A stretch of DNA of 42,429 nucleotides from Nitrososphaerota archaeon (GTDB taxonomy: Archaea > Thermoproteota > Nitrososphaeria > Nitrososphaerales > Nitrosopumilaceae). The first letter of the stretch is position 1; the number at the start of each line of letters is the position of its first letter. The position numbers were made by a program, and so were the translations under genes. Location: NCBI GenBank assembly GCA_028867595.1, contig JAGWGB010000005.1, forward strand, positions 53,574 to 96,002, given 5' to 3'. Below the pieces are notes generated by a model. The model did no database searches, was not told the origin of the DNA, and saw only the letters and a list, made by a program, of their open reading frames with translations. This document shows positions 1-42,429 of the stretch, piece after piece.

Positions 1-644
1 CCACAGTAAATATTTCCAACTTGATCTGGTGCAACAACATAGCAACCGTTCTCAATTGCTCTTGTGCGATTAATTGTCATCCAGTGTTCCTCTTTCATTT
101 TTCCGTTCACCCATGCAGAAGGTGCAACCAAAATTTCAGAACCATAAGATGCTAACATACGAGACATCTCAGGAAATCTCAGATCATAGCAGATCATCAT
201 ACCAAGTTTGCCAGCAACTGAATTAACTGGTCTTGCGACAGCAGATCCTGGATAGAGTTTTCTCGATTCTTTGAAGCCTAACGCATCATAGAGATGAATT
301 TTTCTGTATCTTGACACTAGTTTTCCATTTTTGGAAATCAAAAATGACGTATCGTAAACTCTGTTTACTTTTGGGCTTTTTTCATAAAATGTTCCTACAA
401 CTTGAATCGAGTTTTCTTTTGCAGCCTCTGATATTGAAGTGACAAACTCTCCAGATATTTTTTCTGCCAGACCTGCAAGTTCTACTGCTGATTGGTGTGA
501 TGGCGTATAAAACATCATAAATTCCGGAAAGGTACAAAGTTTTGAATTTCTTTTTGCCGCCTGCTTGATATAGCTGAGAATTTTTTTGAGATTTTTTTCT
601 TTTTCGATATCAGCTTTCATCTGAACAACTGCGATTTTTGTCAC
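1..644 (-). CDS. Carbon-nitrogen hydrolase (nitrilase superfamily), C-terminus cut by window edge
   Basis: Reading the minus strand from GTG at 644 gives about 214 residues that run off the left edge, so the C-terminus is missing. The nitrilase triad is visible: Glu41 in the TFPEF motif, Lys115 in YRKIHLYD and Cys152 in MICYDLRFPE. The family hydrolyses non-peptide C-N bonds (amides, nitriles, omega-amidase-type substrates); the substrate cannot be read from sequence. An in-frame TTG at 656 would add four residues. The gene follows the small tautomerase gene by about 20-35 bases on the same strand, so the two are probably co-transcribed. Family assignment is firm, substrate unknown. Confidence 0.9.
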   Translation of the reverse strand, partial: MTKIAVVQMKADIEKEKNLKKILSYIKQAAKRNSKLCTFPEFMMFYTPSHQSAVELAGLAEKISGEFVTSISEAAKENSIQVVGTFYEKSPKVNRVYDTSFLISKNGKLVSRYRKIHLYDALGFKESRKLYPGSAVARPVNSVAGKLGMMICYDLRFPEMSRMLASYGSEILVAPSAWVNGKMKEEHWMTINRTRAIENGCYVVAPDQVGNIYC

Positions 645-678
645 AGGTTTCGTCAATTTTTATAAAATAAAAATGTGT

Positions 679-855
679 TTAAAGAGGATTACCTGCCATG
701 TACCAGTTTTCTTTTGGGTTTTCTTCAAAAACTACTATTACATGACTTTCTTTGGTTTTGAGAATTTCTACCGCAGATTTTGTAATTGCTTTTGCAAATT
801 CCTCTTTTTGTTTTTCAGTTCTGCCAGGATACATTGAGACTGTTATCAGTGGCAT
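679..855 (-). CDS. 4-oxalocrotonate tautomerase family protein, 58 aa
   Basis: ATG at 855 to TAA at 679 encodes 58 residues starting MPLITVSMYPGRT. The family hallmark is visible: Pro2, which becomes the N-terminal catalytic proline after methionine removal, followed by an amphipathic helix (KQKEEFAKAITKSAVEIL) and a beta strand (SHVIVVFEE). The length is typical of the roughly 60-residue tautomerase subunits, which work as oligomers. It lies between the rhomboid gene and the nitrilase-family gene on the same strand. The substrate is unknown. Confidence 0.85.
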   Translation of the reverse strand: MPLITVSMYPGRTEKQKEEFAKAITKSAVEILKTKESHVIVVFEENPKENWYMAGNPL

Positions 856-911
856 ACAATTTTGCTAAATTTATGAGATTTATTTCTTAGGTATAGCGGC
901 AATGTACAGTT

Positions 912-1643
912 TTAGGTGTATCCTTTCCATCCATACCTTGTTCCATACATGTATTCAGAACCATGTGTCTTCTTGTACACAAATCCACAGAATAGCCCGA
1001 TGAGAAATCCCCCAATGTGCGCAAAGAATGCAACCCCAGAGCCTGTAGAGCCAACCAATGCAGGCAATACATTTTGAAAAAGGAACCAAAACGGCAAATA
1101 CCATTTTGCAGATATTCTGATAAATCTCGCAAAGAATCCCAGAAACAGTAGCGTTACCACTTTAACATTTGGAAATAAAATGAGATATGCACCAAGCACT
1201 CCAGAAATTGCACCAGATGCTCCGATTGCCGGCATGGGGCTTGAGGGATCAGACAGTATGTGAGTAAATCCTGCTACAAGTCCCCAGAATAAGTACAATG
1301 CAAGATATTTTCCTCTTCCAAACCTGTACTCGATGTTGTCTCCAAAAATGTACAAGAACAACATGTTCCCTCCTATGTGGATTATTCCTTCATGCAGAAA
1401 CATTGACGTGAAAATATTTGTGACTACGCCGTATTGATGATTGGATAACCCATTGCTTATCACCTGCGGTACTGTTCCATAATTTATCATCATGGCTTCT
1501 GCCCTGCCGTTGGTAAATTCAAAAAATTGATGGGTTACAGAGATTTCCCAAAAAAACACTACCACATTGACAAGTATTAACCCGTAAGTTACATACGGCT
1601 TGTAGCCAGGAGGTTTTGGATTCTCATCTCTAATTGGTAGCAT
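912..1643 (-). CDS. Rhomboid family intramembrane serine protease
   Basis: 243 residues with about six membrane segments. The catalytic serine is Ser143 in GASGA and the catalytic histidine is His209 in FFAHIGG. The HxGGNM motif (His89, Asn93) of the oxyanion helix is also present, so the protein should be an active intramembrane protease cutting membrane-anchored substrates. Its substrates are unknown. The gene starts at an ATG with a TATA-like box about 30 bases upstream (1669-1677), which suggests a leaderless transcript, and the tautomerase gene follows after 56 bases. Confidence 0.93.
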   Translation of the reverse strand: MLPIRDENPKPPGYKPYVTYGLILVNVVVFFWEISVTHQFFEFTNGRAEAMMINYGTVPQVISNGLSNHQYGVVTNIFTSMFLHEGIIHIGGNMLFLYIFGDNIEYRFGRGKYLALYLFWGLVAGFTHILSDPSSPMPAIGASGAISGVLGAYLILFPNVKVVTLLFLGFFARFIRISAKWYLPFWFLFQNVLPALVGSTGSGVAFFAHIGGFLIGLFCGFVYKKTHGSEYMYGTRYGWKGYT

Positions 1644-1668
1644 TAGACGATAAGATCATAATTAATTC

Positions 1669-1677
1669 GTATAAATA
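1669..1677 (-). promoter_or_regulatory. TATA-like box for the rhomboid gene
   Basis: On the minus strand this reads TATTTATAC and is centred about 30 bases before the ATG at 1643, close to the spacing expected for a leaderless or short-leader archaeal transcript. Confidence 0.45.
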
Positions 1678-1689
1678 GCATTAGAGATG

Positions 1690-3438
1690 CTATACTGTAA
1701 TTATTCCGATTTTTATGAGATATTGTATGCCAGCTACAAACGTTTGATCATCTATCTGTCCACTAGACCACCAGCCCGCATTTGTCTTGACCCATTGCGG
1801 TATCTGAACGCCAGGTGAGGCTTGGCCTTGTGCTGTTGCAGGTATCTGGATTATGCCTTGTTTTATCAAGTATTGAATTCCAGATGCAAAAGTAGAATCG
1901 TCAATAGTATTTTGCGACCACCACTTGGCATTGTTCTTTACCCATGCAGGAATCATAATTTGCGTACCTGTAGTGCCTTGGTTGCCTGTTTGGGTAGATC
2001 CACCAGATCCGCTAGAACCACTTGTACTTCCGGATTGATTCCCAATGGAAACAACTCCCGTATCTGCACTTACTGTAGATGGAATAACCAGATTGCCTCT
2101 GGCCAGACCTGTTCTAGAAGTGTCAGGCAATCCTGTTGGGCCTACTATTGATGTGATGTTCGCTTGTACGGTGTATATTCCGTTACCAGGTAGGTTCAGT
2201 GTTTGCGTATCAACTGACGATTTTGCAGTCAAGCCATTCTTTGAAAAAATAGTGTTGCCAGTGCTGTCAAGTATCTTTAGATCATAATTTACATCTCCAT
2301 TGACTGGCTGTTCGGTAAATGCGTCAAAGAAGGAAAGATTCAGAGTATTTTTTGAGTTTGCAGTTATGTCAGTTGGATTCCAGCCAAATTTCACTCCCCA
2401 GCCTCCAAAGTCAGTAAGTGCGCTGTTTGATGTCACTACATTTGGTTTTGCCGGAGCAAGAGTAAAGTTCATTGTGTCAGTTCCGCTTGGCATATCCTTT
2501 GCCATGGTCTGTATGTCCACCTTGTTTAGCAATATGTGAGCAATGACAGTACTACCAGATGTGTATGGGTCTACAATCAATCTTCTTCCTGTGATATCAT
2601 AACCATTCATTGTTGCTGAATATGTTGGAGTGTTTGTAAATTCCTTGAAAGCTTTTGGTATGTGAATTTCTTCGTGTACAAAGATTGGCTGGTTAGCAAT
2701 TCTTGTCATGTTCCAGTCAAAAGGCATCGAATATGAAAGCTGTATTTTTGATGGATCAAAATTAAAGTCGTCGTTTATTTTGTCATAGTATGATATTATT
2801 GTAGAGTTGTAAGTATTTCCGTTATATGTGAGATCATGGTTTGACACATCGCCAACACTAAGATATGCATCAAAGTTGGGTATGCTTTGCGGGTTGTCTG
2901 TTGTATCAAAAATGTTGTTGTCATAGTCTATTGAAAACATCTGTATGTTAAAGTGATAAAGTCCGCCCTCATTGAAGATTGGCCCTTGGATGTCAATTGG
3001 ATCGTCATCATTGTCAGGAACCCATCCATTGAGTATTGGTTCATGATCTGCATAAACAGTCCAATGAGGACCATTAGTCGGAATTACGTTGATGTTAAGA
3101 ATTCCAGTATGAGTATGAAGCAGTTCACGAAATAGTAGTTGATTGTGTTTTGTTATAGTAAGGAAAAACGATATGTGTTGTAACGTCTGATTGGTACTTG
3201 CATCAAACCACCTGAAAAATACTGTTGGTTGCACACCAGAACTTGAAATGAGTATTGTTGGATTGACCTTGATGAAGAGTTGTACCTGCCTATTTCCTAC
3301 TGATGCCGGAGGTAGATTTTCCATAGCAAATCCATCACCAAAGGCGTTACGCGGTAATGATGAGAATATCACGGTAGCAAGTAAAAATGCAAATAATGAA
3401 AACTTGAAAAGTTTTTTCAACGGCAGTACCCAGTTCAC
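1690..3438 (-). CDS. Secreted protein with two C-terminal WVKxxAxWW repeats
   Basis: 582 residues starting at GTG (3438). The N-terminus has basic residues and a hydrophobic stretch (about residues 10-30) that looks like a Sec signal peptide. The middle is rich in beta-strand-like, Ser/Thr/Asn-rich sequence with no domain I recognise. A Gly/Ser-rich linker (about 460-490) leads to two copies of a 37-residue repeat at residues 496-532 and 546-582, each with IPxWVKxxAxWW, then IDDxTF, then GIQYLIKxGII. I recall this repeat on many secreted thaumarchaeal proteins. A degenerate copy ends the protein at 7636-8811. Function unknown; an envelope or extracellular role is inferred. Confidence 0.8.
   Translation of the reverse strand: MNWVLPLKKLFKFSLFAFLLATVIFSSLPRNAFGDGFAMENLPPASVGNRQVQLFIKVNPTILISSSGVQPTVFFRWFDASTNQTLQHISFFLTITKHNQLLFRELLHTHTGILNINVIPTNGPHWTVYADHEPILNGWVPDNDDDPIDIQGPIFNEGGLYHFNIQMFSIDYDNNIFDTTDNPQSIPNFDAYLSVGDVSNHDLTYNGNTYNSTIISYYDKINDDFNFDPSKIQLSYSMPFDWNMTRIANQPIFVHEEIHIPKAFKEFTNTPTYSATMNGYDITGRRLIVDPYTSGSTVIAHILLNKVDIQTMAKDMPSGTDTMNFTLAPAKPNVVTSNSALTDFGGWGVKFGWNPTDITANSKNTLNLSFFDAFTEQPVNGDVNYDLKILDSTGNTIFSKNGLTAKSSVDTQTLNLPGNGIYTVQANITSIVGPTGLPDTSRTGLARGNLVIPSTVSADTGVVSIGNQSGSTSGSSGSGGSTQTGNQGTTGTQIMIPAWVKNNAKWWSQNTIDDSTFASGIQYLIKQGIIQIPATAQGQASPGVQIPQWVKTNAGWWSSGQIDDQTFVAGIQYLIKIGIITV
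1693..1953 (-). repeat. Two tandem 37-residue WVKxxAxWW protein repeats
   Basis: These DNA positions encode residues 496-582 of the secreted protein. Copy 1 lies at 1953-1843 and copy 2 at 1803-1693, separated by a 13-residue Ala/Gln/Pro linker. The invariant positions seen in both are I-P-x-W-V-K, W-W at positions 11-12, I-D-D at 17-19, F at 22 and G-I-Q-Y-L-I-K at 25-31. Confidence 0.85.
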
Positions 3439-3494
3439 AATGGATTCCGCTTCATATTTAATGTTAGCTCTATTCTCATTAACATTATATTATT

Positions 3495-4415
3495 ATGGGA
3501 TCTAATTCATTTGTGAAAAATTGGCAAAAGTTTTGCATAGTTTTGATTGTAGCAGGAATTACTTCCATTGTTGCAATTAGCTTTCTGTTACAAGATCATA
3601 ATTTAGCATTGGCACAAAGCTCTTCATCAGGATCAAGTGCAAACAAAATAACAAAAACAATTGCAGCAAACAATTCTACGTCCATGTCATTGTCAAATAC
3701 TATTCAACTCAATTCAACAAATCCATCTGGAGTAATGTATACTGCAAAGTTTGAATGTGGTTCAATTTTTGCAGGTGAGGGGCCCCTCAGGCCAGGCCAT
3801 TATGATACAGATGTTAGCATGTTCAACAAAGAAAGAATCGAGTCTACAGTGTTTTGGAATGTAATAGTCAACAACGGACCTAGCTCCAATGCGATGCTTG
3901 TCAACCTAAGTCCAGAAAATGCTACCAGCATCACATGCCAAGACATAAGAAAATCTCTTGATGATTACAATGATAACTTTCTAGAAGGATTCATCATAAT
4001 GAATGTGCCATTTGACTCTGTTTTGCAGTCTTCAAAAGGCGTTACAGTATCAAACACAAACTACGATACCAATCCTTTAGTGGTTCAGGTGTTCTACACT
4101 GCTAATGCTCTTGATACATTACCTCATGAGGTAGTTGTGGACAAGATTGCATTTTACATAATTCAAGACGGCACGGGTAAGATACCACAAAACATGATGA
4201 GGCAGACTCTTGATATTTCCATCCCTTCCGCTCTCAATGAACTGTCAAACACAGGAGACAGGGTAAAAGAAGTTCTTGCCAAACAGTATAATCTTACAAG
4301 TGATGACCTGCCAAAGGTCGTGGTAAGAATACAGAGCATCAATGTTGGAGTAGGAACTCTAATTGATGATCATGCAATATCACTCAGTACGGTATCACCA
4401 CAACTAACTCCCTGA
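3495..4415 (+). CDS. Secreted or membrane-anchored protein of unknown function
   Basis: 306 residues starting at ATG. Residues about 12-40 form a hydrophobic signal peptide or anchor ending near ALAQ, followed by a Ser/Asn-rich spacer (about 42-75) and a soluble region with two cysteines, Cys88 in KFECGS and one in ITCQDI. That pair might form a disulphide outside the cell. I recognise no catalytic motif or named domain. The gene is divergent from the repeat protein at 1690-3438 and convergent with the metal importer genes, so the neighbourhood does not reveal its role. Confidence 0.75.
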   Translation: MGSNSFVKNWQKFCIVLIVAGITSIVAISFLLQDHNLALAQSSSSGSSANKITKTIAANNSTSMSLSNTIQLNSTNPSGVMYTAKFECGSIFAGEGPLRPGHYDTDVSMFNKERIESTVFWNVIVNNGPSSNAMLVNLSPENATSITCQDIRKSLDDYNDNFLEGFIIMNVPFDSVLQSSKGVTVSNTNYDTNPLVVQVFYTANALDTLPHEVVVDKIAFYIIQDGTGKIPQNMMRQTLDISIPSALNELSNTGDRVKEVLAKQYNLTSDDLPKVVVRIQSINVGVGTLIDDHAISLSTVSPQLTP

Positions 4416-4430
4416 TTGGAAAAACATAAC

Positions 4431-4455
4431 AACCAAGTTCTCACTCTTGGTTTTT
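4431..4455. terminator. Hairpin between convergent genes
   Basis: A perfect 7-bp stem, AACCAAG (4431-4437) with CTTGGTT (4446-4452), encloses an 8-base loop and runs into five T residues (4451-4455). It lies in the 43-base gap between two converging genes and could end the plus-strand transcript. Archaeal termination depends mainly on T-tracts and FttA, so the stem may be incidental. Confidence 0.4.
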
Positions 4456-4458
4456 GAC

Positions 4459-5313
4459 TCAATGATTTGCCGGTGGCAGAGTTTCTTGTACAGTTGCTTT
4501 TTTTGAAAATATGCCAGCGTGCTTTGCCAGCAATGTTCCCACGTACATTGCCACTAGTATCATAACTATGCTTCCTGATGGTGCCAAATTGAGTGGATAT
4601 GATAAGATTATACCTATTGCTGTAGCTGCTACCGATAAGGAAATAGAGATTGCCATTGTTTTTTTGAATCCTTTTCCCATCATCATGCTTGTTATGTTTG
4701 GCAAGACTATCAATGCAGAAATGAGCAAAATTCCAACCAGCCTCATTGTTATAATTACAGTAACAGCCGCCAAGGCAATGAAAAGATAATTTAGTTTTTC
4801 AACAGATATACCGTTTATTTTGGCCTGCTCTTCATCAAATGTAAAGTGCAGCAAAGGTTTTCTCAGTATAATCAGTATGGCAATTACTCCGCAGCTTATT
4901 GCTAAAAATGACAATGTATCGCTTATACTTGTTAGTAAAACGCTTCCAAAAAGAAAGCTGAAAAGATCAATTGTAAACCCGTGAGCTGCACTGACAAGTA
5001 TTACTCCCATGCCCAATCCAGAAGACAGCATGACAGCAATAGCTGCGTCTCCTGATATCTTGGTGCTCTTTCTTAGCTTTGTAATTCCCATTGCTGCCGA
5101 AACAGAAACTGCAGTGGCAGTCCAAATTGGGTATACGTTAAGAAAATACCCAAGCGCTATTCCTCCAAATGCCATATGAGAGAGTGCATCTCCAAAAAGC
5201 GAATACCTCTTCAGTACAAGATACAAGCCCACCATTGCACAGCAAATTGCTGCAGCTATACCTGTAATCAGCGCTCTCTGCATGAAACCATATGTCAAAA
5301 AATCAAGAACCAT
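4459..5313 (-). CDS. znuB: Metal ABC transporter permease (ZnuB/MntB type)
   Basis: 284 residues, mostly hydrophobic, with about eight membrane segments, matching the ABC-3 permease family that imports Zn2+ or Mn2+. Recognisable family stretches include LYLVLKRYSLFGDALSHMAF near residue 30 and the glycine-rich helices that follow. It is the third gene of the importer operon, starting 3 bases after znuC stops. With the binding protein and ATPase it would form a high-affinity metal importer in the cytoplasmic membrane. The metal cannot be fixed from the permease. Confidence 0.93.
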   Translation of the reverse strand: MVLDFLTYGFMQRALITGIAAAICCAMVGLYLVLKRYSLFGDALSHMAFGGIALGYFLNVYPIWTATAVSVSAAMGITKLRKSTKISGDAAIAVMLSSGLGMGVILVSAAHGFTIDLFSFLFGSVLLTSISDTLSFLAISCGVIAILIILRKPLLHFTFDEEQAKINGISVEKLNYLFIALAAVTVIITMRLVGILLISALIVLPNITSMMMGKGFKKTMAISISLSVAATAIGIILSYPLNLAPSGSIVMILVAMYVGTLLAKHAGIFSKKATVQETLPPANH

Positions 5314-5316
5314 TTA

Positions 5317-6138
5317 CTACACCTTGTGACTGTGATTATGATTGTGGTTGTGCATGTGCATCTGCATGGCTGACTCTGAATATGTCTTCAACAAATCTTT
5401 GTTTGAGAAAAACTCATCTTTCTCGCCATGGAAAAACAAGTCTCGGTTCATACATGCCACTTTGGTTGCATGATCAGAGATTGCAGTAAGATCATGCGAA
5501 GCCCAGATTATAGTAATTTTATTTTCCTTGTTTATCTTTCGAAGTACTGAATAGAATTTATTTTGCACTTCCATGTCAACACCAGTTACTGGTTCGTCAA
5601 GTATCAGTAAGACAGGTTCTTTGACAAGAGCGCTTGCAATGAATGTGCGTTGTTGTTCCCCTCCCGAGAGCTCGCTAATTCTGCGATTCCTCAACAAGTC
5701 TAGCCCTACAATTTCAAGTACTGTCTCTATCTTTTCACTATTTTTGCTTGATGCACCAAATATTCTGTTCCAAGAACAACCGCAATTTTGAATCAACGCT
5801 GCACCTTTTTTCAGTTTTTTTTCAGGCAAGAGTCCCATCTCTACGACATCATATACAGTGGCAGGAAAATTTGATTCAAAATTTACTTTTTGCGGTACAT
5901 AGCCTACCATGGGCAGTAATGATTCGTATTGATTTCCCTCATAGCCAAATAACTTGATTTTTCCTTGATACTGTTGCAATCCCAAAATTGCCCTAAATAA
6001 TGTAGTTTTACCAGCACCGTTTGGCCCAACTATTCCCAGCAAGTCTCCTTCTCGCACACTAAACGAGATCTTGTTTATGGCAAGAGACCCATTATGGCTT
6101 GCAGATACATTTTCTACATCAAGTACGTTCATTGGCAT
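5317..6138 (-). CDS. znuC: Metal ABC transporter ATPase (ZnuC type) with histidine-rich tail
   Basis: 273 residues. The Walker A motif GPNGAGKTT lies at residues 38-46, with the signature LSGGEQQR and Walker B LLILDEP further on, followed by the switch histidine in WASHD. The last 16 residues hold a run of alternating His with Met and Asn (five His-Asn or His-Ser steps), which looks like a metal-binding tail. The gene overlaps the end of znuA by 10 bases; the second ATG at 6132 would give a 4-base ATGA overlap and is equally plausible as start. The product powers the importer from the cytoplasmic side. Confidence 0.94.
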   Translation of the reverse strand: MPMNVLDVENVSASHNGSLAINKISFSVREGDLLGIVGPNGAGKTTLFRAILGLQQYQGKIKLFGYEGNQYESLLPMVGYVPQKVNFESNFPATVYDVVEMGLLPEKKLKKGAALIQNCGCSWNRIFGASSKNSEKIETVLEIVGLDLLRNRRISELSGGEQQRTFIASALVKEPVLLILDEPVTGVDMEVQNKFYSVLRKINKENKITIIWASHDLTAISDHATKVACMNRDLFFHGEKDEFFSNKDLLKTYSESAMQMHMHNHNHNHSHKV

Positions 6139-7124
6139 CCCATCGCGTCTTTGAGGTTACCTAAGTTTTGATACCATTTGTCTATGAAAGTAATTCCCTC
6201 CTTTTGCTCTGTTTGGTTTATTCCCTCAAGAGGACTCAGTATTCTTACCTGTGCACCTACATCATCTGCCAAAGTTTCAGCAAGTTTTGGATCTGCAAGA
6301 TCTTCAGCAAAAATTATTTTCACATTGTTGGTCTTGGCAATGTTTTCTACTCTTTCTATATCCTGAGGAGCAATCTCAGCCTCTGGCGCTATTCCCGATA
6401 TCCAGACATCAGTCAGGTTGTATCTTTGTGCAAAGTAATTGAATGCATTATGAAATGACACAAAAGTGTGCGTTCTGCAGTTTGACAGCCCAGACTTGAT
6501 GTCTTTGTCTAGCTTGTCTAGTTTTGCAATGTATACATTTGTGTTGTTTTCATAATATTTGGCATTTGCAGGATCAGCTTTTTCCATTGCATCTCCAATG
6601 TTTCTGACCTCTTGCTCTGCAAGTATAGGATCGTTCCAAACATGCGGATCCTTTCCTCCCTGTGCTATGACAGGCCCAGCTTCATCTTGTGCCATGCGTT
6701 GTACGTCCGCATCCTGCATTTCTATTCCCTCAGATGCTTTGACAAATGTAGTATTTGGAAAATTTCCAGTAGACAAAAACGTTGGAATGAACGCTTCTAC
6801 GCCCGCCCCGTTGTAGATGAAAAGTTGAGAGTTTTGAACATCTTGCATCTGCTGTGTTGGAGGTTCCCATCCGTGTGGCTCCTCGCCAATTGGAATGAAG
6901 ACGCTGACATCAGCCTTGTCTCCGCCTATGTTTTTTGCAAATTCATACATTGGGAAAAAAGATGCTATCACTTGGATTTTTTTTGATGTACTTGCATTAT
7001 TGTTTGCCAAGTTTGTTTGAACATTATTTGGAACAAAAACGTCCGAGCTTGTAATGACAACTGCAATAACTATGACAATGGTAATTCCACCGCCTATTGC
7101 CGCAGTTTTTTTTCCAGAGCTCAA
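6129..7124 (-). CDS. znuA: Metal ABC transporter substrate-binding protein (ZnuA type)
   Basis: 331 residues with an N-terminal membrane segment (about residues 9-27) that anchors or exports it. Metal-site motifs of the cluster A-I binding proteins are visible in order: His in PHGWEP, His in DPHVWNDP, His in FVSFHNAFNYF, and an acidic residue in FAEDLADPK. No histidine-rich loop is present between the first two motifs, unlike many ZnuA proteins. The start is TTG at 7124: TGA lies two codons upstream, and no later start keeps the leader. It heads the operon znuA-znuC-znuB, divergent from the NikR-like regulator. Zn or Mn is the likely cargo; the zinc-type call is inference. Confidence 0.92.
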   Translation of the reverse strand: MSSGKKTAAIGGGITIVIVIAVVITSSDVFVPNNVQTNLANNNASTSKKIQVIASFFPMYEFAKNIGGDKADVSVFIPIGEEPHGWEPPTQQMQDVQNSQLFIYNGAGVEAFIPTFLSTGNFPNTTFVKASEGIEMQDADVQRMAQDEAGPVIAQGGKDPHVWNDPILAEQEVRNIGDAMEKADPANAKYYENNTNVYIAKLDKLDKDIKSGLSNCRTHTFVSFHNAFNYFAQRYNLTDVWISGIAPEAEIAPQDIERVENIAKTNNVKIIFAEDLADPKLAETLADDVGAQVRILSPLEGINQTEQKEGITFIDKWYQNLGNLKDAMGCQ

Positions 7125-7139
7125 TATTCATTTTATCGT

Positions 7140-7176
7140 ATTATTATTAATAAATCTATAAAACGTTAATAATAAT
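7140..7176. promoter_or_regulatory. Inverted-repeat operator candidate between znuA and the NikR-like gene
   Basis: Two perfect 11-base half-sites, attattattaa (7140-7150) and ttaataataat (7166-7176), face each other across 15 bases. This resembles the spaced palindromes bound by NikR-family tetramers, for which the E. coli site is a 6-base half-site with a 16-base gap. It sits 16-52 bases upstream of the znuA start, where bound protein would block polymerase. The region is AT-rich, so some repetition could be chance. Confidence 0.6.
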
Positions 7177-7185
7177 TATTGCTAA

Positions 7186-7209
7186 ACTTATAAGATAGTT
7201 AATAATAAT
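7186..7209 (+). promoter_or_regulatory. Promoter of the NikR-like gene with a third operator half-site
   Basis: A TATA-like box (cttataag, about 7188-7195) is centred about 25 bases before the ATG at 7216, so the transcript is probably leaderless. A third perfect copy of ttaataataat lies at 7199-7209, between the TATA box and the start codon and 33 bp (about three helical turns) from the copy at 7166. That placement suggests autorepression. Confidence 0.5.
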
Positions 7210-7215
7210 CACCCC

Positions 7216-7599
7216 ATGCCGATTGTATCAATCTCTTTGAATGATGAGATCCTCTCGGAACTAGACAAGCTACAAAAAACAATGGGATTCTCTGGGAGAT
7301 CAGAAATTATCCGTGCCGGAATTAGGAATTTGGTATCAGAAGAAAAACAGAGAGCAAACCTTTCAGGCCAAATTCATGCAATCTTGATGGTCATCCACGA
7401 TGAAGAGTCAGAGCAGGTAGTCACTGGAATCAAACACAACCACGAGGACCTGATTGGAACCCACCTTCACAGCAAGGTTGACGGGAACAAATGCATGGAG
7501 TTATTCTTGCTCCATGGGGATGCCGGAAAGATTGACATCATGACTAAGGACTTTAAGATAAACAAGAAAATGGAAAACGTCAAGCTTGTGGCAATGTGA
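7216..7599 (+). CDS. NikR-family ribbon-helix-helix metal-responsive regulator
   Basis: 127 residues. Residues 1-45 form a ribbon-helix-helix DNA-binding domain (strand VSISLNDEIL, helices including SGRSEIIRAGIRNL). The rest is an ACT-like NikR C-terminal domain. Aligned without gaps to E. coli NikR, the four nickel ligands His76/His87/His89/Cys95 correspond to His74, His85, Lys87 and Cys93, so one ligand is replaced by lysine, although His83 and His76 lie close by. Divergent placement against znuABC and the repeats between them suggest it represses the importer when metal is plentiful. The metal sensed may not be nickel. Confidence 0.85.
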   Translation: MPIVSISLNDEILSELDKLQKTMGFSGRSEIIRAGIRNLVSEEKQRANLSGQIHAILMVIHDEESEQVVTGIKHNHEDLIGTHLHSKVDGNKCMELFLLHGDAGKIDIMTKDFKINKKMENVKLVAM

Positions 7600-7635
7600 G
7601 CTAGATACAAATTAGATGGGACGTATCATATCACA

Positions 7636-8811
7636 ATGAAAATCTTTTACGCAATTCCAATCTTTGTGCTGCTTGGCATTCTGTTCCATGTGGCAAGTGC
7701 CGAAGTGTACATACCTGACAAAGAATATGCAGGATATTTTGACCATAACGGAATCTATGTTGTATATGGTTCTGTAAAAAATACAGAAAACCAACCAGTA
7801 ATTGCTAAAGTCCAGATCACGGTAAATAACGGAAATACCGCATATTCAGAGTCCCAGATTCTTCCCGTTATCTATTCATTAAATGATATGCCTTTCAAGT
7901 TCAAGTTTCCACAAATAACTAGTGGAGAACCGACACTGCAAAAACCCAATGTTTCTTTTATTCTTACCAATAGTAACCCGCTAAATATAGCGATAAACTA
8001 TGACAAGACCCTGATAAAATATCCCGATGGACACCTAACAGGATTTATTACAAATACTGGAAATAACACTGTACATAACATTGATGTCTATGCTTTGGTG
8101 CATGACAAGAATAACAATTATCTCGATGAGGTAGAAAACACTTGGACCATACCAACCCTCAATCCAGGAAGCAAGACCGAATTTGTCATGTATCCTGATC
8201 CTGCCGTTGCAAAAAATGTATATTATTACAGCTGCTTCATTCCTGGAACTGATTCCTCTGTAGAAATAGCTACCCCACTGAAGGGCAAGACATTCTACTT
8301 TAGCGTGCTCTCAATTGTGTATTTTACCAACCAAAAATTCAACGACAATGACAACTCAATCTCTTTTGATGCAGCCAATCCCTGGCAAATACCATATTAT
8401 GCCAATTTCATGTTTCCCGGTGATTCAAGTAATGGCAACTTCAAGGTATACGTAGACAGCAGCCAGATAAGCCCCTTGATAAGCATCGATAACGATACCA
8501 AAAACTGGCATGTTGCGTTCAATGTCAACTATGGCCAACACAAGATAACGATTTCAGGTTTTGATCCAAACTATGTTCCAAACAATGACGAATACTTTTA
8601 CCTCGACGCAAGATCTGCACTGATATCTTGGGCCGGCTTGTCAACGTTTACCATTTCAGATTCAAAACTGCTAGATGTACTTGGAATTCAAGGCCAACAT
8701 GTCCCATCATGGGTAAAAAACACTGTCAGTTTCATGGTATACAATAATGTGCCTGTCGATGATATTATCAACGAGATAAAATACCTAAAGCAATCTGGAA
8801 TAATAAAATAA
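7636..8811 (+). CDS. Secreted protein with CARDB/FxLYD-like region and degenerate C-terminal repeat
   Basis: 391 residues starting at ATG with a signal peptide (about residues 1-22, ending near HVASA). The segment around residues 38-60 (VVYGSVKNTENQPVIAKVQI) and again about 130-160 resembles the beta-sandwich domains found in archaeal surface proteins. The last 36 residues (VPSWVKN to IKYLKQSGIIK) are a diverged copy of the WVKxxAxWW repeat in which the Trp pair is lost. It starts 36 bases after the NikR-like gene, so co-transcription is possible. Function unknown; extracellular location is inferred. Confidence 0.78.
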   Translation: MKIFYAIPIFVLLGILFHVASAEVYIPDKEYAGYFDHNGIYVVYGSVKNTENQPVIAKVQITVNNGNTAYSESQILPVIYSLNDMPFKFKFPQITSGEPTLQKPNVSFILTNSNPLNIAINYDKTLIKYPDGHLTGFITNTGNNTVHNIDVYALVHDKNNNYLDEVENTWTIPTLNPGSKTEFVMYPDPAVAKNVYYYSCFIPGTDSSVEIATPLKGKTFYFSVLSIVYFTNQKFNDNDNSISFDAANPWQIPYYANFMFPGDSSNGNFKVYVDSSQISPLISIDNDTKNWHVAFNVNYGQHKITISGFDPNYVPNNDEYFYLDARSALISWAGLSTFTISDSKLLDVLGIQGQHVPSWVKNTVSFMVYNNVPVDDIINEIKYLKQSGIIK

Positions 8812-8815
8812 TTAT

Positions 8816-9748
8816 CTAAAGTCCCTTTTCATTTAGAACCAATGCAAGCAAGGCAGCACGCGTGTCTTTCCCATATTGAGCCTGCTTGAAATATTTTGCA
8901 TTGTCTGTGGAATCAAGTTTGTGCGAAATCTCATCCAGACGGGGTAGTGGATGCATGATTATGACATCATTTTTCATTTTCTTTAAAAGGTCAGGCCCAA
9001 TCTTGTAGCTGCCCTTTACCTTCACATATTCTTCCATGTCAGCAAACCTTTCCTTTTGTATTCTTGTCACATATACAACATCAAGGTCATCGAGATTTTC
9101 CTCGAGGTCTGTTGCTTCTGTATACGGAAGTTTTTTTCTTATCTCGTATGTCGAGTCTGAGCGAATTTTCAGAGAAGGCGGAGATATCAATTTGACATCT
9201 ACCTTATAGTTGCTCAACGCATACAAAAGAGAGTAGACCGTTCTTCCATATTTCAGGTCACCCACTATGCCGATTTTAAGACCATCAATTTTCTTCTTTT
9301 CCTTTCTAATTGTATAAAGGTCAAGTATGGCCTGTGTTGGGTGTTCTTCTGTTCCGCTGCCTGCATTGATAAGAGGCTTTTCTGAAACTTCGGCTGCAAA
9401 CCTGCTTGAGCCGTCAAGCTGGTGTCGCAGTACAACGACATCAGAGTAGAGAGACATTATTCGTACCGTATCAGCAAGGCTTTCGCCCTTTTTTGCAGAA
9501 GATGAAGACGCATCAGCTATGCCAAGGGATGTGCCACCCAATGAGGCCATTGCAGCTTCAAAGCTTAGTCGTGTCCTAGTGCTTGGTTCAAAGAAGAGAT
9601 ATCCAAGAGTTTTTCCTCGCGCAAGTTCTCTTCTCTCGTTTGGGTTCATTGCAATTATTTTGTCAGTGGCTTGGAAAACTTCCTCAAACTTTTGTTTATC
9701 AAAATCGCGTACCGAGACAATATCTTTTTGGAAAAAAGTATTGCTCAT
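8816..9748 (-). CDS. pyrB: Aspartate carbamoyltransferase catalytic subunit
   Basis: 310 residues, the usual length. The carbamoyl-phosphate motif FEPSTRTRLSFE lies at residues 53-64, with the Ser/Lys loop residues around 84-87 and the HPTQAILDL motif in the first domain. The enzyme joins carbamoyl phosphate and aspartate in the first committed step of pyrimidine synthesis. It is divergent from pyrI across only 42 bases instead of forming the common pyrBI operon. Its 3' end converges on the secreted protein gene with a 4-base gap. The start is ATG at 9748. Confidence 0.97.
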   Translation of the reverse strand: MSNTFFQKDIVSVRDFDKQKFEEVFQATDKIIAMNPNERRELARGKTLGYLFFEPSTRTRLSFEAAMASLGGTSLGIADASSSSAKKGESLADTVRIMSLYSDVVVLRHQLDGSSRFAAEVSEKPLINAGSGTEEHPTQAILDLYTIRKEKKKIDGLKIGIVGDLKYGRTVYSLLYALSNYKVDVKLISPPSLKIRSDSTYEIRKKLPYTEATDLEENLDDLDVVYVTRIQKERFADMEEYVKVKGSYKIGPDLLKKMKNDVIIMHPLPRLDEISHKLDSTDNAKYFKQAQYGKDTRAALLALVLNEKGL

Positions 9749-9759
9749 CGCAGTTCACT

Positions 9760-9768
9760 ATTATATAC
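9760..9768 (+). promoter_or_regulatory. TATA box for pyrI in the pyrB-pyrI spacer
   Basis: The sequence attatatac is centred 26 bases before the pyrI ATG, ideal for a leaderless transcript. Read on the other strand it also gives TATATAA, but only about 16 bases before the pyrB ATG, too close for a normal leaderless start. The pyrB promoter is therefore unclear. Confidence 0.5.
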
Positions 9769-9790
9769 TAGTGGTACAAAAACTATTCCA

Positions 9791-10252
9791 ATGTCAGAAT
9801 CGGACCTAATTGTTCGAAAGATCAAAAATGGCACAGTAATTGATCACATTGAATCTGGAAAAGGCATCAAGGTTCTCAATGCTCTTGGCATAGATGGAAA
9901 AGACGGCAATGTAATCACAATAGCGCTCAATGTACCAAGTTCAAAGGTTGCAAAAAAAGACATCATAAAGGTGGAAAACAGATTTTTGCAGGACTCGGAT
10001 ACAAACAAGCTTGCGCTCATAGCTCCAAAAGCAACTGTCAACATAATCAAGGAATACAAACTTGTAGAGAAGAGGCGTGTTACGCTACCAAACGAGATAG
10101 AAAGAATATTTCGCTGCTCAAATCCTGATTGCATATCAAACAGCGATGAGGACATTGACCCAGTAATGGATGTAGTTGACAAGACAGGCTTGGTTCTAAG
10201 ATGTAGGTTCTGTACCAGAATATTGGATGTTAACGAACTAAAGTATTATTGA
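9791..10252 (+). CDS. pyrI: Aspartate carbamoyltransferase regulatory subunit
   Basis: 153 residues from the ATG at 9791, which gives the canonical N-terminus and follows a TATA box. The nucleotide-binding domain covers about residues 5-95. The zinc domain follows with Cys109, Cys114, Cys138 and Cys141 (CX4C then CX2C), which holds the regulatory chain to the catalytic chain. It gives allosteric control of PyrB by nucleotides. The gene converges on the ATP synthase operon with 11 bases between stops. The open frame extends upstream to 9671, but that part overlaps pyrB and is rejected. Confidence 0.96.
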   Translation: MSESDLIVRKIKNGTVIDHIESGKGIKVLNALGIDGKDGNVITIALNVPSSKVAKKDIIKVENRFLQDSDTNKLALIAPKATVNIIKEYKLVEKRRVTLPNEIERIFRCSNPDCISNSDEDIDPVMDVVDKTGLVLRCRFCTRILDVNELKYY

Positions 10253-10263
10253 TTTTTGAAGAA

Positions 10264-12279
10264 TTATTTTTCTTTTGACTGTAGCTCATACTGATCGTAT
10301 GTGTATTTCCTTGCTGTTCCAAATGGCCTAAATGGCCTTCCGTTTCCGTGGTAGAACTTGGAGAAAAATTCCACGTAGATCAACCTGGCTCCCTGTATTC
10401 CAGGCTCGAACACACCAATTATGATATTGAATATGTGTCCAATGAAAATTATGATTGTTCCAAGTATTATGAATGGTATCGAGTGATGCAGTGTCTTGAT
10501 GAAGATATAGTCAATCACGTCAGCAAGAATTACAGATGCAAGCAAGATTCCAACAAGTCTTGTATACGACAAGATATGGCTTACTATGGACGGCAGCTCC
10601 ATGATTGCCCTGACGCCCTCACCGTAGAACATGAGACCAATTCCTGCAAGCATTAGGCCTACGTAGCCAATTCCTTCCACGTGGTGTATCGGGTTGACGT
10701 GTTGGTGATGCAGTAGTGCAAGTCCTGTTAGTACTACTCCCCATCCAAAGAGCAGCCATCCTCCCTTGCCAATTGCATGTTTCTTCTCTCCTTCCCTTAT
10801 TGTATTTAGTATGCCAAGAATTAGTCCAAATGTTACCATTCCAAGTCCGATGTATCCAGATATTAGCAATAGTTTTCGCAGTCCAGTGATAGGATCAAAG
10901 AACGCTCCGCTTGCTGGCAAGTGCAATCCAAATGTAGCATTGAGGTAGCTGAACAGGTATACGTTAGGATGGAATCCAAAGTACAAATTGAACACAAACC
11001 CCAGTCCCATTGCAATGATTGCACCTGGTGTCATGGCTTTTGCAAGCTTTACCATCTGCCGCGGCTTGAGTATGGTTAACGCAAACTTGCGCAGCGGTGT
11101 TGGCATGATGTTAAAGTTCTTTTTTCCTCCCTCTACTCTTCTAATCACCCATCTTGATACTAGCAGTATGACAAGGCCATAACCAAAGTCTCCTATCATG
11201 AGTCCATAAAATATTGGAAAGAGAGTGCCAAAGATCAGGGTTGGATCAAATTCTTTTCCTGACGGCAGAGAGTAAAATCGAATAAAGGCCTCAAAGAGTT
11301 TGTATCTCTTCGGGTTATCAAATAGCGTTGGTGGATTTTCGTCAGTATCAAGCACAAAAAGCAAGGTTCCCTTTGCATGACTGTCAAAACTATTCTTTAG
11401 CTGGTCTACCTTTGATTTTGGAATCCATCCTTCCAGAGCAAAAGAGTCCGAAGTGACCCCAAGGTTGTCTACCACTTCAAGTTTCTTGTTCTCAATTTCC
11501 AGTTGTTCTTCAATGCATGCAATGTCTACATAGTGACTTTGCGAGATCTCTGCAAGTTGCTTGTCGATTGCATTTATTTTCTGTGTGATCTCGCTTTGCT
11601 TGTTCTTTAGGCTCTGGGCAAGCTCGGCAGCCTTTCCTTTCAGCTTTGGAACAGCTTCAAGTTTTACATTATACTCTTGAACTACAGTAGCCAGTGCATG
11701 CGGTGGAAAGTTTGGAAAAGTAACCAGTATGAGCAGTGTTGTTCCTTTCCCTTCCTTTGAATAAAGAAATACGTCTTGGCTGTTTACGTCCAGTGCCTGC
11801 TTGAATCCAGCAAAGCTTTTCGGATCTATTCTGCCAAAGTAAGAGTGCGCAGATGAAAGCTGCAATACGTTAAAGTCTTCAGGAAAGAATGAAAACTCTT
11901 CAACTAGCTTGGCGTGGTTCTCGGCTTCTTTGAGATGTGTCAAAAGGCTTTCTCTTTCTCTTTCAAGTGATGCAACCTTTGTGTCCACATCAATGGATCT
12001 TGCCTTTGTCAGTAGTTGCTCAGAAGAGCCAAACCTCTGGCATTGTGTAATAGGTACTGGCGGCAGGATTGTCTTGAGCGACTTCATTCTTAAAAGCTGG
12101 TCAGAGACTTGCCTGTACTCTCCATCATCTCTCTCGTTTCTCAGCATGGATGCAACATCTTTTGAGAGTGGTTCCAGCTGAATTGTGTTCATGTCGTGAA
12201 GAATTGAGACCACAGTCTGCCTGTCTTTTCGCAGTCCTAGCACGGCAATGCGTGCCATTGGTATGGGTTTTAGAACCAA
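10264..12279 (-). CDS. atpI: A-type ATP synthase subunit I (membrane stator a-subunit)
   Basis: 671 residues in two halves: a soluble, partly coiled-coil N-terminal part (about 1-340, with coiled coils near 90-110 and 225-270) and a membrane part with seven or eight helices (about 350-645). The helix with SYTRLVGILLA carries the essential arginine of the ion channel. With the K ring it carries ions that drive rotation. It is the last gene of the operon. TTG at 12279 fits the 2-base gap after subunit H; ATG at 12258 (MARIAVLGL) is an alternative. Confidence 0.96.
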   Translation of the reverse strand: MVLKPIPMARIAVLGLRKDRQTVVSILHDMNTIQLEPLSKDVASMLRNERDDGEYRQVSDQLLRMKSLKTILPPVPITQCQRFGSSEQLLTKARSIDVDTKVASLERERESLLTHLKEAENHAKLVEEFSFFPEDFNVLQLSSAHSYFGRIDPKSFAGFKQALDVNSQDVFLYSKEGKGTTLLILVTFPNFPPHALATVVQEYNVKLEAVPKLKGKAAELAQSLKNKQSEITQKINAIDKQLAEISQSHYVDIACIEEQLEIENKKLEVVDNLGVTSDSFALEGWIPKSKVDQLKNSFDSHAKGTLLFVLDTDENPPTLFDNPKRYKLFEAFIRFYSLPSGKEFDPTLIFGTLFPIFYGLMIGDFGYGLVILLVSRWVIRRVEGGKKNFNIMPTPLRKFALTILKPRQMVKLAKAMTPGAIIAMGLGFVFNLYFGFHPNVYLFSYLNATFGLHLPASGAFFDPITGLRKLLLISGYIGLGMVTFGLILGILNTIREGEKKHAIGKGGWLLFGWGVVLTGLALLHHQHVNPIHHVEGIGYVGLMLAGIGLMFYGEGVRAIMELPSIVSHILSYTRLVGILLASVILADVIDYIFIKTLHHSIPFIILGTIIIFIGHIFNIIIGVFEPGIQGARLIYVEFFSKFYHGNGRPFRPFGTARKYTYDQYELQSKEK

Positions 12280-12281
12280 GT

Positions 12282-12605
12282 CTATACCTCTTTTAGCAAG
12301 TTATCAATTATTTCTCGCACAGTTGGCGCATCAATCCTTGCAGAAACTGTCTTTGATTTTGCCGTGGCATCCTCAATTATTTTTTCTGTCTCTGCCGATG
12401 CCTTTTTCCTAGACTGCTCTGTGCTTGATTCCACTAGCTTTTCCCCGTCACTTTTTGCGGTAGTAATTGATTTAGATACATAGCTTTCAAAATTTCTAAA
12501 TTCCTCTGAAACTTTTTTCTTGTGTTCGTCTATTTGTGATTGAATTCTGTCCTCTGCCTCCTTTATTTGCTTGAGGGAATTGACGTATTTTTCTGCAGAT
12601 GACAT
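12282..12605 (-). CDS. atpH: A-type ATP synthase subunit H (peripheral stalk)
   Basis: 107 residues, almost entirely charged heptad-like coiled coil rich in Lys, Glu, Ser and Ala, as expected for the H (G-type) subunit that pairs with subunit E in the peripheral stalk. The ATG at 12605 lies one base after the stop of the 41-aa ORF, and subunit I follows after 2 bases. Assignment rests on coiled-coil character, size and position in the operon because this family is poorly conserved. Confidence 0.8.
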   Translation of the reverse strand: MSSAEKYVNSLKQIKEAEDRIQSQIDEHKKKVSEEFRNFESYVSKSITTAKSDGEKLVESSTEQSRKKASAETEKIIEDATAKSKTVSARIDAPTVREIIDNLLKEV

Positions 12606-12606
12606 T

Positions 12607-12732
12607 TTAAACTCCTAGAAAGTGTCTCCCAGCATATAGCACTAGAGCAACGGTTCCAAAGATGTTTCCAAACTTGAAAGCCCTCATTATCATGTAGAAC
12701 TTTTTCTGCTGTTCGTTCTTAAAGCTAGGCAA
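12607..12732 (-). CDS. Small 41-aa membrane ORF between ATP synthase subunits D and H
   Basis: TTG at 12732 to TAA at 12607 encodes 41 residues, starting with PSFKNEQQKKFYMIMRAFKF after the initiator. A basic, Gln/Lys-rich head is followed by one membrane segment (about residues 22-41, GNIFGTVALVLYAGRHFLGV). The TTG overlaps the subunit D stop region by 8 bases (TTGCCTAG), and the ORF ends one base before the subunit H ATG. Subunits C and D also start at TTG. It fills what would be the only large gap in the operon. Its position after D matches ahaG in the Methanosarcina mazei operon ahaHIKECFABDG, but homology is not shown. Confidence 0.65.
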   Translation of the reverse strand: MPSFKNEQQKKFYMIMRAFKFGNIFGTVALVLYAGRHFLGV

Positions 12733-13393
12733 CTATCTCCTTCTCCTTTTTTTGCTGGGCCTCTTGTTCTCTTTCGCCCATCTTTCTCTTGACTGTTTTT
12801 AGCATGATGAAAGTGTCTCGCTCCATTTCGTCCAATCTGAATGTAATGAACTTTACTGCTGCCTGCAGTCTTGGTATGAATACATTTTCTATTGCATTTG
12901 ATTTGCGTTTTGTCTTTTCTATTTCAAGCAAGAGCTTGCGCAATGCAGTTTCTTTTTCTGCAACTTCAAGCACCATCTTGTGAACATTTTGGTACGCCTT
13001 TATTGCCTCATTGATTGATGGAGGAAGCTCAAGGAGGTGTTCTACCAATGCATTCTCGCTTTGTCCCCCGCCAATCTTTGGAATTTTTACTCCCATTACA
13101 TTTTTTGAGGTAATCTGCAGTTTGTTTAGTTGTGGAATCTTCATTGCTTCATTTTCAAGTCTCATCGAGCCTGCCAGCATCTCTGCCATCTTTATGCTCT
13201 GGTAACCCTTGATAAGCTCCGCTTGGAGTGCGGTTCTAAGAGAGGCAGCAGTCTTGCTTGTATTGAAAAATTCTAAAATCAGAGCCTGCCTTTTCAGCTT
13301 GAGTAGTTTTAGCCCTTTTTGTGCTATCTTTATTCTTTTTTTTGTGCGGATGTATTCGAGTCGGGTCGGTCTGATGTTAAGTACTGACGGCAA
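12725..13393 (-). CDS. atpD: A-type ATP synthase subunit D (central stalk)
   Basis: 222 residues, with long N- and C-terminal helices typical of the D rotor shaft. The opening motif (SVLNIRPTRLEYIRTKKRIKIA) is highly characteristic. It transmits rotation between the A3B3 head and the membrane ring together with subunit F. The start is TTG at 13393, two bases after subunit B stops. The Lys/Glu-rich tail overlaps the start of the 41-aa ORF. Confidence 0.95.
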   Translation of the reverse strand: MPSVLNIRPTRLEYIRTKKRIKIAQKGLKLLKLKRQALILEFFNTSKTAASLRTALQAELIKGYQSIKMAEMLAGSMRLENEAMKIPQLNKLQITSKNVMGVKIPKIGGGQSENALVEHLLELPPSINEAIKAYQNVHKMVLEVAEKETALRKLLLEIEKTKRKSNAIENVFIPRLQAAVKFITFRLDEMERDTFIMLKTVKRKMGEREQEAQQKKEKEIVA

Positions 13394-13395
13394 CT

Positions 13396-14787
13396 CTACT
13401 TTCCACCTGGGCTTGTCCTCTTTCGGTATTTTTCGATAAATTCAGGCTTGATGCGGTTTAACTCAGAGTCTGTAAGTTCGCTTAGCAATTCCCATCCGAT
13501 ATCTAGAGTTTGCTCAATTGATCTATTCTCGTCCATTCCCTGGTTGACAAACTTTCTTTCAAAGTTGTTGGCAACCTTTAGGAACTTTCTGTCAAGGTCG
13601 CTTAGAGCTTCTTCGCCTACAATGGCTGCAAGTGCTCTTGCATCTTTTCCTTGTGCATAAGTGGAATAGAGCTGGTCTGCAAGGCTTCGGTGGTCTTCTC
13701 TTGTCCTTCCCTTTCCGATACCTTGGTTCATCAAACGTGAAAGGCTTGTCAGCACATCTACTGGCGGATGTATGTCTCCCCTGTGAAGGTCTCTGCTCAT
13801 GACAATCTGTCCCTCTGTGATGTATCCTGTAAGGTCAGGAATTGGGTGAGTGATATCGTCTGCCGGCATGGTTAGGATTGGAATCTGTGTTACAGAGCCG
13901 TTTCTGCCCTTGATCTTGCCTGCTCTTTCATAGAGGGAGGCCAAGTCAGTATACATGTAACCTGGATATCCTCTTCTTCCAGGAACTTCTTCTCTTGCAG
14001 CTGAAATTTCTCTTAATGCCTCGCAATAGTTTGTCATGTCGGTCATGATTACAAGTACGTGCATGTTTCTTTCATATGCAAGATATTCTGCGGTAGTTAA
14101 TGCAAGTCTTGGAGTAAGCAAACGCTCCATTGATGGATCTGATGACAAGTTTAGGAATAGAGATGTTCTGCCAAGTGCGCCGCTTTCCTCAAATTGTTTT
14201 ACGAAAAAGTTTGCCTCTTCACTTGTAATTCCCATTGCTGCAAATACTACTGAAAAGTTTTCAGATGTGTTGAGCACCTTTGCCTGTCTTGCAATTTGTG
14301 CTGCAAGCAAGTTGTGTGGAAGACCGGCACCGGAAAAGACTGGAAGCTTTTGTCCTCTTACCAGAGTATTCATTGCGTCAATGTTTGACATGCCGGTCTG
14401 GATGAATTCAGATGGCTCTTCTCTTGAATATGGATTGATACCAGAACCTACCAAGTCTACCTTGTGTTTTGAAACTATTTTGGGTCCGTTGTCTCTTGGA
14501 TTTCCAAGACCGTCAAAGACTCTGCCAAGCATGTCGTCAGATACTGCAAGCTGTGCAGTCTCGCCTAGGAATTTCACTGAAGTTCCGCTGGTGTTCAGTC
14601 CTAGTGTTGGACCGAAGACCTGAACCACTGCAAGACCCTGCCTTGTATCAAGAACCTGACCCTGTCTTCTCTCGCCGTTTACAAGTTTTATCTCTACAAT
14701 TTCACCATAAGCCGCATTATCCACTCCTTGCACAAACATTAGAGGACCGGCAATTTTGTCAATCGTCTTGTATGATATGGTGGACAT
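13396..14787 (-). CDS. atpB: A-type ATP synthase subunit B (non-catalytic)
   Basis: 463 residues, the normal length. It has the alpha/beta fold of rotary ATPases without a functional Walker A lysine, in its place the stretch [11 protein letters not shown]. Family stretches such as [19 protein letters not shown] and [12 protein letters not shown]-type loops are visible. It forms the A3B3 hexamer with subunit A and contributes the arginine-bearing non-catalytic interface. The ATG lies two bases after subunit A stops. Confidence 0.97.
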
Positions 14788-14789
14788 CT

Positions 14790-16553
14790 CTAGTGTGTAA
14801 CCTCCACTAACAGATTGCTAAATTCTTGCTGCATTTTATTCTGAAAGTCCTTGACCAGTTGTTCTACTTGGTCTTCTTTTGTCCATTTTATCTTTGATAT
14901 CATCTTTCTTGATTCTAATGCGCCTACCTTTGAAGACGGAACTCCTTTCTTGATTGCCTCTGCCTCCATCTTTCCAAAGTCTATGATTGCAGCAAGCATG
15001 AGGAATTGTTTTCTGATTGAGGTGTACGTATCCACGTCATCATATGCACTTTGCTGCAGATAATCTTCCCTAATTGAGCGTGCAGTGTCAAGAACACCCT
15101 TTTCTGGTTCTGGCAGTGCATCGTATCCCACAAGCTGAACAATTTCTTGCAATTCAGATTCTTTCTGCAGGATCTCAAGTGCTTCCTTTCGCAGACCTAT
15201 CCATTCTGCTGCAACGTGGTTCTTGTACCAGTCTCCCATGCCGTCTGCATACAATGAATAGCTTGTAAGCCAGTTGATTGATGGAAAGTGTCTTCTTGAT
15301 GCCAAGCTTGCGTCAAGTGCCCAGAAGACCCTTGTTACTCTAAGTGTATTTTGTGATACTGGTTCTGAAAAGTCTCCACCAGGAGGAGATACTGCACCTA
15401 CAAGAGTAAGTGAGCCGACACGCTCTTCAGGAGATATGACAATTGCTTTGCCACCCCTTTCATAAAATTCTGCAAGTCTTCTACCAAGATAAGCTGGATA
15501 TCCTTCTTCACCTGGCATTTCTTCAAGTCTGCCTGAAATTTCTCTTAATGCCTCTGCCCATCTAGAAGTGCTGTCTGCCATCAATGCAACACCGTATCCC
15601 ATGTCACGATAGTATTCTCCCATCGTGATTCCGGTGTAGATGCTTGCCTCTCTTGCTGCGACAGGCATGTTAGAAGTATTAGCTACAAGAATTGTGCGCT
15701 CCATCAAAGGTCGCTTTGATTTTGGATCCTCAAGTTTTGGGAAGGTTGAAAGAACTTCGGTCATCTCGTTTCCTCTTTCGCCGCATCCGACATAGACAAT
15801 TACATTGCTGTCTGCCCACTTGGCAAGCTGTTGCTGTGTTACTGTCTTTCCACTTCCAAATGGGCCTGGGATTGCTGCAGTTCCACCCTTTGCAACTGGG
15901 AAGAATGTGTCAAGCACTCTCTGTCCAGTGAGAAGTGGCTCCTCTGGAGGAAGTTTTCTGAGAACTGGTCTTGGAGTTCTTACAGTCCACCAGCTTGAAA
16001 GACCAATGTCTGTCTTGGTGCTGTTTTGTACTGTTGCAACAATATCGTTTACTGTAAACTTGCCTTCAGAAATTTCAGATAACTGTCCCTCAACATTGTA
16101 TGGTACCATTATTTTGTGCATGATGAGCGGAGTCTCTTGGACCTCGCCGATTATTTCTCCTGGTGATACGCTGTCACCTTTTTTCTTTAATGGAACAAAG
16201 TCCCATTTCTTGGTTTGATCAAGCGCAGGGATTACTTTTCCTCTGCTGATAAAGTCACCACTCTGTTCCCTTAGGACATCAAGTGGTCTTTGAATTCCGT
16301 CATAAATTGAAGTAAGCAGTCCTGGGCCAAGCTGCATTGAGAGCGGCCTTTTTGTATTGGTTACCTTCTCACCTGGGCGCAGACCCGTTGTATCTTCATA
16401 AACTTGTACTGTTGCCTTGTTTCCTTCTAGTCTAATTATCTCGCCTACTAGTCCCATCTCTCCTATACGGACGACATCGAACATTTGGGCTCCCTCAAGT
16501 CCACTAGCGATAACTACCGGACCCGAAATTCTTGAAATTATTCCATCAGCCAT
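14790..16553 (-). CDS. atpA: A-type ATP synthase subunit A (catalytic)
   Basis: 587 residues. The Walker A P-loop GPFGSGKT lies at residues 230-237 and a roughly 90-residue bulge typical of A/V-type catalytic subunits precedes it (about 115-195). The catalytic region with [11 protein letters not shown] follows the P-loop. It makes or hydrolyses ATP in the A3B3 head. The length is normal, so no intein is present although A-subunit P-loops are frequent intein sites. It sits 9 bases downstream of subunit F. Confidence 0.98.
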
Positions 16554-16562
16554 TTACTATCA

Positions 16563-16901
16563 TCAACTTGTAGGGATACTTATTCCTAACACTCTCTTTG
16601 CCAGTGCCGCAATTGACTCTTCTTGAATGTTTCCTTCCATGGCCGGCATAAAAAGGACCAGCGGTTCTATTGATGCCTCGATCTTTTTTCGAAATACTGC
16701 CGGAAGGGCATTTCTTACAGCATCGCTTGCAATGATAAGGCTAAACTTTCCTGATGAATACAAGTCTTGGACAGTTTTGCTGGCATCTTCGCCACTTACT
16801 ACAAACGTGTCCTCGATTCCAAGTAGACTGTATCCTATCACTAGTTCACGCTCTCCTACCACAGCGATCCTGCCACTTGATTGTGTTTTTTGAGTCGACA
16901 T
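16563..16901 (-). CDS. atpF: A-type ATP synthase subunit F
   Basis: 112 residues with a Rossmann-like fold start (GRIAVVGERELVIGYSLLGI) and a C-terminal helical region, the expected form of subunit F. It binds subunit D in the central stalk and can affect ATP hydrolysis. The ATG is 4 bases after the subunit C stop, and subunit A follows after 9 bases. Confidence 0.92.
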   Translation of the reverse strand: MSTQKTQSSGRIAVVGERELVIGYSLLGIEDTFVVSGEDASKTVQDLYSSGKFSLIIASDAVRNALPAVFRKKIEASIEPLVLFMPAMEGNIQEESIAALAKRVLGISIPTS

Positions 16902-16905
16902 TATC

Positions 16906-17970
16906 TCACTCTAGCAATAACGATGTAATGTGTTCTGTTGAAAGATTGTAGCGCTTGCCATATGCAATTCTTTTGATATTTTCGCGCTCCTGTTCCATCT
17001 TGATGATAAAGTAGAATATTGTTCCAATTGATAATGCAATGTTTTTCAATTTGCTCACAAATTCGGAATTTATGAATTTATCCAACGCAACCTCGAAATC
17101 AATAAGGCTCTTTGATTTTTTGTATTGCGCCAATGCATTGACTAGCATAAAGCGATTCTCTACTCTTCCTACAATTTCTGGCACGTCTTTTGCTCCATAG
17201 ATATCCAACAGTTCATTTTTTGATACCATTCCTCCATCGATTATGTGCTTGCTTAGAAGTTCTTTGTCAAGGTTAGATTCTTTTGCCTTCAAAAGGCTTA
17301 GGACATTTTTCTTGTCTATCTCTGCTCTGACAAGGCCGCGAATTATTCCCTCGTCTCCCTGGAAAAACTTGAGCGACTCCAATAGGTTTTGGTAATAGTG
17401 GGCTTGTAGTGCGGACATCATGGGTCCAAGATCCCCTGTTTTTTGGTATATCTCGAGGTTTTGCATCAGGATGGTACCATAGTTGTATTTTACAAGCTGA
17501 TTTACCACTCCGTCTACGTTATTCTGCGATAGTATGACTTTCATCTCATCGTGCGATATGTTTCCGGCAGAGATTCCTGCTGGGACATTTCTGCTTGATA
17601 CAAGAAATGATTCAACTTCAGTGATTGGCCTGTTCATGCTTTTTGAGGAAAGTATTAGCTCTATGTTGTACATATCCCACTTTGAAAGAAAGGCTCGTAC
17701 GGCAGACTTGCCGTTAAACGGTGTGGCCTCAAGGGCAATCTTGTTTACTTGAACTAGGTGCCTGTTTAATGCAACTTCCAAAAGGTCTGCATCTTTGAAT
17801 AAAGTGGCAGCCTTTTCAATTTCTGGGCCATACCAAGTTGGTTCGAGAATTTTTATCATTTCTCCTTCGTCTTTTGCCTTCATCAAGTTCTGCATTGTTT
17901 CCTTTGATAGAAGGTTTAATGAAATTGCTTGTAGGCGACCAAAAGATGATGCATATTGCGATGTTGGCAA
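16906..17970 (-). CDS. atpC: A-type ATP synthase subunit C (rotor collar)
   Basis: 354 residues, all helical, with the repeated three-helix layout of subunit C/d that sits as a collar between the central stalk and the K ring. Family stretches include YGPEIEKA-type loops near residue 46 and NVLSLLKAKESNLD near residue 220. The start is TTG at 17970, directly abutting the TGA of subunit E. Confidence 0.93.
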   Translation of the reverse strand: MPTSQYASSFGRLQAISLNLLSKETMQNLMKAKDEGEMIKILEPTWYGPEIEKAATLFKDADLLEVALNRHLVQVNKIALEATPFNGKSAVRAFLSKWDMYNIELILSSKSMNRPITEVESFLVSSRNVPAGISAGNISHDEMKVILSQNNVDGVVNQLVKYNYGTILMQNLEIYQKTGDLGPMMSALQAHYYQNLLESLKFFQGDEGIIRGLVRAEIDKKNVLSLLKAKESNLDKELLSKHIIDGGMVSKNELLDIYGAKDVPEIVGRVENRFMLVNALAQYKKSKSLIDFEVALDKFINSEFVSKLKNIALSIGTIFYFIIKMEQERENIKRIAYGKRYNLSTEHITSLLLE

Positions 17971-18525
17971 TCACATTCTCTCCGAAAGGAAACTTTTGAT
18001 TTGGTCTTCGTGAGTTCGCAGTAGTTCATCAAAAGTAAGATCAAGTTCTTTTGTTCCTTCCTTGTTCTCTGCAACTATGCCGCCAAGGGTTTTGATGGAC
18101 TTGCCTATTGTTATTCCCATGTCTTTCAGTGCGGCCTTGTCCTCGTCTCTGCAGTGAACTACAATGTTTTGCCCAAGTTTTTTCTTTGAACTATTTACCA
18201 TGGTTTCAAGCGCCTTTTTGTATTGAGTGCCTGCAGTATAATTTTCAATTTCTTTTTTGATTGTATCAAATGCTGACTGCATGTTTTCGTTGATTGCATC
18301 AAACATTATTTTTTTTGCTTGAAGTTTTGATGCTTCAATTATTCTTGCATATTCCCTTTCCGACTTGACTTTTGCCTCGTTTGCAAACTTTTCCTGAATC
18401 TCTTTTAGTGTGATATCAAGTTCTGTTTGAAGTTTGGATTTTTTTTCTGCTAGGTCCTTATCGAGGCTATCCAGTTCCTTTTTCTTTCTATTCTCTATCT
18501 CAAGGAGGAAAGTCTCGATGCTCAT
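17971..18525 (-). CDS. atpE: A-type ATP synthase subunit E (peripheral stalk)
   Basis: 184 residues. The first 85 or so form a long charged coiled coil (IENRKKKELDSLDKDLAEKK) and the rest is a mixed alpha/beta head ending in a conserved Glu/Asp stretch (LDLTFDELLRTHEDQI). It pairs with subunit H in the peripheral stalk. It follows subunit K after 13 bases and abuts subunit C. Confidence 0.92.
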   Translation of the reverse strand: MSIETFLLEIENRKKKELDSLDKDLAEKKSKLQTELDITLKEIQEKFANEAKVKSEREYARIIEASKLQAKKIMFDAINENMQSAFDTIKKEIENYTAGTQYKKALETMVNSSKKKLGQNIVVHCRDEDKAALKDMGITIGKSIKTLGGIVAENKEGTKELDLTFDELLRTHEDQIKSFLSERM

Positions 18526-18538
18526 TTTACTGAAACCA

Positions 18539-18883
18539 CTACAGGATACCTAGCAGTAAGATGATTCCCAATACGAATCCAATGATCCATAATGTTTCGG
18601 GAATGACGAAGAAGAATAGTACCTGACCAAACTTCTCCGGTTTCTCTGCAATGATACCCATACCGGCAGCACCAATACCTTGCTGTGCATTACCAGTACC
18701 AATCAAACCACCTGCAATTGCAATAGCTGCGGCAATAGCAAGTAATGGTTTTGTCAAACCGCTGCTTGTGGCAGCAGTATCTGCCGCAAATGCAGAATGA
18801 GTTGTAAAGAAGGTCGATAATCCAATTGTCAACCCCGCTGTTATGATGATAAGCGATAATTTTGAGCGCTTGTTCAGTACCAT
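18539..18883 (-). CDS. atpK: A-type ATP synthase subunit K (proteolipid ring) with N-terminal signal peptide
   Basis: 114 residues. Residues 1-33 look like a cleavable signal peptide ending HSAFA. The mature part holds one two-helix hairpin: helix 1 about 45-78 with the small-residue run and Gln67-Gln68, a polar loop AEKPEKFG (79-86), and helix 2 about 87-113 with the ion-binding Glu96 in IPETLW. One hairpin per subunit implies a ring with a high ion-to-ATP ratio suited to synthesis. It is the first gene of the operon, behind a good TATA box. The H+ or Na+ preference is not settled. Confidence 0.95.
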   Translation of the reverse strand: MVLNKRSKLSLIIITAGLTIGLSTFFTTHSAFAADTAATSSGLTKPLLAIAAAIAIAGGLIGTGNAQQGIGAAGMGIIAEKPEKFGQVLFFFVIPETLWIIGFVLGIILLLGIL

Positions 18884-18906
18884 CAGTTATGGCTCATTTG
18901 TAGACG

Positions 18907-18915
18907 GTATATTAA
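18907..18915 (-). promoter_or_regulatory. TATA box of the ATP synthase operon
   Basis: The minus strand reads TTAATATAC, centred about 28 bases before the subunit K ATG at 18883, the spacing expected for a leaderless transcript. No other promoter-like site was seen inside the tightly packed operon. Confidence 0.5.
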
Positions 18916-19014
18916 GCTAATTCTTACAAAGCATTGACGCATTTTTTCAAAAAATAAGAAAATTTCATGGTGCGATCATCGTACAATTTAGCTGCGATAT
19001 TGCAATATCTAGAA

Positions 19015-19797
19015 TCACGAGTTATCTTCAACTGGAAGATCGAGCCTGTTGCCCCATTCTCCCCAAGAGCCAAGATAGACCTTTACATTTTTGAAGCCAA
19101 GCAATTTTAGTGCAACAAAAGAATTTGCCGCACGATATCCTCCCTGACAATATGTTATGATCTCATCATCTTTTGAAAACTTGTATAGCTTTTCAAGTTC
19201 TTCTGTAGATTTCATGGTGCCATCTTCATTGATGTTGAGCATCCAGTCTATGCTAACAGAATCTGGGATACGTCCCTTTCTTGCTGCGCGTATTACCTTG
19301 CCTTCGTATTCTTCTTTTGTTCTTGCATCAACTAGCTTTGCCTTGCCAAGATTCTTCTTGATATACTCAAATCCAGCCAGTACTTCCTTGTTTGTCTTGC
19401 CTGAAAACTTGGCGGGCTTGGGGCCATTAGTCTTTATTTCTATAGGAAGTCCAAGGCTCTTCCATTTTCGAAATCCCCCGTTTAGCATGAATGCATTTTC
19501 ATGCGAAAAGTATTCCATTAACCAGACTCCTCGAGCTGCGCTCATGCCTGCAACATCGTCATAAAATACAACTGTCTTTTCACTTGTAATGCCCATAAAT
19601 GAGAATAGAGTTCTCATCTGCTTCTCAAATGCGCTAATGCCGTCCTTTGTTGTGTCAAGCCAGTGATAGTAAAACAGATCAATGTTTATTGCCCCTGGAA
19701 TGTGTCCCTCTGCATATTCTTTGTAGGATCTGCAGTCAACTAGTACCAATGTAGGACTTTGGAGAAGTTCCAAAAGTTCTTCTGGAGACTTGAGCAT
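19015..19797 (-). CDS. Thiosulfate/3-mercaptopyruvate sulfurtransferase (tandem rhodanese)
   Basis: 260 residues in two rhodanese domains. The N-terminal one (about 5-120) is inactive, with Asp in place of the active cysteine (FYDDVAGMSAAR). The C-terminal one (about 140-255) has the active loop CQGGYR at residues 217-222. The family moves sulphur from thiosulfate or mercaptopyruvate to acceptors such as cyanide or thiols. The CQGGYR loop leans to the thiosulfate type, which is inference. It is a single gene downstream of nothing on its strand. Confidence 0.93.
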   Translation of the reverse strand: MLKSPEELLELLQSPTLVLVDCRSYKEYAEGHIPGAINIDLFYYHWLDTTKDGISAFEKQMRTLFSFMGITSEKTVVFYDDVAGMSAARGVWLMEYFSHENAFMLNGGFRKWKSLGLPIEIKTNGPKPAKFSGKTNKEVLAGFEYIKKNLGKAKLVDARTKEEYEGKVIRAARKGRIPDSVSIDWMLNINEDGTMKSTEELEKLYKFSKDDEIITYCQGGYRAANSFVALKLLGFKNVKVYLGSWGEWGNRLDLPVEDNS

Positions 19798-19952
19798 GAA
19801 AGTTCTCTACAACATCCTACGTAAATTCATTTCACATGTCATGAATTTGGTCAATGCAGTACCATACCGGAACGCATATCAGAAATTTGCCAACTTTCTT
19901 GAAATTTCTATGCATCCAGATTATGTATTATGGATGAAAAAGTTGTAATTTG
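19798..19952. other. Non-coding stretch upstream of the rhodanese and leader ORF
   Basis: I see no tRNA, protein gene or clear repeat here. It should hold the rhodanese promoter, but no strong TATA box stands out. A 12-codon frame near 19913 has no support. Confidence 0.4.
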
Positions 19953-19975
19953 TTACGATTTTTCTAAAATCGTAA
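19953..19975. promoter_or_regulatory. Perfect 10-bp palindrome upstream of a TATA-like box
   Basis: TTACGATTTT (19953-19962) and AAAATCGTAA (19966-19975) are perfect inverted copies with a 3-base centre. The palindrome lies just upstream of a TATA-like box, a typical place for an activator or TFB-proximal operator in archaea. It could bind the product of the gene at 20080. Confidence 0.45.
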
Positions 19976-19978
19976 ATT

Positions 19979-19986
19979 CTTATATC
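19979..19986 (+). promoter_or_regulatory. TATA-like box for the leader ORF and 20080 gene
   Basis: The sequence cttatatc is centred about 30 bases before the ATG at 20013, but about 97 bases before the ATG at 20080. A leaderless transcript would therefore start at the small leader ORF rather than at the main gene. Confidence 0.4.
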
Positions 19987-20012
19987 CATGCAAAGTATGA
20001 TACTATCACAAA

Positions 20013-20078
20013 ATGACAATTCTGAATTATAAAACTATCAACCTAGTGTACAGTTCATTTCTGAAATTACAGGAGTAA
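20013..20078 (+). CDS. Possible 21-aa leader peptide (upstream ORF)
   Basis: ATG at 20013 opens a frame of 21 codons (MTILNYKTINLVYSSFLKLQ then Glu) that stops at TAA one base before the ATG at 20080. It contains a GGAG stretch (20072-20075) placed as a ribosome binding site for the main gene. Ribosomes finishing the leader would reach that site, allowing coupled translation. No homologue is known to me, so it may simply be a 5' untranslated leader. Confidence 0.35.
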   Translation: MTILNYKTINLVYSSFLKLQE

Positions 20079-20079
20079 A

Positions 20080-20760
20080 ATGACCAAGACAAAGAAAGTT
20101 GTTCCCAGGCTGTCCGTTTTTCAGACGTTTAAGACAAAAAATAAAGAGTTTACTGGAGAGGCAATGCGCCAGCGTGAAATAATTATGCACCTGGCCTTGG
20201 AAACTTTGCCAACAAAAAAAACCAGGACTGCAATAGCACACAGGCTTGCAGAAAAAAATGGGACCACTTGGCAAAACATCTATTCTGGAATTTTCAGAGA
20301 TCTGGATGAAATTCTTTTGCCGCTGGGAATTGTCCAAGAGTCTGGCAGGCTTCCCATAAAGCGAGGCCCAAAAGCTCTTCAAGAACAGGGTGTTCCATAT
20401 TATCAACTAACAGAAGAAGGGATGCTGGTTGCAGCTTCGCTCTCAGAGATGGGAAAAGAAAGATTGCGAATCATGACCGAGTTCTTTGAGAAAGCCTCCA
20501 ATTCAAAGGACAGGGATCTAAAAAGCTCAATTCTTACACTTCTTGGTGTTTCTCCAAATTTTGTTTCATATCTATTAAGAAAATATGTCGAGGCGTACAG
20601 CGAGGGAACAATAAACAAACTGATTCCATTTGAAAGTGAGACCGTAAAAAAAGCGCTTGATGAATCACTGATGATTCAACGTGAGTTGTTGGAGGGGTTC
20701 TCCTCATTGTCAAGCGAAGAGAAAGAACCTATCCTAAACTTCCTAAAAAAAGTCAGCTAG
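20080..20760 (+). CDS. Putative winged-helix-like DNA-binding protein of unknown role
   Basis: 226 residues, soluble and rich in Lys, Glu and Leu. Residues about 25-120 look like a winged helix: three helices (MRQREIIMHLALETL, TRTAIAHRLAEKNG, WQNIYSGIFRDLDEIL), then a basic hairpin (SGRLPIKRGPKALQ) and YYQLTEEGMLVA, which resembles the ends of archaeal PadR-like domains. The C-terminal half is helical with no recognised motif. A regulator role is inferred from this pattern only. It is preceded by a GGAG site, a possible leader ORF and a perfect palindrome. Confidence 0.6.
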   Translation: MTKTKKVVPRLSVFQTFKTKNKEFTGEAMRQREIIMHLALETLPTKKTRTAIAHRLAEKNGTTWQNIYSGIFRDLDEILLPLGIVQESGRLPIKRGPKALQEQGVPYYQLTEEGMLVAASLSEMGKERLRIMTEFFEKASNSKDRDLKSSILTLLGVSPNFVSYLLRKYVEAYSEGTINKLIPFESETVKKALDESLMIQRELLEGFSSLSSEEKEPILNFLKKVS

Positions 20761-20859
20761 TCTCACAAATAATCAAAATCCTTTTCCAAAGGAGCTTGAT
20801 AATGTTGATAAGGTTATCTAAAGCCGCATCTGGCGATTCAAGACATATAGGAAATCGCA

Positions 20860-21423
20860 ATGAGCGAAGACTTGATCGAGCACGTGATGTATCTCATAGA
20901 TACAAAGAGAGGAGACAGTGGCAGGCTGAACTATATTCTCAGCATGCTTCAGGACGGCAGGCCGCTCTACATATCCGATAAAAAATACTTGGATTCATTG
21001 ATTGCTGCATACATAGAGCCTTCAAAGAAAAAAAGCGGGCAGCAGTCTGTCGAAGAGCTAAAGACTGAACTTGCTCACGTAAAACAAAAACTGGAAAGAT
21101 ACGAAAAGCGAGGATACAAAAAGGCAATTGGCAGAAAAGCAGTCTTCTTTTTTGTTACGTTTTTCTTTGGGTGGCATGCAGTAGTAAAATTACTTGGTAA
21201 TGTCACACCTTACAATCAAAGTACAAACCCGTATCTTTTTCCCCTGTACCAGTTGCAGACAATACTGCCAACCCAGGCAACTGCAATCATGTCCCAATAC
21301 AACATCAACCTAGAACAGATTGTTGTGTTTGCTTGGGCAGTAATGTTACTTACATGGATTGTTCTTGGCTTTGCCTATTTGGTAAAGTTCATGCGTTCAA
21401 GATACAATCCTACAATACAGTAA
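20860..21423 (+). CDS. Membrane protein of unknown function with N-terminal soluble domain and coiled coil
   Basis: 187 residues. The first 50 or so form a small soluble region with the stretch GRPLYISDKKYLDSLI, a form I associate with archaeal membrane proteins but cannot name. A coiled coil follows (about 60-90, VEELKTELAHVKQKLERYEK), then two membrane helices (about 92-112 and 150-175) separated by a polar outer loop. The soluble part is probably cytoplasmic. It lies 99 bases after the putative regulator; no clear TATA box was seen in that gap. Confidence 0.7.
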   Translation: MSEDLIEHVMYLIDTKRGDSGRLNYILSMLQDGRPLYISDKKYLDSLIAAYIEPSKKKSGQQSVEELKTELAHVKQKLERYEKRGYKKAIGRKAVFFFVTFFFGWHAVVKLLGNVTPYNQSTNPYLFPLYQLQTILPTQATAIMSQYNINLEQIVVFAWAVMLLTWIVLGFAYLVKFMRSRYNPTIQ

Positions 21424-21426
21424 AGC

Positions 21427-21990
21427 CTATTTTGTAAAGTTAAAGTCCTCAGTAAAGTCACTGCCACTAAATGCAGTCTTTGTTGCATAGTAGGCAGTTC
21501 CTGCAATCACAATCTTTGCGGTCCCCTTTTCCAGTGATGACCAAACATCTGGATAGTTTCCAGTGTTTTGAATAAATGCAGTGTTGTTGAAGCTTGACGA
21601 AGTTTGTTCTACAAGCGGATAGTATGTGGAGCTCTCCCAGCTTCCTTCGTATCTCTGGCCTAGCTGTCCGTGTCCAATCACTGTCCCGTCAGCAGTTATT
21701 ACATAATTGATAGACTCAAGAATTACTGTGGTAGTGTTTGGGTTTGTGATGTAAAATGTACTTTGCAGTGTTGCGTTTCTTTCACTGGCTGAGAGAACTG
21801 ATGTTCCATTGTACGATATGACAAGCGGCTTGATATCAGTTGTAACTGCAGTCATCGATGTAGGCACGTTTGGGCCGTGGGGCAAGATGTTTTTTATCAT
21901 GCCAGTGCCTGGCAGATCTGCAAATACAACGACAACTGCAATGATTGCGATAGCTACTCCGCCCAGTATGATTCTTGTATCCAAGTACAA
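21427..21990 (-). CDS. Membrane-anchored protein with LEA14/WHy-like domain
   Basis: 187 residues with a single N-terminal membrane helix (about 7-25) and an outer beta-rich domain. The stretch ATLQSTFYITNPNTTTVILE and the following strand (NYVITADGTVIGHGQL) resemble the NPN signature of LEA14/WHy immunoglobulin-like domains. The start is TTG at 21990 or TTG at 21984. A TATA-like TTTAATT lies about 26 bases upstream. It converges on the previous gene with a 3-base gap. Function is unknown; an envelope or stress role is only a guess. Confidence 0.65.
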   Translation of the reverse strand: MYLDTRIILGGVAIAIIAVVVVFADLPGTGMIKNILPHGPNVPTSMTAVTTDIKPLVISYNGTSVLSASERNATLQSTFYITNPNTTTVILESINYVITADGTVIGHGQLGQRYEGSWESSTYYPLVEQTSSSFNNTAFIQNTGNYPDVWSSLEKGTAKIVIAGTAYYATKTAFSGSDFTEDFNFTK

Positions 21991-22035
21991 AATACGATGA
22001 ATTTGATCTTCAATTAAACCTTGACTTGAAAACCC

Positions 22036-22043
22036 TTATAGTA
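22036..22043 (+). promoter_or_regulatory. TATA-like box for the 22065 gene
   Basis: The sequence cttatagt is centred about 26 bases before the ATG at 22065. This supports choosing 22065 over the earlier in-frame start at 21975, which overlaps the divergent gene. Confidence 0.4.
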
Positions 22044-22064
22044 AAAGTTTCAAGATCTAAATTT

Positions 22065-22379
22065 ATGCAGTATCACCAAGCTATACGAATTGGCCAAGAC
22101 AGATCAAGAAAATCTCAGATGACTCTGTTTGAACATGCAGGTTTTGCCATGCTTACACTTACAGTAAAAAAATCGCAAGGAGTTTTTGTTCCGGTGGGAG
22201 AAAAGGAGCTTGTTGCTGTGGCTCAAAAAACAGACGGGTGGGTTGCAGTAATAGTTGATGAAGAAGGATATGCAAAGGCCCAGTCAAAGACTCTGTCCGA
22301 AGAGCAAGCAAGAGAGATACTTCAAAAAGCGATAACTGCAGGAATTCCAGAATATACCGGAACAGTCAAGCTAGTGTAA
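22065..22379 (+). CDS. Conserved-looking small protein of unknown function
   Basis: 104 residues from ATG at 22065, soluble, mixed alpha/beta, with strands [18 protein letters not shown] and [10 protein letters not shown] and a C-terminal helix ([16 protein letters not shown]). The open frame reaches back to 21975, but that part overlaps the divergent gene and lies before the TATA box. Its 3' end overlaps the 3' end of pyrH by 14 bases on the other strand. I cannot name the family. Confidence 0.65.
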
Positions 22380-23064
22380 TTTCCGTGCCTTCTGGGCTTC
22401 CCCGGATGGCTTTTTCGAGTGTCTTGATGTCAGCTTTGAGAATTCGTGTTTTAATTTTGGAGCGCTCAATTACTTTCAAAGCTACAATGTCCATCAGGTC
22501 ATAGCCTCCCGCAACAGAGTCCTGGTGTACAAGCATGGCACGAAGTTTTTTGAGTGGAATTTTTTTAAATTTTTTTGCGTGTTTGTTCTTTCGCGGATCA
22601 GAATCGTATACTCCATCTACGTCTGTCGCATTAAGAAATGCACTTGCACGTATTTTTTCTGCAATCAGTGCAGATGTAGCATTCGTGCTCTGCCCCGGGT
22701 GCAAGCCTCCGGTAACCACTATCAAGCCGCTGTCTGCAGCGTTTGCTACTTCTTTTAGATTGGTTGGAGGATGAGGGTATGCTTTTTCTTGCAATGCAAA
22801 GATCAGTAACTTTGCATTCAGTCTTGAGACTTCTATTCCAAGCTCATCAAGCGTAGATTCGTCTGCGCCTGAAGATCTTGCGTGTGAGATATAGTGCCTT
22901 GCTATCTTGCCCCCTCCCGCAATTACTATTGGCTGGCAGATCTTGCTTGATCTGACAAAAAACTCTGCAAACTGCTTTAGTGTCTTGGTATCATCCAGGC
23001 TAAACAGGCTGCCAGATAGTTTTATGACAATTCTCGGTTTTTGTTTTGGTTGGTCAGTTCTCAT
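22366..23064 (-). CDS. pyrH: Uridylate kinase (UMP kinase), archaeal type
   Basis: 232 residues of the amino-acid kinase fold. Motifs seen: [10 protein letters not shown] at the N-terminus, IAGGGKIAR near residue 50, [30 protein letters not shown] and [13 protein letters not shown]. It makes UDP from UMP, next to the other pyrimidine steps in the window (pyrB, pyrI). It is the last gene of a tmk-HD-pyrH operon, 6 bases after the HD protein gene. Confidence 0.93.
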
Positions 23065-23070
23065 TTCTCT

Positions 23071-24315
23071 TTACCTGTTTTTACCAAGGATGTCGTGTGC
23101 TGCCATTTCAACCTTTTTTCTAAATTGTTGTCTTGTGTAGATTCGAAGTATGTCCATGAATCCAGATATTGCAGACACTAGAGGAATCTCCGATATGGGC
23201 AACTCATATGCCTCCTTTGGTCCTGTCTTTCCAGTTGATGTAAGAATGATTGACTGCGATTCTTTTTTTGACGGTGCGAGCGGAATTGACGGAGTCTTTG
23301 ATATGTCAACAAACACCTCGGCCTCGTCCACTTTGGCTTTTTTTGCAATCTCGCTTTGTAGTTCCAGGGGGTTGACTTTGCCCATTCGCGGTTTCATGAA
23401 AATTTTTTCATAGACGCACTTGAGCAACCTGCGTTCCTGATAGTCCAGTGCAAGCTGGCTTGCTCGCCTAAGTTCGTGGCGTGTCTTTGGCAAGGAGATC
23501 AACTTTGAGATGACAAGCTCGTCTGTTAGCTGCACATATTTTTGCAGGTTGTCTGTTGCAAGCCCAAGCTCGCTGTCTGCAAGCAGCATGGATTCAAGCA
23601 GCATCACCTCTGCTGCCCTCACAGTCTTGTGAAAATAGACTGCCCTGAACATCTGGTATCTTGATATCATCATTGACTCAAAGGAATGTAATGCAGACTT
23701 GTCAAGGGACAGCTTTTTTTGGTGCACGTCAAGTGAGTTTATGATTCTCTTAAAATCAATTCGCGCGTGTTCTGCCCCTGTAAAATAGCCGTCACGTAAC
23801 AGATAGTCCATCATGTCCGCACTCAGGCCTCCTGAAATGATTTCATTCATGAACTGATATTTTGAGTCTCCAAACGCCAATTTTCCAATGAAATTTTTGT
23901 CAAACCCTCCTTTTGATACAAGATCGCCGATTTCTGATTTTAGGATGAGGTTTCTGCCAATTTTTTCGTGTGAAATTTTTTTCTTTTTTTGCAGAACCTC
24001 TTCGAACAGATGCGAGAACGGCCCATGACCTATGTCATGCAAGAGAGCTGCCAGCCTGAGATTGTCTATGCTGTCAGAATCAAGGTGTCCCTTTTCTTCA
24101 AGTATTGATGCGGCTTGCCCTGCAACATGCATTGTCCCAAGTGAGTGCTCAAACCTAGAGTGCTGCGCTCCGGGATAGATAAGATGCGCGCCGGCAAGCT
24201 GCCTTATTCTTCGAAGCCTCTGAAATATTGGGCTATCAATAAGACTAGTCTCGTGTCCGTATACGTTGATGAATCCGTGTATTGGATCAACTATCTGAAG
24301 ATATTTTTTTGCCAT
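23071..24315 (-). CDS. HD-domain phosphohydrolase (SAMHD1/dGTPase-like)
   Basis: 414 residues. The HD site is complete: His57 in RFEHSLGT, His93-Asp94 in LLHDIGHGPFSH and Asp167 in SADMMDYLLRD. The opening VDPIHGFINVYG and this motif order match the SAMHD1-like HD family, which hydrolyses nucleoside triphosphates. The exact substrate is not known for archaeal members. It lies one base after tmk and 6 bases before pyrH, which supports a nucleotide-pool role. Confidence 0.88.
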   Translation of the reverse strand: MAKKYLQIVDPIHGFINVYGHETSLIDSPIFQRLRRIRQLAGAHLIYPGAQHSRFEHSLGTMHVAGQAASILEEKGHLDSDSIDNLRLAALLHDIGHGPFSHLFEEVLQKKKKISHEKIGRNLILKSEIGDLVSKGGFDKNFIGKLAFGDSKYQFMNEIISGGLSADMMDYLLRDGYFTGAEHARIDFKRIINSLDVHQKKLSLDKSALHSFESMMISRYQMFRAVYFHKTVRAAEVMLLESMLLADSELGLATDNLQKYVQLTDELVISKLISLPKTRHELRRASQLALDYQERRLLKCVYEKIFMKPRMGKVNPLELQSEIAKKAKVDEAEVFVDISKTPSIPLAPSKKESQSIILTSTGKTGPKEAYELPISEIPLVSAISGFMDILRIYTRQQFRKKVEMAAHDILGKNR

Positions 24316-24316
24316 A

Positions 24317-24898
24317 TTATTTCGAGATGTGTTTTAAGACAATTTGCCTGATGTCTTGGTGTACTTTTTGTTTGTGTTGTGATGCGTTTACCACATGCCA
24401 GCCAAATTCCTTTGCAAGTTTTCTGTATGTCTTTGTAATCTTTTGTGCAAACTCGATGTTTTCTTCAAACTTGTCGCGCCTCTGCGTCTTGCGGGAAAAA
24501 GAGTCGTCCGGATTTACGTCAAGCAATATAACAAGGTCTTCTTTTGGCATTCCATCATCCAAGTTTTGCAGCCACTTCATCTCAAGGCCGTTTACTGTTC
24601 CATATACCAGGTTTGACTGGTAGTATCGATTCATGATTACAACATTATTTTCCGATAACGCATCACGGATCTCCTCTGCCTTTTCCCACCTGTTTGCGGC
24701 AAGAAGGCAGTGAATCACTTGCGGAGGAAACGACCTGCTTCCGTTAAGATATCGCCTGATCTCTTTGCCAATTGGCGTGTGATAGTCTGGAAAGCTGAAT
24801 ATTTTTGATTTCATGTTTTTTGTCTTAAAAAATTTGGCCAAAAGTTTTGACTGCGTCATCTTTCCTGCTTGGTCAAAACCTTCTACAACTATAATCAT
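24317..24898 (-). CDS. tmk: Thymidylate kinase (dTMP kinase)
   Basis: 193 residues from ATG at 24898 (a TTG one codon earlier is possible). The P-loop reads EGFDQAGKMTQ where most members have GKST or GKTT. The Asp of the DQ pair, the Arg-rich lid (SRKTQRRDKF) and the NRYYQSNLVYG stretch are present. It phosphorylates dTMP to dTDP. It is the first gene of the operon with the HD phosphohydrolase and pyrH. The Met after the P-loop lysine is unusual and could affect Mg binding. Confidence 0.88.
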   Translation of the reverse strand: MIIVVEGFDQAGKMTQSKLLAKFFKTKNMKSKIFSFPDYHTPIGKEIRRYLNGSRSFPPQVIHCLLAANRWEKAEEIRDALSENNVVIMNRYYQSNLVYGTVNGLEMKWLQNLDDGMPKEDLVILLDVNPDDSFSRKTQRRDKFEENIEFAQKITKTYRKLAKEFGWHVVNASQHKQKVHQDIRQIVLKHISK

Positions 24899-24944
24899 CA
24901 AATCATATTGAATGGGGCGGTAGATAAATTGTAAATTTGACTAA

Positions 24945-24954
24945 CGTTTAATAA
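24945..24954 (+). promoter_or_regulatory. TATA-like box for the hsp20 gene
   Basis: The sequence cgtttaataa is centred about 28 bases before the ATG at 24978, consistent with a leaderless transcript. Confidence 0.45.
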
Positions 24955-24977
24955 TCAAAAAAGCTCTAAAATAACAA

Positions 24978-25361
24978 ATGGGCCTAGGCTACTACATGGT
25001 AAAGGAAGTCATGAAAGAGATAGGTAACAAGTCAAGAGAGTTCTACGAATTTGTTCTTCCCCCAGTAGATGTAGTGATGCAAAACGACAAGCTTCTAGTC
25101 TCAATAGACATGCCTGGATTTGACAAAAAAGACATCAAGCTCAGAATTCACGGCCACATATTGTCGATTAATGCAAAAAGGGAGACAGTCGACGAGGGCA
25201 CCATCATCTGGCGCCAGAGACCAAACGTTGTAGACAAAAAAGTCAGGCTGCCCATGAGAGTAAAGGACGATGAAGACCTTGGCGCCTCTGCAAAGTATCA
25301 AGACGGCGTTCTAGTGCTTTCAATTCCGATAAAGTCAGGAAAAAATATCACAATAGAATAA
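24978..25361 (+). CDS. Small heat-shock protein, Hsp20/alpha-crystallin family
   Basis: 127 residues. After a short N-terminal arm, the alpha-crystallin domain covers about residues 28-115: strands VDVVMQNDKLLVSIDMPGF, DIKLRIHGHILSINAKRE and the closing ASAKYQDGVLVLSIPI. The GVLVLSIP motif near the end is typical. It works as an ATP-independent holdase for unfolding proteins. The C-terminal I-x-I motif is weak (KNITIE). It converges on the UbiB-like gene with a 3-base gap. Confidence 0.92.
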   Translation: MGLGYYMVKEVMKEIGNKSREFYEFVLPPVDVVMQNDKLLVSIDMPGFDKKDIKLRIHGHILSINAKRETVDEGTIIWRQRPNVVDKKVRLPMRVKDDEDLGASAKYQDGVLVLSIPIKSGKNITIE

Positions 25362-25364
25362 AGC

Positions 25365-26876
25365 TTAACGGCCTTTTGCCGCAATTGCTGCTCCCATGAT
25401 AACTACAGACCCTATCATTCCCATCTCTCCCATCAAAGAGTTTGTCGTATACAGTATTGTAGAGCCTACAAATACAGCTGCCGACATGATGCTTCCTGCA
25501 AGCAACGTGTATCTTGGCTTGGAAGGATTTTCCCGCATTCTTTTTGTGTCGTCTAGGAATTTTCTTATCTCTGGTACTACCGCTATTGTTGCGTCAACAG
25601 ATTTTACAAATCTATTGAATGCAAGTTTGATCTCCTCGATATATGCATCCTTTACAATGTTTTCTTCTTCCAAAATGTTTTGCAAGACTCCGATAAACCT
25701 AAAGTTGACTTTGTGTGTGAGATAAATTCCTTCAAGGATTGATGCCATCCTCATGTAAAGTGCCAAGTGTTTTGGAAGCTTGAACGGAAACCTGCTCATT
25801 GTTTTGTTTGCAAGGTCCATCAGTGCCCTGACTTCCATCCTGTCCACCTTTGTTCCATACATTGCCTGAATGGACAGGCCTATTCCCTGCTCTATTATTC
25901 CACGGTCATATCCAGGCATCAGCATGCCAAGGTCATCCATGGCATTCACTGTTCTTGATGGATCCTTTTCAACAAGTGCAAGATACAGGCGTATCAACTT
26001 GAGGCGGGTCTTGGTATCAAGTTTTCCCACCATCCCAAAATCATACAATATGAGCGAGCCGTCATTTGTAACTGAGATGTTTCCAGGGTGCGGGTCTGCA
26101 TGAAAGATCTCATGGCGCAAAAGCATTGTAAAAAATACCTTGTGTGCGCGCACAACCAATTGTTCCCTGTTGATTCCCGCCTCGTCTAGCGCCTTTACGT
26201 TTGTTATTTTTATTCCGGGGAGGTATTCCATTGTAAGTATGTTTTTGCTTGAATAGTCATCTAGGATTGATGGTATGATCACCTTTGGATAGTCCCTAAA
26301 GTTCCTCCTGATTGTCTTGAGGTTTTCTGATTCTATGCGATAATCCATCTCCTCATGTATTGTTTCAATGAATTGCGAGAGCATGGCTTCTGCAGAATAG
26401 CGCAGGTTTGGATCAACAAACCGCATTGCAAAAGGAATTATTTTCTTTAGAACCTTGATGTCTTTTTCTACCACTTGCTCTATTCCCGGACGCTTTATCT
26501 TTACAATCACATCCTGTCCTTTTATTTTTGCACGGTGCACCTGTCCAAGCGAGGCCCCGGAGATTGCATTTTTGTCAATGTACTCAAAGTTTCTCTCAAT
26601 TGGACCCAGGTCATTTTCTATTATTGGTTTTACCTTATCAAACGGAGCTGCTGGAACTTCGTCTTGCAGCTTTGCAAGCTCCTCAAGGTATGGCTGCGGG
26701 AGTATGTCAGCTCTTGATGAAAGCCATTGCCCAAGCTTGATGTAGACAGGTCCCATGGAAACAAAAGTTTTGAGAGCTTTGCGCGCATTCTTTTGGTATC
26801 TTGACAGATTTACGTTCTTTCCTTCCCTTCGCACCCATTCCCTTCTGTCTTTTCTCAGAGCAAGTACAAGCGGCAA
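25365..26876 (-). CDS. ABC1/UbiB (AarF) family atypical protein kinase
   Basis: 503 residues from TTG at 26876. Family signatures are visible: KLGQWLSSRADILPQ (about 47-61), the Ala-rich ASLGQV loop (108-113), the VKIKRPGI lysine (near 126), HADPHPGN (259-266) and DFGM (279-282). Two C-terminal membrane helices lie at about 455-500. The family acts in quinone or isoprenoid lipid metabolism as an ATPase/kinase; the archaeal role is unknown. The frame is open further upstream to 26927 with kinase-like N-terminal sequence but no ATG, GTG or TTG, so the true start is uncertain. Confidence 0.9.
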   Translation of the reverse strand: MPLVLALRKDRREWVRREGKNVNLSRYQKNARKALKTFVSMGPVYIKLGQWLSSRADILPQPYLEELAKLQDEVPAAPFDKVKPIIENDLGPIERNFEYIDKNAISGASLGQVHRAKIKGQDVIVKIKRPGIEQVVEKDIKVLKKIIPFAMRFVDPNLRYSAEAMLSQFIETIHEEMDYRIESENLKTIRRNFRDYPKVIIPSILDDYSSKNILTMEYLPGIKITNVKALDEAGINREQLVVRAHKVFFTMLLRHEIFHADPHPGNISVTNDGSLILYDFGMVGKLDTKTRLKLIRLYLALVEKDPSRTVNAMDDLGMLMPGYDRGIIEQGIGLSIQAMYGTKVDRMEVRALMDLANKTMSRFPFKLPKHLALYMRMASILEGIYLTHKVNFRFIGVLQNILEEENIVKDAYIEEIKLAFNRFVKSVDATIAVVPEIRKFLDDTKRMRENPSKPRYTLLAGSIMSAAVFVGSTILYTTNSLMGEMGMIGSVVIMGAAIAAKGR

Positions 26877-26927
26877 GAGTTTGAAAAAGGTGCCAAGTGT
26901 TCTAGATTTTGAAATGACATTCCACCT

Positions 26928-27320
26928 CTAGAAATCCTTTATCTTCTTTACCAATGAATATCCAATGTATCCTGCTGCGATAGATGCTGCAAAGCCTGCT
27001 GCAACTGATCCAATCAATGCAAAGGGCTTGTTCTTTTGTCGCTTGTAAACTTCGGACGCAATTTTTTTTCCGCCCAAGTAAGCGCTTGCCATTCCAATTA
27101 AAAATTCAGGAGCATCATGAATCAGGTGTCCCAGTGGATCGTTTCTCGGGTCTACCTCGTCCATGTGAACCAGATACTTGTCTTCATATTCTCTAATGTG
27201 TAAATTGCCATATCGAAACTGCCTTATGGCGCCATTTTTTTGGCCCAAGTTTGTTTCTTCAGCACCCTCTAACATAAAGGGTCGAACATCTTTTGGGACT
27301 TCGATCTCATCCGAAGCCAT
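26928..27320 (-). CDS. Small membrane protein of unknown function
   Basis: 130 residues from ATG at 27320 (a TTG two codons earlier is possible). The first 80 residues are soluble and acidic, with the stretch RQFRYGNLHIREYEDKYLVHMDEVDPRNDPLGHLIHDAP. One or two C-terminal membrane segments follow (about 84-100 and 105-125). It lies upstream of the UbiB-like gene on the same strand and frame, so the two may be co-transcribed. I cannot name the family. Confidence 0.65.
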   Translation of the reverse strand: MASDEIEVPKDVRPFMLEGAEETNLGQKNGAIRQFRYGNLHIREYEDKYLVHMDEVDPRNDPLGHLIHDAPEFLIGMASAYLGGKKIASEVYKRQKNKPFALIGSVAAGFAASIAAGYIGYSLVKKIKDF

Positions 27321-27354
27321 ATGCAAAAAACCGGCCGCCCTCTAAATAATAACT

Positions 27355-29019
27355 TTAGGCTGCTTCCTGCACTTTCTTTTCAAGCGTCTCTTTTGGCTTT
27401 TTCTTTATCTTAAAGACAATTCCGCCAATTCCTGCAGCTATTGCAACAAGAATCACAAGTTGTAGCTGCGACGAGCTCCCGTCTGACTGTGCCACTGGCG
27501 CGCCAAACGATATTGTGTCCACCTGCGTTATTGTATGAGACTGTAGCAAGGTATCCTTGTATGTTAGCGTGACTAGCACTTTTTGGTCGCCTGACAATGT
27601 TCCAGTTGTCGATTGTACTGGGACGTTGAAGGGAGTTGGAGCATCAATATCAACATCACCAATATACTGCGTTGTCTCCTTGATTGTAGAGCCCTCCATA
27701 GGATCAATTGTAACTACGGCAAACTGCCCCTTGGTGTTTCCTTGGTTGAGAACATTGCCGATTATCATTTTCTGTCCTGCAATCTCTGATACTTGGACGC
27801 CATACACTGATACATCAATCACTGGCCTGATGTATGTAGCAAAGCTTTGCTGTTCTATTACTGTCGAGCCGTCTTTTGTGTATTGTATGTTGACATCAAA
27901 GTTGACTGCCTGGTTTGCAATGTTTTGGTCTGCAAATACAGGTATGTTCAGGTTGGTGCTAGTAAGCGGATCTATTTCATCTACATACCACCTTGGGTCA
28001 TTTAGTATTCTAAGATCAGATGAGCTTGGAGTAAGTGTGATTCCAATGTGCGATATCTTTGACGGAGAAAGATTTTCCAGTCCAAGTGTTAGGTTTTGCA
28101 TTACTCCCATCATGACATAGGACGGAGTAGAAAGTTTGACATTAAAGTTAGAGTTTGCAGGTCCCACTATCAAGTCTACTGTCCTGTCTGATACGACTTG
28201 GTTTCCTTGTCCGTCAAAGTACGTTACTGTCAGTGGAATGTGTAGGCTCTGGCCTGCAACATCTTGCGGTACAAATGCATTAAACAAAAATGATTTTGAT
28301 GATCCAGGTGCAATGGTTCCAACGTTCCAGTGGCGCTGGTCAATTACAACATTTTGCAAGTTTGACATGCTAGCTACAGTAGAATTGCCAGATGCTGCAG
28401 TAATGGTAATGTCTACATTGTTAAGTGATGCAGTGCCATTATCGAGTACCTGAACTGTCACTTGGTTGTTAGATGCAGGTTGGATGAAGGGGTTTACTGC
28501 ATTTATGTTCAAGAGGCTCTTGCCTGGAATCTTGAAATTAAAGTCATAAAATGCGTCGCGTGCACCGTTCTCTCTTACTCTGTTATATGTTAGCTTGACC
28601 GTTCCTGCATAGTCATGCACAACAAGCGACTTGTCCAGGTTTACATAGAATGTAAGTGTAAAGGAACTTCCAGTTGTTGCTGTCTGCGAGTTGTCTGCCT
28701 CAATCAAGCCCTCAACTAGTGGGGTTGCTGCAGAGAAACCTATTGGAAGGCTGAGCAGTCCGCGAATTCCTGCAATGTCTTCTGTACCTACGTTTGAAAA
28801 TAATATAGTAAACGGAACGTTCTGGTCTCCTGGCTGTACCTCTATCTTTTGGTTTGGATATCCAAAGTATGCATCGAGAAACTTGATATCAGTATAGCCA
28901 TGCTCAAACGGAGACTGGCCCGGCTGTAGTACTTCTGGTGCACTCTGCCCATAGCTTGGAGCTACCAATTGTCCCAAAAGAATTACTGCGGCAATCAGTG
29001 CAGTCTTGTAAATCATCAT
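27355..29019 (-). CDS. COG1361-type surface protein linked to an ABC transporter
   Basis: 554 residues with a signal peptide (about 1-24, ending PSYGQ), a long outer part made of beta-sandwich-like repeats (strands such as VTVQVLDNGTASLNNVDITI), and a C-terminal membrane anchor (about 515-540) with a basic Lys-rich cytoplasmic tail. This matches S-layer-related COG1361/CARDB proteins. Its start overlaps the ABC ATPase stop by 3 bases (ATGA-type), so it belongs to the same operon. It may be a partner or cargo-binding part of that transporter. Confidence 0.8.
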   Translation of the reverse strand: MMIYKTALIAAVILLGQLVAPSYGQSAPEVLQPGQSPFEHGYTDIKFLDAYFGYPNQKIEVQPGDQNVPFTILFSNVGTEDIAGIRGLLSLPIGFSAATPLVEGLIEADNSQTATTGSSFTLTFYVNLDKSLVVHDYAGTVKLTYNRVRENGARDAFYDFNFKIPGKSLLNINAVNPFIQPASNNQVTVQVLDNGTASLNNVDITITAASGNSTVASMSNLQNVVIDQRHWNVGTIAPGSSKSFLFNAFVPQDVAGQSLHIPLTVTYFDGQGNQVVSDRTVDLIVGPANSNFNVKLSTPSYVMMGVMQNLTLGLENLSPSKISHIGITLTPSSSDLRILNDPRWYVDEIDPLTSTNLNIPVFADQNIANQAVNFDVNIQYTKDGSTVIEQQSFATYIRPVIDVSVYGVQVSEIAGQKMIIGNVLNQGNTKGQFAVVTIDPMEGSTIKETTQYIGDVDIDAPTPFNVPVQSTTGTLSGDQKVLVTLTYKDTLLQSHTITQVDTISFGAPVAQSDGSSSQLQLVILVAIAAGIGGIVFKIKKKPKETLEKKVQEAA

Positions 29020-29783
29020 ACTAGATTTGCCTCCAGTTCACCCTCTATAATTCTACCATCCTTTACCGTTATTATCTTGTCAACCTCGCCAAACTGCGGC
29101 CTTTCATGTGTAACTATGATAAAAGTCTGGTTGAGCTTTCTGTTCAATGACTTTAAGAGCTGGACAGTTGTCTCTGCCGATATCGAGTCCAAGCTTCCAG
29201 TCGGCTCATCAGCTAAAACTATTGCAGGCTTGTTTATCAAAGAGCGTGTGATGGCAACTCTCTGGGCTTGTCCTCCGGAAATCTTGTTTGCAAACTTGTT
29301 AAATTGCGATTCAAGCCCGACAGTTTTGAGAAGCGATTTTGCCTCTTCCTCTGCGCCCTCTACTGTCCCTTGAATCTTTCGCGGCAAGATGACATTTTCC
29401 AGAACTGTCAGGTCTGGCAAGAGGTTTGAGAATTGGAATATGAATCCAAGCTTTGAGTTTCTAAATGCAGAAAGCTGGTTGTCGTTTAGAGTTGAGGTGT
29501 CTACTCCGTCAATAATTACATGGCCGCTTGTAGGCCTGTCAAGAAGTCCTATCATGTTAAGTAATGTAGTCTTGCCAGACCCAGAGCTGCCTACTATCAA
29601 CATAAACTCGCCCCTTTTTACAGAGAAATTGATATTTTGTAATGCATTTACGGTGGTCTCTCCTTCGCCGTATACTTTCTCCAGGTTGCGCACCTCTAGT
29701 ACGTTATCAGACAGTCCTGATCGCCTCCACTGGTTGTAGTTTTGTGGCCTTGAATGCTGGATATATCGACGCAACAATTGCAA
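29016..29783 (-). CDS. ABC transporter ATPase, LolD/MacB type
   Basis: 255 residues if started at TTG 29783. Walker A GSSGSGKTT is at residues 65-73, followed by LLDRPTSG, the signature ISGGQAQR and Walker B IVLADEPTGSLD, all typical of the MacB/LolD family. The first 70 bases overlap the permease gene in another frame. The domain really begins at SDNVLEVRNLEKVYG, just after a CTG at 29714 that overlaps the permease stop, so the true start may be that CTG. It powers the FtsX-like permease encoded upstream. Confidence 0.92.
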   Translation of the reverse strand: MQLLRRYIQHSRPQNYNQWRRSGLSDNVLEVRNLEKVYGEGETTVNALQNINFSVKRGEFMLIVGSSGSGKTTLLNMIGLLDRPTSGHVIIDGVDTSTLNDNQLSAFRNSKLGFIFQFSNLLPDLTVLENVILPRKIQGTVEGAEEEAKSLLKTVGLESQFNKFANKISGGQAQRVAITRSLINKPAIVLADEPTGSLDSISAETTVQLLKSLNRKLNQTFIIVTHERPQFGEVDKIITVKDGRIIEGELEANLV

Positions 29784-30906
29784 GGATAAAGGCCATGATA
29801 TCAGTTTGAAGCAGGCCTGCCCAGTTGTACTTTACTTCCAAAGCCAAGCTTCCGTTAAATGTCATATGAGTCTCCTTTGCATAAGTGGTATAGCCTATTG
29901 CAAGTGCAGTTCCCATTGCAGCTCCTATGGCACCTATCACTATTCCCTGAAATATGAATACAAGCAAGATGTCTTTTCTCTTTGAGCCTATTGCCCTCAT
30001 CACACCAATGTCTCGCGTCTTACTTGTTACCTGCATCATTTGGATTGTAACCACACCAAATGCAGATGAGATCATTCCAAAGAGCCCCACTAGATTGATC
30101 AGTGCTATTCCTGACCTGAAACCTGCAAGTTGCACTTCGGCAGCTTCCTCTATTGTCTGGGCCTTGAATTTGTCTGCACTTGACGGAAATGCACTAAGGA
30201 ATAGTTGCTTGACATAATCTGCCTTTGATGGATCGTTTAGCCTTACAATTATTTCTGAGCTTTGGCCAGGCCTTGCCATTATCTCCCGTAACGTATCGAT
30301 GTTTATCATCACTCCATTGTCATTTCCTTGATTTCCTGCAGTTTGAGAAATTCCAACAATTACAAATCTTTTGACAACATCGTTGCCAAATTGATCTTTG
30401 AATCTGATCTTTACAGTATCACCTATTTGCGGATATCCAAGATCCCTGTCAACTAGCGCACCCAAAACTATCGAGTCTCTAAATGAAACAAACTGTCCTT
30501 TTACAGTTTCATGCAGTGTTGATGCTTCCACATCCCATTCTGGTTTTACACCAAGCACTGGGACAGGTGCATTGATATCCTGTATCAACTGCCCGTTTAC
30601 AGTTGAGTTGATTGACAGTGCAGAATATTCTAGTCTTGGAGCTGCTGCCTGAACATACGGTATCCTATCAAGCCAGTTTACAAGCATAAAGTCTGATCTT
30701 GAGATAAAGTCACCACGCTTTGAGATAAAGACATGTCCGAACCGATAGTTTACCAGATCACGCACAATGGCATCATAGAGGCCCTGAAAGATTACCGAGT
30801 TTACCTGTACTACCAAGATTGCAATTGCTATTGCAAGGCATGCCGCAACAAGGCTGCCCTTGCGCCGTGTGATGAACCTGATGCCTATCTGTGCTCTGTA
30901 ATCCAA
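29707..30906 (-). CDS. ABC transporter permease, FtsX/MacB type
   Basis: 399 residues from TTG at 30906. Topology is one N-terminal membrane helix (about 17-38), a large outer MacB-like domain (about 40-260) and three C-terminal helices (about 265-300, 315-345 and 355-385), ending in the family's KATKLQPVEAIRTV. The stretch RDIGVMRAIGSKRKDIL is the coupling segment. Such permeases do not form a classical channel but use the ATPase to pull or push lipoproteins, peptides or wall factors on the outer face. It heads the operon, behind its own TATA box and divergent from an Lrp-like gene. Confidence 0.92.
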   Translation of the reverse strand: MDYRAQIGIRFITRRKGSLVAACLAIAIAILVVQVNSVIFQGLYDAIVRDLVNYRFGHVFISKRGDFISRSDFMLVNWLDRIPYVQAAAPRLEYSALSINSTVNGQLIQDINAPVPVLGVKPEWDVEASTLHETVKGQFVSFRDSIVLGALVDRDLGYPQIGDTVKIRFKDQFGNDVVKRFVIVGISQTAGNQGNDNGVMINIDTLREIMARPGQSSEIIVRLNDPSKADYVKQLFLSAFPSSADKFKAQTIEEAAEVQLAGFRSGIALINLVGLFGMISSAFGVVTIQMMQVTSKTRDIGVMRAIGSKRKDILLVFIFQGIVIGAIGAAMGTALAIGYTTYAKETHMTFNGSLALEVKYNWAGLLQTDIMAFILAIVASIYPAFKATKLQPVEAIRTV

Positions 30907-30925
30907 TGGTGGATCAGAGAATAGT

Positions 30926-30935
30926 CTTATATTTA
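30926..30935 (-). promoter_or_regulatory. TATA-like box of the ABC operon
   Basis: The minus strand reads TAAATATAAG, centred about 25 bases before the TTG start at 30906, which supports that unusual start codon and a leaderless transcript. Confidence 0.5.
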
Positions 30936-31009
30936 ATATTTTGTCGTACTTTTATTAGAGAATAAGACAATTATATATACAAGATGTTCTGAATTAAAAG
31001 AATAGAAGA

Positions 31010-31927
31010 ATGCAAGTATATAGATTGGACAAATTAGATATAGAAATTCTTTCACGTTTGCTCAACAACTGCAGGACACCTGATAGCCAGATAGGCAAGG
31101 AGATAGGAATCTCCGGTGTTGCAGTAAAGTCCAGAATACAAAAAATGCTTGGACAGAAGATCATTGAAAAGTTTACGCTAAAAATTGAACCGCCTGTCCT
31201 TGGATACAGCGTTCTCTATTTTGTAGTAATAGGCAAAGAGCTTGGCGATATCTTAAACAAGATAAGGCTTGTCGGCGAACCGTTTTTTGTTGTTCCCTGT
31301 GTTGGCGGAATAACAGTCTGCAGCATAGTAGTAAAGGAAAACCCCGAGCATGCAATGGAGCTTGCAAAAAATATTCTAAGGGATGTCAGGGTGCTGAGTA
31401 TATTTGAGGCCAAAAATCCAGAGATAAGATCTGATCTTACAAAGACAGACATTGCAATAATTGATATTTTATTAAAAGATCCCAGGATGAAAATAGAAGA
31501 GATTGCCAAGACCTCGGGCTTTTCTACAAAAACAGTAGCAAGATCACTTGACAAGCTGCAAAATGATGAAGCAATACAATTTACCTTAATTTACAACCCA
31601 AGAAAGATGGGAGAATACATCCCATTTGCAGTTCTTGTCTCAGTTGATGATGTCAAAAAGACATTATCCAAGCTAAAAGAAAAATTTGAAAAGTCATTCT
31701 TGCAAAATCCACTTCTGCATCTAGATAAGATAGTTCTCTTTCTTTATAGCAACAACATTTACAAGATTGACGAGCTTGGCCAGAAAATTCACGAAGTTGA
31801 AGGAATACATTCAGTAGATCTTTTCATTCCAAAAGAGATCAACTTTCCGCAAAAGTGGGCAGAATCTACAATTGTGCATGCAAAGAAATCAAAGACGCTG
31901 CATCTAGCAGTCCAGATACATTCATAA
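31010..31927 (+). CDS. Lrp/AsnC-like regulator with two HTH domains
   Basis: 305 residues. The first helix-turn-helix is at about residues 8-52 (IEILSRLLNNCRTPDSQIGK) and a second at about 148-192 (IAIIDILLKDPRMKIEEIAK), each followed by a region that may act as a ligand or dimer domain. This doubled layout is known among archaeal Lrp-like proteins. It is divergent from the ABC operon with a 103-base spacer and may control it. No ligand can be predicted. The nearest TATA-like box (ttatatata, 30971-30979) is about 35 bases upstream of the ATG. Confidence 0.85.
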   Translation: MQVYRLDKLDIEILSRLLNNCRTPDSQIGKEIGISGVAVKSRIQKMLGQKIIEKFTLKIEPPVLGYSVLYFVVIGKELGDILNKIRLVGEPFFVVPCVGGITVCSIVVKENPEHAMELAKNILRDVRVLSIFEAKNPEIRSDLTKTDIAIIDILLKDPRMKIEEIAKTSGFSTKTVARSLDKLQNDEAIQFTLIYNPRKMGEYIPFAVLVSVDDVKKTLSKLKEKFEKSFLQNPLLHLDKIVLFLYSNNIYKIDELGQKIHEVEGIHSVDLFIPKEINFPQKWAESTIVHAKKSKTLHLAVQIHS

Positions 31928-31951
31928 CATATATTTTGCTTGTTTGATTTT

Positions 31952-32464
31952 ATGCGCAAAAAAATTTTTCAAGGCAGAGTTCTTTCTCTTAGCGTTTACA
32001 AAGTATCTCTTAGGGGACGCAAGGTAACAAGAGAAGTAATTGAGCATCCAGGTGCTGCAGCTGTACTTGCCATAGACAAAGGAAAACTGCTGCTTGTAAA
32101 ACAGCATAGGTTTCCACACGGGTTTGTTCTTGAGATTCCTGCAGGTACGCTAAACAAAGGCGAGAGCCCGAAAAAATGCGCGTTTCGGGAACTAAAGGAG
32201 GAGACTGGCCATGAGGCAAAGAAGATGTCCCCCCTCGTCAAATACTACCCATCCATCGGGTATAATACAGAAATAATCCACTGCTTTGTGGCCTCTGGAA
32301 TAAGGGAGATATCAGGCCTTGAGCTAGACGAGGATGAGATAATATCCGTTGTAAAAATGGATTTTAAGAAAGTGCTAAGGATGGTTTTGTCAGGCAAGAT
32401 AAAGGACTCGAAGACAATCTGTGCAGTACTGACATATGCAATGAAAAAAAAGATTTACTTGTAA
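31952..32464 (+). CDS. NUDIX hydrolase, ADP-ribose pyrophosphatase-like
   Basis: 170 residues from ATG at 31952 (an in-frame TTG at 31940 is possible). The Nudix box is complete at residues 65-87: G65, E71, then R79-E80 and E83-E84, ending TGH. The LEIPAGTLNKGE context is typical of ADP-ribose or related sugar-nucleotide hydrolases. The substrate is inferred. It begins 24 bases after the Lrp-like gene. Its 3' end overlaps the 3' end of the PhoU-like gene by 10 bases on the other strand. Confidence 0.9.
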   Translation: MRKKIFQGRVLSLSVYKVSLRGRKVTREVIEHPGAAAVLAIDKGKLLLVKQHRFPHGFVLEIPAGTLNKGESPKKCAFRELKEETGHEAKKMSPLVKYYPSIGYNTEIIHCFVASGIREISGLELDEDEIISVVKMDFKKVLRMVLSGKIKDSKTICAVLTYAMKKKIYL

Positions 32465-33432
32465 ACTGGTTTTACCAAGTCTGCAATGTCAGCCCAGCAT
32501 CTTGCAAGTTTTTCAAGAGTATACACCAAGTCCAAAAATTGCAGTGAGACTTGTTTGCGCGACTCTAGCGACGACATGATGTCAGAAATTTTCTTTTGAT
32601 AGTTTCTAAATGATGTAATTGCCTCTATAGCAAGAAGCCTATTGTTTTCAATAAATGAAACAGTTGCCTTGTCATGTATGTTTTCAATTTCTACTGCAAG
32701 CGAGTGCAACTTTTTTGATTCTGTCTTTGAGCTGCCAAGATCTGGTATGGAATTTGCAAGCTCAACTATTGTATCTCCCGCGCTTTCCATCAAGTTTGCC
32801 GCAATTCGATAGTCCAAGATGTCAATGTTTCCCAGATTAAATATAGTTGCAAGCCTCTTGTCCACCAAGGCGCTTCGAATCAATCGCACAAGCAAAAAAT
32901 ATTGCCTGTCTATCTCGTCGTCCCTACTTGGAATTGTTTGCAGTACAGTTTTGTCATCAGATACAAGTGAGTTTATCGTATCTCGAAATAACGCAAATGC
33001 AATTGAACTCATCCTTTTTAGTATTTTTTCAGGGCTTAGCGTGGTGGAATCCAAAAGAAATTGCACGTTGACATTTGTCGCGTCCTCGTCGACAATCTCC
33101 ATGCCAACAAGCCTCCGCATAAGGCCACGAATTTTTTCCCTATCTTCCACTAGGATAGCAGACTTGCCCTTTATCTTGATAATGTCATAGCCTAGAAGAT
33201 ATGCGCCTGTAATGTCAGCGCTGATGTTTTCCTTTTTTGATACCGGGTATTCTATGACGACTTCTTTTGGAGGCCTGCTGTTTCCAGTTGGGGTAATTGA
33301 GATGCTATTGGTGCCAGTCTCAAGCTCCACCTCGTCGCTTTTTTCAAGCTTGTTTGCAGTTATCCACTCTATTGGAAGCGATACCAGTATGCTGCTGCCC
33401 ACCTTTTGCAGGCGTCGAATGAATTTAGCCAA
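32455..33432 (-). CDS. Phosphate uptake regulator, AbrB-PhoU fusion
   Basis: 325 residues. Residues about 4-50 form a SpoVT/AbrB-type swapped-hairpin DNA-binding domain (FIRRLQKVGSSILVSLPIEW). The remainder (about 100-325) is all helical and resembles two PhoU-type three-helix bundles, with acidic metal-binding stretches such as ESAGDTIVEL. This fusion is common in archaea and is thought to link phosphate status to gene control. No phosphate transporter is beside it here. Confidence 0.87.
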   Translation of the reverse strand: MAKFIRRLQKVGSSILVSLPIEWITANKLEKSDEVELETGTNSISITPTGNSRPPKEVVIEYPVSKKENISADITGAYLLGYDIIKIKGKSAILVEDREKIRGLMRRLVGMEIVDEDATNVNVQFLLDSTTLSPEKILKRMSSIAFALFRDTINSLVSDDKTVLQTIPSRDDEIDRQYFLLVRLIRSALVDKRLATIFNLGNIDILDYRIAANLMESAGDTIVELANSIPDLGSSKTESKKLHSLAVEIENIHDKATVSFIENNRLLAIEAITSFRNYQKKISDIMSSLESRKQVSLQFLDLVYTLEKLARCWADIADLVKPVYK

Positions 33433-33494
33433 TTTATATCAATATATATTATATAATCATTATTTTTATATTTTTTCCAAAATTTAAATCCATC
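33433..33494. promoter_or_regulatory. AT-rich divergent promoter region, phoU-like and CoA operon
   Basis: The 62-base spacer between the divergent starts is almost entirely A and T. A TATA-like ttttatattt (about 33464-33473) is centred about 26 bases before the pantoate kinase ATG. Several further TATA-like runs (33440-33455) could serve the minus-strand gene, so neither box can be fixed with certainty. Confidence 0.45.
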
Positions 33495-34379
33495 ATGCAG
33501 GCAGCAGCCTTTGCCCCAGGACACATAACCGGATTTTTCAAGGCCCAGGTAGAGCCAGAAAGGCCTGAGCTGAAAGGATCCATCGGTGCAGGATTTTGTA
33601 TAAAGGAAGGCGTTACAACCAAGGTAAAGGTTACAACTGACAGGACTGGTTTTAAAATTTCAACTATAGGCTACAAGTCTGATGATACGCAAGTCTCAGA
33701 ATATGTCGCAAAAGAATTTTTAAAGATTGCAAAGGGAAATTGTTTTTTAGAAATTGAACACCATGTTGGAATTCCTGTCGGTTACGGTTTGGGTTCAAGC
33801 GGTGCTGTTGCACTAAGCTTGGCGTTTGCACTAAACAAGGCTCTAGGTACAAACCTTTCAAGGACCCAGGTCGGGCAGATAGCTCATAACGCAGAGATTC
33901 ACTGCAAGACAGGACTTGGAACCGTATTATCATCATACCATGGCGGGTTTGAGATTAGAACAAAGTATGGCGCTCCAGGAATTGGCAGTCTCAAAAAAAT
34001 TCACACGGAATATCTACCGATTGTAATTTGTTTTTCTCCCATATCTACTAAAAAATTCATCAGGACTGAGCTCTCAAAGATAAACGGCCTTGGGGCAAAG
34101 ATGGTCACAAAGCTTCTCAAGTCAAGGGACCAGATGGAGTTCTTGGACATGTCTTTAGAGTTTGCAAGATACGTCAATGTAATCACGCCAAAGATGCAGC
34201 AGGTCATTGATGACTTGCAGCAACACGGATTCAAGTGCGGCATTGCAATGTTTGGAGAGACTGTATTTACCTTGGTGCCAAAATCAGAAGAGCCCAAGGT
34301 TTTGCACATTTTAGAAAAATACCACGACGGCATCATAATCAAGACAGAGATTGACAAAAGCGGAGTCAGGGAATTCTAG
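33495..34379 (+). CDS. Pantoate kinase (GHMP family), archaeal CoA pathway
   Basis: 294 residues. The GHMP kinase motif IPVGYGLGSSGAVALSLA (about residues 93-110) binds ATP phosphate, and the opening AFAPGHITGFF is the form seen in archaeal pantoate kinases. It makes 4-phosphopantoate from pantoate. It is the first gene of a four-gene CoA operon. Its TAG stop overlaps the GTG start of the next gene by one base. Confidence 0.92.
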   Translation: MQAAAFAPGHITGFFKAQVEPERPELKGSIGAGFCIKEGVTTKVKVTTDRTGFKISTIGYKSDDTQVSEYVAKEFLKIAKGNCFLEIEHHVGIPVGYGLGSSGAVALSLAFALNKALGTNLSRTQVGQIAHNAEIHCKTGLGTVLSSYHGGFEIRTKYGAPGIGSLKKIHTEYLPIVICFSPISTKKFIRTELSKINGLGAKMVTKLLKSRDQMEFLDMSLEFARYVNVITPKMQQVIDDLQQHGFKCGIAMFGETVFTLVPKSEEPKVLHILEKYHDGIIIKTEIDKSGVREF

Positions 34380-35125
34380 TGCTGATTCCAAAAACACATC
34401 CCAGGGCAGCATCCCTTTACATAAGGGAAAGGCTAGTTGGCGGATACAAAAGCGGATTGGTTGTAGAAGAAGGGCTCTTGGCGCATGGAAGGGGCGAGAT
34501 GTTTGACTACCTCATAGGTGAAAAGACCTCAAAGGCCTCTCATGGTGCAATCAAGGCTGCTGCACAGATGTTTCTCTTGGCAAAGCATCCAGTCATATCA
34601 GTAAACGGCAATTTTGCAGCACTTTGTCCAAAGGAAATTGTCCTGCTCTCAAAAATAACAGGAGCAGAAATCGAGGTGAACCTGTTTTATGCAAGTGCGA
34701 AAAGAAAAAAGACAATAGCACAGGTTCTTAAAAAAAACGGTGCGGCAAATGTCCTTGGTCTTGATGCCAAGTTTTCACAAACGATTCCAAGACTTGACAG
34801 CGCAAGAAGAGTTGTAGACGAACGCGGCATGTTCATAGCTGATGTTGTCCTAGTGCCGCTTGAAGACGGCGACAGAACTATAGCGCTAAAAAAGTTTGGC
34901 AAAAAAGTGATAACCTTTGATCTCAATCCAATGTCGCGCACGGCGCAAACCGCAGACATCACCATTGTAGATAACGTAACAAGGGGTATGGGCCTGCTCA
35001 TCAAGTCTTGCAAGAAGATGAAAAAGAAAAATTTGAAAAAAGGTCTCAAGTTTGACAACAAGAAAAATCTCAACCAGTCAATTGTTACAATAAAAAATAA
35101 TCTTGGGAGAATGTCAAATGCCTAA
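34379..35125 (+). CDS. 4-phosphopantoate--beta-alanine ligase (phosphopantothenate synthetase)
   Basis: 248 residues from GTG at 34379. The opening IPKTHPRAASLYIRERLV and the NGNFAALCP and SRTAQTADITIVDN stretches are typical of the archaeal ligase (phosphopantothenate synthetase), which joins 4-phosphopantoate and beta-alanine with ATP. With pantoate kinase it replaces the bacterial PanC/CoaA route. Its last codons overlap the panB start by 8 bases (ATGCCTAA). Confidence 0.93.
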   Translation: MLIPKTHPRAASLYIRERLVGGYKSGLVVEEGLLAHGRGEMFDYLIGEKTSKASHGAIKAAAQMFLLAKHPVISVNGNFAALCPKEIVLLSKITGAEIEVNLFYASAKRKKTIAQVLKKNGAANVLGLDAKFSQTIPRLDSARRVVDERGMFIADVVLVPLEDGDRTIALKKFGKKVITFDLNPMSRTAQTADITIVDNVTRGMGLLIKSCKKMKKKNLKKGLKFDNKKNLNQSIVTIKNNLGRMSNA

Positions 35126-35951
35126 ATCTGTAAAAGACATACTTGCCATGAAAGGCGTAAAAAAAATTTCAGTGATAACAGCATATGATTTTACGACAGC
35201 ACAGCTTTGCGACAAGGCAGGCGTTGACGCAATTCTTGTCGGAGACAGTGGGGGTATGGTCATGCTTGGATATGAAAACACCATCCCGGTTACCATGGAG
35301 CAGATGTGTTTTTTTACCGAAGCCGTAAGCAGGGGAAGAAAAAACGCGATGGTAATTGCAGACATGCCTTTCATGTCTTACCAGGCAAGCAAGTCGCAGG
35401 CAATCGAGAATGCGGGGAAGCTAATCAAGGCAGGAGCAGATGCAGTCAAGCTGGAAGGGGGAATCGAGATAAAAGAAACTGTCAAGGCAATTGTCGAGAT
35501 TGGCATACCTGTAATGGGCCATATTGGATTTCAGCCGCAAACAACTACGTTGCAGGAAGGGTACAAGGTGCAGGCAAAGACAAAGGATGCTGCTCTCAAC
35601 CTATTACATAACGCAAAGGCGCTTGAAGAGGCCGGCGCCTTTAGCATTGTATTTGAGATGGTGACAAAAGAGGTATCAAAGATAATAACAGAATCAATCT
35701 GCATCCCAACAATAGGGATTGGCTCAGGCCCCGACTGTGACGGGCAGGTCTTGGTAGTTCACGATGTCTTGGGCCTCTACGAGAAGATCAAGCCCAAGTT
35801 TGCCAAGAGGTATCTTGATCTTGCAGCAGATATTGTAAAAGCCATCACGTCTTACAGAAATGATGTCGTGTCAGGCAAGTTTCCATCACAAGAACATTCA
35901 TTTTCAATAGAAAAGTCCGAACTTGAAAGGTTGAAAAAAGAAATTGCGTGA
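35118..35951 (+). CDS. panB: 3-methyl-2-oxobutanoate hydroxymethyltransferase
   Basis: 277 residues from ATG at 35118, which gives the normal N-terminus (MPKSVKDILAMKG). The motifs ITAYDFTTA, GDSGGMVMLGY, the GHIGFQPQ loop and GIGSGPDCDGQ are all in place. It makes ketopantoate, the start of the CoA branch. An earlier in-frame start at 35103 only adds five residues within the preceding gene. Its stop overlaps the coaBC start by 8 bases. Confidence 0.95.
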   Translation: MPKSVKDILAMKGVKKISVITAYDFTTAQLCDKAGVDAILVGDSGGMVMLGYENTIPVTMEQMCFFTEAVSRGRKNAMVIADMPFMSYQASKSQAIENAGKLIKAGADAVKLEGGIEIKETVKAIVEIGIPVMGHIGFQPQTTTLQEGYKVQAKTKDAALNLLHNAKALEEAGAFSIVFEMVTKEVSKIITESICIPTIGIGSGPDCDGQVLVVHDVLGLYEKIKPKFAKRYLDLAADIVKAITSYRNDVVSGKFPSQEHSFSIEKSELERLKKEIA

Positions 35952-37182
35952 ACATCCATCTCTTGATATAGTAAGCTCTGACGGTACAGAGCTCGCAGGC
36001 AAAAAAATCGTACTGTGCATAACAGGAAGTGTTGCTGCATACAAATCAATCGAGTTTGCAAGACTACTCATGCGTCACGGTGCAGATGTCACCTGCGTTG
36101 CAAGCAAGGCTGCAACTGAGCTCATCAAGCCAAGCTACTTCAAGTGGGCCACAGGAAATGAGGTCATAACAAAACTGACAGGAGATCTTGAGCACATCAA
36201 AGTTGCAGACTATAAACAGTCAGACTTTATTGTTGTATACCCATGCACTGCAAACACTCTTGGAAAACTTGCACATGGTATAGATGACACTCCGATATCT
36301 ACTGTCCTAAGTGTCGGCTTTGGCTCAAAAATTCCAATAATAATCTCGCTTGCAATGCACCAGGCAATGTATGAAAACCCGGCAGTGAAAAAAAATATCG
36401 AGTTTTTAAAAAATAAAGTAAGTTTTATTGCGCCGCAGTTTGTCGAGGACAAGGCAAAAGCTGCAGAGCCAGAAGAAGTGCTTGACTTTGTTCTAAAAAA
36501 ATACGGCATCTCTCCTATACTTCAAGGCAAGAAGATACTCATAACAGCAGGCCCCACTGTAGAACACATCGACCCAGTTCGAATGATAACCAACCAGAGC
36601 TCAGGCAAGACTGGTGTCCTTATTGCAAAGGAGCTTGTCTCATCTGGCGCAAAAGTCACGCTAATCTATGGCCCGGGCATAGAGCCTGCCCCCAAGGGTG
36701 CCAAGGTTCTCAGAGTAGAGACAAGTGCCGACATGCTAGATGCGGTAAGGCATGAGTTGAAAAAAGAGTTTGATATTGTCATACTTGCCGCTGCCGTATC
36801 TGATTATACTGTGGAAAAACCAAGCAAGACAAAGGTCAAAAGCGACGCGTCTAAGATGGTTGTAAAGCTGAAAAAGGTGCCAAAAATTATCAATGAAATA
36901 AAAAAAATTCAAAGAGACATATTTTTGGTGGGTTTCAAGGCAGAGACAGACGTATCAAAAAAGAGATTGGTTGAATCATCGCGCAAAAAACTTGATGAGT
37001 CAGGCGCTGACATGATAGTTGCAAATGATATCGGTACAAGGTACAGAAAAAACCCAAGCCAAAATAATGTAATTGTAATTGACTCTGACACAGAATCAGA
37101 GTCTGGATGGAAAGACAAGGAAAAGATTGCAAGATTCATTTGCAATAAGATAGAGAAAAGATTTGCAAAAACTCTCAGTTGA
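35944..37182 (+). CDS. coaBC: Bifunctional phosphopantothenoylcysteine decarboxylase / phosphopantothenate-cysteine ligase
   Basis: 412 residues from TTG at 35944. The N-terminal decarboxylase half (about 18-190) has ITGSVAAYKSIE and the FMN-linked PCTANTLGKLAHGIDD motif. The C-terminal ligase half (about 195-405) has AGPTVEHIDPVR, the NQSSGKTG loop and AAAVSDY. Together they turn phosphopantothenate and cysteine into phosphopantetheine. It is the last gene of the CoA operon; later steps (CoaD, dephospho-CoA kinase) are outside the window. Confidence 0.95.
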   Translation: MREHPSLDIVSSDGTELAGKKIVLCITGSVAAYKSIEFARLLMRHGADVTCVASKAATELIKPSYFKWATGNEVITKLTGDLEHIKVADYKQSDFIVVYPCTANTLGKLAHGIDDTPISTVLSVGFGSKIPIIISLAMHQAMYENPAVKKNIEFLKNKVSFIAPQFVEDKAKAAEPEEVLDFVLKKYGISPILQGKKILITAGPTVEHIDPVRMITNQSSGKTGVLIAKELVSSGAKVTLIYGPGIEPAPKGAKVLRVETSADMLDAVRHELKKEFDIVILAAAVSDYTVEKPSKTKVKSDASKMVVKLKKVPKIINEIKKIQRDIFLVGFKAETDVSKKRLVESSRKKLDESGADMIVANDIGTRYRKNPSQNNVIVIDSDTESESGWKDKEKIARFICNKIEKRFAKTLS

Positions 37183-37186
37183 TCTT

Positions 37187-38275
37187 TTAGATAACAATCA
37201 GTTCTTTTGTAAACTTGTGCATCACGTCAGGTTTTCTTCCAACAATTACCGAGTCTTCAATTCGCACCCCAAATTTCTTTGGAAGATATATTCCAGGCTC
37301 CACTGTTATTGCCATGTTTTTTGATAGCATTGCTTGGCTTGACGGCCCAAGGTTTGGTAGCTCGTGCACTTCAAGGCCTATGCCATGGCCTGTCGAATGG
37401 ATGAAATATTTTCCGTATCCCCTTTTTGCAATTATTTTTCGACATGCATCATCAACTGACTTGCAGGAAACTCCCGGTCGCACTGCCCCAAGTCCTGCCT
37501 CCTGCGATTCTTTTACGATGCCATAGACTTTTTTTGCCTCAGGCGATATTGTACCAAGACCAAACGTCCTTGTTGCATCAGAGACATACCCTTTGTGGCG
37601 AAGTGTAAGGTCTACTACAACCATGTCTCCGTTTTCAAACCTGCGCTCTGTTACCTGCGCATGCGGCAGTGCGCTGTTTGGTCCCCCCGCTATTATGAGG
37701 GGCTGGAGTGTTGACTTGTATCCCGTGGCAAAGGCACCCCTTTCCATCGCATAAGACATCAGTATAGTTTGAAGCTCCATCTCAGACATACCTATCTTCA
37801 TCTCGTCCACGCATAGCTCATACATCTCGTCCAGGATAGAGGAGCATTTTTTCAGTATGGCAATCTCATTGTGGTCCTTTACCTGTCGTGCCTGGTAGAA
37901 AGGCTCTGTAGTCGACTTGACTCTTGGCAGGCTCTTTTTGAGCGACTGTACCATGTCATAGTTGTTCGTGTCAGTGCAAATTTTTCTTCCCTTGATTGCC
38001 CCAATCAGTGTAGATATAGAGCCCTTGCCGCGCTCTGACTTGATTACCTTGCAGTTTACCGATTCTTCTTTTGCCCGGCCCACCTCTAGCTCTGGTGCAA
38101 TTATGGTAGCGCCGCTCTTGTCAAGTATTCCGATTGCCTCACCCCAAAAGCCTGTCATGTAAAATAGGTTCTCAGGCTCAAAGGCTACAAGTATATCACA
38201 TTCTAGTTTATTGCAAAATTTTAAGAGGTTTTTTCTGCGGCTCTGCATCAGTCTCAAACTTGGCCTTGTCTCCAT
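37187..38275 (-). CDS. M24 family metallopeptidase (Xaa-Pro aminopeptidase-like)
   Basis: 362 residues. The creatinase-like N-terminal domain (about 1-130) is followed by the pita-bread peptidase domain with all five metal ligands in context: Asp in VVVDLTLRH, Asp in VSDATRTF, His in HSTGHGIGLEVHE, Glu in TVEPGIYLP and Glu in RIEDSVIV. It likely removes the first residue before proline in the cytoplasm. A later ATG at 38248 is possible. It converges on coaBC with a 4-base gap. Confidence 0.94.
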   Translation of the reverse strand: METRPSLRLMQSRRKNLLKFCNKLECDILVAFEPENLFYMTGFWGEAIGILDKSGATIIAPELEVGRAKEESVNCKVIKSERGKGSISTLIGAIKGRKICTDTNNYDMVQSLKKSLPRVKSTTEPFYQARQVKDHNEIAILKKCSSILDEMYELCVDEMKIGMSEMELQTILMSYAMERGAFATGYKSTLQPLIIAGGPNSALPHAQVTERRFENGDMVVVDLTLRHKGYVSDATRTFGLGTISPEAKKVYGIVKESQEAGLGAVRPGVSCKSVDDACRKIIAKRGYGKYFIHSTGHGIGLEVHELPNLGPSSQAMLSKNMAITVEPGIYLPKKFGVRIEDSVIVGRKPDVMHKFTKELIVI

Positions 38276-38291
38276 TTATGTTTGCTGGAAG

Positions 38292-38302
38292 GTTTAGATA
38301 AT
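38292..38302 (+). promoter_or_regulatory. TATA-like box for the PP-loop protein gene
   Basis: The sequence gtttagataat is centred about 26 bases before the GTG at 38323, supporting that start over the out-of-frame ATG at 38301. Confidence 0.4.
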
Positions 38303-38322
38303 GGAAACAGAATTTTTCTCTA

Positions 38323-39327
38323 GTGGAAGAAAAAAAGAAAGTTGTAGCTCTATTGTCAGGGGGACTAGATAGCAGACTTGCAGTAAAGATGATGCAAAAA
38401 CAAGGATTTGATGTTACTGCTGTTGCAATCAAGACTCCGTTTTGTGATTTTGACTGCGGCAGAGGATGCGGATTTGAGATACGCGAGACTGCAGACATGT
38501 TAGATGTTGATCTAAAGACAGTATATCTTGGCGACGATTACATTGAGATGCTAAAAAATCCAAAGCATGGATTTGGTTCCGGCATGAATCCTTGCATTGA
38601 TTGCAGGGCAATGATGTTCAAGGCCGGAAAAAAAGTTATGGAAGACATTGGTGCAGAGTTTATCATTTCAGGCGAAGTGCTGGGACAGCGACCAATGTCG
38701 CAACATGGTCCTGCACTTCGAACTATAGAAAAAGAGTCAGGCCTTGAGGGAAAGATTGTAAGGCCGCTTTCCGGTGCGCTGTTACCAAAAACAGAACCAG
38801 AAGAGCGCGGCATAATCAAGCGAGAAGATCTCGGCATGATTCGCGGGCGCTCAAGAAAAGAGCAGCTAAAACTTGCACACGAGTTTGGTTTTGAAAACCC
38901 GCCAAATGCTGGAGGGGGTTGCTTGCTTACAGATCCAAAATTTGCAATCAGGGCAAAAGATCTATTCAACCACACAGAGACTCCAACAACAAACGATATT
39001 GATCTCTTAAAGATTGGAAGACATTTTCGATTTGATGCAAAGACAAAACTAATTGTTGGAAGAAACAAGGACGAAAACGAGATGCTAAAGGCACTAGCAC
39101 TTGACGGTGATGTCTTGCTTGAAACAAAAGATCACATGGGTCCAGTCTCGCTTTTGCGCGGAGATGATTTGCCAAACAATATGAAACTAGCATCTGATAT
39201 CACATTCCGATACTCTGACGCACCAAAGGACGTGGCAGGTACAGTAGCTGTACAAAAAAATGATAAGTTATCAGAAATTTCTGCAGGCAACATTTCCGAG
39301 CCAGAGTACCTGAAATACAGAATTTAG
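38323..39327 (+). CDS. ThiI-like PP-loop ATPase with NFACT-R-like C-terminus (predicted tRNA thiolation)
   Basis: 334 residues from GTG. The PP-loop SGGLDS at residues 12-17 adenylates a substrate as in ThiI and MnmA. Cysteines stand out: Cys41, Cys45 and Cys49, then a Cys91-x-x-Cys94 pair and Cys200 in AGGGCLL. The CxxC plus a distal cysteine resembles the Fe-S set of archaeal ThiI, NcsA and TtuA. The C-terminal part (about 232-300) with GRHFRFDAKTKLIVGRNKDENEML looks like an NFACT-R (DUF814-like) RNA-binding domain. Thiolation of tRNA is inferred. Confidence 0.85.
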   Translation: MEEKKKVVALLSGGLDSRLAVKMMQKQGFDVTAVAIKTPFCDFDCGRGCGFEIRETADMLDVDLKTVYLGDDYIEMLKNPKHGFGSGMNPCIDCRAMMFKAGKKVMEDIGAEFIISGEVLGQRPMSQHGPALRTIEKESGLEGKIVRPLSGALLPKTEPEERGIIKREDLGMIRGRSRKEQLKLAHEFGFENPPNAGGGCLLTDPKFAIRAKDLFNHTETPTTNDIDLLKIGRHFRFDAKTKLIVGRNKDENEMLKALALDGDVLLETKDHMGPVSLLRGDDLPNNMKLASDITFRYSDAPKDVAGTVAVQKNDKLSEISAGNISEPEYLKYRI

Positions 39328-39397
39328 TCAAGCAAGCTAGTCTGTGAATTGCAATTGACTGCAAAGGCTTTTTGAGGGAGATATTTGCATACCAATC

Positions 39398-39676
39398 ATG
39401 CAGACACAAAAGGCCCCGACATACCTCAAAGCCATTACGCTTCGAGACCATAGCGATGTCCATGCCGTAAAAGAGGATATCAAAAAGGGGATGATTTTGG
39501 TTCTGCGTGTTACTCCGCTTGCACAAAAAAATGTCGATGAGCTAAGAAAGGCAGTAGAAGAGATTTACAGCATTGCAAAGACCAATGACGCAGACATTGC
39601 AAGGCTTGGAGAAGAGAGAATTATTGTAACTCCGCCAGGTGTAAAGATCTGGAGAGCAGAATACGACCTAAAGTAG
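39398..39676 (+). CDS. sepF: SepF-like cell division protein
   Basis: 92 residues from ATG. The whole protein is a SepF domain: YLKAITLRDHSDVHAVKEDI, GMILVLRVTPLAQKN and DIARLGEERIIVTPPGVKIW. In other archaea SepF anchors FtsZ to the membrane, but that needs an N-terminal amphipathic helix, and here only about nine residues (MQTQKAPTY) precede the domain. The 3' end overlaps the fttA 3' end by 9 bases on the other strand. Confidence 0.9.
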   Translation: MQTQKAPTYLKAITLRDHSDVHAVKEDIKKGMILVLRVTPLAQKNVDELRKAVEEIYSIAKTNDADIARLGEERIIVTPPGVKIWRAEYDLK

Positions 39677-41599
39677 TCTTATGCCTTCTTGCACTTGGGG
39701 ACAAGTTGTCGCGATTCTAAACATTCTGTGAATCGAGCTTGCAAGGTTTTCACATTTTCTTCTCTCGCCGTGGTTTACAATCACTCGTCTAAGTTTTGGT
39801 CTGAGCTTGTGTACATATGACATTAGTTGGTTATAGTCGCTGTGTCCGCTGAATCCATCTAGTTTTTCAGTAGAGCAGTTTATGTTGATTACCTCAATCT
39901 TTCCGTCTTTTCCTACAACTGAAACTTGCCTTGACCCATCAAGCACCCTTCTTCCTAGAGTTCCGTTTACTTGATACGACACAAACAAGATCTTGTTTTT
40001 CTGGATTGGTGCAATGTTTTTGAAATACTCAAGGACCGGTCCACCTTCTAACATACCCGAAGTTGCCATTATGATGCACGGGCCTTCGCGAAGCGGTTCC
40101 TCTCTTGCGTCAGAGTGTTCAATGTTTGTAAAGTATTCAGAATCAAATGGATTTTCTTCAGTGCTTAGAATTTTTTCTCGCAGATCTCGCGCCAGGTATT
40201 CAGGATAGGCCTCATGAATTGCAGTTGCCTCGGATATCATTCCTTCTGTAAACACTGGTGCCTCCATCAGCTGTCCTGCCTTCATGTATTGATCAATTAC
40301 CATCATAAGTTCCTGTGCACGGCCTACTGCTGGAATTGGAATTAGCACCTTGCCGCCATTTCGTAGCGTCTCATTTACTGATTTGATAAATGCAGATTCT
40401 ACTTCTTCCCTTGTTGCCTGTATGTCCTCTTTTGCGCCATATGTGCTCTCTATCAATAGCGTCTCGACTCGCGGAAAGTTCCATGATGCACTTTCAAACA
40501 ACATCGATTTGCCATACTTGAGATCTCCAGTGTAGACAAAGTTGTGGTTTCCGTTTCCAATGTGAAAGTGGCATGATGCAGAACCCAAAATGTGTCCTGC
40601 GTTTGAAAATACCAGTTTAATGTCAGGCGAGATGTCTGTAACGGTTCCATATGCAAGAGATATTGTCTGCTTCATTACCTGCTTTACATCTCTCTCAGAG
40701 TACATCGGAATCTTGCCCTGCGCAGCTGCCACCTTGATGGCGTCAAGTTGAATCAAGTTCATCATGGGCAGGGTGGGTTCGGTACAGTATACAGGCCCCT
40801 TGTAGCCATATTTGAAAAGGACTGGCAGAAATCCCGTATGGTCGAGGTGTGCGTGGCTGATTACTACGGCATCAAGCTCGTCCAAAGTAATGTTTGCCCA
40901 GTCAAGCCTTGGAAAAGACTCTAGCGGGCTTCGGGCGCCCGGGTTTACACCACAGTCGATTAGGACTTTGCTTTCATGGGTTGTCAATAGCATGCAGGAC
41001 CTGCCCACTTGGCTAAAGCCACCAAGCGTAATTAGCGAAACTTCGGCGTCTTCAGATAACTTTGGCCGAAATATCTGCTCGCCCACCTGCTGCAGGTGCT
41101 TGCTTCTTTCGGTGGATGATATTTTGAGGTTATAGTTTATCGTCTGTATTGTCTGGGACTGGATTGTTGTTGCCTTTCTTATTCTTACACGCCAGCCAGT
41201 CTTTGAGACAAGGTCTGTAATACTAAAAGATGGATTGTTGTTCAAAAGCCAAGGGTGCTTTACCTCTACTGTAAGCTCGCCTATTGCAGTATCAAAGAAA
41301 GTCCCTTGCAGGTCAATCTCTTTTGGAAGCATTTGTATGAGAATCTCCCTTGCTTCTTCTTCCGTTTTTCTAATGGTCTTCTCGGTTCTAACTACAATTC
41401 TCTTTTTTATCACGTTAACCATGTTAGATATGACATCGTTGTGTTCCATAAGGTAGCGAGGATTTTTTGTGTAGATTGCAATTCTTGGACCCTCATACTC
41501 TATCTTGGTTACCTCAGCCTCTTTTGGAATACTTTGGAGTATGGTGCCCATGATGTTGGGTAATGGCGATATTTCTCTTTGCTGCTGTTTTCTCTGCAT
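39668..41599 (-). CDS. fttA: Transcription termination factor FttA/aCPSF1 (KH, metallo-beta-lactamase, beta-CASP nuclease)
   Basis: 643 residues. An N-terminal pair of KH domains (about 10-150) precedes a metallo-beta-lactamase domain with HAHLDH at residues 249-254 and a beta-CASP domain. Late motifs such as TSGMLEGGPVLEY and the GFSGHSDYNQL histidine are present, so the nuclease site is complete. It cuts nascent RNA at U-rich sites and ends transcription in archaea. It follows the proteasome gene after 8 bases. Confidence 0.97.
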   Translation of the reverse strand: MQRKQQQREISPLPNIMGTILQSIPKEAEVTKIEYEGPRIAIYTKNPRYLMEHNDVISNMVNVIKKRIVVRTEKTIRKTEEEAREILIQMLPKEIDLQGTFFDTAIGELTVEVKHPWLLNNNPSFSITDLVSKTGWRVRIRKATTIQSQTIQTINYNLKISSTERSKHLQQVGEQIFRPKLSEDAEVSLITLGGFSQVGRSCMLLTTHESKVLIDCGVNPGARSPLESFPRLDWANITLDELDAVVISHAHLDHTGFLPVLFKYGYKGPVYCTEPTLPMMNLIQLDAIKVAAAQGKIPMYSERDVKQVMKQTISLAYGTVTDISPDIKLVFSNAGHILGSASCHFHIGNGNHNFVYTGDLKYGKSMLFESASWNFPRVETLLIESTYGAKEDIQATREEVESAFIKSVNETLRNGGKVLIPIPAVGRAQELMMVIDQYMKAGQLMEAPVFTEGMISEATAIHEAYPEYLARDLREKILSTEENPFDSEYFTNIEHSDAREEPLREGPCIIMATSGMLEGGPVLEYFKNIAPIQKNKILFVSYQVNGTLGRRVLDGSRQVSVVGKDGKIEVININCSTEKLDGFSGHSDYNQLMSYVHKLRPKLRRVIVNHGERRKCENLASSIHRMFRIATTCPQVQEGIRLL

Positions 41600-41607
41600 T
41601 AAATCAC

Positions 41608-42240
41608 TTAGAGTGTAATGATGGCTTTTTTCTGCTCTTTTGTTAAGAGGCGGTATCCCTGCTTGTCTATAATTGCGACATTGATTCCGTCACCTGTTCC
41701 TATGTTTCTTGTTATTGCAGCCTTGACTGCTCGCAGTGCAATTATTTTTCCGTCTTCTACTGCAAGTCCGTCGCGGTATTCGCTTTCAAGCAAGCCATAT
41801 GCAACAGGAGAACCGCTTCCTGTTGTAACATAATTTTTCTTGTCAAGGGAGCCAAACATGTCAATGTTGTATAATGCTGGACCTTGTTTGTCATATCCAC
41901 CTACAAGAATATCAGCAATAAATGGATAGTACCTATTTTGAAAGAAGATGAGCGATGCAAGTCTTGCAATTGATTTGATTGGGAGGTACTCTCCTTTCTC
42001 TATCCTGTGGATGTTGCTGTGATACCTTAGCATGTCGGTGACATTTTGAGCATCTGCCACTCCTCCAGCTATGGTCATGCCTGCATGATTGTCTATTTTC
42101 TGAATCTTCATCGTATTGTTGTTTGCTATGAAATAGCCAGCGCTTGCTCGCATATCTGCGCACAAGACTACTCCGTCTGTGCAGGCTATTCCTACCGTAG
42201 TTGTTCCATGAAATGTGTGTTGTTCAATATAGTCTGACAA
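41608..42240 (-). CDS. psmB: Proteasome beta subunit (20S core protease)
   Basis: 210 residues from TTG at 42240. A 12-residue propeptide ends in HG, and cleavage exposes Thr13 as catalytic Thr1 of TTTVGIA. Counted from it, the catalytic Asp17 and Lys33 are in the right places, and the GSGS-like loop near the C-terminal half is present. It is the active beta ring subunit of the archaeal 20S proteasome; the alpha subunit is not in the window. The gene is divergent from the partial G1P dehydrogenase gene. Confidence 0.96.
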   Translation of the reverse strand: MSDYIEQHTFHGTTTVGIACTDGVVLCADMRASAGYFIANNNTMKIQKIDNHAGMTIAGGVADAQNVTDMLRYHSNIHRIEKGEYLPIKSIARLASLIFFQNRYYPFIADILVGGYDKQGPALYNIDMFGSLDKKNYVTTGSGSPVAYGLLESEYRDGLAVEDGKIIALRAVKAAITRNIGTGDGINVAIIDKQGYRLLTKEQKKAIITL

Positions 42241-42318
42241 ATAACATTCTCCTTAACTAGAGATATCTAAAGTAGGATTCCACCGCTTTAAAGGTGTTAC
42301 TGCAAGTTATGGGATATC

Positions 42319-42328
42319 GATAAATAAC
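42319..42328 (+). promoter_or_regulatory. TATA-like box for the G1P dehydrogenase gene
   Basis: The sequence gataaataac is centred about 25 bases before the ATG at 42348, consistent with a leaderless transcript. Confidence 0.45.
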
Positions 42329-42347
42329 GAGATTTGAGCAAAAATTC

Positions 42348-42429
42348 ATGCCTTCTCACATTATGGAGCTGCCAAGACAGATAGTAGTCGGCGAGAAAAA
42401 CATAGGAGATATTGGAAGTTTTCTGCATG
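42348..42429 (+). CDS. egsA: sn-Glycerol-1-phosphate dehydrogenase, N-terminus only
   Basis: Only 27 codons are in the window. The N-terminal stretch MELPRQIVVGEKNIGDIGSF, beginning at the second ATG (42363), matches the usual opening of archaeal NAD(P)-dependent glycerol-1-phosphate dehydrogenase, which sets the archaeal lipid stereochemistry. The first ATG at 42348 adds five residues and fits the TATA box. The identification rests on a short piece. Confidence 0.75.
   Translation, partial: MPSHIMELPRQIVVGEKNIGDIGSFLH

Follow-up and report, generated by a model that had tools for sequence, protein, structure and literature searches.

A conserved single-helix protein encoded between subunits D and H of the V-type-like ATPase operon of Nitrososphaeria, a probable minor subunit

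The Vo membrane sector of the eukaryotic V-ATPase contains subunits e and f and the helix of ATP6AP1, very small accessory parts of one or two helices. Among archaeal enzymes, the closest described case is AhaG of M. mazei, a very hydrophobic 6.3-kDa peptide whose standing as a subunit is unsettled, as it appeared as a band after heterologous expression, is missing from several archaea and is hard to detect by tryptic mass spectrometry (PMC4350412). T. acidophilum and its acid-mine relatives are reported to have no AhaG orthologue (PMC3750248), which has no bearing on the gene described here. The operon type that concerns us encodes the V-type-like ATPase known from acidophilic and deep-marine ammonia-oxidising archaea (AOA). 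Passages of the main text of PMC6863869 describe this enzyme as having nine subunits and as distinct from the A-type ATPase of neutrophilic AOA, with subunits and gene order unchanged between acid-soil and deep-marine lineages. Those same passages hold it to be the trait by which AOA were able to enter acidic soils and the deep ocean, and they make no mention of a gene between D and H.

Such a gene is present in the window, by which we mean the whole analysed stretch of 42,429 nucleotides from a Nitrososphaerota archaeon. Its ATPase operon runs on the minus strand in the order K-E-C-F-A-B-D-[S]-H-I (Table 1), where S is our name for a frame encoding the 41 residues MPSFKNEQQKKFYMIMRAFKFGNIFGTVALVLYAGRHFLGV. 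The operon itself was known (PMC6863869, main-text passages); S has no match in Pfam, NCBIfam or the PDB.

Table 1. Features of the ATPase operon in the window
Feature	Position	Strand	Evidence and remarks
S, 41-aa single-helix membrane protein	12607..12732	-	TTG start, TAA stop; conserved at 91 loci; AlphaFold2
SD-like GGAG motifs for S	12746-12743 and 12740-12737	-	sequence; inside D coding sequence
SD-like GGAG for H	12612..12615	-	sequence; within last S codons
ATPase subunit D (central stalk)	12725..13393	-	PF01813, E 4.7e-48; overlaps S by 8 nt
ATPase subunit H (peripheral stalk)	12282..12605	-	position and coiled-coil character; adjoins S in relatives; no Pfam H-family match above cut-off
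ATPase subunit I/a (membrane stator)	10264..12279	-	PF01496, E 1.7e-24
ATPase subunit B	13396..14787	-	PF00006, E 6.9e-79
ATPase subunit A	14790..16553	-	PF00006 and PF16886
ATPase subunit F	16563..16901	-	PF01990
ATPase subunit C	16906..17970	-	PF01992, E 2.5e-51
ATPase subunit E	17971..18525	-	PF01991
ATPase subunit K (rotor ring)	18539..18883	-	PF00137

Packing and coding character of the small gene

The preliminary description had presented S as packed like a real operon gene, with a TTG start, an eight-base overlap with D and a one-base gap to H, and on re-reading the coordinates are exact. The TTG (12732-12730) overlaps the D stop (12727-12725) within the string TTGCCTAG, and a single A (12606) separates the TAA of S (12609-12607) from the ATG of H (12605). 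TTG also starts C and D, as had been pointed out, and I likewise. The two GGAG motifs within D lie 10 and 4 nt upstream of the S start, and this arrangement recurs among 61 representative homologues: an SD-like GGAG, GAGG or AGGA lies 3-12 nt 5' of the S start in 59, and a motif of a looser set falls within the last 20 nt of S in 57. The start codon is TTG in 58 and ATG in three, and it stands at -8 from the D stop in 34 (as in the window), at -11 in 25 and at -4 in two. The overlapping start, together with the SD-like motif, suggests translational coupling.

A 41-residue frame alone means little, because 118 open reading frames of at least 30 aa overlap the surrounding 13 kb (6000-19000). What leads us to take S as a real gene is the conserved frame in its homologues. 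In tblastn, S has matches in Nitrosotalea-type and other genomes; with loci fetched by subunit D, it was recovered at 91 loci, representing 61 distinct proteins. It lies directly 3' of D at all 91, and the slot between D and H is kept wherever H is identifiable. All 61 distinct homologues keep the S frame free of stops across its last 37 codons, and each of the other five frames is open in 0-10 of them. The dN/dS ratio (NG86, pairs of at least 70% protein identity, overlapping codons excluded) is 0.07-0.10, with values of 0.067 for pairs sharing 90-100% of their residues and 0.10 in both the 80-90% and the 70-80% bands. Thus the frame sought in relatives is present at this position, the synonymous/non-synonymous comparison reveals codon-position bias, and the claim of a real operon gene is borne out. 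A chance or non-coding frame is ruled out by the dN/dS ratio and by a frame that stays open solely in the S register. As judged from these alignments, S is a genuine conserved protein-coding gene under purifying selection as a protein.

The tight overlaps and the SD-like motifs inside S could also be read another way, with the frame serving as a non-functional or cis-acting translated spacer that couples translation of D to that of H. We consider this very improbable: selection acts at the amino-acid level while synonymous sites change freely, which in the main refutes a spacer, and the residue pattern is retained down to about 45% identity. Mean identities are 66% for S and 61% for H (57 loci), 73% for I and 83% for D, so that by aligned sequence the conservation of S is on average about equal to, or slightly above, that of subunit H. 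The lead does not extend to pairs of intermediate distance, where S is the better conserved of the two in 9 of 25 cases.

Distribution with the V-type-like operon

We compared S (profile A1) and D (the window protein) over the same 300 Nitrososphaeria genomes. A V-type-like D (59-100% identity to that of the window) occurs in 67 genomes, and S accompanies it in 67 of 67; other D types (at most 49% identity) occur in 213, with a credible S in none, the best chance matches there having E values of 0.003-0.005 and one of them containing internal stops. The remaining 20 have no D match. In the 11 most diverged of the 67, a distance of 62-136 nt separates the D match from the start of the S match, and in one genome (G325) D and S are on two contigs. 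The association has no exception in either direction, and its Fisher P of 2e-66 overstates the independent evidence, because the sampled genomes are related.

S also travels with the operon when the operon is transferred, as indicated by one genus (g11), in which a V-type-like D and S are found only in G200 and G280, both of which also keep an A-type D. Carriers retain S throughout, including fragmented MAGs and horizontally acquired copies. Thermoplasmatota are one proposed donor group of the V-type-like operon. The S profile, which recovers S in known carriers, found none in other Thermoproteota classes, and searches of Halobacteriota (148 genomes), one DPANN phylum (34 genomes) and viral contigs were likewise empty. 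The earlier suggestion that S might be lineage-specific therefore holds for the V-type-like operon across the class Nitrososphaeria, but needs amending in that S also follows that operon through its horizontal transfer and that A-type operons are without it.

Related and unrelated small genes in the slot after D

In two deep-branching groups (f4 and f18; loci L137-L145), the S homologue has 61-80 aa, with an N-terminal extension of consensus about P[KP]-[FY]-YWA-x-x-PPKP placed before an NPQQ[RK]+FY-like core and the helix; this Tyr/Trp- and Pro-rich stretch (about YYWA..PPKP) is missing from the AOA form. At the other end of the protein, an early TAG in two loci of one lineage (L026 and L091, G038) removes the last residues, so that S ends in ...YAIKHFL and its C-terminal GV may be dispensable there. 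Four genomes whose D is 44-49% identical to that of the window (L149-L152) have a distinct one-helix frame of 39-41 aa at or just after the D stop, with sequences such as RNFWLLTMLVNL... and MKSSGSDTRRGWLVRNFWLLTMLVNLVILL.... In profile comparison this family scores higher with S than all 60 of 60 shuffles that preserve hydropathy; as the alignment is short and holds four sequences, we grade its kinship to S as suggestive.

The preliminary description also likened S to ahaG, and part of that analogy stands. In M. mazei (ahaHIKECFABDG) a small hydrophobic gene, for a product of about 6 kDa, directly follows D, and among Halobacteriota a one-helix frame of 46-64 aa, as judged by hydropathy, lies within about 100 nt after D at 23 of 66 distinct sampled loci, with three further loci having one about 440 nt after D. 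These frames (from the Halobacteriota loci L180-L242) form a recognisable AhaG-like family, three examples of which gave no Pfam or NCBIfam model above cut-off. S shares with the family its position directly after D, a size of about 50 aa and a build with one membrane helix. The two differ in that H and I come after S, while ahaG is the last gene of its operon, and in that AhaG-like proteins mostly carry P-[ED]-x-x-x-R and a helix start rich in Trp, as against F-x-N-x-QQ-[RK]-K-[FL]-[YF] in S.

Position and architecture thus agree, but membership in the AhaG family is not supported. Compared with the AhaG-like profile by hhalign, S scores within a hydropathy-preserving column-shuffle null in both modes, with 8/60 and 11/60 shuffles doing as well in local mode and 31/60 and 38/60 doing so in global mode; this score gives no demonstration of homology. 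S could still belong, as a remote member, to the AhaG family of methanogens and Archaeoglobi, which would make it an ancient archaeal subunit no longer recognisable by sequence; the shared slot, size and one-helix build speak for this, as does the intermediate-looking third family in the same slot of the Nitrososphaeria with D at about 45% identity (L149-L152). Weighed against the null result, we regard such descent as possible but doubtful. It is a question of ancestry, and is compatible with S being a subunit.

A-type AOA operons fill the slot differently, with a conserved frame of about 43 aa (MGKEEIKKIVEDSKHSLESEHENFAQSVKDDLSSFKKKALEKV; for example L153, G046:C1:1547964-1548092, minus strand) after D and before K. 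This frame resembles S in slot, length and a start near or overlapping the D stop, but its product is charged and soluble, with no membrane helix. It is present in 102 of 151 genomes of the family and in none of the listed genomes of the window's genus, and in genomes with both ATPases (G007, G009 and G036) the two small genes coexist, either one in the operon type to which it belongs. The epsilon chain of Sulfolobus offers a comparison; the A-type frame may be its counterpart, or may bear on the H reported missing in neutrophilic AOA. Different genes, specific to the operon type, appear to occupy the slot after D in A-type, V-type-like and methanogen operons, and the slot thereby offers an easy way into a part of archaeal rotary ATPases that has received little study.

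Build of the protein and its proposed role in the ATPase

S has a conserved head, F-x-N-x-Q-Q-[RK]-K-[FL]-[YF]-x-I-x-R, and in an alignment of 26 members F4, N6 and N23 are invariant, the last being an Asn near the start of the membrane helix, and Q9, K11, I15, R17 and G40 nearly so. AlphaFold2, given the 26 homologues, predicts one helix over residues 7-39 with a mean pLDDT of 90, and the basic head and single membrane helix proposed at the outset are supported by this model and by the charge. Net charge averages about +4 ahead of the membrane segment and about +1 in the last eight residues, so that by the positive-inside rule the N-terminus is likely inside. Conserved residues were not found to gather on one helical face (p = 0.6), and a specific helix-packing surface is therefore not demonstrated; the best-conserved positions instead cluster in the head and in the first turn of the membrane part, at the cytoplasmic interface. 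Pfam and NCBIfam gave no match above curated cut-offs for the 26 homologues and hmmsearch of the PDB nothing convincing, so that in these collections S matches no known ATPase subunit. Its likeness to the small Vo parts of the eukaryotic enzyme would lie in being a very small accessory of a V-type membrane sector; with no sequence match in the PDB, homology with them is without support.

Overall, we believe the best explanation is that S is a constitutive minor membrane subunit of the V-type-like ATPase, and we hold this to be probable. Translation of S would take place from its slot in the operon between D and H. The head would sit at the cytoplasmic membrane face and continue into one membrane helix, and the protein would pack against either the K ring or the stator subunit I/a, the conserved interfacial head suggesting a contact near the cytoplasmic face of one of these. 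There it may stabilise or seal the membrane sector, by analogy with small accessory subunits of other rotary ATPases. The V-type-like ATPase would then probably have a tenth part, left out of the published nine-subunit descriptions, as its genomic record points to.

Small hydrophobic genes in ATPase operons act as assembly factors elsewhere, UncI/AtpI of F-type operons being the precedent, and a basic head with one predicted helix would be compatible with a factor that assembles or inserts the K ring or subunit I and is absent from the finished enzyme. Such an operon-encoded factor gives the same genomic pattern, though it might be lost more often, and S has never been lost in the 67 operon-bearing genomes and is conserved about as well as subunit H. 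The strict linkage to operon type, the retention through transfer, the tight translational placing of the gene between those for a rotor and a stator subunit, and the subunit-like conservation together lead us to favour a constitutive minor subunit over a dispensable assembly factor, which we judge unlikely. Less likely again, and in our estimate improbable, is a regulatory role, in which S would adjust coupling or prevent ATP hydrolysis in relation to pH or pressure, with its basic, Tyr/Phe-rich head sensing the membrane interface; conservation in S is highest in the head, the A-type operon has a different, soluble gene in the same place, and the operon type tracks acidity and depth according to passages of PMC6863869.

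Should S prove to be a tenth subunit, the V-type-like ATPase is incompletely represented in the published subunit lists and models. A fuller proposal, tentative and held at somewhat less than even confidence, is that S is an uncounted tenth integral subunit solely of the Nitrososphaeria V-type-like ATPase, without homologue in other rotary ATPases, that was carried along in the operon transfers associated with life in acid soil and the deep ocean and is needed there for full function. The sole heterologous expression experiment, as described in passages of PMC6863869, used a codon-optimised synthetic operon; if S was unrecognised as a gene, codon optimisation would probably have destroyed it there.

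Elsewhere in the operon, subunit K has a signal-peptide-like N-terminal stretch (MVLNKRSKLSLIIITAGLTIGLSTFFTTHSAFA|AD) followed by two membrane helices, and the K subunits of A-type AOA begin with a similar-looking stretch.
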